The position numbers were made by a program, and so were the translations under genes. This document shows, in pieces, positions 1 to 64,000 of a stretch of 64,000 bases of DNA. The DNA is taken from NCBI RefSeq assembly GCF_937863485.1, contig NZ_CALMFY010000085.1, forward strand, positions 1 through 64,000. Direction: 5' to 3'. A model generated the notes under the pieces. That model searched no databases. It saw nothing but the letters and a program-made list of their open reading frames with translations, and had not been told where the DNA came from. Within the stretch, counting starts at the first letter, position 1. Each line of letters begins with the position of its first letter. The DNA comes from an uncultured Nostoc sp. GTDB lineage: Bacteria > Cyanobacteriota > Cyanobacteriia > Cyanobacteriales > Nostocaceae.

Positions 1-65
1 ACGCCGTTGTATTCTGTTGCAACAGTTGGTAAATCAGTAGAAGGCCGAGTTTCTTGAGTTGCCAT
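1..65 (-). CDS. High-light-inducible protein (Hlip), cut by window edge
   Basis: N-terminal 21 codons of a small gene whose 3' part lies left of the window. The peptide starts MATQETRPSTDLPTVA and is nearly identical to the start of the complete Hlip gene at 111..323. Its upstream DNA, including the GGAG ribosome site, also matches the leader of that gene, so the two are tandem duplicates. Hlips are one-helix thylakoid proteins of the LHC/ELIP superfamily that bind chlorophyll and carotenoid and protect the photosystems under excess light. The chlorophyll-binding helix is not visible here because of the edge; identity rests on the duplicated N-terminus. Confidence 0.75.
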   Translation of the reverse strand, partial: MATQETRPSTDLPTVATEYNG

Positions 66-110
66 TTGTTTCTCCAAAATTTAGTAGTTTTTTAGGTGTT
101 TAATTTCTAT

Positions 111-323
111 CTAGTAGCCAATCAGATGTAAAACGTCACGCAGGACGCTATAACCGGCTAAGTCCCACAGTAAATAGGCAAGAAAGCCAATAGCTGCTAA
201 GCGACCATTCCAAATTTCGGCTTGAGGAGTAAAGCCAAACAGAAAAGCATTACGATCTACGCCGTTGTATGATGCTGCAACAGATGGTAAATCAGTAGAA
301 GGACGAGTTTCTTTAGTTGCCAT
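111..323 (-). CDS. High-light-inducible protein (Hlip/SCP, one-helix LHC-like)
   Basis: A 70-residue one-helix protein. Residues 36-41 read EIWNGR, the chlorophyll-binding ExxNGR motif of the LHC/ELIP/Hlip superfamily, followed by a hydrophobic helix (about 42-60). The short N-terminus faces the stroma. The frame extends upstream to a TTG, but ATG at 323 is chosen because GGAG sits 6-7 nt upstream of it and the tandem copies share this start. Hlips associate with photosystem II assembly intermediates and chlorophyll synthase and dissipate excess energy; which subgroup this one belongs to cannot be told from sequence alone. It is the middle of three tandem copies: one partial at the left edge, and one decayed at 369..575. 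Confidence 0.9.
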   Translation of the reverse strand: MATKETRPSTDLPSVAASYNGVDRNAFLFGFTPQAEIWNGRLAAIGFLAYLLWDLAGYSVLRDVLHLIGY

Positions 324-368
324 TTGTTTCTCCAAAATTTAGTAGCTTTTCAGGTGTTTAATTTCTAT

Positions 369-575
369 CTAGTAGCCAATCAGATATAAAACGTCACGCA
401 GGACGCTATAGGCGGCTAAATCCCAAAGTAAATAGGCAAGGAAGCCAATGATTCCTAAACGACAGTTCTAGATTTCGGCTTGAGTGTCCAGCCAAACAGA
501 AAATAATTGCGATCGCAACCATTACCTGCTGTTGCAATTACTGACAAATCTCTGTCTGGAAGAACAAGTTGCCAT
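369..575 (-). pseudogene. Decayed third tandem copy of the hli gene
   Basis: Readable as a relic of the neighbouring Hlip gene: its 3' 60 bases match the 3' end of 111..323 almost exactly and the segment FLFGW survives before the helix. It has lost the frame (one base missing just before the QAE segment). The codon for the Trp of ExxNGR is TAG, and the Gly codon of NGR has become TGT. The N-terminal third is strongly diverged and an early in-frame stop (TAA) follows about 17 codons in the ATG frame. No functional Hlip can be made from it. It shows a past triplication with decay of the promoter-proximal copy. Confidence 0.8.
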
Positions 576-1050
576 CTCTATTATCCTTAACAATTCGTTT
601 GTTAACTTTAATGTACCTTTTAATTACTAAACTGCTTTCTGCCTGTAGGCACAAACTACAGGCACATAATCAACAACATATTGTAGATAAATCCACCCTA
701 AGAGGGTGATAAAAATCAAAATGTAAAGAAATGTAAAATTTTAGCAATTAAACTATAATTGCAGAAAAATCAATCGTTGTGATTAAGCAATTAAAATTAA
801 AAAGTGGCAGCCAAAAATTAGCCAGCTTTTTAACTTCATATTGAACATTTTCACAGTTAGCTAATAAAATTTATATCTTTTGCTGGATATAATTTTCAGC
901 CTTTGGAGAGATGCTTGAAACAGCTAAAGTCTACGATTCTGAGCTAAACAGAGTTAGGTATTGCAATAGATACAGACATAATCGATACTAAGAGTTGCTT
1001 CTCAAGAAAATCTTAATTCCCCAAATTTCAACTTAGTAGAAGGAAATACA
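576..1050. other. Intergenic, 475 bp
   Basis: AT-rich spacer between the divergent hli cluster and the repeat-protein gene at 1051. It must carry promoters for both. No convincing ORF or strong palindrome seen. A ribosome site (GAAGGA) lies 6-7 nt before the ATG at 1051. Confidence 0.5.
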
Positions 1051-4000
1051 ATGTTCCAAAGTACGGAAATAATGGTGGGACTCTACAAACCACTATTGTG
1101 GTTAGCACAGGTTCCAGTAGAATCCTCAAACGTCACGCCAGCACAGGCATCGGTTCTCACTTCTGGGCCGCGCTTTTTTGTGGCTTTAATCTCCGGCGTG
1201 ATTTTAGCCTTTGCTTTCCAATTAGTTCTAACTAATCTCTCCCTTGCAGCCGGTATTTCCTACCTGGGGCACTCATCTGACTCGGATTCCGATTCTGGGG
1301 AAGTCGGAAGTTTGGGCGGCAGCATTCGCAAAATCGGCACCGCAGTGGGGATTTGGACATTAGTCACTGTGACGATCGCCTTATTAATCGCTTCTTTTCT
1401 GGCGGTGAAATTGAGCTTAGTAATCTTAGACCCAGCATTAGGAGCGATTCTCGGCTTGGTAATTTGGGGTGCTTACTTTTTGATCCTGGTTTGGGTAAGT
1501 TCCACCACCGTAGGTTCCTTAATTGGCTCAGTCGTCAATACGGCAACTTCTGGTTTTCAGGCGATAATGGGGACTGCTACTGCCGCACTAGGCGCAAAAG
1601 CTGTCAATAACCAAGTTGTAGCGACGGCTGAAGCTGCGGCTAGCGCTATCCGTCGGGAACTAGGAAGCGCCATCGACCCTACAAGTATCCGGGAAAACGT
1701 TGAAGATTACTTAGACAAGCTGCGTCCCCCAGAGCTAGATTTGTCGAAAATTCGGAGCGACTTTGAAAATTTACTCAACGATCCGCAATTAAAAGCGCTC
1801 GCTGGGACTCCAGACATTCGCAACATCAACCGCGATAAGTTTATCGAGTTAGTCAGCAGTCGCACCGACCTTTCCAAAAAAGACGTTAGCCGCATTGCTG
1901 ATACGTTGTATAAAGTTTGGCAGCAAGTGGTAAGTCAGCAATCACCTACTCCAGACGGTCTGGCTGAGTTAATGGATTATCTCAAATCAGTTCCAGCAGG
2001 ACAAAGCAAGACAGATGAACTTAACGCCAAACTGGATCGGTTAGTAGCAGAAAAGGGTGATTCCAAACAAGCTGACCAAAAGGCGGCTCCAGGGCTAATT
2101 CAAAGTACACTCCAGCAAGGACTATCTGCCTTAAGCGCCACTGTGTTGGGACGGTCAGATTTGCCTGATTTGGATGTGGAGAAAATCTTGCGTAGCCTCA
2201 CCACTGCTAAAGATAAAGTCACTCAACAAGCAGATAAGCTAGGGTTGCCAACACCTTCAGAACCCTATAGCCCAATTCGGGCTGATGTCGAAAATTACCT
2301 GCACAACACTTATGCTTGGCAACTAAGTCAGGAAAAAATTGCCCAAGAATTTCGTGATGTCATCTACGATCCAGCAGCTGACCCAGGAATAGTCCGCAGG
2401 GAATTAGAACGACTATCCCGCAACGATTTTGCCAACATCCTGCAACAACGGGGACTACTTACCCAAGCCCAAATTCAGCGGATTGCAAATCAGCTAGAAG
2501 CTGTCCGCCAAGAGGTGCTAATAACAGTGAGAGCTGTCGAAGAAAGAGACATAGTTCAAGACTTGCAACGCGCAGTGGAAAGTTATCTGCTCGTTACCCC
2601 GAAAGCAGATTTGACAGCCGAAGGCATTGAGCAGAATTTTAAACCACTGTTGCAAGATCCAGAGGCAGATTATGAAACCCTGACATTGCGACTGGCGCTG
2701 GTTACACGTCAGGAAATTCGGGAGATATTGCTGCAACGTAATGATGTCCAGCTATATGAAGTAGACAGCATTCTGGATGAGTTTGAAAAACAACGCGATC
2801 GCGTCTTGGTAGAATCCAAAGGATTAGCAGAACAGGCACAATATCAAGCAGAAACCCTGTGGCTGAATGTAGAATCATATCTGCGTAATACAGGAAAATC
2901 AGAACTCAATCCTGATGCCATCCGCGCGGAGTTCAAAAAGCTACTGGAAGATCCTCAAGCTGGAATTACCTCAATTCGGGCCCGCTTGTCTCGCTTTGAC
3001 CGCGATACCTTGGTGCAATTGTTGAGTCAGCGGCAAGATTTGAGTGAAGATCAAGTTAATCAAGCCATCAATGCTGCTGAGGAGTCTTGGCATAGTATTC
3101 GCCACACACCGCAAGCTGTTGTGGAAAAAGCTAAAGAGCAATACGACTCTGTTACTACCACGATCGCAGATTATCTGCGGAATACTGGTAAACAAGAACT
3201 CAACCCTGAAGGTATTGGGCGAGATTTGACCAGATTGTTTGAAAATCCCAAGGAGGGAGCTGTCGCACTGCGCCGTCGGTTGTCGCAGGTAGACCGAGAT
3301 ACATTAGTGAAGTTGCTCAGTCAACGCCAAGATTTAAGTGAAGAACAAGTCAATGAAATCATTGATTCTACACAAAATTCGATTCGCAACTTTGTGCGTG
3401 CGCCTCGTCGCCTAGCTACCCGCACACAGCAAAGAATGGAAACATTCAAAGGTAATCTGGAAGACTATCTACGGCAAACTGGCAAAGAAGAACTTAACCC
3501 AGAGGGTATCAAGCGCGACTTGCAACTATTGTTGCACGATCCACGAGTTGGGGTGGAAACTTTTAGCGATCGCCTTTCCCATTTTGACCGTTCTACGATC
3601 ATCGCCCTGCTGAAAATTCGGGAAGATGTTTCCGATGAGGAAGCGGCACGGATTGCAGACAACATTGTGTCTGTAAGGGATCAATTTGTAGAACAAGTGC
3701 GGAACATCCAACGAGGCATTCAAGATGCAATTGATGGGGTTTTCGGCCGTATCCGTAACTATCTTAACTCTCTGGATCGCCCGGAACTTAACTATGATAA
3801 TATCAAGCGCGATGTTCGCACATTTTTTGACGATCCCCAGGCGGGATTTGATGCCCTGCGCGATCGCCTATCTTCTTTCGACCGTGATACCCTAGTGGCA
3901 ATTATGAGTTCTCGTGACGACATCTCCGAGGAAGATGCCAACGGCATTATCGACCAAATTGAACGGGCCCGTAACACAGTATTGCAACGTGCAGAACGCA

Positions 4001-4167
4001 TACAGCAAGAAGCGCAACGCCGCCTAGAACAGGTGAAGCTTCAAGCGCAGCGGCAAGCAGAAGAAACCCGCAAAGCCGCAGCTACAGCCGCTTGGTGGCT
4101 ATTTGCCACCGCATCCGTTTCCGCCGTTTTCTCTGCATTAGGAGGAGCGATCGCTGCAAAGCCGTAG
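1051..4167 (+). CDS. Membrane-anchored protein with eight ~98-residue repeats
   Basis: 1038 residues, family name not recognised. The N-terminal ~170 residues hold about three hydrophobic segments (near 40-70, 97-120, 125-150), with an acidic Asp/Ser stretch at 76-87. From about 217 the protein is a tandem array. Each unit begins with a Y-L pair (xxYLxxTGKxELNP), then xxLLxDPxAG, then RLSxFDRDTLVxLLSxRxDLSEEQVNxII, then a charged linker likely to be coiled coil. Unit starts fall near 217, 307 (degenerate), 413, 509, 607, 705, 803 and 901; the last five are exactly 98 residues apart. The C-terminus is Arg/Glu/Gln/Ala-rich (about 985-1015) and ends in a hydrophobic helix (WWLFATASVSAVFSALGG). 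Start supported by GAAGGA upstream; a terminator follows the stop. The repeats suggest a long rod or scaffold at a membrane; this is inference. Confidence 0.85.
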   Translation: MFQSTEIMVGLYKPLLWLAQVPVESSNVTPAQASVLTSGPRFFVALISGVILAFAFQLVLTNLSLAAGISYLGHSSDSDSDSGEVGSLGGSIRKIGTAVGIWTLVTVTIALLIASFLAVKLSLVILDPALGAILGLVIWGAYFLILVWVSSTTVGSLIGSVVNTATSGFQAIMGTATAALGAKAVNNQVVATAEAAASAIRRELGSAIDPTSIRENVEDYLDKLRPPELDLSKIRSDFENLLNDPQLKALAGTPDIRNINRDKFIELVSSRTDLSKKDVSRIADTLYKVWQQVVSQQSPTPDGLAELMDYLKSVPAGQSKTDELNAKLDRLVAEKGDSKQADQKAAPGLIQSTLQQGLSALSATVLGRSDLPDLDVEKILRSLTTAKDKVTQQADKLGLPTPSEPYSPIRADVENYLHNTYAWQLSQEKIAQEFRDVIYDPAADPGIVRRELERLSRNDFANILQQRGLLTQAQIQRIANQLEAVRQEVLITVRAVEERDIVQDLQRAVESYLLVTPKADLTAEGIEQNFKPLLQDPEADYETLTLRLALVTRQEIREILLQRNDVQLYEVDSILDEFEKQRDRVLVESKGLAEQAQYQAETLWLNVESYLRNTGKSELNPDAIRAEFKKLLEDPQAGITSIRARLSRFDRDTLVQLLSQRQDLSEDQVNQAINAAEESWHSIRHTPQAVVEKAKEQYDSVTTTIADYLRNTGKQELNPEGIGRDLTRLFENPKEGAVALRRRLSQVDRDTLVKLLSQRQDLSEEQVNEIIDSTQNSIRNFVRAPRRLATRTQQRMETFKGNLEDYLRQTGKEELNPEGIKRDLQLLLHDPRVGVETFSDRLSHFDRSTIIALLKIREDVSDEEAARIADNIVSVRDQFVEQVRNIQRGIQDAIDGVFGRIRNYLNSLDRPELNYDNIKRDVRTFFDDPQAGFDALRDRLSSFDRDTLVAIMSSRDDISEEDANGIIDQIERARNTVLQRAERIQQEAQRRLEQVKLQAQRQAEETRKAAATAAWWLFATASVSAVFSALGGAIAAKP

Positions 4168-4196
4168 TTTAACAAGTTTTCTCCGCTAAATTTTCA

Positions 4197-4221
4197 GCCT
4201 CCCCTATGGGAGGCTTTTTTT
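4197..4221 (+). terminator. Rho-independent terminator after the repeat-protein gene
   Basis: GCCTCCC, loop CTAT, GGGAGGC, then seven T. It lies 30 bases after the stop at 4167 and just before the convergent gene ending at 4235. Confidence 0.9.
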
Positions 4222-4234
4222 ATATTTTGCAGAC

Positions 4235-5065
4235 TTACACGCCATGCTCTTTAAACCATGCCAAAAGACGTTTCCAACCTTCCTTAGCTTCTTTCTCGCG
4301 GTAGGAGGGGCGATAATCGGCAAAAAAAGCATGGGGTGCATCGGGGTAGACGATAATTTCAGATTTGCTACTGCTGGACTTCAGGCGATCGCGCATCTGC
4401 TCTACTGTATCTAAAGAAATACCCGTATCCTTACCACCATAGAGTCCGAGAATAGGGACTGTCAGTTTTGATGCAATATCAATGGGATACTTCGGCTGAA
4501 GTTCGGTAGCATCACCCACCAGTCGCCCATACCACGCCACACCTGCCTTCAGCTTCGGATTGTGTGCTGCATACAACCAGGTAATGCGACCGCCCCAGCA
4601 GAAGCCTGTAATCGCCAATTTATTGGCATTACCTTTAGCTGATTTCACAGCCCAATTTACCGTGGCATCGAGATCCGATAACACCTGGGCATCTGGCACT
4701 TTTGCTACAATTGGGCGAATTTCGTCTGTGCTGCTTAATTTCGAGACATCCCCCTGACGGATGAATAATTCAGGTGCGATCGCCAAATACCCCAACTGAG
4801 CAAAGCGACGAGTGATATCCTGAATATGCTCGTGGACTCCAAAGATTTCCTGGATCACCAGGACAATGGGGAAATTTTCACCAGTGGCAGGTTCTGCTCT
4901 ATAGGCAGGAATTTCCCCATCTTTAACAGGAATTTTCACCGCACCAGCTACCAACCCGTTAGCATCAGTGGTGATGACTTCGGCAGAAATGGGTTGCACA
5001 GCCAAGGCAAAACCCGTCGCCACGCTGGCTGTTGTAATAAATTTGCGGCGTGTTATTTCTTTCAT
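4235..5065 (-). CDS. Dienelactone hydrolase family protein, exported
   Basis: 276 residues, alpha/beta hydrolase of the dienelactone hydrolase family. The N-terminus has a twin-arginine-like signal ([18 protein letters not shown], Arg 6-7), so it is probably exported folded. The nucleophile Cys156 sits in GFCWGG, the acid is probably Asp213 (GGKD) and the base His245 (PHAFF), a complete Cys-Asp-His triad. Family members hydrolyse cyclic lactones or related esters; the substrate here is unknown, and carboxymethylenebutenolidase is only a default label. It is monocistronic, convergent with the repeat-protein gene. Confidence 0.9.
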
Positions 5066-5230
5066 CAGAATTGGCGAAAACTTTATTGTTGGTTATCCGT
5101 ACAGTACTATAATGTAAATACTACGGTTTAGCAATCAGTTTACCGTAATATTGACTTTGTTCGCTACCTCATCGTTTTGTGTAGTTCATTTTATTGCTTT
5201 GCCTGTATACAAATAGCGATCGCCTTATTT

Positions 5231-5746
5231 TTACCGATTTATCCAATCTTCTCCACCGGGTAGCTGAGTTAAAGTTTCAGCCACAATAGTAGGTAACTGC
5301 TTAGGTGAATAGGAATAAGTTAGCACCAGAAACTTCAAAGCAGTCTGAATTAGCTGGTTTCTATCCACCATTTCAGCCAGATGAAACTGACTATATTTCC
5401 CACTCATCACTTCCTCACTAGCATCAGCGATCGCATCTTCAATAACTTCCTCTTCTATCAAATTTTCCCATTCATCTAAATTAATATAGTAAGATGTTTT
5501 ATTATCTTTGATATTCAGTTTTTTAATTTCTCTGATGGAATTACGAATAGGATTTGCCCATGAACTAATTAATCGTTGTTCTAGTTGGTTCTTAATCAAA
5601 TGAATCAGCAGAATCCTTAAATAAGCTTGGATATTCCGCAGAATAGCTTGTTTACTCATGCCTTCTAATTCATCTACAATTGCCAAGGCATCTGCGTAAC
5701 GTCCTTCCTGAATACAAGTTCTGAGGTCTATTAATTCCTGTGTCAT
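5231..5746 (-). CDS. DUF29 family protein
   Basis: 171 residues. It matches the cyanobacterial DUF29 pattern: an N-terminal helical part (RYADALAIVDELEGMSKQ), then IQAYLRILLIHLIKNQLEQR and SWANPIRNSIREI. No catalytic motif is apparent and the family has no known function, although it is highly amplified in filamentous cyanobacteria. ATG at 5746 is chosen over the upstream in-frame TTG because GAGG lies about nine bases before it. It stands alone, with a spacer on both sides. Confidence 0.88.
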   Translation of the reverse strand: MTQELIDLRTCIQEGRYADALAIVDELEGMSKQAILRNIQAYLRILLIHLIKNQLEQRLISSWANPIRNSIREIKKLNIKDNKTSYYINLDEWENLIEEEVIEDAIADASEEVMSGKYSQFHLAEMVDRNQLIQTALKFLVLTYSYSPKQLPTIVAETLTQLPGGEDWINR

Positions 5747-6112
5747 TTTTATTAACCTCAAAATTTCATCATGCTAATTTAAATATAACAATTACCCCTG
5801 TTTCATTGATCAGGTAGATATCTTAACCATTAATAAACTCACAACTTGCACTAGTAGGTCACGGCGGAAATAAACCTACCATCTCAAATGGGTAAAAAGC
5901 CCGGAATACAATTCTTTTGACTTTTGACTTCCGCCTTGCGGTACTAGTCCCCAAAACCGCCTCAAAATTCATTTTGAGGCTTATAGCTCAAGTTTTCTAG
6001 AGAAGATTGGGTAAAGGTTGTAGTCAACTTGAGTAGACTTGCGCTATAAGAGAAGAAATTTATTTATTGACGGAATATGGGGCAGGTGCAAGATATAACT
6101 AAAGCGTATCCT
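5747..6112. other. Intergenic with perfect hairpin
   Basis: Contains a perfect palindrome at 5959-5980, GCCTCAAAAT, loop TC, ATTTTGAGGC, and a direct repeat of TTTTGACT just upstream of it. The hairpin has no adjacent T-run on either strand, so it is more likely a dispersed element or mRNA-stabilising stem than a terminator. No ORF supported. Confidence 0.6.
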
Positions 6113-6736
6113 TCACTTCTTCGCCTGTATCACTTGCAAACTACCACCAGAATATAAAGTGGGTTCACCCACTTCAAACCCTGTCTCTGCCAATAATCTA
6201 GCCAAATCAGTTTTTAACAATTCCCAAGCTGTCTCCGTTTCAAATAACAGCAAAAACACTGACACACCGGGCCAAAATATCGGATTCGTAGGAGCATGAA
6301 AATCCACCAGCGTAAACACCCCTCCTGGTTTCAGCACCCGATAAACTTCACTAATAATTTTTCGCAATTGCTGAGGCTGCATCTCGTGTAATGCAACGCT
6401 GGTATGCACCACATCAAAGAGATTATCTGCAAATGGCATCTTTTCGGCAAAAGCTTCGATATAGGAAGCTAATGGTACATTTTGCCGCGCCCGTTGCAAA
6501 GACTTGGGTGAGGCGTCCAATCCTTTTACATTTTGTGAAAATTTTACCAAAAATTGCGTCGTTTGACCACTGCCGCAACATAAATCTAAGACGTGAGTTT
6601 CTGAGTGAATTGTTAAGCCTTGCAAAGCAAGTTGCCGAAAACGGGCTTCACCACCTACACTTAAGGCTGCTAAACGAGAGATACTATCATATAGCCACTG
6701 ATAGCGGTAACTCCAATCCCTTAAAATTGTTGCCAT
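6113..6736 (-). CDS. Class I SAM-dependent methyltransferase
   Basis: 207 residues. Motif I is VLDLCCGSGQTT (from Asp51), the acidic residue ending strand 2 is in KGLDAS, and motif post-I/II is FDVVHTSVALHEM. The general layout is UbiE/Methyltransf_11-like. The VLKPGGVFTLVDFH segment is also typical of this group. The substrate cannot be inferred; a small quinone or lipid is possible by family resemblance. It is transcribed away from hemH, with about 96 bp between the two starts, so the two promoters share that spacer. Confidence 0.88.
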   Translation of the reverse strand: MATILRDWSYRYQWLYDSISRLAALSVGGEARFRQLALQGLTIHSETHVLDLCCGSGQTTQFLVKFSQNVKGLDASPKSLQRARQNVPLASYIEAFAEKMPFADNLFDVVHTSVALHEMQPQQLRKIISEVYRVLKPGGVFTLVDFHAPTNPIFWPGVSVFLLLFETETAWELLKTDLARLLAETGFEVGEPTLYSGGSLQVIQAKK

Positions 6737-6832
6737 TGCATATTTCCTTGCTATTAAGCTTTATTATTTAATAAAGATATATATTGTTAACATTAGTAAA
6801 AAACCTGAAAAGATTGGGGGAAAGTAACTGCT

Positions 6833-7999
6833 ATGGGTCGTGTAGGCGTCTTATTACTCAATCTCGGTGGCCCTGATAAGCTAGAGGATGTCGGTCCGTT
6901 TTTATACAACCTATTTTCCGATCCGGAAATTATTCGCCTACCATTTCGCTGGTTGCAAAAGCCCCTAGCCTGGTTTATTGCCTCGCGGCGACTCAAAACC
7001 TCTCAAGAAAATTATAAGCAAATCGGTGGTGGTTCCCCACTGCGGCGAATTACAGAAGCGCAAGGGGAAGCTTTAAAAGAACAGTTGGGTTATTTGGGGC
7101 AAGAAGCCAATATCTACGTGGGAATGCGTTATTGGCATCCCTATACAGAAGAGGCGATCGCACAGCTTACCCAAGATAATATAGAAAACCTGGTAATCTT
7201 ACCACTATATCCGCAGTTTTCTATCAGCACCAGTGGTTCTAGCTTCCGGCTTTTAGAAAAGCTTTGGCAAGAAGACCCAAAGCTTCAACACATTGATTAT
7301 ACCGTCATTCCTTCCTGGTACAAACAACCAGGCTACCTCCAAGCAATGGCGGAACTTATAGCCCAAGAACTCGATCAGTTTCCTAATCCAGACGACGTTC
7401 ATATATTCTTCAGTGCTCACGGTGTTCCTAAAAGCTACGTTGAGGAGGCTGGCGACCCTTACCAGCAGGAAATTGAGGAATGTAGTGCCCTGATGATGCA
7501 GACCCTCAATCGGCCCAATGTCCACACCTTAGCTTACCAAAGTCGCGTCGGCCCAGTAGAATGGCTCCAACCCTATACTGAAGATGCCCTCAAAGAACTA
7601 GGTGCACAAGGTGTGAAGGATTTGGTTGTCGTGCCGATCAGTTTTGTCTCAGAACACATCGAGACACTGCAAGAAATTGATATTGAGTATCGGGAAGTAG
7701 CAGAAGAATCAGGAATTCATAACTTCCGTCGTGTTCCTGCTCCCAATACCCATCCAGTGTTTATTAATGCACTTGCAGACCTGGTGATTGATGCGCTGAA
7801 AAACCCCAGTTTCAAGCTTTCGCAAGCTGCCCAAATGAAAAAAAGGGTGAAAATGTACCCTCAAGAGCGTTGGGAATGGGGTCTGACTACTAGCGCTGAA
7901 GTCTGGAATGGTCGGATTGCTATGCTGGGCTTCATTGCCTTAATTATCGAGCTGATTACCGGTCACGGCTTCTTGCATATGATTGGACTTTTGCAGTAA
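6833..7999 (+). CDS. hemH: Ferrochelatase with C-terminal Hlip/CAB domain
   Basis: 388 residues. Inserts Fe2+ into protoporphyrin IX, the last step of haem synthesis. The catalytic core covers about residues 1-320, with the active-site His196 in [11 protein letters not shown] and the acidic segment [14 protein letters not shown] after it. A linker leads to a C-terminal single-helix chlorophyll-binding domain: E356-V-W-N-G-R361 followed by a hydrophobic helix. This fusion is standard in cyanobacterial type II ferrochelatases and places the enzyme at the thylakoid, where the tail is thought to balance haem against chlorophyll supply. Length and architecture are normal. Confidence 0.97.
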
Positions 8000-8045
8000 A
8001 TGAAACGAGTTAGGAGTTAACGCGATGTGCAATTTAATATTTTGA

Positions 8046-8215
8046 CCTCACTTCCATTCCTCTCTCCTAAAAGGAGGAGCCACTGCGCTTTTGCGCTCTG
8101 CCGACTTGTTCGCTCTTAGCGTTCCCGCTCTTTAGCACGTGGCGTCAGAGGCTTTGAATTTTCCCCCTTCCCTCATAGGAAAGGGGGCTGGGGGTTAGGT
8201 TTGAGTAAAAGTTGC
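8046..8215. repeat. Dispersed repeat with a second repeat inserted in it
   Basis: The outer unit (TTCCATTCCTCTCTCCTAA ... AGGCTTTGAATT ... GGGGGTTAGGTTT) recurs at about 22731-22815. Here it is split at about 8078-8144 by a 67-bp element beginning AGCCACTGCGC and ending CACGTGGCG. The insert is related to the insertions at 22930 and 27369 (shared blocks CCGACTTGTTCGC and AGCGTTCCCGCT). The comparison with the uninterrupted copy at 22731 shows that the insert is a later arrival. Confidence 0.7.
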
Positions 8216-8292
8216 ACACGGGCGGAGTTAGGAGTTAAGAGTTTTAAGTTTTTCTCCCTAACTTTTCATTCCTAACTTCTGACTTTGAACTC

Positions 8293-8832
8293 CTAACTTT
8301 TCTGCCAATACCAGTCATACCACTGCTTCGCGCTACGAACTGCAAACCAGAGCAATATTAAAGCAATTAATCCTCCTTGCGAGGGAGCACCAAAGGCAAA
8401 AACTACTAGAGCAACACACAAGGTATCTTGAAGAAAGACTGCCCACAAGGGTAAGCCACGTAACCGATAGAACCAACCAACTTGAACTAGCTGGAGTACT
8501 AAAGCTAACAAACCCCCAATTAGGGCAATCAGCCAGTTTGGCGTTGCTGTTGCAGAAGCTACTCCTAATCCCATAATTGCTCCCACGAGGGGAGACATGA
8601 ATAACTCAACCAGTTGTAGCAATCTTTGCCCCCATAGCTTTTTTGAGGCTAATAATTCAATTAAAGACCAACAGCTGAGGCAGCCTAATAAGATTGGTGG
8701 AGAAATGTGAGATAAAATTGGAAATTGTGACCATAAGTTACTACCCTGCAACAGTCCCATAATCAGCAGAGGTGTACCTATTCTCATTCCTGCTGCCGCA
8801 GAGGCAGAAAGTGTGGCTAGGATTTCAATCAT
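8293..8832 (-). CDS. DUF4126 family membrane protein
   Basis: 179 residues, almost wholly hydrophobic, with about five membrane segments. The N-terminal LSASAAAGMRIGTPLLIMGLL and the glycine-rich helix LVGAIMGLGVASATATP fit DUF4126, a family of small integral membrane proteins without known function. The frame extends four codons to a TTG at 8844; ATG at 8832 is preferred, but neither start has a strong ribosome site. Monocistronic. Confidence 0.8.
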   Translation of the reverse strand: MIEILATLSASAAAGMRIGTPLLIMGLLQGSNLWSQFPILSHISPPILLGCLSCWSLIELLASKKLWGQRLLQLVELFMSPLVGAIMGLGVASATATPNWLIALIGGLLALVLQLVQVGWFYRLRGLPLWAVFLQDTLCVALVVFAFGAPSQGGLIALILLWFAVRSAKQWYDWYWQKS

Positions 8833-9569
8833 TAGGGCACTCAAAGTGCTAGGTGAGTAAGTATTTGTTGTTTATACTACCCACTGCTAGTAATAATTCC
8901 AGCACTGAACTAAAATTTGTAGGACTTACGCAATACGGTAGTGCTCAAGATGTAATGATGGAGAAGTAGAGTTTCTTGGTGTTCTCCTTCCCATGCTGTA
9001 GCACTACCAAGTTGTAGACTTTATCAAATTAAAATTCGCTGTATTCCATGCAAAAGCTCCATTTACGAGTATCAAAGACTCATCAGCAAGTCTAATTAAT
9101 CGCTTTGTAACCCGCGTATTGCTCTGCATAAGCCAAATGCTATGCGGGTAAAGTCTCATGTAGATGAGCCAAGGCTGTGTGTATTTTGTAGGACTTACGC
9201 AATAACTCTCTGAAACCTTATTCCTTCGTGTCCTTTGCGTACTTTGCGGTTCGTTTTTTCATGATTTTGCGTAAGTCCTGTTTTGCCTGCTTTGAGGCGA
9301 CTGGCGTGCGGTTTTTTACCATCAATTTTAAGTAAATAGGAGTTAAACCTCATATATGTTGAGAACCGTAGTTTTTGCCCTCACCCTAAATCCCTCTCCC
9401 AAGTAGGGAGAGGGACTTATTTTTGGCTCCGCTTCTGGCAATATTGGGAGAAGGGGCTGGGGGATGAGGGTTTTTTCTTTTCATACCGAAAGAACTACAG
9501 TTTTCAAGGTGGACGCAGTTTATACCAATTCGTAATCCCCTATGAACCCATGCCAATTACCAATTAAAG
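8833..9569. other. Long intergenic region rich in dispersed repeats
   Basis: 737 bp without a supported ORF. It holds three copies of AGGACTTACGCAA (8921-8933 and 9190-9202 forward, 9267-9279 reverse). It also has a block at about 9376-9475 of C-rich and G-rich arms (CCCTCACCCTAAATCCCTC ... GGGGCTGGGGGATGAGGG) of the kind scattered through Nostoc chromosomes. Nothing else stands out. Confidence 0.6.
9190..9279. repeat. 90-bp element bounded by 13-bp perfect inverted repeats
   Basis: AGGACTTACGCAA at 9190-9202 and its exact reverse complement at 9267-9279 enclose 64 bp. A further forward copy of the end lies at 8921-8933. The layout resembles a miniature inverted-repeat element; no target duplication is obvious. 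Confidence 0.6.
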
Positions 9570-10865
9570 CTAAATACCCAACCTTTGGTAAACCTCTTCT
9601 AAATGCAGGAGATGCTGTTGGGGGTCAAAACTCACCTCAATTTCTGCTGGGGACAACTTTTGAGTAACACGAGAGTCTTTGCTAATTAAGTCGTGAAAAT
9701 TGCCTTCTGGCTTATTCCAAGCAGCATGAGCGTTTTCTTGAACGATCGCATAAGCCTCTTCACGGCTGCTTCCCTTGTCTATTAAGGCAAGTAGCACTTT
9801 TTGGCTGAACACAACGCCACCATAGGAGTTGAGATTCCGTTCCATGTTCTCAGGATAGACCAATAGGTTTTTTACCAAGTCGGTTATTTCTATCAACATA
9901 AAATGCGTCAAAGTACAAGCATCTGGCAAAATTACCCGTTCTACAGAACTGTGGGAAATATCCCTTTCATGCCAGAGAGCCACGTTTTCCAAGGCTGCAC
10001 CTGCATGACTTCTGACGAGTCGTGCCATTCCCGTTAGCCGTTCCGAACGGATGGGATTACGCTTGTGTGGCATCGCTGAGGAACCTTTTTGACCTTTGGC
10101 GAAGAATTCTTCAACTTCCAGAACGTCTGTTTTTTGCAGATTGCGAATTTCTACAGCAAAACGTTCGATGGATGCCGCTACCAAAGCTAATTGTTGCACA
10201 TAGTCAGCGTGGCGATCGCGGGAAATAACTTGCGTTGAGGCCGTATCAGGTTTGAGTCCGAGTTTTTGGCAAGCGATCGCTTCTACACGCGGTTCAACGT
10301 TAGCATAGGTTCCTACCGCACCAGAAATCTTACCCACAGCAATAGTTTGGTGAAGAATTCTCAAGCGTTCTTGGTGTCGCAACACCTCTGCTAACCAGCC
10401 AGCTAGCTTGAAACCAAAAGTAATCGGTTCAGCGTGGATACCATGCGATCGACCAGCCATCACTGTATGACGATGTTCTTGGGCTTTTTGGCGAATTACC
10501 TGAATCAAATCTTCCAGACGTTGCAATAATATATCTAGGCTGGCAACTAATTGCAATGCTAAAGCTGTATCTAAAACATCCGAACTGGTTAAACCCAGGT
10601 GAATGTAACGTCCGGCATCCCCAACATATTCGTTGACATTTGTCAAGAAAGCGATGACATCGTGGCGGACTACAGCCTCAATTTCCAACACCCGCTTCGG
10701 GTCAAAATCTGCCTTGGCCTTAATTTCCTCAACCGCCTGAGATGGAATGTAACCCAGTTCGGCTTGAGCTTCACAAACAGCAATTTCGACTTGCAGCCAA
10801 GTTTTTAGCTTATAGGTTTCACTCCACAGATTAGCCATTTCGGGCAAAGTATAGCGCTCAATCAC
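9570..10865 (-). CDS. purB: Adenylosuccinate lyase
   Basis: 431 residues, fumarase/aspartase superfamily. Catalyses two purine steps: SAICAR to AICAR plus fumarate, and adenylosuccinate to AMP plus fumarate. The superfamily signature GSSAMPHKRNP is present, with the flexible-loop Ser, as are GLTSSDVLDTALALQL and the catalytic His region AGRSHGIHAEP. Length matches the usual bacterial enzyme. It starts at ATG (MIERYTLPEM). The neighbours are a repeat-rich spacer and a DUF421 pseudogene, so no purine operon is formed here. Confidence 0.97.
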   Translation of the reverse strand: MIERYTLPEMANLWSETYKLKTWLQVEIAVCEAQAELGYIPSQAVEEIKAKADFDPKRVLEIEAVVRHDVIAFLTNVNEYVGDAGRYIHLGLTSSDVLDTALALQLVASLDILLQRLEDLIQVIRQKAQEHRHTVMAGRSHGIHAEPITFGFKLAGWLAEVLRHQERLRILHQTIAVGKISGAVGTYANVEPRVEAIACQKLGLKPDTASTQVISRDRHADYVQQLALVAASIERFAVEIRNLQKTDVLEVEEFFAKGQKGSSAMPHKRNPIRSERLTGMARLVRSHAGAALENVALWHERDISHSSVERVILPDACTLTHFMLIEITDLVKNLLVYPENMERNLNSYGGVVFSQKVLLALIDKGSSREEAYAIVQENAHAAWNKPEGNFHDLISKDSRVTQKLSPAEIEVSFDPQQHLLHLEEVYQRLGI

Positions 10866-10905
10866 GGTTCGGCACAGAATACAACCGTCATATTTTACAG
10901 TCTAA

Positions 10906-11445
10906 TTAATGTACATCACTTTTTAGTGCTGCTTTTTGCTCAGGGACAGAACGAGTTTTTGAATCAAAGGTGATGATACTAATCCTACCGTCAGCCTCTA
11001 TATATGCAAACTTCACATCTGCTAAAAATTCCACACCTTGCTGACGTAACTTGCTCATCAACTCATCGTCTGTAATTAACTCTCGTTGCAAATGACGCTG
11101 AATCATCCGACCATTTTTCACCAGTAGCAGCGGTGGCTGATTCATAAAACGTTGGAACTGGGGTATTTTGTAGCCTAACCAATTCAGCAAATAGCTTCAA
11201 AAAATCACAGTTCCTACCAGAATAGCACCCTCGGTAATCGATGTATAATTACTCGCCATAGCGTTTTAGGCAGCTTCAGCAAATAGCACAACTACTAGTA
11301 AATCACTTATTCCTAATGTTCCTAGTTGTCGACTAGGAAGAAAACGTAGCACTGAAAATAGCGCTAAATATACCAGCGAACCACGGATAATCAACTCCAA
11401 GACGCTAATGCTAGGAACAAAGATTGACTGCCAATTGATAAAAAA
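10906..11445 (-). pseudogene. DUF421 (YetF/YcaP-like) membrane protein, two nonsense mutations
   Basis: One uninterrupted reading frame encodes a DUF421 protein except for two stops. From upstream it reads WQSIFVPSISVLELIIRGSL and continues through three hydrophobic helices and the typical RQLGTLGISDLLVVVLFAEAA. A TAA at 11266-11268 then stands where this family has Gln (QNAM), and a TGA at 11197-11199 where Trp is expected. The cytoplasmic domain (LLLVKNGRMIQRHLQRELIT, then DDELMSKLRQQGV) is intact to the stop at 10906. Both lesions are single-base changes (CAA to TAA, TGG to TGA) with no indel, so inactivation is recent. The C-terminal 90 residues could in principle still start at a TTG (11190). 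Confidence 0.85.
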
Positions 11446-11622
11446 CTATTTTTCTATTAGCACTGATTTTCTTCCTTTCTCAATAGATTTCTGGAAAAAA
11501 TCCAGTATCAGGTTATTTATCTGTGGTCTTATTTCATAAACCTGACTTTTATTAAAGGTTAAATCCTTCAATATTTATCAGATTTACAAATATAAAATAC
11601 CAGTATTTCGACATTAAAATCG

Positions 11623-12630
11623 CTAATTTTTTCTTTTATTTTTTAAGCGTTTGGGCTTTTTAAAAGATTGGAAGAAGCGATTAATCAAGTTAGAAGATGG
11701 CTTTTTATTAGTCGACGATCGCCCCGTTGGATTTGTGCCATTATCTTTGGTGTTATCAGACAGAGGTATGGCATCCTTTGTTGGGGTTATGCCACTTCCG
11801 TACCTTTTGGCATAAACTTGGGTAAACTCTGCACCGAAGAAAAGAATCTGTGCGGCATAGTTAACCCAAGCTAAAAGCACTACCAGTGAACCAGCTGCAC
11901 CGTAGGTTGAACCAAAACTGCCATTACCTAGATATTGTCCTAATAAAAACCTACCAATAGAGAACAAAAATGAGGTAATAACAGATCCAATAAAAACATC
12001 ATTCCAAGTAATTTTAACATCTGGCAGAACTTTGAAAATTAACCCAAATAGTGCTGTAGTGATCGAAAAAGATAAAACAAAGTTAACTATTCGCCAGAGG
12101 AAATCAATACCGGGTAGGATGTTGCCAAAGTATGCTACTACTGCTGCTAACCCCGTACTAATTACCAGAGAAACTAAAAGTAAAAAGCCAATCCCGATCA
12201 CCATTGCAAAGGACAAAAAGCGTAGGCGAATCATGTTATTTACGCCGCGTCCGGGTTTCGCTTTCACTTCCCAAATCGTGTTGAGGGAATCTTGCAACTC
12301 GGTAAATAAACCAGTAGCACCCACTAGCAGAACTACAACACTAATAATGGAAGCCATCGCTCCTGTTTGTGGTTTGTTAGCATTCTGAATGGCTGTTTGG
12401 ATAAACTGTGCCCCATCTTTACCGACTAAACCTTGAATTTGTCCAACGATTTGACCCCTTGCTGCATCTTCTCCAAATACTACCCCTGCGATCGCAATTA
12501 CAATAATTAACAACGGTGCGATGGAAAAAATGGTGTAATAAGCTAACGCTGCCGCTAACCGTGAAGCTTTATCCTCACTCCATTCTTTGAATGTCTCTTG
12601 TAATAACTTCCAAATCGCCTGTAAATTCAT
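11623..12630 (-). CDS. YihY/BrkB family inner-membrane protein
   Basis: 335 residues. N-terminal WSEDKASRLAAALAYYTIFSIAPLLIIVIAIAG is the signature of the YihY/virulence factor BrkB family; about six membrane helices follow. The TTGLFTELQDSLNTIWEVK and SFGSTYGAAGSLVVLLAWVNYAAQ blocks are also typical. The tail after about residue 285 is hydrophilic, rich in Lys, Asn and Ser, and ends in a basic stretch (KKPKRLKNKRKN). The family was once called RNase BN, which is a mistaken name; the true function is not known. The possible small gene at 12644 lies 13 bases upstream. Confidence 0.92.
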   Translation of the reverse strand: MNLQAIWKLLQETFKEWSEDKASRLAAALAYYTIFSIAPLLIIVIAIAGVVFGEDAARGQIVGQIQGLVGKDGAQFIQTAIQNANKPQTGAMASIISVVVLLVGATGLFTELQDSLNTIWEVKAKPGRGVNNMIRLRFLSFAMVIGIGFLLLVSLVISTGLAAVVAYFGNILPGIDFLWRIVNFVLSFSITTALFGLIFKVLPDVKITWNDVFIGSVITSFLFSIGRFLLGQYLGNGSFGSTYGAAGSLVVLLAWVNYAAQILFFGAEFTQVYAKRYGSGITPTKDAIPLSDNTKDNGTNPTGRSSTNKKPSSNLINRFFQSFKKPKRLKNKRKN

Positions 12631-12643
12631 CCAATCAGTCTCC

Positions 12644-12874
12644 TTAAGGAATGTCGCTTACTTCCTGATATATTTGATACTTATTTCTTAAGTAACGACA
12701 TCCACCCAAGGGAGTTTGTGCAGCGTCCTGGAGGAGGAATTTAGTAGAGTCGATAATTTCCTTGACGGCAATATCTATAAATAATTTGCTTTTTGGTGAC
12801 AATAGGTAGTGCGATCGCTTTAGTATATAAAATGCAGTGAAAGCAATCGCATAATTGCTTAATTGATTAGTCAT
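12644..12874 (-). CDS. Small hypothetical protein
   Basis: 76 codons, not recognised. The product begins MTNQLSNYAIAFTAFYILKR and has one weakly hydrophobic N-terminal stretch followed by a soluble, charged part (VKEIIDSTKFLLQDAAQTP). It would be the first gene of a two-gene unit with the YihY protein, 13 bp downstream, which is the main argument for it. No ribosome site is clear before the ATG. It could be a chance ORF. Confidence 0.4.
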   Translation of the reverse strand: MTNQLSNYAIAFTAFYILKRSHYLLSPKSKLFIDIAVKEIIDSTKFLLQDAAQTPLGGCRYLRNKYQIYQEVSDIP

Positions 12875-13004
12875 TAGTAAGAGCGCTTTTGAAGTGCATA
12901 CCCCGCCTCTTGTAGCGCGGAAAAACTTTCTTATATCAGACTAATTCAAACCACGTTCAAGAGTGAGCGTGGTATCTCAAGGACTAATGACCAAGGACTA
13001 AGCG

Positions 13005-13042
13005 CAAAGTTCTGAGCAGAGGAAACCTCTGCTCAGACTTTG
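13005..13042. repeat. Strong stem-loop
   Basis: TCTGAGCAGAGG (13011-13022), loop AAA, CCTCTGCTCAGA (13026-13037), extended by CAAAGT/ACTTTG with a one-base bulge. It lies downstream of the rhodopsin gene and could be its 3' mRNA stem, although there is no T-run for a classical terminator. Confidence 0.7.
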
Positions 13043-13155
13043 TAAGAATTACTAATGACTCCACGCAACGGTTTGATTCCCCTAATATCGTTTCGCTAAA
13101 ATTCGGGATTTCTTCATCGGTTAGCTATCTATTGCATCGGACTGAAAATTTATAC

Positions 13156-13857
13156 TTACTCATATAACGGTTCCGATTGAATAACCGATTCTCCTGCCTC
13201 TTCTAAATTACGTAGGGTGTTTAATGATAGAAAACCAAACCCGACTTTAGAGGCAATATCTAGTAGCGTATAACCCATTGTTTCCCCACCTTGACCAAGA
13301 GCGTTAAACCCTTCTGGACTAAGAATCCACACAATTGGATAGAGTGTCCACAGTACCAGATGCACAGTCACCAGCTTACGGAATGCTTGCTTGGATCTGG
13401 GATGTTTGCGTTCTGCCTCAATCCGGTAGGGCTTCACTAATAAATAGAAAACCGCGACGTAAGCACCACAACTCACAATATACCAGATGTAGCTGATCGG
13501 CTTAGGTGTGACTGTGGCAAGGAAGCCAGTGGCAAGCATATAGGCGTTTGCTCCTAATAAGCTACTTGTAATCAGCAGGCTCGTTCTTCCCAAGAAAGTC
13601 AGATCCAACAACAACAGCGGCGTTGAGCAAAACCAAGTGACAAATCGCACCCAATAAGTTGGACGATCATTGATGATGTTAACTCCTTGACCGAATGCCA
13701 TTGCTAAGTACAGCCCACTGGCAATCAAGCAAATGAAAAAATTAAGTGTATACAGTATTTTCCAGCGTTCATTTTTACCATTGTGTGCGCCTACTCCGAA
13801 AAAAGCACAACCTAGTGCCATACTGATGACACCAATCCACAGCCAAGTTTGAACCAT
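13156..13857 (-). CDS. Microbial rhodopsin, TSD-type (cyanobacterial halorhodopsin-like anion pump)
   Basis: 233 residues, seven helices. Retinal-binding Lys204 is in helix G (DIASKVGFG), with Asp200 one turn before it. Helix C reads R71-F-V-T74-W-F-C-S78-T-P and then D85, so the three positions that define ion choice (Asp85, Thr89, Asp96 in bacteriorhodopsin) are Thr, Ser, Asp. The missing Schiff-base proton acceptor rules out an outward proton pump of the usual kind. The TSD motif with this numbering is that of the cyanobacterial halorhodopsins MrHR (Mastigocladopsis) and SyHR (Synechocystis PCC 7509), inward chloride pumps, the latter also moving sulfate. It differs from Anabaena sensory rhodopsin. 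The helix F Trp/Tyr-Pro segment (LWTLYPIVW) is present. No retinal-forming dioxygenase is adjacent. Chloride pumping is inferred from the motif. Confidence 0.93.
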   Translation of the reverse strand: MVQTWLWIGVISMALGCAFFGVGAHNGKNERWKILYTLNFFICLIASGLYLAMAFGQGVNIINDRPTYWVRFVTWFCSTPLLLLDLTFLGRTSLLITSSLLGANAYMLATGFLATVTPKPISYIWYIVSCGAYVAVFYLLVKPYRIEAERKHPRSKQAFRKLVTVHLVLWTLYPIVWILSPEGFNALGQGGETMGYTLLDIASKVGFGFLSLNTLRNLEEAGESVIQSEPLYE

Positions 13858-14139
13858 AAGTATTTTCCAGCTTTTTGATAACTATTAATAACAAATGGTT
13901 AAGTATAACTTTCACTAGTTAACCTTATTTGTTTTTGCTTGCCTATAAACTATTATTTATACTTCTTATTATGCCAGTTTTAATAATAAACAAAATGTTT
14001 CTTAATGGGGATTTTAGATTAATAAAAAATCTGTAAAAATCTGATTTAAGTACAATCAAAAATTCAACTTTAGTAGTTTGCACTTTAGTACACCACAAGC
14101 AGTCTTCTCTCTAGGGTAAGACTCATATAGAATATGAAC
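13858..14139. other. Upstream region of the rhodopsin gene
   Basis: AT-rich spacer carrying the rhodopsin promoter. No clear operator palindrome. Short ORFs here have no coding character. Confidence 0.4.
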
Positions 14140-14333
14140 TGAAAATTTGGTATTGCTGAATCTAAGTATGAAATTCAAAAATTCTATAGGACTCATAAGG
14201 GAGACGCTCTTGCTAGCTAGCTTCTCCGTAGGAGTACAAGTCGGGAAACCCGCTGTTAGCACCTGGCTCAACTTTTCGCTGCGTCTGGAGAGTGAGGCTA
14301 ATTCATACTTTGATTCAGCAATGCCGAAAATTT
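14140..14333. repeat. MITE-like element ending at the comM stop codon
   Basis: Imperfect terminal inverted repeats of about 25-30 bp: ATTGCTGAATCTAAGTATGAA at about 14152-14172, and the reverse complement of ATTGCTGAATCAAAGTATGAA at about 14302-14322, each with an AAAATTT block on its outer side. The ~130 bp between includes GCTCTTGCTAGCTAGCTTC, a motif often seen in Nostoc dispersed repeats. The right end abuts the comM stop codon (14334-14336). Confidence 0.6.
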
Positions 14334-15863
14334 TTACTGCATCCTATCTATCGTGCGATATTGAATCGCTTCCGCTACATGATTGGTTTTTAGCTCATCG
14401 TCTCCCGCTAAATCTGCAATAGTCCGTCCTACTTTGAGAATGCGATCGCTTGCTCTTGCCGATAAACCTAATTTTCTAATTGCTACTTCTAATAAACTGC
14501 GGCTAGCATCATCTAGCTTGCACCATTTCTGAAGATGACGACTTTGCATGTGGGCATTGCAACGCAGATTTGGTTCTTCTTGGAAGCGGGTAATTGCGCG
14601 ATCGCTTGCTTGTTGAACCCGTTCCCGTACTGATGTTGATGCTTCTCCCGTAAGTTGTTGGGTAATTTCTTCTGGTTTTAAGCGATTCACTGCAACTTGT
14701 AAATCAATTCGATCCATCAACGGTCCAGAAAGTTTTGCCCAATATTGCTCGCGCTGGCGGGGAGAACAAGTACATTGTTGGATGGTATCGCCATAATAAC
14801 CGCATGGACAGGGATTAGTACTCGCTACCAAAGTAAACTGCGCGGGAAACGTTACCGATAGTTTGGTGCGGGAAATCGTGACATAGCCATCTTCCAAAGG
14901 TTGACGCAGAAATTCTAAAACATCACGTTTAAACTCCGTAAGTTCATCAAGAAAAAGTACACCTCTGTGAGATAATGAGATTTCCCCAGGACGAGGGAAG
15001 CTCCCACCACCCACAAGAGAAGGCCCGGATGCTGAGTGGTGGGGGCTGCGAAAAGGGCGATCGCGTACCAACGAACCGCGATTTTTCAATAAACCAGCCA
15101 CCGAATGGATGCGAGTCACTTCTAAAGATTCGGCAAAACTCAGGGGTGGCAAAATTCCTGGTAAGCGCCTTGCTAACATAGTTTTCCCACTACCAGGCGG
15201 GCCGACAAAGATTAAATTATGCCCGCCAGCAGCAGCAATTTCTAAAGCACGACGCGCATGAGCCTGTCCTTTCACATCATGCAAATCTGCGCCAGGGTAG
15301 GATACTGTTGCTATCTCCGTTGTGCCATCTATCTGCACAGGTTTGTAACGCCCCGGATTATTTAAAAAATCCACCACATCAGACAGATGTTTGCAGCCGT
15401 AAACAGCCAAATCTTGAACCACTGCGGCTTCTTGGGCATTATCAGCAGGGATAACTAAACCTGCAATTCCCATTTTTTGGGCAGCTGCTGCGATCGGTAA
15501 GACACCAGCCACCGGACGCAAACTGCCATCTAGAGAGACTTCGCCCAAGAATAGATAATCCCCCAACAAATCAGCGCTAACTTGCTCAGAAGCCGCCAAA
15601 ATTCCCACACTAATAGGCAAATCGAAACAGGGGCCTTCTTTCCGTAAATCAGCCGGAGTTAAATTGATTACAATTTTTCGCATGGGAAAGGCGAAACCTG
15701 CATTCTTCAACGTTGCTTTGACTCTTTCTCTTGATTCTTGAATCGCTGAATCTGGCAGTCCCAAGACAACAATTCCCGGTAATCCCCCTGACACATCGAC
15801 TTCCACCCCTACTTTGACGGCATCGATGCCCACAATTGATGCACTCCAGACTCTGGCAAGCAT
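14334..15863 (-). CDS. comM: YifB/ComM family Mg-chelatase-like AAA+ ATPase
   Basis: 509 residues. N-terminal ChlI-like/Lon-S5 fold domain (VDVSGGLPGIVVLGLPDSA, residues ~1-125), a central AAA+ module with Walker A GPPGSGKTML, and Walker B VLFLDELTEF. A Cys cluster follows (NPCPCGYYGD ... CTCSPRQ), with the C-terminal helical domain after it. In naturally competent bacteria ComM is a hexameric helicase that promotes branch migration of incoming DNA; in Nostoc this role is presumed. Not a chlorophyll-synthesis subunit despite the domain name. Length is typical. Confidence 0.93.
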   Translation of the reverse strand: MLARVWSASIVGIDAVKVGVEVDVSGGLPGIVVLGLPDSAIQESRERVKATLKNAGFAFPMRKIVINLTPADLRKEGPCFDLPISVGILAASEQVSADLLGDYLFLGEVSLDGSLRPVAGVLPIAAAAQKMGIAGLVIPADNAQEAAVVQDLAVYGCKHLSDVVDFLNNPGRYKPVQIDGTTEIATVSYPGADLHDVKGQAHARRALEIAAAGGHNLIFVGPPGSGKTMLARRLPGILPPLSFAESLEVTRIHSVAGLLKNRGSLVRDRPFRSPHHSASGPSLVGGGSFPRPGEISLSHRGVLFLDELTEFKRDVLEFLRQPLEDGYVTISRTKLSVTFPAQFTLVASTNPCPCGYYGDTIQQCTCSPRQREQYWAKLSGPLMDRIDLQVAVNRLKPEEITQQLTGEASTSVRERVQQASDRAITRFQEEPNLRCNAHMQSRHLQKWCKLDDASRSLLEVAIRKLGLSARASDRILKVGRTIADLAGDDELKTNHVAEAIQYRTIDRMQ

Positions 15864-16015
15864 TTATTATATAACAGTAAACCTTTCAAATCTCTAGCAG
15901 ATGAGTTGCTAGATTGGCATTAGTGAAACTACAGAGACGATTTTCCGATCAAAATAGTTAACATAGCACTTTCTGGCTATTTTCTTGTTAATAAAACATC
16001 TTGAAAAGAACCAGC

Positions 16016-16714
16016 CTAACTAACTGCAACAACAGCACCGTCATTTACTAACTTCCCATCTTCCATGTAGACGATGCGATCGGCAATATCTAGAATCCGA
16101 TTGTCATGAGTAACTAAGAGAATAGTACAATCCTGTTCTTTAGCTAGTGTTTGCATCAAGTTGACTACATCTCGTCCCGATTTACTGTCAAGGGCGGCGG
16201 TGGGTTCATCCGCTAAGACAATTTTAGGACGACCAACTAGAGCACGAGCGATCGCAACTCTTTGTTTTTGTCCCCCAGATAAATCATCAGGATAATAATT
16301 GAGGCGCTCTCCTAATCCTACCTCCTCTAACATTAGGGCTGACCGGATTTTCATTTCTGCCGGCGAAATATTATTATGCACTTCCAAGCCCATTCTGACG
16401 TTCTGGAGTGCTGTCAGGCTACCGTGCAAATTGTGAGCTTGGAAAATATAACCGTTATTGCGTCGCGCTTGGGTAAGTTGTGTTTTTTTAGCGCCACACA
16501 GTTCTTGTTCCAATATCTGCAAACTGCCAGATTGGGCAGAACGCAAGCCGCCGACTAAGGTGAGAAGTGTAGTTTTACCGGAACCAGAAGGGCCAGTCAT
16601 GATAATAATTTCGCCGGCGTTAATATCCAGGTTGATATCAAAGAGAACTTGCTTGCGAAGTTGACCATGACCAAAATAGTGGTCAAGATTTTTAACAGAG
16701 ATTACAGGAGGCAT
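16016..16714 (-). CDS. devA: DevA-family ABC transporter ATP-binding protein
   Basis: 232 residues. Walker A GPSGSGKTTLL, signature LSGGQKQRVAIARAL, Walker B IVLADEPTAALD and the H-loop LVTHDNRI are all present. It belongs to the MacB/LolD-like class of DevA proteins. It is last in the devB-devC-devA unit and supplies ATP hydrolysis for the exporter. Heterocystous cyanobacteria have several such paralogues; the founding one exports heterocyst glycolipids with TolC. The presence of an adjacent TetR gene suggests that this copy answers to a ligand rather than serving heterocyst formation; that is inference. Confidence 0.93.
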   Translation of the reverse strand: MPPVISVKNLDHYFGHGQLRKQVLFDINLDINAGEIIIMTGPSGSGKTTLLTLVGGLRSAQSGSLQILEQELCGAKKTQLTQARRNNGYIFQAHNLHGSLTALQNVRMGLEVHNNISPAEMKIRSALMLEEVGLGERLNYYPDDLSGGQKQRVAIARALVGRPKIVLADEPTAALDSKSGRDVVNLMQTLAKEQDCTILLVTHDNRILDIADRIVYMEDGKLVNDGAVVAVS

Positions 16715-16786
16715 AGCAATTTTAGATTTTAGATTTTAAATTTTAGATTTGGAATTATTAATTATCCCTATGCCCCATGCCCATTT

Positions 16787-17962
16787 TTAAAACATATCTG
16801 CGGGGTCGGCGGACTGTAATTTACGAGTAGCGATCGCACCTGAAATTAAACACATAATCATAGTCAGCACTAACACTGTCAAGGCTCGTGCTAAGGTCAT
16901 ATATACAGGTAAATTCGTAGCATTACGAGTCAGATGGTAGAGTCCTAAAGGCACAATTGCTCCTGGGATAAAGCCCAGTACTGCCAGAATTACTGCCTCT
17001 TCAAACACCACACTTAGTAGGTAAAGATTGTTATAACCCATTGCTTTGAAGGTGGCATATTCCTTGATATGGGCATTTACATCAGTAGAAAGAACTTGAT
17101 AGACGATAATTACCCCTACCAAAAACCCCATTGTTACACCTAGACTGAAAATAAACCCGATGGCAGTGTTTTTTTGCCAATAGTCTCTCTCAAAGGCGAT
17201 AAATTCATCGTGGGTAAAAACTTTGACATCTTTACCCAGGTAAGATTTCAAGGTGTTTGCCACTTGCTTTGGGTCATAGCCTGGTTGTAGCTGAATCAAA
17301 CCTAAACTTACACTGCTTGCCTGTTGTCTGGGAAATAATCGCAAAAAGTTTTGATCGCTGGTAATCAAGCTACCATCTGCGATAAAAGAAGCTCCAACCT
17401 TAAATAAGCCATTAATAGTAATTGTGCGTCGTTCTATTTCGGTTGTAACGGGTTTACCCTGTTCAATTTGGGCGATTACCTCTGTATAGTCTCCTCTAGA
17501 AGCACTATCGAACAAGACGCTATCTGGTAACTTAATCACGTCCAAGTTGCGGTTAACTTCTGGTAAGTCAAAAAGTTGCTTGTCAGGATTGAACCCTATA
17601 ACTAGTACCGCTGTTTCCTGGTGCGTTTGGGGATTTTTCCAATCGATAAAGTTGAGATACATTGCTTCGGTTGACTTCACCCCCGGCATATCCATTGCCT
17701 GGTACAGTCGCCGCCGAGGAAATGTAGACATATTTGCCAGGTTACGAGCTTGGGGACTAACTAACATGATGTCTCCCTGCATACTGGCATGTAGCCTGGT
17801 GTTACTGTCAAACAGGGCATTCTGAAACCCTAGCTGCATGAACATGAGAACATCGGCAAAGGCAATGCCTGACAATGCCACCAAAAAACGCCCTTTTTCA
17901 TGACTCAATTGCAGCCATCCTAAAGGCGTCCGCCGCCGCAGTTGCTGGATAAATCCAATCAC
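16787..17962 (-). CDS. devC: DevC-family ABC transporter permease
   Basis: 391 residues. An N-terminal helix (FLVALSGIAFADVLMFMQLGF) is followed by a large periplasmic domain (about 45-255), then three C-terminal helices of the FtsX-like fold, including the segment STDVNAHIKEYATFKAMGY typical of DevC. Its ATG overlaps the devB stop by 4 bp (translational coupling). A 72-bp gap with imperfect heptamer repeats (ATTTTAGATTTTAAATTTTA) separates it from devA. Confidence 0.92.
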   Translation of the reverse strand: MIGFIQQLRRRTPLGWLQLSHEKGRFLVALSGIAFADVLMFMQLGFQNALFDSNTRLHASMQGDIMLVSPQARNLANMSTFPRRRLYQAMDMPGVKSTEAMYLNFIDWKNPQTHQETAVLVIGFNPDKQLFDLPEVNRNLDVIKLPDSVLFDSASRGDYTEVIAQIEQGKPVTTEIERRTITINGLFKVGASFIADGSLITSDQNFLRLFPRQQASSVSLGLIQLQPGYDPKQVANTLKSYLGKDVKVFTHDEFIAFERDYWQKNTAIGFIFSLGVTMGFLVGVIIVYQVLSTDVNAHIKEYATFKAMGYNNLYLLSVVFEEAVILAVLGFIPGAIVPLGLYHLTRNATNLPVYMTLARALTVLVLTMIMCLISGAIATRKLQSADPADMF

Positions 17963-19275
17963 AGTTCAATCACCGCCTTGACTTGCAGATTAGTTAAGCT
18001 AGTAGCTTCTTGGCTGGATAGTCGATTTAGTTGCACATGGACTTCCACTACTCTGGCATCAATATTGCTAGAGGGGTCAGCATTAATGACATTCTGCCGC
18101 TTTATCTGCATACCAATCCAATCTACCCTTCCCAATAATTCATGAGGTAGGGAATCGCTACTGATCCGCACTCGTTGCCCCGGACGCACTTTCTTGATAT
18201 CAGTTTGGTAAACTTCTGCTACTGTATACATTTGGTCGGTTTGACCTAAATCCACAATTCCTTCATTACCAACAGTTTCTCCTGATCGCGTATTAATCTC
18301 CAAAATTCGACCAGGTTTAGGAGCCAGAACGTATGCCTGTGCGAGTTCTGCTTTAATTTTCTCAGCGGTGGCTTGAGCGCTGTCTATTTCTGCTTGTGCG
18401 GTTGCTACATCTGTTGGACGCACTTCAGCAGTTTGGTTCAGGGTAGCTTTTGCCTCATTAATTTGCTGTTGCAGGGTGGCTGAAGTTTTGTTCTGGTTGG
18501 CTTTTGCCTCATTAATTTGCTGTTCTAGAGTGGCGATAGTTGTTCTCTGGGTAGCTTGGCTTTCCAGCAACTGCTGAGTGGAAGTTTCTGCACTCAAGCG
18601 TCTCCTGTCAACTTCCTGATTGGAAATTGCTCCTTGTTGGTATAAAGTCTCGTAGCGTTGGGCGTCAGCTTGGGCATTACCTTTCTCGGCTGTTAAGCGA
18701 GCCACTGTTGCTTTTAACTGCTGTTTTTGACCCTCTAGTTCCGCTTCTAGGCGATTAATTGTGGCTTGCTGAGTTTTGATATCTCCCTCTAGTTCAGCTT
18801 GTATACGGCTCACAGAGGCTTGCCGCGCCCCAATTTCTCCCTGTTTTGCTCCCGCTCTTACTTGGGCAAGACGGAATTTGGCTACTTGGACTTGTTTTTC
18901 TGCTTCACGCAAACTTCCTTGTAAGCGATCGCGACTGTCCATAACCGCAATTACCTGCCCAAATCTCACCCTATCCCCTTCTTTAACCAAGACTTGTTCA
19001 ACGCGATTCCCTTCATTGGAGGTAGGTGCAGAAAGTTTTATTACCTCTCCTTTCGGTTCCAACCGCCCCAGTGCTGTTACTGTTTTTACCACTAACTTTG
19101 GTGATACTGATGTCTCTTGCGGCTTCTTAGCTGTATTCTGAAACTTTTGTATCGTATAAACACTTAACATTCCTAGCAAAAAAGATGTCAGCATTGCTAA
19201 CAAAACAGGCAATCTGAAGATATTTTGGGAAGACCGCGATTCATTTAGCTTTAAGTTTCGCTCCATAGCACCCAT
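17959..19275 (-). CDS. devB: DevB-family membrane-fusion (HlyD-like) protein
   Basis: 438 residues. One N-terminal membrane anchor (about 22-42, VLLAMLTSFLLGMLSVYTI), then a lipoyl-like half (VKTVTALGRLEPKGEVIKLSAP). A long alpha-helical hairpin follows (about 135-305, rich in Gln, Ala and Glu, with repeats of QQINEAKAxxN), then the second lipoyl half and beta-barrel. This is the periplasmic adaptor that links DevCA to an outer-membrane TolC. An alternative start is Met4 at 19266. The promoter region holds two TetR-like palindromes (19293-19342). Confidence 0.92.
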   Translation of the reverse strand: MGAMERNLKLNESRSSQNIFRLPVLLAMLTSFLLGMLSVYTIQKFQNTAKKPQETSVSPKLVVKTVTALGRLEPKGEVIKLSAPTSNEGNRVEQVLVKEGDRVRFGQVIAVMDSRDRLQGSLREAEKQVQVAKFRLAQVRAGAKQGEIGARQASVSRIQAELEGDIKTQQATINRLEAELEGQKQQLKATVARLTAEKGNAQADAQRYETLYQQGAISNQEVDRRRLSAETSTQQLLESQATQRTTIATLEQQINEAKANQNKTSATLQQQINEAKATLNQTAEVRPTDVATAQAEIDSAQATAEKIKAELAQAYVLAPKPGRILEINTRSGETVGNEGIVDLGQTDQMYTVAEVYQTDIKKVRPGQRVRISSDSLPHELLGRVDWIGMQIKRQNVINADPSSNIDARVVEVHVQLNRLSSQEATSLTNLQVKAVIEL

Positions 19276-19292
19276 CTTAACTAGTGGACAAT

Positions 19293-19342
19293 AAAACTAA
19301 ACCGTATAGTTTTACTATACTAAACTAAATGGAGTAGTTTAG
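19293..19342. promoter_or_regulatory. Two matching palindromic operators between devB and the TetR gene
   Basis: Site 1 (19293-19313): AAAACTA, 7-bp spacer, TAGTTTT. Site 2 (19320-19342): CTAAACTA, 7-bp spacer, TAGTTTAG. The two share the core AACTA-N7-TAGTT and are centred 28 bp apart. A third inverted repeat (GTATAGT-TTT-ACTATAC, 19304-19320) bridges them. Their position, only 18-67 bp upstream of devB and beside a divergent TetR gene, is what is expected of operators bound by that regulator. Binding is inferred. Confidence 0.75.
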
Positions 19343-19642
19343 TCAATATCGCGTAGCTAAAGTTGTTACTAATTTGTCCTACATACCAAATTTATATAAA
19401 CAATGCATATAATTAGCCTGCAAAGGCAGGCTTGCTAAGTCTAGTCCAAAGCTTCTAGGCTATGGGCATAATATGTAGGCTCACAGAGAATTGGTATAAG
19501 CCAATGAAAGGATGAAGCCTAAGGAAAAAAAGACTTATTTTAGAGCAATTCTCTTATTGAGATTGATTGCAAAGGCGAGAGGATTTTGAATTTTAATTTG
19601 AATTCTTTTTAAGATGGTTCCACAGCACAGGATGATTAAAAA

Positions 19643-20260
19643 ATGACCCACATAAAAATCAACGAAGTTGAGCGGGAGGGTTCAAGCGATAAAGTCGAAA
19701 AAATTTTACAAGGGGCGATGCAAGAGTTTTTGGCACATGGCTATGCTGGTGCAAGCATGGATCGGGTAGCGGTAGGAGCAGGCGTTTCTAAAGCGACAGT
19801 TTACAGCCACTTTCACGATAAAGAAGGACTTTTTAAAGTATTAATGGAGCAACTAGCACGAAAGCGGTTTGAGTCAGTTTTTGGCACACAACCTCTTGAG
19901 GGAGAACCTCATATCGTCCTGCGGGAGTTGTTAACAAAAGCCTTGACACAGATGCTCAATGATAAGGAATTTCAGGGATTTCAGCGAGTGCTGATTGGGG
20001 AGTCTGCTCGTTTTCCGGAGTTATCTCAGGTTTTCCTCAGTTGTATCGCTAAACCTGGGAGCGAGATTATCAGTCAATACCTGGCTTCTCGCCAGGAACT
20101 CAATATTCCTGATCCAGAGGCAATGGTATGGATTTTAATGGGGTCAATAGTGCATTTAGTGATTGCTCAGGAGATTATGCATGGCAAAGATATTATTCCG
20201 ATGGAAAGCGATCGCTTGATTGATGCCTTGACACACTTAATCACTAAATGCGCCGATTGA
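19643..20260 (+). CDS. TetR/AcrR family transcriptional regulator
   Basis: 205 residues. The N-terminal HTH covers about 15-62, with ILQGAMQEFLAHGYAGASMDRVAVGAGVSKATVYSHFHDKEGLF matching the TetR consensus in order (split here only in description). The C-terminal ligand domain is of the AcrR_C/TetR_C_7 style (LLTKALTQMLNDKEFQGFQRVLIGE). Divergent from devBCA with 367 bp between; most likely a repressor of that exporter and perhaps of itself. The distance from the palindromes to its own start (about 300 bp) suggests the main target is devB. The ligand is unknown. Confidence 0.92.
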   Translation: MTHIKINEVEREGSSDKVEKILQGAMQEFLAHGYAGASMDRVAVGAGVSKATVYSHFHDKEGLFKVLMEQLARKRFESVFGTQPLEGEPHIVLRELLTKALTQMLNDKEFQGFQRVLIGESARFPELSQVFLSCIAKPGSEIISQYLASRQELNIPDPEAMVWILMGSIVHLVIAQEIMHGKDIIPMESDRLIDALTHLITKCAD

Positions 20261-20629
20261 ATTAGCTATCCTCCGGCGCTTATTCGGTCGGAAGGTCAAA
20301 TTCACCTTGAGTAACAGTTGACTGTTTTGTTCATAAAAGCTACAGTATTGCCTCCGGTTTTTTTCGTTCCTTACCATTGAGCCTAGAATCCCACGGCTTT
20401 ACGTGAAAACCAGCTAACACCGTGTTTTCATAGCCGTGGGAGTGTTAATTAGAGGCAGGAGGCAGGGGAGAAAGAAGACTGCCCACAAGGGGGCGGGGCA
20501 GAACAGCGCTCAAATATCAGAAGATTCCGCCCCTAATGGTGGCGGCTCGTACCGAAAATCCTTTTTCTCCCTTGCCTCTTGTTGTCAAAGGCTAGCTACA
20601 AATACATCCTCCAGCCATTGCAAGATTAA
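20261..20629. other. Intergenic with large stem-loop
   Basis: Contains the hairpin at 20390-20440 and a GC-rich stretch (20455-20570, GGCAGGAGGCAGGGGAG, GGGGGCGGGGCAGA) with no supported ORF. The GC-rich block is unlike its AT-rich surroundings and looks like dispersed-repeat sequence. Confidence 0.5.
20390..20440. repeat. 51-bp stem-loop, IS200/IS605-end-like
   Basis: Outer arms CCCACGGCT (20390-20398) and AGCCGTGGG (20432-20440); inner arms TGAAAAC (20404-20410) and GTTTTCA (20424-20430), loop CAGCTAACACC with flanks. Subterminal hairpins of this form mark ends of IS200/IS605-type elements; no transposase is nearby, so at best it is a relic or a palindrome-bounded miniature element. Confidence 0.55.
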
Positions 20630-21157
20630 CTAGGCAGGAATCACTTGAACAATTAATGAGCGTTTATCCAGCGACTGGATTTTACCTACTTGACTGAGAT
20701 CATTTGCAATTCTGTCTAGCAGTTCTCCAGCTTGGTCACGATATTGATGTTCTCGGCCTCGTAAACGAATGGCAAACTTCACTGAATCGCCTTTACTCAA
20801 CCACTCAACTGCTTTCTGAATGCGTAAATTGTAATCAGCCACACCCACGTTTAGACCGAACCGAACTTCTTTTACCGTGGGTCTAGCACTCTGGCTTTGA
20901 CGTTTTTTCTTTTGATATTGAAGCTTGCCATAGTTAAGAATCTTGGCGATTGGAGCCTCTTTGCCTTGAGAGACTACAACCAAGTCAAGCTCTAAGCTCT
21001 CGGCTAACTGTAGCGCCTCATTGGTGTCGATCAGACCACGATTGTTATTCTCATGGTCAATCAAGAAGACATGAGGTGACTTGATTTGCGAATTAATCAG
21101 TTGCTTTTGGATTGCGATAATGAATTTCTCCCAATTGTTTAACACATTATTTTGCAA
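20630..21157 (-). CDS. infC: Divergent translation initiation factor IF-3 paralogue
   Basis: Up to 175 residues. It has both IF-3 domains: N-terminal INSQIKSPHVFLIDHENNNR with GLIDTNEALQLAESLELDLV, linker with KKKRQSQ, and C-terminal VKEVRFGLNVGVADYNLRIQKA ... FAIRLRGREHQYRDQAGELLDRI. It is more diverged than the usual cyanobacterial IF-3 (for example INSQIKSP and FAIRLRGRE), so it is probably a second copy rather than the housekeeping gene. The listed start is a TTG without a ribosome site. A better one is ATT at 21121, preceded by GGGAG with 6-nt spacing. AUU is the classical, IF-3-sensitive start codon of enterobacterial infC. Divergent from an RNA helicase. Confidence 0.85.
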   Translation of the reverse strand: MQNNVLNNWEKFIIAIQKQLINSQIKSPHVFLIDHENNNRGLIDTNEALQLAESLELDLVVVSQGKEAPIAKILNYGKLQYQKKKRQSQSARPTVKEVRFGLNVGVADYNLRIQKAVEWLSKGDSVKFAIRLRGREHQYRDQAGELLDRIANDLSQVGKIQSLDKRSLIVQVIPA

Positions 21158-21354
21158 GTAATGCTAATTTAACACACCACTGAGTTAGAGCAACTTTAAG
21201 GACACAATGGACTGTAATCTGTTAGAATGCACAGCTGCGGCACTCGCTCTCAGTCTTTGCGCTACTGCCCATCCAGCCTTTCAATGATTTTTTATCCGTC
21301 CGCCTAAGACTGACGCCGCCATTGGCGACAGGCCGATGTTATTTTTGGAGTTTT

Positions 21355-22698
21355 ATGTCTTTTTCTACTCTCGGCTTGTCCAATGAAATTATCCGTGCCG
21401 TTACTGAACGAGGGTACACCGAACCCACGCCAATTCAGATCCAGGCGATTCCTGCCGTCTTGTCGGGTAGCGATTTGCTAGCTGGGGCCCAAACTGGCAC
21501 TGGAAAGACCGCTAGTTTTACCCTGCCGCTTCTACATCGGTTGTCGTCTGACAAGAGCATCAAAGGTACATCTAATGGCTACCGGCCGATCCGGGCGCTG
21601 ATTCTCACCCCAACTCGTGAACTCGCCGCACAGGTGGAAGAAAGCGTACGCGAGTACGGCAAATACTTGCAGCTAAACTCGATGGTGATGTTCGGCGGAG
21701 TCGGTATTAATCTGCAAAAACAGCGTTTGAAGAACCGAGTGGATATTCTAGTCGCTACTCCAGGGCGACTGCTAGACCACGTACAGCAGGGCACGCTGAA
21801 CCTGTCGCAGATTGAGGTTTTGGTGCTAGATGAAGCAGATCGGATGCTGGATATGGGCTTTATTCATGATATCCGCCGCATCCTCTCACTCCTGCCCAAA
21901 CAGCGACAAAATTTGTTATTCTTCGCTACTTTCTCCGACAAAATCAAGACACTGGCCGCCGGACTGCTCAATCATCCAACGATGATTGAGGTCGCACGCC
22001 GCAACGTTACTGCCGAAACGATCGCCCAGAAAGTTTACCAGGTAGACCGTGACAAGAAACGCCAATTACTTGCTCACCTGATTCGGCGAGATAATTGGTA
22101 TCAAGTGTTAGTGTTCACTCGCACTAAGTATGGCGCTGACCGTTTGGTTAAGCAGCTGGCTGAAGACCGCATTCAAGCCTTGGCAATCCACGGTAACAAG
22201 AGCCAGCCGGTGCGTACCAATGCTCTGGCAAAGTTCAAGAATGGCAGCTTACAGGTATTGGTGGCGACGGACATTGCTGCTAGGGGTCTTGATATCAGCG
22301 AACTGCCCCATGTAGTCAACTTCGATCTGCCCAATGTACCGGAAGATTATGTTCATCGGATTGGGCGCACTGGTCGCGCTGGCGCGTCAGGTGAAGCCGT
22401 ATCGCTGGTGTGCGTTGATGAATACCCTCTATTGGCAGATATTGAAAAACTGATCGAGCAGCGCTTGCCGAAGGAAGTGGTCGCTGGCTTTGGCCCCAAC
22501 TCTGATACCAAGCCTGAACCAATCCCAAATGGACGCCAACACAGACCGAAACCCCAAGGTGACAAGCGTCCGGCCCGTACTGCTAAACCGTCACCACAGA
22601 CATCGGTTAAACGTAAGGTAGCGCCACCTGCTACGAATGGCGATAAGTCTGGTGCTCGTTCGTCTGCATCGCGCCGTTCTGCTAAACGCGATCGCTAA
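21355..22698 (+). CDS. DEAD-box RNA helicase, CrhC/RhlE-like
   Basis: 447 residues. Helicase motifs in order: Q motif ([14 protein letters not shown]), I AQTGTGKT, Ia PTRELAAQ, Ib [20 protein letters not shown] (in LLFFATFSD, where SAT is normal), [33 protein letters not shown]. The C-terminal ~80 residues are Lys/Arg/Pro-rich and disordered. The FAT in place of SAT recalls the cold-shock helicase CrhC of Anabaena, so cold induction is suspected. The frame extends upstream to a TTG, but ATG at 21355 follows GGAG. The ~165-bp leader could hold a regulatory 5' UTR. Base composition is richer in GC than the neighbours. Confidence 0.92.
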
Positions 22699-23091
22699 TT
22701 TTCTTTAGCTGTTCAACTGGAAAACCTCGCTTCCATTCCTCTCTCCTAAGAGGAGAGAGGCTTTGAATTTCCCCCCATTGCCTTGTAGGGAAGGGGACTA
22801 GGGGGTTAGGTTTCGCTCTCTTCTTTTCCACATAACGTCAAAAGTCATTTCTAATGCAATACGCTTGGGTTAAGGCTAAAATCCTTTGTGAAAGTCAATT
22901 TTTTTAATTTAACCACAGAGGCGCAGAGAAGCCAGTGCGCCCTTGCGGTTCCCCGACTTGTACCCCTACGGGGAAGCTACGCGCAGCGTCTCCCTTAGGA
23001 GAAGCAACTGGCGCGACACAGAGAGAAGAAAAATGCTTAACTCAATTGTATTGATTTCTAATCAAAAGTTAGGTTGGGCGTGAGTACAAGG
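22699..23091. other. Intergenic with two kinds of dispersed repeat
   Basis: Carries an uninterrupted copy (about 22731-22815) of the repeat seen split at 8046. Further on is a host repeat AACCACAGAGGCGCAGAGA / ACACAGAGAGAAGAAAA (about 22912-23033) that has received the insert at 22930-23015. No ORF supported. Confidence 0.6.
22930..23015. repeat. Short dispersed repeat inserted in a host repeat
   Basis: Starts AGCCAGTGCGCCCTTGCGG and ends AGCAACTGGCGCG; the ends are imperfect inverted repeats (GCCAGT / AACTGGC). It shares GCGGTTCCCCGACTTGT with the copies at 8078 and 27369. Confidence 0.7.
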
Positions 23092-25032
23092 CTACAACAA
23101 CTCTGTGATGGAAAATAATCGTTGTCGGTCTATTTTTTGAAGCTTGATTTTTTCGGCGTAGAAAGCCTGATAATAAGATTGATACCGCTCTGGTTCAGCT
23201 TCTGGATCAGTTTGTTGCCATAGTTCCAAAAAGTGACGGTAGCGTTTTTCAAGCATTACCAGATCCATACAAGCGATCGCAGCTTGAACCACTTGGGGAG
23301 TCCGAAGTATTTCTTTCTGGTTTTTTTCATTTACATGAAACAAATGGGAAATTAACCCCATCTCGCTGCCAAATTCTAAGAACTGGTTTTGCAGGCGGGA
23401 AATTAAATCTGGTGGAAACGAAAAATTTTTCGTCTCTCCATCACCAGATGAAATTTCTAAAATCTGTTGCCATAAAAATCGGTGGTGGGAAAGACTAAAT
23501 TGCAAATCTCGTTCTTCTAGTTCGTCACTAATCGCTTGACGCTGTTCAGGACAATGCAAGTAAATCCGCAGTAATAAGGCTTCTGCGTGTTCTAAAAGAC
23601 TGCGTTCACTAGGAAGTGGGGAGTGGGATTTGCTACCTCCCCATGCTTTCTTCGCTGATACAGGCTTAGTGTATGTAGCCGCAGGGGGAGCAATTTGAGT
23701 TAGCAGATTTTCGACTCGTAGAGGTATAAGTCTGGTTTCTCCCAAGCTGAGTATTTCTGCACAGTAAGAAACATAATAGTTACGTGTATCGCTATTAGCT
23801 ATATTTTTAAGTAATTTGACTAGTTGCTGAGTTACTTGCTGAAAATCAGTAGCCTGTCTCAAGTCGCGGTCTTGAATAATTTGCTGAATCTGCCAGTCTA
23901 GCCAAAGTGGCGCATTTTTTAGCAATTCTCCATAATCTTCTGAAGTATGGCTATACAAGTATTCATCAGCATCTTTGCCATCGGGTAGATTGAGAATCTT
24001 TAGCTGAACTTCACCTTTGTATGCTAGTTCGGCAATTTCACCGATCGCCCGTTCGGCGGCATTAGTTCCAGCTTTATCAGCATCAAAGTTGAGTACTAAT
24101 TGTTTTGATTCGGTGTAGCGTAATACTAACCGCACTTGTTCTAAACTTAAGGCAGTACCGAGAGAGGCGACGGCGTTATTAATACCAGCGGCGTGGAGAG
24201 CGATCGCATCAAAATATCCCTCTACCACCACCGCTTGATCCTGTTGGGAAATCCCAGCTTTGGCTTGATCGAGGGCAAATAATGTTTTACCTTTACTAAA
24301 AAGTTCCGTTTCTGGTGAATTCAGATATTTAGGTTGCTCATCCGTCAGGGTTCTACCACCAAAGGCAATGACGCGCCCTTGGACATCACGAATGGGAATC
24401 ATCAAGCGATCGCGAAATACATCATAATAACCGCCCCCGGAAGTGCGTGGCTTTATCAATCCCGCTTTTTCCAGTATCTGCGCGGGCAAACGTTTATCTT
24501 CTACTAGATAGCGATAGAGAGTTTCCCAACCTGCCGGAGCATAACCTAAACCAAATTGCTGTATTGTTTCTTCTTTAAGTTGACGGTTAGATTGTAAATA
24601 TTGAATTGCCTTTTGCCCTTGTGATTGTCTAAGGGCGTGTTGATAAAACTGTGCAGACGTTGCCAGAACTTCATACAACTGCTCACGCAAAGAAAGCTGA
24701 CGCTGTAATTCTTGGCGTTGTTCGGGTAAGAGTGTTTGCACAGGTACTTGGTAACGCCGTGCTAAATCCAGCACCACGTCAGCAAAAGAACGCTTTTCCA
24801 ACTCCATGACAAACTTAATGGCATTTCCCCCAGCTTGACAGCCGAAGCAATAGTACATTTGCTTGGTCTGGCTGACCGTGAAACTGGGAGATTTCTCATC
24901 ATGAAAGGGGCACAAACCGACAAAATCTTTTCCACGTTTGCGTAAAACTACGTACTCCGAGACGACATCTACAATATCAGCCCGGAGTTTAACTTCCTCA
25001 ATTGTGTCTGGGTGCAAGCGGGGAATTTGCAT
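23092..25032 (-). CDS. dnaG: DNA primase
   Basis: 646 residues. N-terminal CHC2 zinc finger (CPFHDEKSPSFTV and CFGC, residues ~41-67), catalytic core with the TOPRIM motifs EGYFDAIALHAAG and LNFDADKAGTNAAERA, and a C-terminal helicase-binding domain. Makes the RNA primers for replication, acting with the DnaB helicase. The C-terminal half contains a lower-complexity linker (PPAATYTKPVSAKKAWGGSK). Start ATG, MQIPRLHPDTIEEVK. Length is typical of cyanobacterial DnaG. Monocistronic; divergent from the TftA-like gene. Confidence 0.96.
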   Translation of the reverse strand: MQIPRLHPDTIEEVKLRADIVDVVSEYVVLRKRGKDFVGLCPFHDEKSPSFTVSQTKQMYYCFGCQAGGNAIKFVMELEKRSFADVVLDLARRYQVPVQTLLPEQRQELQRQLSLREQLYEVLATSAQFYQHALRQSQGQKAIQYLQSNRQLKEETIQQFGLGYAPAGWETLYRYLVEDKRLPAQILEKAGLIKPRTSGGGYYDVFRDRLMIPIRDVQGRVIAFGGRTLTDEQPKYLNSPETELFSKGKTLFALDQAKAGISQQDQAVVVEGYFDAIALHAAGINNAVASLGTALSLEQVRLVLRYTESKQLVLNFDADKAGTNAAERAIGEIAELAYKGEVQLKILNLPDGKDADEYLYSHTSEDYGELLKNAPLWLDWQIQQIIQDRDLRQATDFQQVTQQLVKLLKNIANSDTRNYYVSYCAEILSLGETRLIPLRVENLLTQIAPPAATYTKPVSAKKAWGGSKSHSPLPSERSLLEHAEALLLRIYLHCPEQRQAISDELEERDLQFSLSHHRFLWQQILEISSGDGETKNFSFPPDLISRLQNQFLEFGSEMGLISHLFHVNEKNQKEILRTPQVVQAAIACMDLVMLEKRYRHFLELWQQTDPEAEPERYQSYYQAFYAEKIKLQKIDRQRLFSITELL

Positions 25033-25173
25033 TCTAGTCTATTTATGAAGTCATGGGTTGGTAATTAACACTGCGGTACATTTCCCAACTGATAGCTATT
25101 ATATTCTTGTTGTTAGACCAAAAATAATGTATAGAATTGTTTACACTTAATTGGATCAGAGGAAATACTGAAA

Positions 25174-26526
25174 ATGGGACGTATTTTTATATCAGCGGCT
25201 CATGGAGGCAAAGAAGCTAGAGGAATCGATCCAGGTGCGATCGCAGGTGGTACAACTGAAGCTAAAGAAATGATTCTGCTCCGGGATTTGATTGTCACGG
25301 AACTAAGAGCGCGGAATTTGGAAATTTTAGCAGTCCCTGATGACTTGAGTGCCGCCCAAACTATCACCTGGATCAATTCCCGTGGTCGCCGGGGTGATAT
25401 CGCCCTAGAAATTGAATCTGATGCGGCTAACAGCCCTTCTGTGCGTGGAGCTAGCGTCTTCTACATTGTTAATAATAGCGATCGCAGAAGCAATGCTGAA
25501 CAGTTGCTAGTGGGGTTATTGCGCCGTGTACCCCAATTACCGAATCGGGGAGTCAAGCCAGATACAGATAGTGGATTGGGTCGTTTAACATTCTGTCGCC
25601 AGACAACGCTTCCAGCTTTGGTGATGCAAGTGGGGTTTCTCAGCAATCCAGAGGATCGGGCTTTGTTGCAAACTCGCCGCCGCGATTTTGCTTTGGGAAT
25701 TGCCGATGGACTAGTAACTTGGAGTCGTGTGATTGACCCCACTCCTGGAACTCCGGCGGAACCAAATTATCCAGCAATTAATATCAATATTAATGGTCAA
25801 AATTACTCAGAGCAAGGAGTTTTAGTTAATGGTAATGCTTACATTCCCATTGATTTAGTAGACCTTCTGCGGATTGACCTTTCAAAAGCAGCTAATGTCA
25901 ATCGGATTACCTATCACAAAGTAGTTTATGTCAAAGCGGTCGAACTGCGAGATTTTAATGTTGCAGTCAGTTGGGATGTTGCAACTCGTACTGTCAGCTT
26001 GCGCTCAAATTTGGTGGTTTGCCCTGGTCAATTTTCGCGGGTGATGTCGAACGGTAATACTTCCGAAGTCCAGTTACAATTATTTCTTAGAAACAATAAT
26101 GAAAATGCTTTGGTAAAGTTTCCTGACATCCCAAAACTTTATCGGGAAGAAGCAGGTATAGAGGGAGTAAACTATGATATTGCCTTTTGCCAAATGTGTG
26201 TAGAAACTGGATTTTTACGGTTTGGTGGTGATATTAAACCTGAGCAAAATAACTTTGCCGGCTTAGGTGCGATCGGTGGTGGTTCGGAGGCTGCATCTTT
26301 TGCAAGTGCCAGAATTGGGGTGAGGGCACACATCCAACATTTGAAAGCTTATGCTAGTTTAGAACCTTTGGTACAAGAAGTAGTAGATCCACGGTTTCGC
26401 TTTGTCACACGCGGGATTGCGCCATTAATTGATCAGCTAGCAGGACGGTGGTCAGCAGATTTAGATTATGGTACAAAAATTTCAGCAATGCTCAAACGAT
26501 TATATGAGTCAGCAGGACTTCTTTGA
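25174..26526 (+). CDS. tftA: N-acetylmuramoyl-L-alanine amidase/glucosaminidase-like protein (TftA-like)
   Basis: 450 residues, no signal peptide visible. Residues 1-180 are an amidase_3 fold: Zn ligands His10 (AAHGGK) and Glu29 are kept, but the third ligand position (His in the usual SIHAN) is Glu81, and the catalytic Glu before VGFLSN is Gln152. The central part (about 190-280) resembles a copper-amine-oxidase-like N-terminal/stalk domain. The C-terminal part (about 330-440) resembles a GH73 glucosaminidase with Glu344 (CVETGFLRF) and NNFAGLGA. The layout is that of the hormogonium tapered-terminus protein TftA of Nostoc, involved in filament-end cell shape. The symbol is by recollection of that architecture. 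Amidase activity is doubtful given Gln152. Confidence 0.8.
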   Translation: MGRIFISAAHGGKEARGIDPGAIAGGTTEAKEMILLRDLIVTELRARNLEILAVPDDLSAAQTITWINSRGRRGDIALEIESDAANSPSVRGASVFYIVNNSDRRSNAEQLLVGLLRRVPQLPNRGVKPDTDSGLGRLTFCRQTTLPALVMQVGFLSNPEDRALLQTRRRDFALGIADGLVTWSRVIDPTPGTPAEPNYPAINININGQNYSEQGVLVNGNAYIPIDLVDLLRIDLSKAANVNRITYHKVVYVKAVELRDFNVAVSWDVATRTVSLRSNLVVCPGQFSRVMSNGNTSEVQLQLFLRNNNENALVKFPDIPKLYREEAGIEGVNYDIAFCQMCVETGFLRFGGDIKPEQNNFAGLGAIGGGSEAASFASARIGVRAHIQHLKAYASLEPLVQEVVDPRFRFVTRGIAPLIDQLAGRWSADLDYGTKISAMLKRLYESAGLL

Positions 26527-26672
26527 GTATTGAGTAACTTGTTATAGCAATTTTTAGGGTGTTAGCTTTCACCTCTGGTTTAGCATATTCTGAGGATGCA
26601 GCACAGATTGCTTATGCAATTTACCAAAGTTTAAGTAAGTTAGTGAAAAAAATTCTAATGTTAATAAATAAT

Positions 26673-27281
26673 TTATGGCTTACTTTGCGCGATCGCGCTA
26701 TACAAAATACCTAAAATTTTCTTAATATCCTTAATATAATATTCACTCAAATCAATGGAAACTACATTACCTTCAAGTTTGAGAAATTGCCAGATAGTAC
26801 CGATAGTAACAGCACCATATATAACTTTGATTTTATTTCCACCTCTCTCGTTAAATAACTGAGCAGCTACCATTTCGGCAATACATTGCGCTAAACCAGA
26901 CCTCAAATTCTCATTTTTACTTTCTACTAAGACAATCACCGGACTACGTACAAGCAACTGCTCCGAAGAAAGACTCAAAATAAAATCACAAAAACCATTT
27001 AGTCCACGTTGGCTATCAACAGTAAAATCAACTCCAGAAAACAAACTTATTTGATAATTAAATTTTCGTCTAATTTCTAATAAGATTGGACTAATTATCA
27101 TTTCACTCCGAGCTTTCTCTGTACTTATCGCTACCGCTAAATCAACATTTTCCTTAAGAAGAATAGATAATAAATCACTACATTCTTGCTCCTGTACACT
27201 TGCAAATAATCCAGATGACTCGTGGATAACTAAACCAAAAGAATCAATAATTTCAATAAGTTTAAAATCACTATAAGCCAT
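26673..27281 (-). CDS. PD-(D/E)XK nuclease-like cyanobacterial protein
   Basis: 202 residues. It is a clear paralogue of 42839..43450 in the same window (shared TEKARSE, GFCDFILS, VESKNENLRSGLAQCIAEM, QLFNE). The conserved pattern is Glu60, Asp99 (CDF), then Glu120-x-Lys122 (VESK) and Gln132 followed by an amphipathic helix, which fits the PD-(D/E)XK nuclease core. No partner methylase or toxin gene is adjacent. Proteins of this size and pattern are frequent in filamentous cyanobacteria and have no established role. GGAG is 9-10 nt before the ATG. The fold is inferred from motif spacing. Confidence 0.8.
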   Translation of the reverse strand: MAYSDFKLIEIIDSFGLVIHESSGLFASVQEQECSDLLSILLKENVDLAVAISTEKARSEMIISPILLEIRRKFNYQISLFSGVDFTVDSQRGLNGFCDFILSLSSEQLLVRSPVIVLVESKNENLRSGLAQCIAEMVAAQLFNERGGNKIKVIYGAVTIGTIWQFLKLEGNVVSIDLSEYYIKDIKKILGILYSAIAQSKP

Positions 27282-27723
27282 GAAACTTACTCCTTTATCT
27301 TATGACTGAATCATATATAGCAGTCCTAAGTCATTTGTAAAAATAAATTAACCGCAGAGGCGCAGAGAAGCCAGTGCGCCCTTCTCCCTTGGCGCTAGCC
27401 TCTCCCTTTGGGAGAAGCTAGCGCCAAGGGCGATGCGGTTCCCCGACTTGTTCGCTTTTAGCGTTCCCGCTTTCTTAGCAACTGGCGCGGCGCAGAGAGA
27501 GGAATCGGAGATTTTCACGACTCATTTAGGATTGCTATATTATTCATATGACAAAGTTTAGATCATCCAGTGTGAAGCGTTTAGCCTGAGCAATACTCAT
27601 AAATCTTCCTCCCAAGGGAAATAGCGTAGACGCGTAGCGGTTTGTCGTTAGACATCGCTCTTATATTCTAAATGTGCCAGAAATTGGTATGCTAAAGGCC
27701 GAGACTCGCTATGAAAGCAAACA
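27282..27723. other. Intergenic region with nested repeat
   Basis: Holds a host repeat (AACCGCAGAGGCGCAGAGA ... CGCAGAGAGAGGAATC) interrupted at 27369-27489, and near 27612-27656 a degenerate copy of the GCGTAG/GACATCGC family seen at 36244, 37900 and 59447. It must also carry the chlD promoter. No ORF supported. Confidence 0.6.
27369..27489. repeat. Three-level nested dispersed repeat
   Basis: The insert has the ends AGCCAGTGCGCCCTT and AGCAACTGGCGCG of the 22930 copy. Inside it is a further palindrome absent from that copy: CCCTTGGCGCTAGC (27386-27399) pairs perfectly with GCTAGCGCCAAGGG (27417-27430), and the loop itself folds (TCTCCC/GGGAGA). Confidence 0.75.
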
Positions 27724-29751
27724 ATGCCTGCGCCTACTATCAATCCCACGATCACTGCCTTTCCCTTGAGTGCCGTAGTTGGTCAAGAAGCAATTAAATT
27801 AGCCTTGTTGTTAGCAGCCGTTGATCCTGGTTTGGGGGGAGTAGCGATCGCAGGTCGTCGCGGTACGGCAAAATCTGTGATGGCTCGTGCTATCCACGCT
27901 CTACTACCGCCCATTGAAGTTGTCAAAGGTTCAATCAGCAACTGTGACCCCAATCACCCAGAAGAATGGGATGATCAACTATTGGCAGAGTTCGCAGGCA
28001 AAGACATTCAAGATGTTCCCGTCGAAATTATCCCAGCGCCTTTTTTGCAAATTCCTCTAGGTATCACAGAAGACCGACTATTAGGTTCAGTGGATGTTGA
28101 AAAGTCGGTAAAACAAGGTGATACTATTTTTCAGCCTGGGTTACTCGCTACAGCAAACCGAGGTGTCTTGTACGTAGACGAAATTAATTTATTAGATGAC
28201 CAAATATCAAATCAGCTGTTAACAGTATTATCTGAGGGACGCAACCAGATTGAACGCGAGGGAATTAGTTTTCAGCATCCGTGTAAATCCCTGTTTATTA
28301 CTACCTACAACCCAGAAGAAGGCGGATTACGGGAGCATTTGCTAGATAGAATTGCGATCGCCCTCTCTGCTGATGGTGTACTTGGCCTAGATCAAAGAGT
28401 AGCAGCAGTTGAGGTTGCGATCGCCTATTCTAAATCTCCCCAAGATTTTCTTCAGCAGTACAACGAAGATTTAGACTCCCTCAAAACCCAAATCATCTTG
28501 GCACGGGAATGGTTGAAAGAAGTAACCATCACCCATGAACAAATTGCCTACTTAGTGGATGAGTCTATTCGCGGAGGAGTTCAGGGACATCGCGCCGAGT
28601 TATTCGCCACGCGGGTAGCCAAAGCTGCTGCGGCTTTGGAGGGACGGACAACAGTTAATGCCGAAGATTTGCGCCGTGCTGTAGAACTGGTGATTGTACC
28701 ACGAGCCACAATTGTGCAGACACCGCCACCTGAGCAACCACCACCACCTCCACCCCCACCACAAAATCAAGAAGAACCCCCAGACGAATCAGAAGAGGAA
28801 GAACAAGAAGAACAAGAACAAGAAGAAAATCAAGAGCAAGAACCCCCTAGTATCCCGGAAGAATTCATTTTTGATCCGGAAGGGGTAATCCTTGATGACA
28901 GCGTGCTGTATTTTACTCAAATGGCGAAGCGACAAGGTAAATCTGGTAGTCGCAGTGTCATCTTTTCCGATGACAGGGGACGCTATATTAAGCCAATGTT
29001 GCCCAAGGGGAAAGCACGACGCATTGCAGTAGATGCTACCCTGAGAGCTGCGGCTCCTTATCAAAAAGCACGAAGAGAAAGACACCCAGATAGAAAAGTT
29101 ATTGTCGAACAGGCTGATATTCGCTCGAAACGCCTGGTACGCAAAGCAGGGGCGTTGGTAGTGTTTGTGGTAGATGCTTCTGGCTCAATGGCCCTGAACC
29201 GAATGCAATCGGCTAAAGGTGCGGTGATGCAACTGTTAACAGAAGCTTATCAAAACCGTGACCAAATAGCATTGATTCCCTTCCGGGGAGAACAGGCGGA
29301 GGTGTTATTACCTCCAACACGTTCCATTGCTTTGGCGCGTAACCGCTTAGAAAGGTTGCCCTGTGGTGGGGGTTCACCCTTAGCGCATGGTTTAACCCAA
29401 GCTGTGCGCGTCGGCTTAAATGCCCAGATGAGTGGAGATATTGGGCAAGTTGTGCTTGTAGCGATCACTGATGGGCGGGGTAATATTCCCTTAGCGCGTT
29501 CTTTAGGTGAACAACTAGAACCAGGAGAAAAGCCGGATATCAAAGGGGAATTATTAGAAATTGCTGCCAGAATCCGTGCTTTGGGGATGCAACTATTAGT
29601 AATTGATACGGAAAGTAAATTTGTGTCCACTGGCTTTGCTAAGGAATTATCCCAAACAGCAGGTGGTAAATATTATCATTTGCCAAAAGCGACAGATCAA
29701 GCTATTGCTGCCATGACCAAAGGTGCGATCGCTGATTTAAAATCTCGATAA
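27724..29751 (+). CDS. chlD: Magnesium chelatase subunit D
   Basis: 675 residues. Subunit of the ATP-dependent Mg chelatase (ChlD-ChlI-ChlH) that inserts Mg2+ into protoporphyrin IX, the first step specific to chlorophyll. N-terminal AAA+ domain (Walker A-like GRRGTAKS, then DEINLLDDQ), then a linker of about 50 residues with a proline run followed by a Glu/Gln run (about 332-380). The C-terminal von Willebrand A domain has the MIDAS motif VDASGSMA near 483 and TDGRGN. The AAA+ core is degenerate compared with ChlI, as is normal for D. Start [19 protein letters not shown]. It competes with hemH, also in this window, for the same porphyrin. Confidence 0.97.
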
Positions 29752-29811
29752 TTAGTTATTAGTCATTTGTCAGCTGCTTTTTTACTAACCACTGACCATT
29801 GACTAATGAAA

Positions 29812-30597
29812 TCAAGATCCAGTGGGCATTACCTGTGGTTGCAAATAGCAAATCAAATCCTGAATTCCCTTTTGCAGATACCGCGTTACCGTCATTGGAC
29901 TGGTGCCAATATTCTTAGCAGCATCCTTGCGAGAAAGTTCCTTCAAAAATACCATTTCAACTGCCATGCGGGGCTTTTCTTCTAACATATTTATTGCACC
30001 TTGGAGTTGTTGCCGTTCTTCTTCTTCTTGCAGGAGAACATGAGAACGAGGACAAGGAAGTGCCTCACCCAAGGTTATTTGGCAATCAATATAATTAACT
30101 GCGGTCGCATCTAAACTTAAAGGCATACGGTTTTGAGCAGCTAACTTGGTTTCTTGCCATTCTTGCAGAGATACCCGAAGTTGGCTGGCAATTTCAGCAT
30201 CCTTAGGCGCACGACCCAAAGACATTGACAAGTCCTTACGAATCTTTTGCCCTTCATTGTATAGTTCTTGCCAACGACGGGGAATTTTTAATAAAGTACT
30301 GCGATCGCGCAAAAAGTGCAGCATCTCACCGCGAATATACGGCACAGCAAAGGAACTAAAAGCATATCCTTGGCTAGGGTCGAAGCGCTCAATTGCCCTA
30401 ATCAAACCAAAATAACCGATTTGTTCTAAATCTTCATAAGGTTCATTACATTGATGGCTGAATTTATGAGCCATCTTCCGCACTAAGCCAGTATGTAACT
30501 GTACAAGTTGATTACGAAGTTTAATAGAAGGATTCTGGTGGTACAAGTGTAATAATTCTATACCATCAGTTCGTAAAGAGGACTCACTTGTTGCCAT
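29812..30597 (-). CDS. sigF: Group 3 RNA polymerase sigma factor, SigF
   Basis: 261 residues. Region 2 is visible (LVRKMAHKFSHQ, then EDLEQIGYFGLIRAIERFDPSQGYAFSSFAVPYIRGEM), region 3 (IPRRWQELYNEGQKIRKDL, GRAPKDAEIA) and region 4 (LKELSRKDAAKNIGTSPMTVTRYLQKGI). It belongs to the sigma-B/F/G subfamily. SigF in cyanobacteria governs type IV pili and motility, and in Nostoc it acts in the hormogonium sigma cascade, which fits the TftA-like gene 3 kb away. ATG at 30597 is chosen (AGGA six bases upstream); another ATG lies two codons earlier. About 600 bp upstream is without a well-supported gene, an unusually long leader, and it contains a possible small ORF. Confidence 0.93.
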   Translation of the reverse strand: MATSESSLRTDGIELLHLYHQNPSIKLRNQLVQLHTGLVRKMAHKFSHQCNEPYEDLEQIGYFGLIRAIERFDPSQGYAFSSFAVPYIRGEMLHFLRDRSTLLKIPRRWQELYNEGQKIRKDLSMSLGRAPKDAEIASQLRVSLQEWQETKLAAQNRMPLSLDATAVNYIDCQITLGEALPCPRSHVLLQEEEERQQLQGAINMLEEKPRMAVEMVFLKELSRKDAAKNIGTSPMTVTRYLQKGIQDLICYLQPQVMPTGS

Positions 30598-30755
30598 ATA
30601 CATTCCTTTGTTATGACTCCTATTCTTGAGAAAAGGGAGCTGCGTATATTTTCTTCTAAGCTGTTATTATTTTGCTTAGTTAGGGCAGAATAAGCCATCG
30701 TCGTTTCACTGAACTTGTGAAGGGTCGTACTCCAGAATTCAGTATTTGTACGCAT
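30558..30755 (-). CDS. Possible upstream ORF overlapping sigF start
   Basis: 65 codons starting at an ATG preceded by GAGAGG (about 11 bases). It ends 40 bases inside sigF in another frame. The peptide (MRTNTEFWSTTLHKFSETTM...) matches nothing I know. A leader ORF whose translation runs over the sigF start could couple or damp sigF translation. It may equally be chance; only conservation would settle it. Confidence 0.3.
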   Translation of the reverse strand: MRTNTEFWSTTLHKFSETTMAYSALTKQNNNSLEENIRSSLFSRIGVITKECIWQQVSPLYELMV

Positions 30756-31205
30756 GATTTTTTTAACCTCTCTGTTGCAGGTTATTTTTGTTTTTTACAT
30801 AACTCTTGAATGACACATAATCTTTAGCTTTTGCAACAAAAACTAGCTATTTCTGCTGAATAATGCATAACTGACCTAATAGCCATCTGTCGTACTGAGA
30901 GCAACGTAAATCAGTAGTGAATTAATCGCAAAAGAGACTGGGAAATTTTATCTCTTAGTACGCACCGTCATTAATAAAGGTTGAAAATCCAAATTGAAAG
31001 TCGGGTTGATGAACAAAACCTAAGCTACAAAAAACAGAATTCCGACTCATTTTTATGGGGATTTGTACTTAGTTGGGTCTTGAGGGACATTTCCATTCAA
31101 TATTGGTACGATGGAAACTTTGGAAACTTAGTGGAAACATAGAAACAGGTGATTGACATGCCAGTTTGGGGGGTGTCAGACTTCTGCTAAACAGGAGGGT
31201 GAACA
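30756..31205. other. Intergenic, divergent sigF / HTH-helicase gene
   Basis: 450 bp. It carries promoters for sigF (leftward) and for the disrupted HTH-helicase gene (rightward). Near 31112-31138 are three TGGAAAC units (31112, 31121, 31132). A ribosome site AGGAGGGTG precedes the ATG at 31206. Confidence 0.5.
31112..31138. repeat. Three direct repeats of TGGAAAC
   Basis: TGGAAAC at 31112-31118, 31121-31127 and 31132-31138, about one helical turn apart, 70-95 bp upstream of the LexA-like HTH gene. Could be binding sites for a regulator; no other copies in tandem nearby. Confidence 0.4.
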
Positions 31206-33298
31206 ATGAAAATCACTAAACACCGACAAAAAATTCTGGATACACTTCAGCAATGGTTCAGCATTCATAAACAGGGGCCAACCCTAGAAGAGTTGTGTCA
31301 AGAACTCGGAATGCAACCACGTCAGAAAGCGACAGTTCAGCGCTGGCTACAAACTATGCGTGGTATTGATGTGGAATGGGATAACCATAGCGCCCGCAGT
31401 CTTCACCTCCTCACATCTGAGCCAGAAGCACTCTCTCTAGATATATCTGTGACGGACACTCTGCGGTATCTGGCTACTGGCGTGGTGCAGTGGGAAAAAC
31501 TGGAGCTAGAAAAGCGAAGTCAAGTACCAGAAGCCCTTCACATTGGTATGTCCCGTATGTACTTAACTTCTTTACTGCGGGGAGAACAAGCCCCAGAGAA
31601 CCTGCAACTTCTGTAGAAGCTTTGCTCAAAGGATATCGCTTTCCAGTTGAACAACTACAAAGCGATCGCAACTGGCAACTTATACAAAATGCTCGTTTCT
31701 ATTTGATTAAGCGTAAAGGCAGACAATGGCTGCGAGTTCTTCAGGAATACATCAACTTACCTGAAATTATCAGAATCTACAGCCTTGAAGAGGCAAGGAA
31801 TGTTCCTCAAATTATTCCATCCAGTACCTACCCAACTCGTTTACAGAATATATATGTCCCAACTTTATTAAAAACACCACAGCACAAACCACGAAAAGTT
31901 AACTTAGCAACTGAAGGACGGTGGTATGCCAAGATTTCCCAAAAAGGTAATTCTCCAATTGAGGTTCCTATTGACATTCCCAAGGAAGTTGCTAACATAG
32001 CACCTTCGCCTGTAGTATCCCTTCATCGCACACGGACTAAGCAGAATTCACCGTGTAGTGTCACCCGTGAAGAATTAATAGTAGCTGCCCAAGAAATGGA
32101 CGATAAATTGTCCCAGTTTGGGCAACAAGAAAATTATCGTAACCGCTTGGAAAACATTCTCTTCCAACTCTACGATCCTGAATCCAATAATTTCCATCAA
32201 GGTAATCAGCTGAATGTTGAAAGGTTGCTCCATATTGTTGGACTTTTGAATGTGGGCAAGTCTACCCTCTTGGAAATTCTGATTTACCTCTTGGCTAAAC
32301 AAGGATATCGCTGTGGGTTGATGGTGAATGATGTAGCTACATCTGTGCGCCTGGCTTCTTTGTTTTGCCACAAGTTAGAAATTCCTGCTGCACCAGTGCT
32401 GGGTAGTAAGCGCCAAGAACAATTGACAAAAGTCTACGAACCAATTCTCAAAAGTGAGGGTCAGGAAGTTACTAAGGGAGGGATGCATCCAGCTTGGCGT
32501 TGGTTTATTCCAGTCTGCCCACTTTTAGCTTTAGTGCAATCAGAAGATAAGTGGGAATTTGGCAATGAACCGTGTCACAAGCTTTATGAAAAAGTTCCTG
32601 TAGTTGAAAATGATAATTCTGATGATGAAGACTTGCAAGAAAGCGATTATAAACAATACACTTGTCCCTTTTATTACAAATGTCCACGTCACCATTTAGA
32701 ACACGATATTGCTACAGCCTTAGTCTGGATTTTCACTCCTGCTAGTTTCATTCATACTCGTGTACCCCGCCAAGGGTTTGAACAAGACTTGACTTTTGCT
32801 GAAGCTGTTTATCGAGAATGTAAATTTTTATTTGTTGACGAAACCGATCGCGTGCAGATTCAGTTTGATGAAGAGTTTGCCCCTGATGAAGTCTTAGTTG
32901 ATGCTTCTAGAAACTCTTTTTTAAATAAACTCGGACTTAATTTGGCGACAATTTACAATTCTGATCGCGGTGATATGGCAGGCGATCGCTTTGTTGCATG
33001 GACAAGCGCACATTACCACACCCAAAATGCTACTAACCGCATCTATCATTTACTCCTCACCCATTCTAAACTGGTTGCGTGGTTGGGGCCTCTTCCGTTT
33101 ACAGGTCGTTCTCTATTTGCTCGGATTATCCGTGACCTCGTTGATCCCCCCAACATTACTGTTTCAGCGAAACCAAAGCTAACTCGCCAACAAATCATGG
33201 AAGAACGGCGTAAACGCATCATTGAAGCAGATCATGGCAGAAGCACAAAATGCCCGCAAAATGCTGAACTGGCTACAAAACCAAAATCTACTAACTAA
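31206..33298 (+). pseudogene. LexA-like HTH plus Fe-S (DinG-like) helicase, frameshifted and truncated
   Basis: Two frames make one gene. Frame A (31206-31616) starts at ATG after AGGAGG and encodes a LexA-type winged helix (ILDTLQQWFSIHKQGPTLEEL ... ATVQRWLQTM) and ends ...RGEQAPENLQLL. Frame B takes over near 31607 with ATSVEALLKGYRFPVEQLQ. A single missing base at about 31606-31608 explains both. Frame B holds Walker A GLLNVGKST, Cys residues VCP, EPC and YTCPFYYKCPRH suited to a DinG/XPD-type Fe-S cluster, and a DExD motif VDETD. It ends at 33298 soon after, without helicase domain 2. The architecture resembles the helicase of the pPIWI-RE three-gene island; that assignment is by recollection. 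Upstream residues of frame B before 31607 are shadow translation. Confidence 0.65.
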
Positions 33299-33794
33299 TG
33301 ACCCACTACAAACGCTGAGACAGCATCTTTCACAAGAACAAATCAATCGTCTGTGGGTTGTGCGTTTACGAGTTGCAGATAATGGTGAAGTACCATTTGC
33401 TATTGTTAAAGATTCTCCTGGGAGTCGAACCAGTGGTGTTTACCGATGGCAGGGTGTGTGTGATGATGGAGAGCGATCGCTCTACCTAAGCGTTAGGAAA
33501 GCGTTGTACACCGAACGAGGCACAACAATTTTACAAAAGAAACTGTCTCGCCTTGATGATGGCAGCAGGCAAGCTGGAAGAGCCAAAATTTTAGAAATTG
33601 CCCTGATTTATCACCCAGAAATTAAGAACGACAAGCTAGCCCACTTTGTTCATTCTCTCAGGAGTCGCTGGCCTTATTTTGCAAATGACGTTATTCTACC
33701 ATTGCCTTTTCCCTTTGCAATCAAGGCTAAAGAGTATGCTGTCAGTACTAAAGATCCTGTGGAATCCTCGGAGACTGACGACTCTGATCTTTAA
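33234..33794 (+). pseudogene. C-terminal fragment, pPIWI-RE RNase H-like protein (tentative)
   Basis: 186 codons from the ATG at 33234, overlapping the end of the helicase relic in another frame. The product resembles the C-terminal end of pPIWI-RE proteins: an Arg and Glu in GRAKILEIALIYHPE, then KLAHFVHSLRSRWPYF, then LPLPFPFAIKAKEYAV. Only the last part of such a protein (usually several hundred residues) is present, and no N-terminal or MID-like domain exists in the window. The most economical reading is a deletion that joined the front of the helicase gene to the tail of the next gene. It may be expressed but is unlikely to work alone. It could instead be an intact small unknown protein. 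Confidence 0.5.
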
Positions 33795-33906
33795 CAACAA
33801 AGCCGCCCTTCAGATTTTGCAACGATCTAAATCCTTGGCTGTTAACCGCAAAGATTGGTAAGAATAGGAATAAGCAGAATGTTTTCCTAAAAAACAGTTT
33901 TTCAAT

Positions 33907-34635
33907 ATGAGCAATACCAGTAATTTTCGTGAAGCTATCCGTGAGGCTAAATCTCACGCCCTCGTTGGCCCAAATGTGATTGCCAACGCCCTCCCCTACG
34001 TCGGCGGTGGATTAGTGCTAACGGCATTAGGAACCTACGGCGGTTTGGGAGTTATCCGTAGTAACCCCGGAATATTCTTTCCCACCTTCATTGGTGCGGT
34101 GATTTTGGAGTTAATTTTGTTCTTTGTTGCCCAAAATGTTGCCCAAAAAGGTAATAAGGGTCTTGCACTACCCCTGTTGGCAACCTATAGCCTATTATCT
34201 GGATATACCCTCAGTGGCTTAATATTTGTCGCCTTGAGATCCCAAGGTGTTGGCATTCAAGGCATTGGGTTAGCTGCCCTGGGTTGTGGCGTCACCTTTA
34301 TTGCCGCCCGTCAAATTGGTTCAAATCTCTCTGAACAAGACGGCATGGCTTTGACGAAAACCATCAATCTCGGCGTCATTGCCTTGGTGGTTGTGTGTCT
34401 AGCCCAATTTGGGTTTGCCATGTTTGATGTTTACACGCCAAATTGGTTAGAAATCGCCATCTCCGGTTTGGGGGTGTTTCTGTTTGTTGGGGTTTCTGTT
34501 GTCGATTTCTACATTTTGCCCCGCACTTACAGCGATGACCAGTATCTACCTGCTGCTTTGTCGATGTACCTCACTTACATCAACTTGTTCGTCTTTATCT
34601 TGCGGTTGCTAATTGCCATTAATGGTCGCGATTAA
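33907..34635 (+). CDS. Bax inhibitor-1/YccA family membrane protein
   Basis: 242 residues, seven predicted membrane segments from about residue 25. The family traits include the NLSEQDGMALTKTINLG loop and the C-terminal SVVDFYILPRTYSDDQYLPAALSMYLTYINLFVFILRLL segment with its YxxYINLF pattern and Asp. Family members in bacteria act as pH-sensitive Ca2+ leak channels or FtsH-interacting proteins; the role here is unknown. A strong terminator follows. Base use is normal for the genome, unlike the broken locus before it. Confidence 0.88.
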   Translation: MSNTSNFREAIREAKSHALVGPNVIANALPYVGGGLVLTALGTYGGLGVIRSNPGIFFPTFIGAVILELILFFVAQNVAQKGNKGLALPLLATYSLLSGYTLSGLIFVALRSQGVGIQGIGLAALGCGVTFIAARQIGSNLSEQDGMALTKTINLGVIALVVVCLAQFGFAMFDVYTPNWLEIAISGLGVFLFVGVSVVDFYILPRTYSDDQYLPAALSMYLTYINLFVFILRLLIAINGRD

Positions 34636-34674
34636 TTGTCTGTAGGCACTAACAATAGTAAAGTTTTATAAAGC

Positions 34675-34714
34675 AAAAACCGTGGTGAAATTTTCAACAA
34701 CCACGGTTTTTTTT
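34675..34714 (+). terminator. Rho-independent terminator
   Basis: AAAAACCGTGGT, 13-base loop, ACCACGGTTTTT followed by more T. It lies 40 bases after the Bax-inhibitor-like gene and closes it before prfB. The remaining 34715-34941 is AT-rich spacer with nothing else seen. Confidence 0.92.
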
Positions 34715-34941
34715 ATCTGTTTACCAGTAGAAATTGATTTGTTTATCAAAGCCTATCTGCAACAGCAAAATAAAACTACTTCAGTGGGCAAAGAAGTGCT
34801 TGATAATTCCAAGTAATTTTTGTAACTTACATAAGTAGTGCGGATAGAATTTGCCCAACTACAGCTAAAATCAAGAAAGATAAGTAGAATAAAGAGCAAT
34901 TTTCAATTCCATTACGCTCTATCTATCATTCAGTAAGTATT

Positions 34942-36064
34942 ATGGATGTCCTAGAACTCAAACGCGAAATCGAAACGTTGTCTGGCCGCCTGGGTAAAAC
35001 CCAGGACTATCTTTGACGTACCTGCACTGACAGCCAAAATTCAAGACCTCGAAAAAATATCAGCACAACCAGAATTTTGGAATGATCAAACCCAAGCCCA
35101 ACAAACGCTACAAGAACTCAACGATATTAAAGCCCACCTCCAGCAGTATGATCAGTGGCAAGCCAATCTGGAAGATACTAAGGCAGTTGTTGAGTTGTTG
35201 GAGTTAGAAACTGATGAGGCACTACTGCAAGAAGCAGAATCTACGATCACCAAGCTGAATCGTGACCTTGACCAGTGGGAGTTACAACAGTTACTTTCTG
35301 GGCCCTATGATGCTGAAGGTGCTGTACTGACAATCAGTGCTGGCGCTGGTGGCACAGATGCTCAAGACTGGGCATTTATGCTAATGCGGATGTACACCCG
35401 TTGGGGCGAAGCTCATGGTTATAAGGTAACTTTAGCTGAAGAGTCGGAGGGTGATGAAGCCGGAATTAAATCGGCAACCCTAGAAATTACTGGTCGCTAT
35501 GCCTATGGTTACTTGCGATCGGAGATGGGTACACATCGTTTAGTGCGGATTTCACCTTTTAATGCCAACGGCAAGCGACAAACCAGTTTTGCAGGGGTGG
35601 AAGTGATGCCACAGATTGATAACTCTGTGCAGCTGGACATTCCAGATAAGGATTTGGAAATCACCACAACTCGCTCTGGTGGTAAAGGTGGGCAAAACGT
35701 CAACAAAGTAGAAACGGCGGTACGGGTTGTTCACCTTCCCACGGGTCTTGCCGTGCGCTGTACAGAAGAACGATCGCAACTGCAAAATAAAGAGAAAGCT
35801 TTAAATCGCCTGAAAGCAAAGCTGTTAGTCATAGCCAAGGAGCAACGGGCCCAAGAAATTGCCGAAATTCGTGGCGATATGGTGGAAGCCTCCTGGGGTA
35901 ATCAAATCCGTAACTATGTGTTTCACCCTTACCAGATGGTGAAAGATTTACGTACAAATACAGAAACGAATACGATTATAGATGTGATGAATGGTGAACT
36001 TGATACATTCATCCAAGCTTATCTGCGCCAAGAAAATAAATTAGTAGAAAACACTCCGGTATAA
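34942..36064 (+). CDS. prfB: Peptide chain release factor 2 with programmed +1 frameshift
   Basis: 373 residues when the frameshift is read. ATG at 34942 opens 24 codons ending TAT CTT, then TGA (35014-35016). The ribosome slips +1 on CTT and resumes with GAC (35015) through 36064. The shift site CTATCTTTGAC, with AGGAC just upstream, is the classical RF2 autoregulatory site: low RF2 delays recognition of UGA and favours slippage. The protein has the RF2 stop-reading SPF ([18 protein letters not shown]) and the catalytic GGQ ([18 protein letters not shown]). RF2 ends translation at UAA and UGA. This is regulation, not damage. Confidence 0.96.
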
Positions 36065-36384
36065 TTTGGATTTGGCAACAAGTACTAGTACAGTGGGCGT
36101 GTAAATCAAGTTACCATCTCAATTAACAAGATTTGGGGCAAAATCCCCTTGTTAAAGGTAAGTAAACTTCCGCAACAGTATACTAAGTGATTTTTTTACT
36201 ATTATTTAGTACCGATGATTTATTTTCTCGTATTTTAGATTAGCGCGTAGCCCGTCCTAGACATCGCATAGCACCCTCTATTATTGGGGCGGTCTCAGAG
36301 AAATTCCTCAGCAATATACAGGCGATCGCGATTCTATCCTAGACCAACTGTTACAGTTATAAATGAGTCTGTAGGCAAATAACT
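36065..36384. other. Intergenic with a dispersed-repeat fragment
   Basis: 320 bp. At 36244-36267 lies a copy, one or two mismatches, of the GCGTAGCCCGT...AGACATCGC family found perfectly at 37900 and 59447. A HIP1 site lies downstream. No ORF supported. Confidence 0.5.
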
Positions 36385-36540
36385 ATGAGCAACTCTCCTT
36401 CAACAGAACCTCAACCTAGCTACGTAAAACTTGCCATGCGAAACATGGTGCGGAAAGGTGGAACTTCCCTGAAGCATTTTGCGTTGACTGCCGTAGGGCT
36501 TTTAGCTCTCCTTGTTGGTCTTGCTTACCTAACTCACTAA
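36385..36540 (+). CDS. DUF3285 family small membrane protein
   Basis: 51 codons, a cyanobacterial small protein: MSNSPSTEPQPSYVKLAMRN is followed by MVRKGGTSLKHFALTAVGLL and a single C-terminal helix (about 32-50). This matches DUF3285, of unknown function, found across cyanobacteria. It lies between prfB and ybeY (33 bp before the latter). Confidence 0.8.
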   Translation: MSNSPSTEPQPSYVKLAMRNMVRKGGTSLKHFALTAVGLLALLVGLAYLTH

Positions 36541-36573
36541 CGACAAACTGTAAACCTCAGACTAGGAGACTGT

Positions 36574-37107
36574 GTGCCTCTGAGAGTTGAACTATACGTG
36601 GAAGAGTATTTTTACGAGTTGTCCCCGACAACATCTGTAAAGATTGGGGACACTTATGCCCGAATTCCTCCTGAAACTTGGGAAAATTGGTTTAATCGCT
36701 GGGTAGAAATACTTCACCTTCATATTCCGCCAGCGCCAAGTTATGAAATTGGGCTGCGTTTGACAGATGACTCGCAAATACAAGAACTGAATGCCCAGTA
36801 TCGACAACAAAATAAGCCGACAGACGTTTTAGCCTTTGCTGCTTTGGAGGTGGATTTTCCTCAAAGCAAAGAAATGCTTGCCTCTGTACCATTGTATTTA
36901 GGTGATATTATTGTGTCTGTAGATACAGCACAACGTCAAGCTCAACAGCAGGAACATAGCTTACCAACTGAGTTAGCATGGTTAGCTACTCACGGCTTAT
37001 TGCACCTGTTAGGCTGGGATCATCCTGATGAAGAAAGTTTGGGGCGAATGTTAGAACAGCAAGTGAGATTGCTGAACGCAATAGGTATTGCTATTGACAT
37101 GGGATAG
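36574..37107 (+). CDS. ybeY: rRNA maturation RNase YbeY
   Basis: 177 residues. The zinc-binding signature HGLLHLLGWDHPDEE (consensus HGxLHLxGYDH) is present, with Trp for Tyr. Upstream motifs QYRQQNKPTDVLAFAA and YLGDIIVS are normal. YbeY is a single-strand endoribonuclease needed for 16S rRNA 3' maturation and 70S quality control. GTG at 36574 is the start, with AGGAG close upstream. The N-terminal 40 residues are longer than in E. coli, as in other cyanobacteria. Next to dgkA (153 bp on). Confidence 0.94.
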   Translation: MPLRVELYVEEYFYELSPTTSVKIGDTYARIPPETWENWFNRWVEILHLHIPPAPSYEIGLRLTDDSQIQELNAQYRQQNKPTDVLAFAALEVDFPQSKEMLASVPLYLGDIIVSVDTAQRQAQQQEHSLPTELAWLATHGLLHLLGWDHPDEESLGRMLEQQVRLLNAIGIAIDMG

Positions 37108-37260
37108 CAGAAGCTTGTGTATCCCTTAGTGTTAATTTTGGGTAATACTTTTATAATACTTCTGTGCAAAATTGCTTAAAAATTGTCTCAAAGTTAATTG
37201 CACCATTAAGATCGGCGAAGATTCCCACTGTAGCAACTCTGTTTTTGTGTTTTTAAGTGT

Positions 37261-37716
37261 ATGTCCCAAAAAATTTCTCCATCACCAACGCCCACCTCGT
37301 TACAAACACTGGTGTCTAACGAACGGGAATTCTCCTGGAAAGTAGCCTCTAATTTATTTGTTAGTTTTAAATATGCCTGGGCCGGAATCAGCTATAGTTT
37401 TCAAACTCAACGTAATTTTCGTATCCACGTAAGTGTTTGTGCTTTAGCGATCGCTTTGAGCGTTTTTCTACATCTGCAAGCGGTGGAAATAGCGGTAATT
37501 GGTGTAACTAGTGGTTTAGTTTTGGCATTAGAGTTATTAAATACAGCGATCGAGTCTCTTGTGGACTTAACCGTTAAGCAGACATACCATGATTTGGCAA
37601 AAATCGCTAAAGATTGTGCGGCTGGTGCAGTCCTTGTCTCTGCTTTGGTAGCGGTGCTGGTAGCTGGTACGCTATTACTCCCTCCTCTGGTAAGGTTAAT
37701 TATATCGGCTTTGTAG
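37261..37716 (+). CDS. dgkA: Diacylglycerol kinase family protein
   Basis: 151 residues. Three membrane helices in the C-terminal part; the core motif ELLNTAIESLVDLTV with the catalytic Glu, and FRIHVSVCALAIALSVFLHL before it. DgkA-type enzymes phosphorylate diacylglycerol or undecaprenol. The N-terminal 45 residues are a hydrophilic extension. The ybeY-dgkA pairing is common in bacteria. ATG at 37261. Confidence 0.9.
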   Translation: MSQKISPSPTPTSLQTLVSNEREFSWKVASNLFVSFKYAWAGISYSFQTQRNFRIHVSVCALAIALSVFLHLQAVEIAVIGVTSGLVLALELLNTAIESLVDLTVKQTYHDLAKIAKDCAAGAVLVSALVAVLVAGTLLLPPLVRLIISAL

Positions 37717-38110
37717 ACATCATTTGCGACGCCGATAGCGAAGCGTTAGCGAGTCTTCTCCCAAGGGGAGACGCCAAAGGCGAACGAGCGTCATAGCCCG
37801 CACTGTGCTCACCAGGCGCTTAGTGAGTCGGTAAGAGGATCACCCTCTGTCCGATCCCCTTTGGAGAACACATTATCAGCAATTTAAAATTGAAGTAATG
37901 CGATGTCTACGACGGGCTACGCCTACGTGCCAACCATCCTAGCTAAAGGGTTACTTGGTAATACTTTAGCAAGTGGCTTGTCCCAGAGTAGCCGCTTCAT
38001 ATTTACGCGTCCACGTTAGCGTTATTTTTACACCTAGCAAACAAATAGCATGAGATATTTGTCTATGCTTTTTGCAATTGATCAGTGGTAAAAACCAGGA
38101 GTGATGAGCT
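37717..38110. other. Intergenic rich in dispersed repeats
   Basis: 394 bp. Contains GCGAAGCGTTAGCGAGTCTTC and CCAAGGGGAGACGCCAAAGGC blocks (about 37733-37785), TAAGAGGATCACCCTCTGTC, and at 37900-37927 a 28-base unit whose exact reverse complement recurs at 59447-59474. AGGAG nine bases before the TTG at 38111 is the trpG ribosome site. No ORF supported. Confidence 0.6.
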
Positions 38111-38710
38111 TTGATTATAGTTATCGACAATTATGATAGTTTTACATATAATTTAGTGCAGTATCTGGGAGAATTGGCAGCAGAATTCTCAGTGGCAGAT
38201 GATATTAAAGTTTTTCGTAACGACAAGATATCCATAGATGAGATTCGGGCATTAAAGCCCGAAGCCGTGGTTATTTCTCCTGGGCCTGGTCGCCCGGAAG
38301 ATGCCGGCATTTCCCTAGAATTGATTGAACAGCTAGGCCAAGAGTTGCCAATTTTGGGTGTCTGTTTGGGACATCAAAGCATCGGTCAAGTATTCGGTGG
38401 TAAAATAATTTATGCTCCAGAGTTGATGCATGGCAAAACCTCTCAGGTGTCTCATACTGGGGTGGGGGTTTTCCGGGGATTAGAAAATCCTCTAACCGCC
38501 ACCAGGTATCATAGTTTGGTGATAGAACGTGAGACTTGCCCAGATGTGTTAGAAATCACCGCTTGGGTTGAAGATAACACCATTATGGGAGTACGACACC
38601 GGAACTATCCTCACATTCAGGGCGTCCAGTTTCACCCAGAGAGTGTCCTGACATCTTCAGGAAAACAGTTATTGCGAAATTTTTTGGAACAGTTACAGTC
38701 AAGAGCATAA
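38111..38710 (+). CDS. trpG: Anthranilate/aminodeoxychorismate synthase glutamine amidotransferase
   Basis: 199 residues, class I glutamine amidotransferase. N-terminal [16 protein letters not shown], oxyanion strand [12 protein letters not shown], nucleophile Cys in [10 protein letters not shown], and the HPESV triad. Supplies ammonia from glutamine for anthranilate (tryptophan) or 4-amino-4-deoxychorismate (folate) synthesis; cyanobacteria commonly use one subunit for both, so pabA is equally apt. The start is TTG (38111) because the frame has a stop just upstream and AGGAG is spaced 9 nt. The following gene begins 3 bp after its stop, so they are probably cotranscribed. Confidence 0.93.
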
Positions 38711-38713
38711 TTA

Positions 38714-39481
38714 ATGAAACGACGACAGTTGATGGGCTATGCTGGGGCGGGGTTGGTCACAGCTTTAGTTACTAGCTTGAGTTATGAATCTCAAGCTGAC
38801 GCACAATCTAGCGGTTTATCAGTTCAGTGGTTGGGTCATACTTGCTTTCTTTTTACTGGTGGCGGTGCGAAAATTCTCGTCAATCCATTTCGGGCGGTCG
38901 GCTGTACTGCTAAATATCGTCCACCAAAAGTTGCAGCAGATTTGGTACTGATTAGCAGCCAACTACTGGATGAAGGGGCTGTGGACGTACTACCGGGAAA
39001 TGCAAAACTTATTTACGAACCAGGAGTTTACGAGTTCAAAGGCATTAAGTTCCAAGGAATTGCTATAGACCACGATCGCAAAGGTGGTAGGCAGTTTGGC
39101 TCAAATACTGCTTGGAGTTGGAAGCAAGGCGGAATTAATATCCTACACTTAGGGGGAGCTGCTGCACCCATTTCCATTGAGCAAAAAATCCTCCTGGGAC
39201 GTCCTGATGTGGCATTCATTCCAGTGGGAGGCAGTGCAAAAGCCTACAATGCTGAGGAAGCAAAGCAGGCTGTTCAAGTGTTAAATCCCAAGCTGATTAT
39301 TCCCACCCATTACCGGACACAAGCAGCTGATGCTGCTAAGTGCGATATTTCGCCACTCGATAATTTTCTCACCTTAATGCAAGGTATAACAGTACGGCGT
39401 AGCAACACAGATACTATTTCCATTAATCCTAAAGATTTGCCGGAAAATAGCGTGATTCAAGTTTTGAGTTACAAGTTTTGA
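38714..39481 (+). CDS. Exported metallo-beta-lactamase-fold protein with altered metal site
   Basis: 255 residues. N-terminus KRRQLMGYAGAGLVTALVTS is a signal, possibly Tat type. The fold is UlaG-like: VQWLGHTCFLF (His42), then the strand that usually carries THxHxDH reads LISSQLLDE instead, then LHLGGAA in place of HLGD, and PTHY near the C-terminus. Loss of the HxHxDH ligands makes hydrolase activity doubtful although the fold is clear. Separated from trpG by 3 bp, no functional link is evident. MBL-fold homologues like this are widespread in cyanobacteria without known substrate. Confidence 0.88.
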   Translation: MKRRQLMGYAGAGLVTALVTSLSYESQADAQSSGLSVQWLGHTCFLFTGGGAKILVNPFRAVGCTAKYRPPKVAADLVLISSQLLDEGAVDVLPGNAKLIYEPGVYEFKGIKFQGIAIDHDRKGGRQFGSNTAWSWKQGGINILHLGGAAAPISIEQKILLGRPDVAFIPVGGSAKAYNAEEAKQAVQVLNPKLIIPTHYRTQAADAAKCDISPLDNFLTLMQGITVRRSNTDTISINPKDLPENSVIQVLSYKF

Positions 39482-39784
39482 GGAGCAGAGGATAAGTGGA
39501 TGAGGGAGAATAATCAATGATTCCTGTCCCCTACCTCTTAATATGCCATCTAATTGCCGATCATAAAAGCACCCCCTCCCCAATGCTTTGGGGAGCAAAA
39601 GTGTAGCTTTGCCGGGGTGGGGTTAGCACGGCTATTATGGGTATTTAACCGGACATGATATAACTCCTGACTCTGCCAATTTTAGATTTTGGGTCGTACC
39701 TTTGGTGCGCTGACAGCGCAACTTGGATTTGAGATTGAAGGAAAAATCTAAAATCTAAAATCGAATGACTCTTGTTTCTAGGTT
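39482..39784. other. Intergenic with hairpins and heptamer repeats
   Basis: CTCCCCAA/TTGGGGAG stem at 39576-39595 within CACCCC...GGGGTGG arms, GCGCTG A CAGCGC near 39707-39719, and imperfect AAATCTA heptamers at about 39745-39765. No ORF supported. Confidence 0.6.
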
Positions 39785-41026
39785 TTAGAACGTATACCAC
39801 TCTCCACCAAGCTTATCTGCGTCGCTGATGGGAGTCTCAACCGCTGTCGTCCCATCTATAGTCCAAATTTTGTCTGCACCTCCTGTCTGATCGCGCCAGT
39901 AGATGTCGGTTTTACCATCGCCGTTGAAGTCGCCAAGGGATGGTGTTAAGGCCGCGTCATTAGTGGGTAAGAAAGCTTCAGTAGCAACTGTTGTACCATC
40001 CATCAACCAAGCGGTGTTCTCGCCAGTGGTGCCATTGTGCCAGAAGATGTCGGTCTTGCCATCGCCGTTGAAATCGCCAATTTTAGAAGTCCAGGCTGAG
40101 TCAAGTGTCTTCATAGCACCCTCTGTAACTATGATCCCATTCATTGTCCAAACCTTGTTTTCACCTGTTTGACCGTTTCTCCACAGAATGTCAGTTTTAT
40201 AGTCGCCGTTAAAATCACCAAGGGTAGGAGTCCAGGCGGCGTCTTGTGATTGTAGTGCAAGTTCAGTCTTTTGCGTACCATCCATAAACCAAGCGGTGTT
40301 ATCGCCGGTTGTCGGATTGCGCCAGAAGATATCACTCTTGCCATTGCCATCGAAATCAACAATGGTAGGAGTTAGTGCTGCATCTGTAGTGTCTAAAACA
40401 GTTGCATTCAGAACTGTTGTACCATCCATCTGCCAAATAGCGTTCTCACCGGTTGTATTGTTATGCCAGAAGATATCTGTTTTGCGATCGCCATTGAAAT
40501 CGCCAATCTGAGGAGTCCAAGCTGGGTCAACACTGGTTAAAGCGGCCGAATTAGCAACTTTGGTTCCATCCATCAGCGCAATGGCATTCTCACCAGTTGA
40601 CTTATTGCGTAATAAGAAGTCGGTTTTGCCATCACCATTGAAGTCAGCAATTTTGTAATCATAGGCGGATAGGTCGAATTTACCTAGAGAACCCTGGTCG
40701 ATAACTTTTGTTCCATCCATCAACCGAATGATAATCTCACCGGTTGTAGAATCGACCCAAACTTTGTCCGTTTTGCCATCACCGTTAAAGTCAGGAGTAA
40801 TCGCCGCACTAGTTAAGTAAGGATTAGGATTGGGATTTGCTGACGTTTTGACAAGCTTGGTCGATGGTTCATCTTGTAGTGCATATGAGGAACTCTTACT
40901 CTCAAATCCCAAATCATAATTCAAATCCTCAAAAGAAGATGTTAAGATTTTTGATTTTGCTAAAGAGTCTGATACCCATTTAGATGTATTCAAAGATAAG
41001 GGTGAGGAATTTGAATTTCCAAACAT
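39785..41026 (-). CDS. Seven-bladed FG-GAP/VCBS beta-propeller protein
   Basis: 413 residues. After a Ser/Asn-rich N-terminus (about 1-75) come seven repeats of about 48 residues, each with DFNGDGKTDIxWRNxTTGEN, a W-x-MDGT turn and a closing xxDxAWTPxIG. DxNGDGxxD loops are calcium-binding, EF-hand-like sites of FG-GAP repeats. Seven blades make one closed propeller. No Sec signal is evident; such proteins in Nostoc may leave by type I secretion or S-layer routes. Role probably surface adhesion or matrix (inference). The fourth blade has a slightly altered Ca loop (DFDGNGKSD). Confidence 0.9.
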   Translation of the reverse strand: MFGNSNSSPLSLNTSKWVSDSLAKSKILTSSFEDLNYDLGFESKSSSYALQDEPSTKLVKTSANPNPNPYLTSAAITPDFNGDGKTDKVWVDSTTGEIIIRLMDGTKVIDQGSLGKFDLSAYDYKIADFNGDGKTDFLLRNKSTGENAIALMDGTKVANSAALTSVDPAWTPQIGDFNGDRKTDIFWHNNTTGENAIWQMDGTTVLNATVLDTTDAALTPTIVDFDGNGKSDIFWRNPTTGDNTAWFMDGTQKTELALQSQDAAWTPTLGDFNGDYKTDILWRNGQTGENKVWTMNGIIVTEGAMKTLDSAWTSKIGDFNGDGKTDIFWHNGTTGENTAWLMDGTTVATEAFLPTNDAALTPSLGDFNGDGKTDIYWRDQTGGADKIWTIDGTTAVETPISDADKLGGEWYTF

Positions 41027-41497
41027 GGTGTATTTTTATGATTGGTTGTCATATTGTTTTAACTTTTTTTGACAAGCTCTTTCTGTAACCCAATAACATT
41101 TACTAGGTTTTCAATATTTCTTTATAACTATTTTTTCTTTATTAATGTTATTAATTGAAGATAAATATATGTTTGTTTTAAACGATTATTCTAAAATTAT
41201 CAAGTTCTATACAAGCAATTGCAAAAGATTTTTCGTGTTTTATATAGCAGTCCTAAATCATTCGTGAAAATTGTAAATTGTTGCGACCTCCTTGTAGTCC
41301 CACGCCAGATACAACAAGAGTGGCTCGCCGGACGCCAGTCGCAAGATAATTGATTATTCATCAATAGTTTATGACTTGAGTTGAAACAAATATTGGTTAG
41401 AATAACTTAGATTAGCAACTACTGAGAAGCATAATCTGTGCATCCGCTGGTTGCCAAAAGTGTAAAATAACACAATAGTTTAATACATACATCAGCT
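41027..41497. other. Intergenic, promoter region of two divergent genes
   Basis: 471 bp, very AT-rich on the left (41040-41260). At about 41285-41345 a GC-rich patch (CCTTGTAGTCCCACGCCAG ... GGCTCGCCGGACGCCAG) has the character of an inserted dispersed repeat. No ORF supported. Confidence 0.5.
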
Positions 41498-42808
41498 ATG
41501 CAAGCAGAATATCGGCAGCGTCGCGAGCAGTTAATGGCAAAAATTGGTGATGGCACAGCCATCTTTCGCAGTGCGCCAATGGCAGTGATGCACAACGATG
41601 TCGAGTATGTTTATCGCCAAGACAGTGATTTCTTCTACCTGACTGGTTTTAACGAACCACAGGCAGTTGCAGTGTTAGCGCCGCATCATTCAGAACATCG
41701 GTTTGTGCTATTTGTCCAACCGAAGGATCGGGAAAGGGAAGTATGGACTGGTTATCTTTGTGGGGTAGATGCAGCCAAGGAAATTTATGGTGCTGATGAA
41801 GCCTACCCGATTAGCGAGTTAGATGAAAAGTTGCCACAGTATTTGGAAAAAGCTAACCGCATTTACTATCACTTAGGACGCGATCGCACCTTCAATGACC
41901 AAATTCTGGGACATTATCAGAGTTTACTGCGGACTTATCCCAAACGTGGTACAGGGCCGATCGCCATTGAAGATACTGGCCCAGTCCTCAACAGCATGAG
42001 ACTAATCAAAAGTGAAGCTGAGTTGGGATTGATGCGTCAAGCAGTAGCGATCGCCACTGAGGCACACAATTACGCACAAGAAATTGCTGCACCCGGACGT
42101 TATGAGTACGAAATTCAGGCGGAGATGGAACGCATCTTTCGAGTCCGGGGTGGAATGGGGCCGGCTTATCCTTCGATTGTGGCTTCTGGCGTAAATGCTT
42201 GCGTACTGCACTACATTGAAAATAATCGTCAAATGCAGGATGGAGAATTACTGCTAATTGATGCCGGTTGTGCCTACGGTTATTACAACTCTGATATTAC
42301 CCGGACATTTCCTGTCGGGGGTAAATTTACCCCAGAACAAAAGACGCTGTATGAGATTGTTTTGTCAGCGCAAAAACAAGCGATCGCTCAAGTGCAACCA
42401 GGTAATCCCTTCAAATTAGTTCACGATACAGCAGTGCGCGTCCTCACTGAAGGTTTAGTCGAACTTGGCATTCTCAAAGGTGAAATTGACAAGTTAATTG
42501 AGGAAGAGAAATATAAGCCATATTATATGCATCGCACCAGTCATTGGTTAGGGTTGGATGTCCATGATGTGGGTGTTTACCAGCACGGTGAAGATAAACC
42601 GCAGATTTTGCAACCAGGTCAAATTCTAACAGTGGAACCAGGATTATATATTGTGCCTGACACCAAACTAGCAGAAGACCAACCAGAGACTGATCCTCAA
42701 TGGATTGGTATTGGTATTCGTATTGAGGATGATGTGTTAGTTACACCTGATGGACATGAGGTGTTAACTGCGGGAGTTCCCAAGGCAGTGGATGAAGTAG
42801 AACGATAA
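41498..42808 (+). CDS. pepP: Xaa-Pro aminopeptidase (aminopeptidase P)
   Basis: 436 residues. N-terminal aminopeptidase-P domain (about 1-150), C-terminal pita-bread metallopeptidase. Metal ligands: Asp in LIDAGCAYGYYNSDITRTF (both Asp), His in HWLGLDVHDVG, Glu in TVEPGLY, Glu in RIEDDVLV. Removes an N-terminal residue preceding proline, using two Mn2+. Length is typical. ATG at 41498. Confidence 0.95.
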   Translation: MQAEYRQRREQLMAKIGDGTAIFRSAPMAVMHNDVEYVYRQDSDFFYLTGFNEPQAVAVLAPHHSEHRFVLFVQPKDREREVWTGYLCGVDAAKEIYGADEAYPISELDEKLPQYLEKANRIYYHLGRDRTFNDQILGHYQSLLRTYPKRGTGPIAIEDTGPVLNSMRLIKSEAELGLMRQAVAIATEAHNYAQEIAAPGRYEYEIQAEMERIFRVRGGMGPAYPSIVASGVNACVLHYIENNRQMQDGELLLIDAGCAYGYYNSDITRTFPVGGKFTPEQKTLYEIVLSAQKQAIAQVQPGNPFKLVHDTAVRVLTEGLVELGILKGEIDKLIEEEKYKPYYMHRTSHWLGLDVHDVGVYQHGEDKPQILQPGQILTVEPGLYIVPDTKLAEDQPETDPQWIGIGIRIEDDVLVTPDGHEVLTAGVPKAVDEVER

Positions 42809-42813
42809 AAAAT

Positions 42814-42835
42814 GGGGATGGGCTGTACCATCCCC
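42814..42835 (-). terminator. Terminator of the 42839 gene
   Basis: On the minus strand GGGGATGG, loop, CCATCCCC followed by a T-run (AAAAAA at 42808-42812 on +). It sits between the convergent pepP and the PD-(D/E)XK-like gene. Confidence 0.75.
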
Positions 42836-42838
42836 AAG

Positions 42839-43450
42839 CTAAAATTGGGGACAAGCGATCAGAGTCATTGTCAGAATTCCTAAGATTTTATCTATTTCTT
42901 TAATAAAGTAATCGTTCTTATCGATAAAGATGGTATTGTCACAAAGTTTCAGAAATTTCCAATCTGTTCCTGTTGTGACTACACCATAAATTTCATTTAT
43001 AATATTTCCTTGTTGCTGGTTAAACAATTGAGATGCAATCATTGTCGCAATGCATTGTCCTAAACCAGATTTAATACTCTCATTTTTAGCTTCCACAATA
43101 GTCACGACAGGGCTAGTAATATCATATTGTTCTGGTGAACAACTGAGAATAAAATCACAGCATCCTTCTAAGCCTTTAGAAGCATCTACATTAAACTCTG
43201 AACCAGAAAATATGCTAATTTGGTATTTAAAGAAGCGTTTAACTTCAATTAAAACAGGCATAATAATTAGTTCAGAACGAGCTTTTTCTGTATTTATTGC
43301 TGTTACTAATGGTAGATGCTCAGAGAAAATCAAATTTAAATATTCGCTAGGAGAAACTGTCTGCACATCCCCAAATAAATCTTGATTTTCAACAAAGATT
43401 AATTTAAAGTCGGTTTTTACTTTGCTAAGATTAAAGGCGCTGTACGGCAT
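42839..43450 (-). CDS. PD-(D/E)XK nuclease-like cyanobacterial protein, paralogue of 26673
   Basis: 203 residues, a second member of the family at 26673..27281: shared TEKARSELII, EGCCDFILS, VEAKNESIKSGLGQCIATM and QLFN. The Asp...Glu-x-Lys pattern (CDF ... VEAK) is intact here too. ATG at 43450 is preferred because the product then has the same length and start (MPYSAFNL / MAYSDFKL) as the paralogue; the extended frame upstream runs through a dispersed repeat. Function unknown. It has its own terminator. Confidence 0.8.
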   Translation of the reverse strand: MPYSAFNLSKVKTDFKLIFVENQDLFGDVQTVSPSEYLNLIFSEHLPLVTAINTEKARSELIIMPVLIEVKRFFKYQISIFSGSEFNVDASKGLEGCCDFILSCSPEQYDITSPVVTIVEAKNESIKSGLGQCIATMIASQLFNQQQGNIINEIYGVVTTGTDWKFLKLCDNTIFIDKNDYFIKEIDKILGILTMTLIACPQF

Positions 43451-43494
43451 TGGATCATCTCGGTAATAAAGTGCAGCAATGCCAACTCTACCAG

Positions 43495-43560
43495 ACGCTC
43501 CGCGTAGCAAGATCCCCATAGGGGTACGGCAGGCATAGCCAACGTAAGCTGCGGAAGCTA
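43495..43560. repeat. Dispersed repeat upstream of the PD-(D/E)XK paralogue
   Basis: GC-rich block GACGCTCCGCGTAGCAAG, CCCCATAGGGG, GCTGCGGAAGCT. Its style matches the palindromic repeats at 22960 and 37740. It does not code for the upstream extension of the gene. Confidence 0.5.
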
Positions 43561-43587
43561 AGGAAGTAAGTTTGATGATATCTCAGA

Positions 43588-44133
43588 TCAAGAACAGCCT
43601 TCAACAAATTCAACTTCTGGCAGTTTACCTGACCGAAACTGAGTGACACGCTTCCCGTCAGTCTCGAATACCACACGATAGTTCTGGTTAGCAGGGTCTT
43701 TCGGGATAAATGTCAAGTAGTGTCCGCCTTGGACGTATTTATGAGGTGTGACTTTAATTTGTCCTGGATAGAGAGACTTGATTTGCGCTTCGGTGTCGCC
43801 AATTTTTGCACCTTTGAGGGTAGTAATCTGGGTATTCTGCCGCACATCTACTCTAGAAATACGACCTTTTGTAACCATAAACAAAAGATTTTTGGGTTCG
43901 TTTTGTGGCTTAACGTAGTAGCAACTGTTACTCGGAGAATCACCCACTAGCTGAGTAGCAGCAGCCTTTGCCGCTTGGGAAACAGTCATCCCAACTTGTA
44001 CTGTGCCGATTCCATTGATGAACAATTTTGATTGATTTGTCAGTTTTGTCTGTGCTATGACTGTGCTGACAATTAAAGAAGAAAGAGCAAGCGTTACGAT
44101 GCCAAAAGTCAATAATTTAGCTTTGCTATTCAT
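43588..44133 (-). CDS. Secreted cyanobacterial protein of unknown function
   Basis: 181 residues with a signal peptide (MNSKAKLLTFGIVTLALSSL, cleavage near AQT at about 29). The mature part has repeating short blocks VQVGMTVSQAAKAA and AKIGDTEAQIKSLYPGQ, reminiscent of the beta-strand/helix units in SmpA/OmlA or BLIP-like folds, and a Cys pair (SNSCYYV and the C-terminal VEGCS) that could form a disulfide. No catalytic motif recognised. Monocistronic. Confidence 0.75.
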   Translation of the reverse strand: MNSKAKLLTFGIVTLALSSLIVSTVIAQTKLTNQSKLFINGIGTVQVGMTVSQAAKAAATQLVGDSPSNSCYYVKPQNEPKNLLFMVTKGRISRVDVRQNTQITTLKGAKIGDTEAQIKSLYPGQIKVTPHKYVQGGHYLTFIPKDPANQNYRVVFETDGKRVTQFRSGKLPEVEFVEGCS

Positions 44134-44595
44134 TTTCTGTAAATAAAAAGGGGTAGATATTTATATACAATAGCCATGTTGCCAGTTTCGGATTTTTCTT
44201 TGCTAGATTGGTAAAACAAGGCTACAGACTACTACTTTAACCAAGTGGATGAGGCGAACATAGTTGTTAATTAATATAATAATCCAATTCGTTTTACAGC
44301 GAGAGAATACTGAATTTAACGCAAGTTGTGATCCTCTCGGTACAGATGGGAACAATAACTAACAAGCATTTCCCTTAGCCAAGACTAGGAGTTTTGTAAT
44401 ACTTATGCCACAAAGATCAACAGACTACACCCACTTGCAGGACTTACTCACTAAGGATCATACTTATGTATAACTGTTCATTGATTTTTTGCATAAAATT
44501 TACGGTAGAGCTAAAAAAATGAGGATGGCACATACCATCCTCATTTGATTTCTATTTGCTCATTCCCAGACATTAGCCCAGAAAAGATTCATCTA
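44134..44595. other. Intergenic, 462 bp
   Basis: Holds the upstream region of the secreted protein gene and the ftsH terminator (44513-44546). No ORF or strong repeat beyond that. Confidence 0.5.
44513..44546 (-). terminator. Rho-independent terminator of ftsH
   Basis: On the minus strand AAATGAGGATGG, 6-base loop, CCATCCTCATTT then T-run (AAAAAAA at 44513-44519 on +). It lies 50 bases after the ftsH stop. Confidence 0.88.
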
Positions 44596-46482
44596 CTACA
44601 GTTGCGGAACGTACTGCTGCTTCTCAGGTACATCAGCGTACTCAGCCACAATCTGGCGGAATTCTTCGCCGTCAATGGTTTCCTTTTCGATCAGCAGATC
44701 GACTAAGCGATCGGTGACAGTGCGATTATCACGGATGAGCTTTTTCGAGTTTTCGTAGCATTCTTCCACGATCGTTCGCACTTGTCCATCAATGCGGGAG
44801 GCGATAGATTCGGAATACTCAGATCGGGTTGTCCAGTCACGACCTAAAAATACTTCTCCCTGCTGGCTTTCCAGTGACAACGGCCCTAAATCTGACATCC
44901 CAAACCGCGTCACCATTTGCCGCGCCATTCCCGACAACTGTTGTAAGTCTCCACCGGCACCAGTGGTAACTTCCGCAGCCCCAAAAATCACCTCTTCAGC
45001 AGCGCGACCGCCTAAAGCACCAGTAATTCTGGCTTTGAGTTGAGAACGGGAAATTAACCCCTGTTCTTCGTCGGGAGTAAACCATGTCAAACCCTGTGCT
45101 TGTCCCCGTGGGATTAAGGTGACTTTCTGCACTGGGTCATGGTCTTTTAACAAAGTCCCAACTAAGGCGTGTCCAATTTCGTGGTAGGCAATTAAGCGCT
45201 TGCTCTTGCTGTCTACCAAAGGAGTACCTTCCATCCCAGCGACTACCCGATCCACTGCGTCATCAATCTCACGCAAGGTGATCGCTTCTTTGCGTCTTCT
45301 AGCGGTAAGAATAGCCGCTTCGTTGAGTAAGTTGGCTAAGTCAGCACCAGTGAATCCAGGAGTGCGGCGAGCGATCGCATCCAAAGATACGCTAGTGTCT
45401 AGTTTCTTGTTACGCGCGTGGACTTGCAATATTTCCAAACGCCCTTTGATATCAGGTGCATCGACTGTTACTTGTCGGTCAAAGCGGCCGGGACGCAATA
45501 AGGCTGAGTCTAGTACGTCGGGACGGTTGGTGGCAGCAATAATAATGATGCCTGTATTACCTTCAAACCCATCCATTTCGGTAAGGAGTTGGTTGAGGGT
45601 TTGTTCTCTCTCGTCGTTACCGCCACCGATACCAGCACCCCGTTGGCGTCCAACGGCGTCGATTTCATCGATGAAGATGATACAGGGGGCGTTGTCTTTA
45701 GCTTTCTTGAACAAATCGCGGACGCGGGATGCACCGACACCGACGAACATTTCCACGAATTCCGAACCAGAAATACTGAAGAATGGTACGCCTGCTTCGC
45801 CAGCGATCGCTTTTGCTAGTAAAGTTTTACCAGTTCCAGGAGGCCCAACTAACAGGACTCCCTTGGGAATCCGTGCGCCTACAGCGGTAAATCTTTCTGG
45901 CTGCTTGAGGAAGGTGACAACTTCTTGCAATTCTTCCTTAGCTTCTTCGATCCCGGCTACGTCATCAAACTTGACCCCGGTTTTCGCCTCCATTTGGAAA
46001 CGCGCCTTGGATTTGCCGAAGTTCATCGCTTGACCTGGCCCGCCGGGGAGGTTGCTAGAACGCCGGAACAAAAAGAACAGCCCGGTAATCAATAAAACTG
46101 GAAATATGAGATTGCCCAACAATCCCCAAATTGCGCCATCATTCCGCATGGGGTGAGCATCAAAACTAATGTCTTTTTCTTTGAGCTTGCTAATTAACTC
46201 AGGAGCGTTAACAGGCAAATCCACCCGCCACCTTTGGACACGATTTTCGATGTCTGGATCGCGGGCTTCTATAATTGCTGTCCTACCGCCTTCGTACAGA
46301 TCCACACTGCTGACGCGATCGCCGTCCAAGTATTCTAGAAAGCGACCATAGGTCATGCGGGTATTGGCTGCATTCTTACTCATGTCAGCAGGAGCGCCTG
46401 CAAAGGCCCCTTGCCAAAAGAAAAAGCCAATTACCAAAGCCGGCAATGTCCAGAGTGCTAGGACTTTCCAAGAGAATTTCAT
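44596..46482 (-). CDS. ftsH: ATP-dependent zinc metalloprotease FtsH
   Basis: 628 residues. Two N-terminal membrane helices (about 8-25 and 117-137) flank a lumenal/periplasmic domain. Then the AAA+ module: Walker [14 protein letters not shown], Walker [15 protein letters not shown] with [17 protein letters not shown]. The zinc protease has HEIGH in [13 protein letters not shown] plus the third ligand Asp in [10 protein letters not shown]. Hexameric, acting at thylakoid or plasma membrane; in cyanobacteria FtsH complexes remove damaged D1 during photosystem II repair. One of about four FtsH paralogues usual in this group; which one is not resolved here. Monocistronic with its own terminator. 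Confidence 0.97.
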
Positions 46483-46773
46483 GTTAATTTGCCTCTAGAT
46501 ACCTATACAAGTCATCAGCCTTAGCAACCGAATGTTCATCACTCTGTCACTTTAAGCTGTTAAACGGATGTCTATAAATCCATTTTGTTTAATTTGATCT
46601 CTTATATGCACTGCCATAAGCCAATCAGGGCATTATGGCGATGCCAACAAGAATCTTAATCAAAGTTAACTTAATTTTAATACAATATCGCACGAGAAAA
46701 GGGAGCGCCAACAAGGGAGAGACGCCAAAAAATTTTCTCGTCTCTGGTGTGTCTCTTCAATCAAGGACTTTAC

Positions 46774-47268
46774 CTACTTAACTTCTGTAATTTGTAGAGT
46801 GTAAGGAAGATACTTACCTTTTTCGTAGGAACCAACCCAAATTTGGTAATTTCCAGCCAGCCATTCACCAACAATGCCGGCATTTTTACCGTCAACATCG
46901 TCATTACACCAAGTACCACCGGGTCCCTTGATAATCAAGGTGGTGTCCTCAGGACTTTGCACTTGCAGCTTTAGGTAGTCAAATTTATTTGTTAGCACTA
47001 ATGTGTGGTCTGGTGTTTCATCAACAAATCCGGTACAAGGGCCAGTGGCTGTTTCGCTCCTGGCGGCTACTTGAATCCCAGATATTGAACCACCACTCAT
47101 CCCGCGAACTGTCAGGGGGTCTGGCGAAAACTGGGGGCTAATGGTGACATCTCCAAATATCGTTGGCGCTTCCTGAGCATCAGTCACAGTATTAACTGTC
47201 AATGTAATCAAGAGCGTAACTATCATCAACGATAATCTCATCCCTCTGTTAAGCACTTTTGTCAGCAT
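46774..47268 (-). CDS. Secreted hypothetical protein
   Basis: 164 residues with a signal peptide (MRLSLMIVTLLITLTVNTVT, cleavage near DAQ). The mature domain is beta-rich (SISGIQVAARSETATGPC, DTTLIIKGPGGTWCNDDVDG) with a Cys pair likely to be a disulfide, and a YQIWVGSYEKGKYLPYTLQI ending like that of small PPC-type (pre-peptidase C-terminal) domains. The Asp-rich CNDDVDGKN loop may bind calcium. No enzyme motif. Monocistronic. Confidence 0.75.
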   Translation of the reverse strand: MLTKVLNRGMRLSLMIVTLLITLTVNTVTDAQEAPTIFGDVTISPQFSPDPLTVRGMSGGSISGIQVAARSETATGPCTGFVDETPDHTLVLTNKFDYLKLQVQSPEDTTLIIKGPGGTWCNDDVDGKNAGIVGEWLAGNYQIWVGSYEKGKYLPYTLQITEVK

Positions 47269-47495
47269 TGTAATTACGTTCGCTTCTAAGTGTTTTTGAA
47301 GACATTAATTTTACACACAAAGTTCCCAACCTGAGGAGAATTGACTACCTATTTTAGATTTAAAATTGGGGATAATTCATTAGTAATTAGTTAATGATTT
47401 CTTGTTCCGATAGTTGCTCTACCTTATGGATAGGGGCGCACGTTTGTTTGTGCGCCCCTAAAATCTCAAATATTTCTAAAATCTGGAAGTAATCA

Positions 47496-48941
47496 CTAAT
47501 TAGCTTCTGTTATCACCCTACTCAAGCGCGACTTATCTAAACCAATCTGATTTAGTAGTAACCAAGATTGGATCAGGTCCGGGCCATGAACATCTCCAGT
47601 TAAGGCTGCTCTGAGCGATCGCATCACCAAGCCTTTTTTGACTTTTTGCTCTTTCACCACTTGTTTAATAATGTCCTGGGCGGCGGCTTCCGATAGTTGC
47701 GGCTGATTTTCTAAAGCTGTGACAATCCCCTCAAGCACAGCAGTAGAACCTTCTTGCTTGAGTTGTGTACTGGCTTCGTCACTAAACTCAACTGTGTCGC
47801 TAAAAAACAGTTGGCTTTGAGCTACTGCATCTACTAAACGAGTCAAGCTTTGGCTAATTAAAGTTACTAGCTGTTCTAACCAGGGGCGTTCTCTTCCACC
47901 ATCAAATTTATACCCAGCCGCTTGCCAATAGGGTATGAGTAAATCTGTGAGTTTATCTACTGGCATATGGTGGATATACTGACTGTTCAACCAATCTAGT
48001 TTTGCCCAGTCAAACTTTGCACCTGCTTTATTTACACGTTCAAAGCCAAATTCTTTGGCTGCTGCTTCTAAGGTAAATATTTCTTGCGTCGAGTCTGGTG
48101 GCGACCAACCCAGCAATGTCATATAATTCACCAAGCCTTCAGCAGTAAAGCCCATTTGCTGAAATTCAGAAATGGAAGTAACACCATCTCGCTTAGAAAG
48201 CTTGCGCCCTTCGTTGTTCAAAATCAGCGGCGTGTGGGCAAACTCTGGAATTTTTGCACCCATTGCTTCATACAGCAGAATTTGCTTGGCAGTATTAGCG
48301 ATGTGGTCTTCTCCCCGAATGACATGGGTGATTTGCATATCGATGTCATCCACTACAACTGCAAAGTTGTATAAAGGTTGACCACTACCTTCTTCTGAAG
48401 CGCGGGCGATGACCATATCACCACCTAAATCGCTACCTCGCCAAGACATATTTCCCCTTACTAAGTCATTCCAGACAATTTCCCGCCCATCTTCGATTTT
48501 GAAGCGAATCACAGAGGAGCGACCTTCTGCTTCAAATGCGGCGCGTTGTTCTGGCGTGAGGTTGCGATGACGGTTGTCATAGCGAGGAGCTTCGCCTCTA
48601 GCTTTTTGGGCTTCTCTTAAAGCCTCTAGTTCTTCGGAAGTGGTGTAGCAGCGATAGGCTAATCCTTGATCTAGCAGTTTTTCTACTGCTTCTTTGTAGA
48701 GATCCAGGCGTTGGGATTGAAAAAATGGTCCTTCATCCCAGTTAAGTCCTAGCCAGCGCAGTCCTTCAAGAACATTGTCGGTGTATTCGGGACGCGATCG
48801 CTCTAGGTCTGTGTCTTCTATTCGCAGTATAAATTTACCACCTTGGTGGCGGGCAAATAGCCAGTTAAATACAGCCGTTCTAGCTGTACCAATATGTAAA
48901 TTTCCAGTTGGACTCGGCGCAATTCGGACTCTGACAGTCAC
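47496..48941 (-). CDS. gltX: Glutamyl-tRNA synthetase
   Basis: 481 residues. Class I synthetase: HIGH motif as HIGT in [23 protein letters not shown] as KLSKR ([12 protein letters not shown]). It charges tRNA-Glu; in cyanobacteria the enzyme is non-discriminating (Glu-tRNA-Gln is then amidated by GatCAB), and Glu-tRNA is also the source of 5-aminolevulinate for haem and chlorophyll. GTG at 48941 ([10 protein letters not shown]) is chosen over the upstream TTG because it gives the usual N-terminus. A tRNA-Asp gene lies 150 bp upstream. Confidence 0.96.
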
Positions 48942-49090
48942 AGTTAATTCTCTCTTTCGCAAAGCTTGATAAATGTAGCTTATATTTAAACCCTGAATCC
49001 TGAGTCAAGGAAATGTACGCTTAGGAACTAGTAAATAACAAATGCCCAATTCCTAATATTACTCAAGATTCACTACTGATAACTTTATAA

Positions 49091-49164
49091 CGGGACTGAC
49101 GGGGCTCGAACCCGCAACTTCCGCCGTGACAGGGCGGTGCTCTAACCAATTGAACTACAGTCCC
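49091..49164 (-). tRNA. tRNA-Asp (GTC)
   Basis: 74 bases. On the minus strand acceptor GGGACTG pairs CAGTCCC, D arm GTTC...GAGC, anticodon stem CCGCC/GGCGG with loop CTGTCAC (anticodon GTC), T arm GCGGG TTCGAGC CCCGT. Discriminator G, as expected for Asp. CCA is not encoded. Confidence 0.96.
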
Positions 49165-49283
49165 TTGTTTGGCAACTTTGCTATTATCGCTATTTATTTT
49201 CTACTTGTCAAGTGTTTTGCAGTTAGGAATTATTTTTGCCCCGTCTGCCTAGCGGGCGATCGCTGCTTGGGAGAACTTTTTCG

Positions 49284-50819
49284 TTAAATAGACCCTGATA
49301 ATACAACCTGTGGCTCTGATTCTAGATGCTGTAATATCCGGGATTGCATTTGTTTATACTGCTGCTTTAATAGCTGTTTGCTCAACTGGGGTTGAGAAGC
49401 GGGTGGTAGACTATGACTCTGTTGCACCCAGGTTTTCAACATTTGCCGCTGAGTTGGCTCGATGCGACTGCTGAGAACGTTGGTGCAGGAATGTGGTGCT
49501 TCTAGAGTAAAGAAAATCAAAGGACAGTGTTCATTTTCAGCCAGGAAACTTACCACCCTAAGATTTTGGGGATTTTGCATATCTAGGTAGGAGGGTAGCC
49601 ACTTAGGAGCTAATTGCCGATTGTAGAGTATACTCACCCACAACAGCATTGGGTGAGGGGATGTTATGAAGATAAATTGATTATAACGGATAGAAACCGC
49701 ATAGTTTTTAATTTCTTGTTTAGGCAACATCAACCATAGCGCTGTCATAGATCCTTGTGCAGTGTCTAGAAGCTGGGGAAAAACAATTTCTTGAATTGGT
49801 TTATTTTCAGGCCATAAAAGTTGCCGACACTTTTGTTCTACTGTGATTGGTAATCCAGAATCTAAAGGACAGTTAAGAATGGAACTAGAGGCTAATGTTG
49901 TAGGTAAACGGGGACTATCGGGCTGTTCTAAACTGTTTAATACTTGCAGAATTTGAGCGATATTTTGTGGGCGATCGCTTGCTTTTTTAGCAAGACAAGC
50001 CATGATTAAATTATTTAGCTTCTGAGGTAATTTAAGAGTGGGTTTAACATCTGCGATCGCTTTTGGGTCTTCAAACTGATGTGCTTTATACCAAGCACCA
50101 AAGTAATCAGTTTCTGGTTGCCAGGGTTTTTTGCCTGTGAGCATTTCAAACATCATCACACCCAGGCTATAAATATCAGAGCGACTATCTAATTTTTCCC
50201 CATCTAACTGTTCTGGAGAACAGTAGGGTAAAGTGCCATTAAATCCACTGCTTGTACTAGCTGTTGATGCATAATTTAAAAATCTAGCAATCCCGAAATC
50301 AAGAATTTTAACTAACTGACCCAATATCGGATCAGGAATAACTAATATATTGGCAGGCTTGATATCTCTATGAACTAATGGACAAATTTTGCCGTCAACG
50401 TTAATGCCTTGATGGGCGCACTGTAAGCCCAAACAAATTTGGCGGGAGAGAGTCAAAAACATAGATAGAGGCAGTGGAATTAAATCCTTTAAACTCTTTC
50501 CACATAGATATTCCATGACGTAGTATGGTTTTCCTTTCTCATTCACGCCATAATCATACGCCCGCACTATATGTAAGCTCTTTTGACTCAAAGCTGCACT
50601 CATTAAAGCTTCACGAACAAAGTCTTGTTGCATCTTGGTATCGACAACAGTTTTAGTCAAAAACTTGACAGCAACGGGTGTACCTCCTAACAAAATATCA
50701 TTTGCTAAGAAAACTTCACCCATACCACCGCTACCAATTAATTGCTTGAGTTGATAACGATTGGCAAGCAAGCCCGTACTACTTGGAGATATAAATCGGC
50801 TTTGATTCACTTTGTTCAC
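49284..50819 (-). CDS. Serine/threonine protein kinase with unnamed C-terminal domain
   Basis: 511 residues. Hanks-type kinase domain about 20-290: GSGGMGEV (P-loop), VAVKFL (Lys), HRDIKPANI (catalytic loop), KILDFGIARF (DFG), and CSPEQLDGEKLDSRSDIYSLGVMMFEMLTG. No membrane helix, so cytosolic. A ~200-residue C-terminal region (about 300-511) has no name known to me and is shared with the neighbouring kinase (MLPKQEIKNY, HPMLLWVSILYN, KWLPSYLDM, LIFFTLEAP). Tandem with its paralogue, 92 bp downstream of it; probably one transcription unit. Target and signal unknown. Confidence 0.93.
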   Translation of the reverse strand: MNKVNQSRFISPSSTGLLANRYQLKQLIGSGGMGEVFLANDILLGGTPVAVKFLTKTVVDTKMQQDFVREALMSAALSQKSLHIVRAYDYGVNEKGKPYYVMEYLCGKSLKDLIPLPLSMFLTLSRQICLGLQCAHQGINVDGKICPLVHRDIKPANILVIPDPILGQLVKILDFGIARFLNYASTASTSSGFNGTLPYCSPEQLDGEKLDSRSDIYSLGVMMFEMLTGKKPWQPETDYFGAWYKAHQFEDPKAIADVKPTLKLPQKLNNLIMACLAKKASDRPQNIAQILQVLNSLEQPDSPRLPTTLASSSILNCPLDSGLPITVEQKCRQLLWPENKPIQEIVFPQLLDTAQGSMTALWLMLPKQEIKNYAVSIRYNQFIFITSPHPMLLWVSILYNRQLAPKWLPSYLDMQNPQNLRVVSFLAENEHCPLIFFTLEAPHSCTNVLSSRIEPTQRQMLKTWVQQSHSLPPASQPQLSKQLLKQQYKQMQSRILQHLESEPQVVLSGSI

Positions 50820-50911
50820 CTCTGCTGCTGAGTCGATTTAAAGTTAGCAGTAGACACATAAGAATATCATTGGGTAATGGTAGTAAGCATTTTGATTTTG
50901 ATAGCAGACTT

Positions 50912-52543
50912 TCAAGGACGTGATAAAAGTTTAAAAAAAGTCTCCAAAAATTTATTCATCCAATTTTTTAAACCTTCTTTCTCAGCTTTGTGATGTACAG
51001 CTAACTTTTGTAAAATGTCTAACTTCAGCTTTTCATAATCTGTTTTTAGAAGATTTTTAGCTTCATTAGGCAAAATTAATTCATTTGATTGTTGACTCAT
51101 ATCTAAGCAATCTACAAGTTGCTGGCGCTGATTAGCCGTAAGCCTTAAAGTCGTTACATGAGAACAACGGTTTGGATCTTCTAGGGGAAAAAATAGTAGA
51201 TGATAGTAGCCTACTTCCGCTAAACTACGTGCTATCTTCTCCCCTTTATTATCTTTCAAATCCAGAAAATAAGGTAGCCACTTAGTCAGAGAAGGTTGGG
51301 CATTATATAGTACTGTTACCCATAATAGCATCGGGTATACATTCATTTTACTAATAAATTCAGTTCCATGTATTTTATCCAAATATTTTGTAATCTCTTG
51401 TTTGGGCAACATTGACCAAAAAGTTGGTATAAGTCTTTGATGACTATGTAGTAAATGGGGAAAACCAATTGATGCAATTGGTTTATTTTTAGGCCAATTT
51501 TTCTGCAAACAATCTTTTTCTGATAATAAAGTTGCAGGGACTAATTGAACTGGATACGAGAGTTGAATATTCTCACTGCTATTGCTAGGAATAACATCAT
51601 TAAGCTGAAGATTAACCTTTTCTAAATATTCTAATATTTGGTTGATATTTTGAGGGCGATCGCTTATTTCTTTCGCTAAACAACTCATCAGTAATTTTTC
51701 TAATACCTGCGGTATTTTGACTTGTGGATTTACTTCTTCAACTGTAGGTGGCAATTGAAAGCGATGCGCTTGATACCAAGTACCAAAGGAGTTACTTTTT
51801 GTCTGAAATGGATGTTTTCCTGTCAGCATCTCAAACATTAATACTCCCAAACTGTAAATGTCAGAGCGGACATCTAGCAATTTGCGTCCTTCCATATGTT
51901 CTGGAGAACAGTAAGGCAAACTCCCAATAAAAGAATCTGTCAGGGTCATCCCGCTTCGCTCTGTTAAAAATTTGGCAATACCAAAATCTAATATTTTAAC
52001 AATTTCTCCTTGTTTACTATCTTCACTAATGAATATATTTTCTGGTTTAATATCCCTATGAACAATGGGATAAATTTCTCCTTTGAGGCTGATACCTTGG
52101 TGGGCACATTGTAAACCTAAACAAATTTGATTACAAATCTCCAAAAACTTTGATATTGTTAAAGGCTGAACTTTGATAATTTGTTTTAGATTTTTTCCTT
52201 GGAGGTATTCCATTACATAAAAGGGAGTCTTATCCTCAGTGACGCCATAACTTAAAATACGAACAATATGTTTACTTTTGCGACCCAATTGAGCGCCAAT
52301 AAAAATCTCTCTGGCAAAGCGTTGGGACATTTGCTGGTTCACCAAACTGAGTGATAAAATTTTGACTGCGATCGGCATACCACCTTTAGCAGTATCTTCT
52401 GCTAAATAAACTTTACCCATCCCTCCTTTACCAATTAAATCTATGATTAAATAGCGATTATTTAAAAATTGTCCAATGTAATCATCTAATTCTGCTTTTT
52501 GCCCTACCATACTCTCAATTTGATTTTGTGACATAAAAATCAT
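50912..52543 (-). CDS. Serine/threonine protein kinase, tandem paralogue
   Basis: 543 residues, same architecture as the kinase at 49284: GKGGMGKVYLAED, IAVKIL, HRDIKPENIF, KILDFGIAKF, SPEHMEGRKLLDVRSDIYSLGVLMFEMLTG, then the shared C-terminal region (SMLPKQEITKYLDK, YPMLLWVTVLYN, KWLPYFLDL, LLFFPLEDP). It ends with an extra Lys-rich tail and a weakly hydrophobic stretch (NWMNKFLETFFKLLSR). The start could also be the second Met (52534). Duplication in place is likely; the two have since diverged. First gene of the pair. Confidence 0.92.
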   Translation of the reverse strand: MIFMSQNQIESMVGQKAELDDYIGQFLNNRYLIIDLIGKGGMGKVYLAEDTAKGGMPIAVKILSLSLVNQQMSQRFAREIFIGAQLGRKSKHIVRILSYGVTEDKTPFYVMEYLQGKNLKQIIKVQPLTISKFLEICNQICLGLQCAHQGISLKGEIYPIVHRDIKPENIFISEDSKQGEIVKILDFGIAKFLTERSGMTLTDSFIGSLPYCSPEHMEGRKLLDVRSDIYSLGVLMFEMLTGKHPFQTKSNSFGTWYQAHRFQLPPTVEEVNPQVKIPQVLEKLLMSCLAKEISDRPQNINQILEYLEKVNLQLNDVIPSNSSENIQLSYPVQLVPATLLSEKDCLQKNWPKNKPIASIGFPHLLHSHQRLIPTFWSMLPKQEITKYLDKIHGTEFISKMNVYPMLLWVTVLYNAQPSLTKWLPYFLDLKDNKGEKIARSLAEVGYYHLLFFPLEDPNRCSHVTTLRLTANQRQQLVDCLDMSQQSNELILPNEAKNLLKTDYEKLKLDILQKLAVHHKAEKEGLKNWMNKFLETFFKLLSRP

Positions 52544-52830
52544 TTATGAAAAAGATTTTTGGAAAAATACTTTAATAAGTCTAGCTAATTTTTAAACTTA
52601 AATCTAAAAAATATCATAATTTTTAGAATATTAATTCTCTGCTGTAATCATGGTTAATCTTTCTGCAAAATTCCCTAATCATTGGATAACATATTTATTA
52701 ATGAATACGGTTGAGAAATTACACGTAAACTACAAATAGGCAAGATAAAATTGCCTAGCAAATTCCGTGAATACACAGGAATAAGCTTAAAACAAGTGAA
52801 TAGTAGTAAAGGTACGATACCTCTGTACAG

Positions 52831-54015
52831 TTAACGGTTGAGATTCGGGAGTAAACGTCGCAATAATCTGATTAGTGGTGTTTCAATTTTAATTTTAAAG
52901 GCTAGTATCTGGGTGCGTTGCAGGGAGTTAAAATTGTTATCACTGATGAGAATTAATGATTGCTGTCCATCGGGTAGTTTAGGCCCAAGAGTTAAGCCTT
53001 CGATGTTATCTAGCAGTACATTTAAGGTTCTTAAATCTAACAGCAGTTTTTTCGTAACTGGTTTAATATTCTTGGAATTAATTGCTAAAAGGCTATCAAT
53101 CTTATGAATATCATTGGCTCCTTCTAAAGAAACCTGAAACAGGAAAATAGCAAATCCTAAACCAGTAAAAGACCGTTCTAAACTTAGGAAGTGTCCTTGA
53201 TTATCGAGAGCAAGTAAATCAGGTAATCCACTAATGAATTTGCCAGTAAAATTCAAAAAGGGTGAAACTGGTTCAGTTTGGTAAAGAAATTCCTTTTCTG
53301 GCTGGTTGTTGAGCAAGTTGTATTGCAAAATCCGGCAAGGACTACCGATGTTAGGTTTAGCTGCGACACCATCTTGAATTAGAGCATTTTCGGTAGCTGT
53401 AAATAGATGCTTTTTATCAGGTGTGATAGTGAGGCTTTCAAAAGCCAAATTGTTACGGATGCCTTTTTGACTACTTTTATCTGGCAAAAATTTGTTTGGT
53501 ATGGAAAGTGTTTTAATTTCTCTGCCAGAAGAGAGCGAGAACTCTTTAATAAAAGGATTAATTAATTTTCCAGCATCGCCTTCAGAAGAAATAAACACAG
53601 TTGCTTTATTAGTTACTGCAATACCTTCTGTATCACTTTCAGCAGGGCGAAATGTTTGAGCATTTTCATTTAATAATGTAGTAACACTGACAGGAAGAAC
53701 TTTACCTTTTTGTAGCTTACCCTTGCTTAAGTCAATTTTAAGAGTGTAGAAACGGGCGGCAGCTTTCTTTCCGTGGTCATCGGAAATAGCATAATAAAGG
53801 TTGTTTTTTGCATCATATGTAATTCCAGATAAACCTCCAACTTCAGTGTTTTTAAAGATTAAACCTTTCGGTAAAGTGGCTTCTCCGATAAACTCTATGC
53901 TACTGACTTCAACGGCATTTGTATATAAGTTTGTGAATAAAAAAACGATAATTATAATCGTGACTAAGAAATAAATAATTCGTGGGATTGCGAAGATTTT
54001 TTTAATCAGCTGCAT
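52831..54015 (-). CDS. Esterase-like activity of phytase family protein
   Basis: 394 residues. One N-terminal helix (IIYFLVTIIIIVFLFTNLYT, anchor or signal), then a beta-propeller-like domain of the phytase-like family (PF13449): GGLSGITYDAKNNLYYAISDDHG, NLAFESLTITPDKKHLFTATENALIQDG, LFQVSLEGANDI, NIEGLTLGPKLPDGQQSLILISDNNF. The alternating Asp/Glu-rich loops probably bind metal. Function unproven beyond the family name. ATG at 54015 (MQLIKKIFAIPRI) is chosen because the longer frame starts in sequence with no membrane-protein character and no clear ribosome site. Monocistronic. Confidence 0.87.
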   Translation of the reverse strand: MQLIKKIFAIPRIIYFLVTIIIIVFLFTNLYTNAVEVSSIEFIGEATLPKGLIFKNTEVGGLSGITYDAKNNLYYAISDDHGKKAAARFYTLKIDLSKGKLQKGKVLPVSVTTLLNENAQTFRPAESDTEGIAVTNKATVFISSEGDAGKLINPFIKEFSLSSGREIKTLSIPNKFLPDKSSQKGIRNNLAFESLTITPDKKHLFTATENALIQDGVAAKPNIGSPCRILQYNLLNNQPEKEFLYQTEPVSPFLNFTGKFISGLPDLLALDNQGHFLSLERSFTGLGFAIFLFQVSLEGANDIHKIDSLLAINSKNIKPVTKKLLLDLRTLNVLLDNIEGLTLGPKLPDGQQSLILISDNNFNSLQRTQILAFKIKIETPLIRLLRRLLPNLNR

Positions 54016-54158
54016 AGAATTTTTTTGTTCAAGTCTGAAAATTACAAATAAGATATCATCCTGAAGGATGCAACATGTGTTAGGGCTGCACATCTGTGCG
54101 CCACTACAAATAACATGTATTCCAACCAATTGAAAATCTTTAGAAAATCCGAAATTAC

Positions 54159-55622
54159 TTAAGCTAGTCGCAAACCGTATTCATCCTGAAAAAAGTTGAC
54201 AAGCCAATCTTTCACTCTGCGGGTAGCGCGGCAATCATCTTCGTTGTAGCTTTGGATAATTTCTAATAAGGTGCGATCGCCTGTTTCTAGCCACTGATCA
54301 TACCAGTAAATACATTTAGCGCCACTAGCTTCTTTTTCCCGCCACTCAAATCCTAACCAACGAGCGATCGCTTTCAGGGCATAGCTTTCTACAGGCAATG
54401 TTACACTTTGGGTTAATTGTTCATACACATCCACAAATCGATTCAGTACAGGACGCACTGAAGCGTAGGGAGTGTTGTAAAGCTTTGCCAACCGTTTGAC
54501 TGTATCAAACTCGTAGACACAAAAATGATAAATTGGCGCTTCGGGATATTGCCAAACTAAATCCAAAAATTGCTGCCAAACTAATTCTTCGTCTTCTGGT
54601 TTATCTGCTAAAAACGAATAAAACTGTTCTGTATTGGCAAGTCTATCAACGACCAAAACCCCCAAAAGATAATCTAAATCCAAGTCTGGCTGTGCCTCAA
54701 TATCAAAGTAAAGCTCTATGGGTGCTGTGAATGTAATATCTTTAATTGGTAGCGGATAGGGCAATATTATGGGTCGTCTTTCCAGTGCAGATTGAGCTTG
54801 CACTACTAGCTTGGGCGCTACTTCCCTGTCGAAACCAAGTAGGTTTTCTAAGGTGCTGGGACTGGTGTTGGCGAGAGATTCCAGTGTAGTGATGGCTAGG
54901 GCTTGCAGTTGAGTGTAGCGAATGGGTGTTACGCCTGGTAACAGTGAGAGATGTTTTTCAGATTGAGCAACGGCATAACATTGACTATACCAATGGCAAA
55001 GATTGCACTTTTGCCGAGAAATAAACACCTCTGGCGGATTCGGTAACTCTAAAACTTGAATAAACTCCTCCAGAATCTGCTGCATCCGTGGTATCCATTT
55101 GAAAAGATCCACCGCATAACTTCTGTCATTGGTTCGCCGCAATAAAAGCCAAGCTATTTCTGGTACAACTCCCTGCACTGTTGCCAACACTTGGGCATGA
55201 AATGCGGCGACAACTTGATATTCTTGCTTAGGGCGCTTACCCAGTTCAATACCAGCCGGGACGTACATCCAGTCTCCAAAACGGGACTGTCCTGGCTGTT
55301 TGACGAGTAAATTTGGACGACTCAGTAAGGTGTATCCTTCAGAATAAGTTGCTAACAGTACTCCTTTATAAATGTAGTCCACCCCACGCTGCATCAATTC
55401 TAAAGTTGCCGCCTCTCCCCTCTCCCAGTTTCCGTATGGATAATCTGGTTGGTGATAGGTCAGATGTGCTAGAAAACTCAGCTGATGGGCGATTTTGTCC
55501 TGTTGTAGTTTTTGCAGCAACTCATTGACATCATCGCGTTGACTTTTGTCACCGTGGATATCTAGAAAAGGCCGGCGTTTACAGCGTTGGTATTGCAGTA
55601 GGAGTTCAGCATTAATTAGCAT
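54159..55622 (-). CDS. TM0106 family RecB-like nuclease with RNase H-like domain
   Basis: 487 residues. N-terminal Cas4/RecB-like part: Cys in YQRCKRRPFLDI and a cluster CNLCHWYSQC (four Cys suited to a 4Fe-4S cluster, as in AddB/Cas4 nucleases). Middle part with helix-hairpin-like TPIRYTQLQALAITTLESLA. C-terminal DEDD-type 3'-5' exonuclease/RNase_H_2 domain with IELYFDIEAQPD, VYEFDTVKRLAK, and SYNEDDCRATRRVKDW. The family is linked to DNA repair by genomic context in other bacteria; activity here is inferred. No CRISPR array or Cas gene in the window. Confidence 0.88.
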   Translation of the reverse strand: MLINAELLLQYQRCKRRPFLDIHGDKSQRDDVNELLQKLQQDKIAHQLSFLAHLTYHQPDYPYGNWERGEAATLELMQRGVDYIYKGVLLATYSEGYTLLSRPNLLVKQPGQSRFGDWMYVPAGIELGKRPKQEYQVVAAFHAQVLATVQGVVPEIAWLLLRRTNDRSYAVDLFKWIPRMQQILEEFIQVLELPNPPEVFISRQKCNLCHWYSQCYAVAQSEKHLSLLPGVTPIRYTQLQALAITTLESLANTSPSTLENLLGFDREVAPKLVVQAQSALERRPIILPYPLPIKDITFTAPIELYFDIEAQPDLDLDYLLGVLVVDRLANTEQFYSFLADKPEDEELVWQQFLDLVWQYPEAPIYHFCVYEFDTVKRLAKLYNTPYASVRPVLNRFVDVYEQLTQSVTLPVESYALKAIARWLGFEWREKEASGAKCIYWYDQWLETGDRTLLEIIQSYNEDDCRATRRVKDWLVNFFQDEYGLRLA

Positions 55623-55749
55623 CCTTTTAAGTTAACAAGAATTAGCACACTCTGGGAGTAACTCAGACAATTAATAATGGAGTGGGCGAGACAAGAGAGA
55701 TCAGGGAGATGAAAAATTAATGACCAATGACTAATGGCTTTTGACTAAT

Positions 55750-55784
55750 CCAAAATCCAAAATCCAAAATCCAAAATCTAAAAT
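55750..55784. repeat. Heptamer tandem repeat (STRR)
   Basis: Four CCAAAAT units (55750-55777) and one CTAAAAT. Ends 5 bases before the ATG at 55789, in the place of the ribosome site. This type of 7-bp repeat is characteristic of heterocystous cyanobacteria. Similar degenerate runs lie at 16715-16750 and 39745-39765. Confidence 0.9.
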
Positions 55785-55788
55785 TGGT

Positions 55789-56979
55789 ATGACCAATACT
55801 TCTGTCGCACAAACCAGGTTGCATAGCCATCGAGAGCAATTTCCCGCTTTAGCGAATAAGGCTTATTTCAATTATGGGGGACAAGGGCCGATGCCCCAAA
55901 GGGCAATGGATGCTATGACCCAAACTCAAGCTCATGTTCAGCACATAGGCCCCTTTGGCAATGAGGCATATCGCTGGATAGCGCCCCAGACTCAAGCCGC
56001 AAGAGAAGCGATCGCTTCGGAGTTACATGCACCAAGTCAAACAATTACCCTCACCCAGAATGTCACTGTTGGCTGTAATATCGCCATGTGGGGCATCGAG
56101 TGGCGTGCTGGCGACCATATGCTCCTCTCGGACTGCGAACATCCAGGTGTGATTGCCACAGCACAAGAAATCGCGCGGAGATTTGCTGTGGAAGTTACTA
56201 CCTGTCCTCTCAAGGCGACTTTAAATGAGGGTGACCCCGTAAAAGTTATTATCCAGCACTTACGCCTTAATACTCGTCTTGTGATATTAAGTCATGTTTT
56301 CTGGAATACTGGTCAAGTTTTACCTCTTGACAAAATTGCTGAAATATGCGACAAGAATCATTCTTTACTACTGATAGATGCTGCCCAATCTGCTGGCTTG
56401 TTGCCTTTAAACTTGACTGAATTGGGAGTAGATTTTTATGCTTTCACTGGTCACAAATGGTTATGTGGCCCAGCGGGTGCGGGTGGTTTGTATGTCCGAC
56501 CAGAAGCACGAGAAAGCCTGAAACCTACGTTTATTGGCTTAAATGGAATTGTTGTGGATAGCCAATCTCAGCCTGTGGATTGGCTTCCAGATGGGCGACG
56601 ATACGAAGTGTCTACATTAGCTTATCCGTTGTATGTTGGGTTACGGGAGGCGATCGCAATCCATCAGCAATGGGGAACCTCACAGGAACGTTATGAGCAA
56701 ATTTGCCATAACAGTGAGTACCTCTGGCAGCAGTTAGTAGCGTTACTCGATGTCAAATGTCTACGAACTTCCCCACCTGAAAGCGGTATAGTCTCTTTTC
56801 AACTCACCCAGAATCAGCCCCAAGCTCATTTGAAGTTGGTGCAATTTTTAGACTCGCAAAAAATATTAACTCGGACAATTGCTGACCCTAGCTGTATACG
56901 CACCAGTGTTCATTACTTTACTTTAGAATCGGAAATCGACCAATTGATTGAGGCAATTCAAAGTTTTTGCCAAATGTAG
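55789..56979 (+). CDS. Class V aminotransferase (cysteine desulfurase/isopenicillin epimerase-like)
   Basis: 396 residues, fold-type I PLP enzyme. N-terminal AYFNYGGQGPMPQRAM; Asp/His region LLIDAAQSAGLLPL; the PLP Lys in YAFTGHKWLCGPAGAGGLYV; tail region VHYFTLESEIDQLIEAI. No conserved Cys loop of NifS is evident, so it is more likely a SufS-related aminotransferase of unknown substrate than a desulfurase. The start is ATG at 55789; an upstream frame through the heptamer repeat also exists (TTG at 55741). No clear Shine-Dalgarno, as the repeat occupies that position. Confidence 0.9.
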   Translation: MTNTSVAQTRLHSHREQFPALANKAYFNYGGQGPMPQRAMDAMTQTQAHVQHIGPFGNEAYRWIAPQTQAAREAIASELHAPSQTITLTQNVTVGCNIAMWGIEWRAGDHMLLSDCEHPGVIATAQEIARRFAVEVTTCPLKATLNEGDPVKVIIQHLRLNTRLVILSHVFWNTGQVLPLDKIAEICDKNHSLLLIDAAQSAGLLPLNLTELGVDFYAFTGHKWLCGPAGAGGLYVRPEARESLKPTFIGLNGIVVDSQSQPVDWLPDGRRYEVSTLAYPLYVGLREAIAIHQQWGTSQERYEQICHNSEYLWQQLVALLDVKCLRTSPPESGIVSFQLTQNQPQAHLKLVQFLDSQKILTRTIADPSCIRTSVHYFTLESEIDQLIEAIQSFCQM

Positions 56980-57065
56980 GATCAGTAGGGTGTGTTGTAA
57001 CGCACTTTTACTAGTGCGTTATGCTATCTCAAGCTCAGAGGCTGTACTTAACTCTGCTGAACTAA

Positions 57066-57590
57066 ATGAAAACCCTTTATTTACTTTGTGGCTTGGCGTT
57101 TTCTGGTAAAAGTACCTTGGCTAAAGCAATAGTCGATTACCTAAACTGTGCTTATGTAAGTCTGGATGATATCAATAAAGAGCGAGGACTTGGTTTTGGT
57201 GGAGATGGTATTTCTGTTGAAGAGTGGGAAAATACTCACCAGATCACAATTGGTATTTTGGATAATTTAATGCAGCTAGAACAAGATATCATTCTTGATG
57301 ATACAAACTGTTTTCGTTGGTTGCGTGACAGATTTAGAGAGGTCGCCAAACGACATGATTATAAAAGCAAAGTAATTTACCTCGATGTTCCGCTAGAGGA
57401 AATTTACATAAGAATGCAAATGAATGAACAGACTAAAAAACGCCAAGGAATCAAAAAGGGGATTTTTGCAGAACTAATACAAAATTTTCAGCCTCCTGAA
57501 GTAGATGAAAATATTTTGCTATTCAATAATGAATCCACTATTAAAGATTGGCTAGAAACTCAATTACATTCTAGATTTAATAAGTTATAA
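57066..57590 (+). CDS. P-loop kinase-like AAA ATPase
   Basis: 174 residues. Walker A GLAFSGKST, Asp pair at SLDDINKER, DDTNCFRW motif and LID-like Arg (RQGIKKGIF). Zeta-toxin/polynucleotide-kinase-like topology; substrate may be a nucleotide or small molecule. 14 bp before the next gene, so likely cotranscribed with the glycosyltransferase-like protein. Not an antitoxin-linked zeta toxin as far as the context shows. Confidence 0.85.
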   Translation: MKTLYLLCGLAFSGKSTLAKAIVDYLNCAYVSLDDINKERGLGFGGDGISVEEWENTHQITIGILDNLMQLEQDIILDDTNCFRWLRDRFREVAKRHDYKSKVIYLDVPLEEIYIRMQMNEQTKKRQGIKKGIFAELIQNFQPPEVDENILLFNNESTIKDWLETQLHSRFNKL

Positions 57591-57604
57591 ATTTTCCCTA
57601 TAAA

Positions 57605-58687
57605 ATGGAACGCCCAATTTTATACTTAGCCATAACTAACCACGGCTTTGGTCATGCTACCCGCACGGCTTCTGTAGCTGCGACAATTCAAAAGTTATGT
57701 CCAGAAGTTCTGCTAATTATGGTGAGTACTGCCCCCCGCTGGTTGCTAGAGTGCTATATAGAAGGCGATTTTATCTATCGTCCTCGTGCATTTGATTTGG
57801 GTGTGGTGCAAACTGATAGTTTGACAATGGATAAAGTAGCGACTTTAGAAAAGTTGCTGGATATTAAGAAGCATCAAAATTCACTGATAGCCTCAGAAGT
57901 CAATTTTATCCGCCAAAATCGCGTTAATCTCATCTTGGCAGATATTCCCTTCCTGGCTCCTGGGTTTGCCAAAGCTGCAAATATTCCCTGCTGGATGATG
58001 AGTAACTTTGGCTGGGACTTGATCTACCGAGATTGGGGGGGTGAATTTACCGCAGTTGCCGATTGGATTAGTGATTGCTACTCAAAGTGCGATCGCCTGT
58101 TTCGTCTACCCTTTCATGAACCGATGCAGGCTTTTAACAATATCACAGATGTCGGCTTAACAGGCGGTTCCCCCCGTTACTCTGCTGATGATTTACGTTC
58201 TCTTTGGGGAATAACTACAGCAGTTGAAAAAACTATTTTGTTGACCTTTGGCGGCTTGGGTTTACAGCAAATCCCCTATGATAACCTGCGGCGATTTTCA
58301 GATTGGCAATTCATCGTATTTGATCAATCTGCCCCTGATTTACCTAATTTAGTGAAAATTGATGACCGCAAATACCGCCCTGTAGATTTTATGCCTATTT
58401 GTGGACGAGTCGTTTCTAAACCTGGTTACAGTACTTTTTCTGAAGCCACAATACTACAAGTGCCTATTGTTACTATACCACGCAATGATTTTGCTGAAGC
58501 AAATTTTATACTAGAAGGCATAATTAATTATAACCAGCACCAAATCATCACCCCTTCTGAGTTTTTTCAAGGGACTTGGGATTTTCTGCGTGAGTTACCC
58601 CAACTACCAAAGCAATCTCAACCAATTGCCAAGGATGGTAATGAAGCGATCGCTCATGCTATTGTCAACTATTTTCGCAGTAATTAA
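57605..58687 (+). CDS. Glycosyltransferase-like protein (GT-B)
   Basis: 360 residues. N-terminal HGFGHATRTASVAATIQ resembles the donor-side start of MurG/MGD-like GT-B enzymes; C-terminal nucleotide-sugar half ILLTFGGLGLQQ, then FMPICGRVVSKPGYSTFSEATILQVPIVTIPRNDFAEANF, with the PGYSTxxE pattern of UDP-sugar binding. No signal. Linked by 14 bp to a P-loop kinase-like gene, an arrangement suggesting a sugar or lipid pathway. Acceptor unknown. Confidence 0.85.
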   Translation: MERPILYLAITNHGFGHATRTASVAATIQKLCPEVLLIMVSTAPRWLLECYIEGDFIYRPRAFDLGVVQTDSLTMDKVATLEKLLDIKKHQNSLIASEVNFIRQNRVNLILADIPFLAPGFAKAANIPCWMMSNFGWDLIYRDWGGEFTAVADWISDCYSKCDRLFRLPFHEPMQAFNNITDVGLTGGSPRYSADDLRSLWGITTAVEKTILLTFGGLGLQQIPYDNLRRFSDWQFIVFDQSAPDLPNLVKIDDRKYRPVDFMPICGRVVSKPGYSTFSEATILQVPIVTIPRNDFAEANFILEGIINYNQHQIITPSEFFQGTWDFLRELPQLPKQSQPIAKDGNEAIAHAIVNYFRSN

Positions 58688-58906
58688 ACTTGACTTAACT
58701 TATAGCCTCTCATAGGCTACTAGCTATCTGCTGAGAAGGTTATAGCTGTTTTCAATTATGTAAAATACAGTAGGGACGCGCAGATGTGCGCCCAAAGCGC
58801 GTATTGCATCCAAACCAAAACCGCTATAAACTTTATTTATATGGTGAGGCAAATCATCCAAACTAAAAAATCAACGGTTATTAGTCAATAATCAATCAAA
58901 TTGCAG

Positions 58907-59320
58907 ATGACTCACTACCAAAAGTTACTGAAAATTTCCACCACGGGCAAATCTTTTTCCAACATCACCGCGAAAATTGAAGCTATAGTTGCAGAGTCGG
59001 GAGTGGAAACTGGTCTTTGTACTCTATTTTTGCGCCACACTTCAGCCAGTTTAGTGATCCAAGAAAATGCTGATCCCGATGTCCTTATGGATCTAGCTAA
59101 TTTTATGGCAAAACTCGTGCCAGAATCAGGCAAATACATCCACGATGCAGAAGGCCCTGATGATATGCCGGCACATATTCGTACCGCACTTACCCATACT
59201 TCTGAACATATCCCTATTAATCGCGGTCATTTGGTGCTAGGAACTTGGCAGGGAATTTATATTTGGGAACATCGCCAACGCAGTCATTCGAGGGAATTAG
59301 TTATCCACATTTCTGGATAG
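58907..59320 (+). CDS. YjbQ family protein (UPF0047)
   Basis: 137 residues. GLCTLFLRHTSASLVIQENADPDVLMDL and HLVLGTWQGIYIWEHRQRSHSRELVI are the family signatures, with conserved His/Glu that may bind metal. YjbQ proteins were linked to thiamine phosphate synthase activity; the role is not settled. ATG at 58907, with an in-frame TTG two codons earlier. Confidence 0.92.
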   Translation: MTHYQKLLKISTTGKSFSNITAKIEAIVAESGVETGLCTLFLRHTSASLVIQENADPDVLMDLANFMAKLVPESGKYIHDAEGPDDMPAHIRTALTHTSEHIPINRGHLVLGTWQGIYIWEHRQRSHSRELVIHISG

Positions 59321-59637
59321 TGAGTTCTCAAATTTAATTCATTTAAGGTGTGACTTTGTAGAGTTGAAACGCCCTATTTATACTGTGTAAATTTTGGGTA
59401 AAATTTCGTAAACTTCGCAGTCATATGCATTAAATAAATTTCGCTGCGTAGGCGTAGCCCGTCGTAGACATCGCTTTTTTACAAAAATTATTGATGTAAA
59501 ATTTACCAGATAAACAATAAATAATTTGTGTAAATTTGTAAATTAAAAAGTTAAGTTTATTTGTGATTCTTGAATAATCTATTTTTCGAGCTATAAACTA
59601 ATATTTAGTGTAAGCTGTCTGGGCTATTTCAATTACT
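59321..59637. other. Intergenic with perfect dispersed repeat
   Basis: 317 bp. At 59447-59474 lies the exact reverse complement of the 28-base unit at 37900-37927. The remainder is AT-rich with long A/T runs (59475-59600). No ORF supported. Confidence 0.6.
59447..59474. repeat. 28-base dispersed repeat, exact inverse of 37900-37927
   Basis: CGTAGGCGTAGCCCGTCGTA followed by GACATCGC; near copies at 36244-36267 and 27628-27656. Confidence 0.85.
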
Positions 59638-60387
59638 ATGAAGCAAGAACTAACACCAACTCATACTTTCCAATTTATTGATGAAATCTTCGCCCAGCAG
59701 TCTATTAATATGTTATCACTTAATCCCCAAAAGAGATTAATTACCAGTTTTGCAGAATTGGGGAATTTTATTACTGAAGAAAACACTGACATTGAATTTA
59801 TTACAACCCTTCATGAAACTCTCGAATCTATAGTGTATACTCAGTTGCAAAATTTTCCAGGAAACATCTTCTGGGATTTTGATTTTCTGGTAAGTAGTAT
59901 GCTTAGACAGGCTTTAGTAGCAGATGAGGGTGCTATTCCTTTTTTAAAAGTTTTTGGTAAAAAAATGGTTTTGCTGATAGAGATGTTCGGAAATAAAACG
60001 CAAATGCGCTTCCGTTACGTTCACGATTTTATGTATGGATTTGATTGGGCAAGATGGGTACAAAAAGAACCACAAAATCGGGCACATATAGAGCCTTTTA
60101 GTCTGATTTTTTTGGATTATTTGCTCGTCAAAGGCAAGGAACTTTTACAACGTATTAATCACGGTCAGATCGTATCTTATAAACTATGTGATACAGGTTA
60201 TCGCAATCCCTTCACATTTTCTCGTGAACCAGAAGACGAATACCGTCTGCTAACTTATCTTGCTGAAGAACAACTTATCCCAGTGGCAGTGTGGAACTGG
60301 AATGCTTGCCCAGTATGGAACAAACCTTTCCAAGAAATGCGCCAGCAATTAGCATTAAAATTAAATATTCAACCACAGAGACACTGA
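59638..60387 (+). CDS. Conserved hypothetical protein
   Basis: 249 residues, not recognised. All alpha/beta, no signal or membrane helix. Features: DFDFLVSSMLRQAL, RFRYVHDFMYGFDWARWV, an acidic/aromatic PFTFSREPEDEYRLLTYLAEEQLIPVAVWNWN. The Trp/Tyr content suggests a ligand pocket, but no motif points to an enzyme. Start ATG at 59638; the spacer upstream has no obvious ribosome site. Next gene (Nif3-like) is 96 bp on. Confidence 0.7.
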   Translation: MKQELTPTHTFQFIDEIFAQQSINMLSLNPQKRLITSFAELGNFITEENTDIEFITTLHETLESIVYTQLQNFPGNIFWDFDFLVSSMLRQALVADEGAIPFLKVFGKKMVLLIEMFGNKTQMRFRYVHDFMYGFDWARWVQKEPQNRAHIEPFSLIFLDYLLVKGKELLQRINHGQIVSYKLCDTGYRNPFTFSREPEDEYRLLTYLAEEQLIPVAVWNWNACPVWNKPFQEMRQQLALKLNIQPQRH

Positions 60388-60483
60388 TAAAAAATTCAAG
60401 AATAAAAAATCAAAAATGGAACCCTTTACAAGGTAAGTATTTAGCTACTTGCTGCATAAAAAATAATTGCCTGGAAAAATAGG

Positions 60484-61272
60484 ATGAAAATTACTGATTT
60501 AATTACTTGGTTTGAAGCATGGGCAAATCCTGCTTGGCGTGAAAGCTGGGATAATTGTGGCTGGCAGATTGAACCAGGAGTTTTGCAAGAAAAAACACGG
60601 GTTTTGGTGTGTTTGACACCGACTTTGGCAGTAATGCAGGAAGCGATCGCTCTTAATGCTAATCTGATATTTGCCCATCATCCCTTGATTTTTACTCCTC
60701 CCAAGTCATTACGCAGTGGTGAAGCGATCGCAGAAATGGCCCGGTTAGCTTTTACCCACAATATTGGTGTTTACACTGCTCACACGAATTTTGACCAAGT
60801 GCAGGATGGTACTGCTGACGTTTTAGCTCAGATTTTAGAACTCAAGGAAGTTACTCCCATAGTACCTACACAAGCAGGGTTAGGATATGGTCGTGTTGGT
60901 TTGCTAGAACCATTTTTAACATTACAGGAATTACTCGCAGCAATTCAAACCCGACTTGCTCCCCCTCATTTGATTTTTTTCCCAAATGCTGATTTACAGC
61001 AAACAATTTCACGAGTTGCCGTTTTGGGAGGTTCGGGGGCTAGTTACATTTCAGCCGTCGCTAAAACTGGTGCTCAAGCTTATCTGACTTCTGACTGTAA
61101 GTTTCATCAGTTTCAAGAAAGCCGCGATTGCAATCTAATTTTAATTGATGCTGGACATTATGCTACTGAACGTCCCGCTTGCGATCGCTTGGTGCAAAAA
61201 TTCCAGTCCTTAAATCTAGACTGGGTGAAATTGAGTCAAAAGGATGAGGATTTCCGCCAGTTTTTTGCTTGA
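60484..61272 (+). CDS. Nif3-like dinuclear metal centre protein (NIF3/YbgI family)
   Basis: 262 residues. HHPLIFTPPKSL carries the His pair, AHTNFDQVQDGTADVLAQ the third His and Asp, and the C-terminal LIDAGHYATERPACDRL the closing His/Glu. Homologues form hexameric toroids with two metals and are sometimes called GTP cyclohydrolase I type 2, an unproven label. The internal ~70-residue insert typical of longer forms is missing, a normal short form. Confidence 0.9.
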   Translation: MKITDLITWFEAWANPAWRESWDNCGWQIEPGVLQEKTRVLVCLTPTLAVMQEAIALNANLIFAHHPLIFTPPKSLRSGEAIAEMARLAFTHNIGVYTAHTNFDQVQDGTADVLAQILELKEVTPIVPTQAGLGYGRVGLLEPFLTLQELLAAIQTRLAPPHLIFFPNADLQQTISRVAVLGGSGASYISAVAKTGAQAYLTSDCKFHQFQESRDCNLILIDAGHYATERPACDRLVQKFQSLNLDWVKLSQKDEDFRQFFA

Positions 61273-61434
61273 TTGCTTATGTTTCACTATATTTTTTCGA
61301 TAGTTGCCTAAAAGTTTTTTTATAAATATTGTCAAACCATCCGACTGATCAACATTAATACTGGACAGTTTGTATTAAATGTTGTCCATATACAGTTAGT
61401 ACTCTCATCTAAAAGTCTTATCATAACCCATTAT

Positions 61435-61450
61435 TGTGATGCATATCACT
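61435..61450. promoter_or_regulatory. CRP-like site
   Basis: TGTGA TGCATA TCACT fits the cyanobacterial CRP consensus TGTGA-N6-TCACA in nine of ten positions. It lies 109 bp upstream of the small gene at 61559. Such short matches arise by chance; binding by a cAMP receptor protein is only possible. Confidence 0.4.
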
Positions 61451-61558
61451 AATTACGTGTAACTATAATCACATAAATTTCATGTTCCATATCAATTAGT
61501 AGCAGAGAGAAATGTTCCACACTTGAGGTAACAAATTGTTTACTTTGCCCTAACCAAG

Positions 61559-61815
61559 ATGATTCGCACAATCGTTGAATCTGCTTTCCAAACTGGATAT
61601 CTTAGTGTTGAATCTGAGGGTTTACTCCATCAAGTGGTGGCTACTAAATGCTATCAGTCAGAAGATTTACCAGCCCTTGCAGCCCTATACAATGCAGTTC
61701 GCGCAGGTAAAATTAAACGAGAAGCGTCCTCGTCGAACAAGCTTATGGAATTATGCCCTACCATGTAAATCTTCCTGATCCTCCAAAAGAAGCAGAGGAA
61801 CAGCAAGAAGCTTGA
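61559..61815 (+). pseudogene. Small protein gene with a frameshift
   Basis: The ATG frame encodes MIRTIVESAFQTGYLSVESE ... LALYNAVRAGKIKREA style sequence to about 61726, then continues into an out-of-frame tail and stops at 61768. Another frame (+1) picks up exactly there and reads VEQAYGIMPYHVNLPDPPKE ending at 61815. A single missing base near 61725 restores an ~85-residue protein. The C-terminus PYHVNLPDPPKEAEEQQEA has coding character. The truncated 69-residue product may still be made. Confidence 0.55.
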
Positions 61816-61966
61816 TGTAAATATTTCTCCTGCCTGATCCACTCCCCACTCTCTTGGCTTTTTTTTAGCCATGATCAGGCAAAAACCTTAAAAACTCAAA
61901 ACTCTTTGGGTGTTGTTGTTGAAAATCATCAAGGTCAGCAAGAGAATGAGTTAAGATCAGATACAC

Positions 61967-62164
61967 ATGGGTAAAAGTAAAGCTAAGTCCTCGGACTTCC
62001 CAGTAATGCCAATGACTAAAAGTAGGCAAATTAAACAACCGCAATCAACGATTCTTTTTGAGTATTCTTTATTACATAATGGTAATAATGACTCACCATC
62101 ATATATGAATCTGGTTAGGACAGATCCCGAATTGTTTGACTTCTATGAAGCAGACATTCCTTAG
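61967..62164 (+). CDS. Small hypothetical protein, possibly truncated
   Basis: 65 codons (MGKSKAKSSDFPVMPMTKSR...). Not recognised. The frame stays open for 16 codons beyond the TAG at 62162 (NEPEEIEFIARATTDL, then TGA at 62213), a coding-like tail which suggests a nonsense mutation or simply chance. No clear ribosome site (ACACATGGG). Confidence 0.35.
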   Translation: MGKSKAKSSDFPVMPMTKSRQIKQPQSTILFEYSLLHNGNNDSPSYMNLVRTDPELFDFYEADIP

Positions 62165-62382
62165 AACGAGCCGGAGGAGATTGAGTTCATTGCTAGAGCA
62201 ACCACTGATTTATGATCCAAAATTTCCCAATATTTTGACAACTATAAGCAAGTATTGGGATTGGTTTATGAAGCGTACTTGTTCTCAACGGTGAAATTAA
62301 CCTCTTAAAGGTGTAATGTAATGGGGTAGAACCCAGATTTTGAAAGGTTTAACTACGTTGTTTAAAAAGGCAGAAACAGTAC

Positions 62383-62694
62383 ATGCTACACCGCAAGATT
62401 TATCAACTGTGTTGCGATGGGCGCGAGGTATGTGTTTTCTTGCGGGACCAGCAACGCTGGATTGAACGCGCCCGCATCATAGACATAGAGGGAGATTTAG
62501 TAACTCTACGCTATGAAACAGAAGAAGAGGACGAAGTTTGTTCTTGGGAAGAAATGGTTCGCCTCGAGAGCATTGGTGCTGTAACGCAAAAATTAGCTTC
62601 AGTGCCACGCGGGAATGTGGAACCTCTGATGACTGAAGACTGTCCCGAAGCAGAGCGCATCCATAACCGTTACACTGACTCGAATCCAGAATAA
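62383..62694 (+). CDS. DUF6679-like conserved cyanobacterial protein
   Basis: 103 residues. MLHRKIYQLCCDGREVCVFL then RDQQRWIERARIIDIEGDLV, TLRYETEEEDEVCSWEEMVRLESIGAV. The short beta-rich core with acidic EEEDE loop is strongly conserved in cyanobacteria as far as I recall (DUF6679); function unknown. No signal or membrane segment. Three Cys (10, 11, 17 and one in EVCSW) might bind metal but lie apart. Confidence 0.7.
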   Translation: MLHRKIYQLCCDGREVCVFLRDQQRWIERARIIDIEGDLVTLRYETEEEDEVCSWEEMVRLESIGAVTQKLASVPRGNVEPLMTEDCPEAERIHNRYTDSNPE

Positions 62695-62741
62695 TCAGTG
62701 CTGAGTGTTGAGGGCTGAGTTAATAAATCCTAACTCAGTCC

Positions 62742-64000
62742 TCAAGACTCAGGATTAGATAAACCTTCAAAAGCAGGACAGTAACCTTCTAGGGTTACCT
62801 TAAAGTTATATAACGGGGAAGCTGGGTTCCAACACCGCTGCCCCCTTTGATGTCGGCAAGTACCGCAACAGTCTACATCTGTCCATGTATAGCGATCGCT
62901 ATTTTGGTTGAGCAGTTCTCGTTGAGACAATCCCCTTAAGACTAGTTCTTCCCCTTGCCAACGAGCTTCGATTAAACCAGTATCCGCAAATTGCCGCCAA
63001 CGAGGATCGGTAGTAATCACATTGGGTAGGGTGATTGTGATTATTGTCCCTAACTCTGTGAGTTCGCCTTCGTAGTTAGTTTCTGGTGCAGCCGGCTGTA
63101 AAAATGTATCACCGATGGGCAGTTCTACTAAGGTGTCAGCAGCCGGAGAATGTACATGGTAGCGGTTTTGTAACTCCTCTAAGCTAGTCAGGTCTGCCAA
63201 GTAGGCAGGAGAACCGTGGACAAAAACGACATGCTGGGGTCGCAAATTATGAATTAGCTGCGTAGTACCAGGGCCATCACTATGTTGAGCTAGGAGATAG
63301 CTTTCGACAGTGGTGGGTGCTAAATATTCTTTGTTAACTTTTATATCAATTTTTTCTGGTAGAAGGATCAGCCAAGGGCCAGTTTCTAATTGGCAGTGCT
63401 TACCCAAATCAGTTGTAGAGTCAGTGAGGACAATACAAGGTGATTTGCCGACAGTGGGACGATGTTCTGGTTGCAAACGACGCACGCGGGGACGCACCCG
63501 TTCATCCCAAAATAAGGGTTGATGGCGGGCAAAGTTTTGTACGGATGGGGGAAGGTGGGCTAGCAGTTCTAAATAGGCATCACACCCAGTGGCGACAGCA
63601 CCATCTACCCAAATATCTAAATCTCGTCCGGTGAAGTGGTGATGAGACCGTAGAAGCATTAATAATTCTTGACCCAATCCTAAAGCCGGGGTGGGAAGGA
63701 TTACAGAACAATTATCAGCGATCGCTCGATTAATTCGCTCTGCTAGTTGATTTTCTTGGTTGCGGCGGTGAGGATGGCGGGATGTACCGTAACTGCCTTC
63801 AATGATCAGCACATCCAAATCTAAGCCCCGCAGTTCCTCTAAGCGTAAACCTTCTACCAGGCGGGAGTTTGATAAGAAAAAGTCCCCTGTATAGAGTAGC
63901 TTGTAAGTACGCTGCTTGGTGGTGTAGGTAAGCAGAATTGCCACTGCCCCTGGTAAATGCCCTGCGGGAAATAATTCTGCGACCAGACCATCTTGGAATT
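62742..64000 (-). CDS. MBL-fold beta-CASP RNA-processing exonuclease, cut by window edge
   Basis: At least 419 codons; the 5' end lies right of the window. The visible part starts in the metallo-beta-lactamase half (FPAGHLPGAVAILLTY, with the His of the second metal site, then TGDF) and has the beta-CASP cap (IIEGSYGTSRHPH ... ILPTPALGLGQELLML) and PQHVVFVHGSP. The N-terminal HxHxDH motif is expected beyond the edge. The C-terminal tail carries CCGTCRHQRGQRCW with four Cys, perhaps a zinc knuckle. RNA 5'-exonuclease or endonuclease activity is inferred from family. Confidence 0.87.
   Translation of the reverse strand, partial: FQDGLVAELFPAGHLPGAVAILLTYTTKQRTYKLLYTGDFFLSNSRLVEGLRLEELRGLDLDVLIIEGSYGTSRHPHRRNQENQLAERINRAIADNCSVILPTPALGLGQELLMLLRSHHHFTGRDLDIWVDGAVATGCDAYLELLAHLPPSVQNFARHQPLFWDERVRPRVRRLQPEHRPTVGKSPCIVLTDSTTDLGKHCQLETGPWLILLPEKIDIKVNKEYLAPTTVESYLLAQHSDGPGTTQLIHNLRPQHVVFVHGSPAYLADLTSLEELQNRYHVHSPAADTLVELPIGDTFLQPAAPETNYEGELTELGTIITITLPNVITTDPRWRQFADTGLIEARWQGEELVLRGLSQRELLNQNSDRYTWTDVDCCGTCRHQRGQRCWNPASPLYNFKVTLEGYCPAFEGLSNPES

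Follow-up and report, generated by a model that had tools for sequence, protein, structure and literature searches.

An MrHR-type cyanobacterial halorhodopsin, predicted to pump chloride, between comM and yihY in an uncultured Nostoc

The stretch of 64,000 nucleotides analysed here (the window), from an uncultured Nostoc, encodes a rhodopsin that we read, with a probability of about 0.92, as a light-driven inward pump for chloride, and probably also for bromide, of the sub-clade of the characterised pump MrHR. The first-pass annotation of this DNA had proposed from the TSD motif of helix C an inward light-driven chloride pump like MrHR, and this proposal is now supported by identity, by the key residues and by a tree. 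At the entry-gate positions 63, 118 and 182 the protein has the residues of MrHR, so that the transport of sulfate, suggested as an option by the same annotation, becomes unlikely.

Materials and methods

Named genomes supplied relatives at 27 loci; further ones came from 388 order genomes, 53 genus genomes and 2 Halorubrum genomes. The alignment holds 69 distinct rows, 5 of them PDB references, after the exclusion of 15 identical and 6 short proteins; the tree was built on 57 rows, 12 xenorhodopsins having been thinned out.

Results

The gene (Table 1) lies on the minus strand, a point absent from the first-pass annotation, starts with ATG and contains no internal stop; Lys204 and the helix C residues Thr74, Ser78 and Asp85 are each found where that annotation had placed them, and Asp200 occupies the counterion position of helix G. 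Residues 2-217 match Pfam PF01036 (Bac_rhodopsin) at 4.7e-53, with 180.4 bits for a cut-off of 24.6, which together with Lys204 puts the protein in the seven-helix bacteriorhodopsin-like class with a Schiff-base lysine; a search of NCBIfam with the protein assigned no family. It is the sole PF01036 match in its own assembly (7.5 Mb, 250 contigs, 99.67% complete). Compared with its relatives, the gene gives NG86 dN/dS values of 0.05-0.13 in 10 of 11 comparisons, the last one (L014) yielding no dS. Such low values rule out a chance frame, and indicate that the protein is maintained by purifying selection. The palindrome located 3' of the gene is not listed by the terminator scan. Upstream, a scan for sigma-70-like promoters, which performed no better than shuffled sequence, returned nothing on the rhodopsin strand and one site on the plus strand, for 3.9 expected from shuffles.

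Table 1. Position of the rhodopsin gene, of its key codons and of its surroundings in the window
Feature	Coordinates	Strand	Basis
MrHR-type cyanobacterial halorhodopsin gene, 233 aa	13156..13857	-	ORF, Pfam, PDB matches, tree
Helix C codons 74-85, TSD motif Thr74/Ser78/Asp85	13603..13638	-	residue check, alignment
His166 codon, clade-characteristic histidine (PMC9617919)	13360..13362	-	His in 30/30 CyHR rows
Glu182 codon, entry-gate residue blocking sulfate in MrHR	13312..13314	-	residue check, PMC9525653
Lys204 codon, retinal Schiff-base lysine	13246..13248	-	residue check, alignment
Palindrome 3' of the rhodopsin gene, possible hairpin	13005..13042	.	
Upstream neighbour comM (YifB/ComM, Mg-chelatase-like ATPase), intact	14334..15863	-	
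Downstream neighbour yihY, YihY/BrkB-family membrane protein	11623..12630	-	
Block of ~1.6 kb with the rhodopsin gene, absent between comM and yihY in relatives	12747..14330 (approximate)	.	DNA matches

The best PDB matches are MrHR (6k6i, 6xl3; 6e-126) and SyHR (7zou; 2.3e-104), followed by a cyanorhodopsin (1.7e-49). MrHR, of Mastigocladopsis repens, is identical to the Nostoc rhodopsin at 187 of 225 residues (83%), and both have the TSD motif, Asn63, Pro118, His166, Glu182, Glu192, Asp200 and Lys204; they differ by their host and by 38 substitutions, including G64D, adjacent to the entry gate, and I136V, at a position that PMC9617919 locates by the cytoplasmic cavity. Asp64 is carried by the Nostoc group, and altogether by 15 of the 30 rows of cyanobacterial halorhodopsins (CyHR) in our set. 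SyHR, of Synechocystis sp. PCC 7509, has 155 of 227 residues in common with the Nostoc rhodopsin (68%), including the TSD motif, His167 and Lys205, but belongs to another sub-clade. The cyanorhodopsins (CyR; 6lm0, 6lm1), cyanobacterial as well, are described as outward proton pumps (PMC7541481) and placed with CyHR in one wider family (PMC11528372); their identity to the Nostoc rhodopsin is only ~36%, and they bear Asp at 74, Thr at 78 and Leu at 166 in place of Thr74, Ser78 and His166.

In the tree, a clade of 30 CyHR rows (100/99) contains the Nostoc rhodopsin, MrHR and SyHR. The Nostoc rhodopsin falls there in a set of 20 rows (97/92) and, within it, in the MrHR sub-clade of 18 rows (100/97), its closest rows being other Nostoc. 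Outside stand the ASR set (9 rows, 100/100), the cyanorhodopsins (6 rows, 100/99) and a set of rows that their motifs label as Na+-pump-like and H+-pump-like (6 rows, 100/100), while the two Halorubrum rhodopsins (L116 and L117, with TSS and TSA, called HR by motif only) are also apart. As long outgroup branches meet in this tree, we draw nothing from its deep forks. This one tree rejects a place for the protein among the sensory, proton-pumping, archaeal, Na+-pumping or xanthorhodopsin-like rhodopsins; the clustering with sensory or proton-pumping rhodopsins, which the first-pass annotation took as the sign of a wrong reading, does not appear. Residues also separate the protein from two of these groups: Asp200 stands where ASR has Pro, and Asp85, which archaeal halorhodopsins lack, is present.

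CyHR are defined by a TSD motif, or by its variants TSV, TSL or TSI, in helix C (PMC9617919), and the Nostoc rhodopsin has Thr74, Ser78 and Asp85. It also has the helix F histidine (166/167), which all 30 CyHR rows share and which every other row listed lacks. Besides this histidine, Thr74, Glu192, Asp200 and Lys204 are invariant in the 30 rows and present here; Ser78 is found in 29 of them and Asp85 in 27. The protein is an ordinary added member of the described CyHR family, close to MrHR.

A function as a light sensor or as a proton pump, instead of an anion pump, is extremely improbable. Certainly Asp85 occupies the position of the bacteriorhodopsin proton donor, a single T74D change converts MrHR to a proton pump (PMC9617919), and the order is rich in ASR-type sensory rhodopsins (L033-L055 are mostly ASR-like); on the other hand the proton-acceptor position 74 is a Thr and not an Asp, the tree sets the protein apart from ASR and from cyanorhodopsins, and the gene is flanked by comM and yihY, nothing resembling a transducer gene having been noticed among the adjoining genes.

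The surroundings of the gene are shared by its closest relatives. Eight loci from named Nostoc belong to its group (L002-L008, L012), and in all eight rhodopsin is followed by yihY and purB; on the upstream side five of them have a full comM and L008 has copies of the comM 3' end, and no comM was found near rhodopsin in the locus DNA examined of L005 and L006. The order comM-rhodopsin-yihY-purB recurs in the genus genomes G265, G240 and G415, and around a rhodopsin remnant in G388. None of comM, yihY and purB gave a match in the locus DNA examined at the 17 loci from more distant cyanobacteria (L009-L011, L013-L026). Among 28 relatives devoid of CyHR, no rhodopsin match was found downstream of comM, and yihY was present in 25. 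The DNA match on the yihY side starts within one 6-bp stretch in 22 of these 28; G423 and G382 retain slightly more of the block, and the remaining four have no match on that side. In 5 of the 28 the gap between the comM match and the yihY-side match measures 5 bp or less. These shared limits indicate that the ~1.6-kb block carrying rhodopsin is either present or absent.

A comM tree covering 30 of the 53 genus genomes requires seven changes of rhodopsin presence (the remnant being counted as present), at least three of them forced by starred branches, and presence is weakly clustered on it, 48 of 500 shuffles giving an equally low number. In G265, G240 and G415 the interval from comM to rhodopsin contains copies of the comM 3' end, and in G388 it contains a 39-bp match; such copies also occur downstream of comM in G402 and G421, and as a short one in G412, all three devoid of rhodopsin. 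As no such copy exists on the yihY side of the window, the view of rhodopsin as the cargo of an island is unsupported there. One arrival in the junction followed by repeated loss seems the likelier history; an exchange of rhodopsin between strains by recombination is possible.

At five loci (L149, L150, L151, L132, L152) the last 110-140 bp of comM are repeated 0.7-8.3 kb downstream of an intact comM. This pattern, seen whether or not the genome carries rhodopsin, would fit an integration site at the comM 3' end. One insert of 10 kb downstream of comM encodes an AAA-WD40-repeat protein of 1584 aa. In several genus genomes comM is interrupted by elements 2.6-16 kb long (L153-L156, in G391, G390, G418 and G397 respectively); the two that were searched for families, L153 and L154, encode two or three phage-integrase-family proteins and a DUF6262 protein, an arrangement which we take to resemble that of Tn554. 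In the window, the gap between comM and rhodopsin contains at 14192-14251 a repeat of ~60 bp with dozens of copies in the genome; a 216-bp query for it gave 43 genome matches, counting itself and its own inverted arms. The main text of PMC4874684, which surveys, for heterocyst formers, elements of the kind that split comM in these genomes, contains neither the word "comM" nor "chelatase".

Rhodopsins of any type are found above the cut-off in 46 of the 388 order genomes. A match occurs in 13 of the 53 genus genomes; 11 of them carry an intact CyHR with at least 94% identity (that of the window included), G388 has the remnant, and G410 an unclassified rhodopsin with a stop and 29% identity. Most genomes of the genus live without the gene, so it is dispensable. 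One could then imagine a gene on its way out, unused, at a site that gains and loses DNA: it is patchy in the genus, the junction is empty in relatives, and copies are broken in G388, L024, L025 and L026. Against this, the frame is intact, every key residue is kept and dN/dS is low, so that we give this view hardly any credit and retain the reading as a pump. The broken appearance of three of these CyHRs could in each case be an assembly error: matches in overlapping frames in L024 (a Scytonema hyalinum MAG), three pieces over 3.6 kb in L025 (Scytonema sp. NIES-4073), and the absence of residues 26-100 in L026 (Iningainema tapete). Besides, Nostoc sp. 106C (L009) has a CyHR 85% identical to the query and is listed in PMC7541481 with a DTE-type cyanorhodopsin; this strain may have a chloride pump together with a proton pump.

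A retinal-making gene had been reported missing from the vicinity, and indeed the carotenoid oxygenases of the genome, three full genes and one fragment, are on contigs C98, C20, C117 and C91, all off the window contig (C85). The genome-wide search for such an oxygenase that the first-pass annotation had called for gives a good candidate on C20: it matches the apocarotenoid-15,15'-oxygenase of Synechocystis (ACO, 2biw) with 657 bits over 483 residues, the other two full oxygenases scoring ~200 bits each; that of C98 has a better match in a carotenoid 9,10-dioxygenase (398 bits). Given that PMC7541481 records diox1, the carotenoid oxygenase for retinal, from 152 of 154 genomes of cyanobacteria, and given the ACO homologue of C20, the missing linkage is no objection, and retinal probably comes from this homologue. 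A search for a Blh-type oxygenase (PF15461) in the genome gave no match, but neither did its 14 controls, so that such a gene may be present all the same. The C91 fragment (L032; 64 aa), close to a series of short peptide-like repeats, is likely a gene relict.

Discussion

The literature we searched yielded, within the reach of those searches, no studied chloride-pump rhodopsin of Nostoc, and only two members of the CyHR family had been characterised by 2022 (PMC9617919). Chloride binding, direction, photocycle and selectivity are presumed here after these characterised homologues. With chloride an absorption near 537 nm would be expected, after MrHR (PMC9617919). In SyHR, T74 and S78 hold chloride near the Schiff base, and the anion is proposed to be released past a histidine peculiar to the clade (PMC9617919); all three residues are present in the Nostoc rhodopsin, which strongly favours, by inference, an inward chloride pump. 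All-trans retinal, probably produced through the unlinked C20 oxygenase, would be attached to Lys204, and chloride would sit beside the protonated Schiff base, kept by Thr74 and Ser78. Light would isomerise the retinal and the anion would move to the cytoplasmic side by a path along His166; the next chloride would then enter through the gate Asn63/Pro118/Glu182 and Arg71.

The gate is also what bears on sulfate. MrHR pumps chloride and bromide, and SyHR moves sulfate too (PMC9525653). The same source assigns the key role to Glu182, which corresponds to Thr183 in SyHR: the relative sulfate pumping is 0.008 for wild-type MrHR and 0.092 for its E182T mutant, and conversely T183E or T183D lowers that of SyHR. 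Another group found N63A/P118A effective, which PMC9525653 failed to reproduce, so that the role of positions 63 and 118 is disputed. The Nostoc rhodopsin has Asn63, Pro118 and Glu182 like MrHR, whereas SyHR has Ala63, Ala118 and Thr183; it does not belong to the SyHR-type sulfate-pumping class, which has a non-acidic residue at 182/183 and small ones at 63 and 118. As all three residues are MrHR-like, sulfate is unlikely under the account of either group, and the "or sulfate" of the first-pass annotation is unsupported. That the protein would pump sulfate besides chloride, as SyHR does, might be argued from the common TSD motif, from the overall identity to SyHR and from Glu192, a part of the initial sulfate sites of SyHR (PMC11995866); but MrHR has Glu192 too, needs E182T for a clear sulfate pumping, and the Nostoc rhodopsin lies inside the Glu182 sub-clade of 20 rows. 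We consider SyHR-like pumping very unlikely, and predict from these residues that the Nostoc rhodopsin moves chloride and hardly any sulfate.

Position 182 deserves attention in the whole family. Of the 30 CyHR rows, 20 have Glu there, 9 Thr and 1 (L017) Ser, and the cyanorhodopsin outgroup has mostly Glu as well. The nine Thr rows include L018, L019, L020 and L112, and also SyHR and L059, these last two separated from each other by a zero branch length. The gate residue of SyHR is not unique to it, in contradiction with PMC9617919, which states that this Thr is unique. We tentatively suggest, at rather less than even odds, that the gate splits the CyHR: the Glu182 sub-clade of 20 rows would be restricted to halides, sulfate-capable pumping would perhaps be widespread among the ten rows without an acidic residue there and not peculiar to SyHR, and Glu182 would act as a filter on the MrHR side. 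The natural Thr-gate proteins offer test material for what determines the choice between sulfate and chloride.

The protein adds to a family with few characterised members a well supported, predicted chloride pump of MrHR type from a Nostoc-like filament whose genome also holds a candidate source of retinal. Its patchiness within one genus provides pairs with and without the gene, in which the benefit of such a pump to a photosynthetic filament may be studied.
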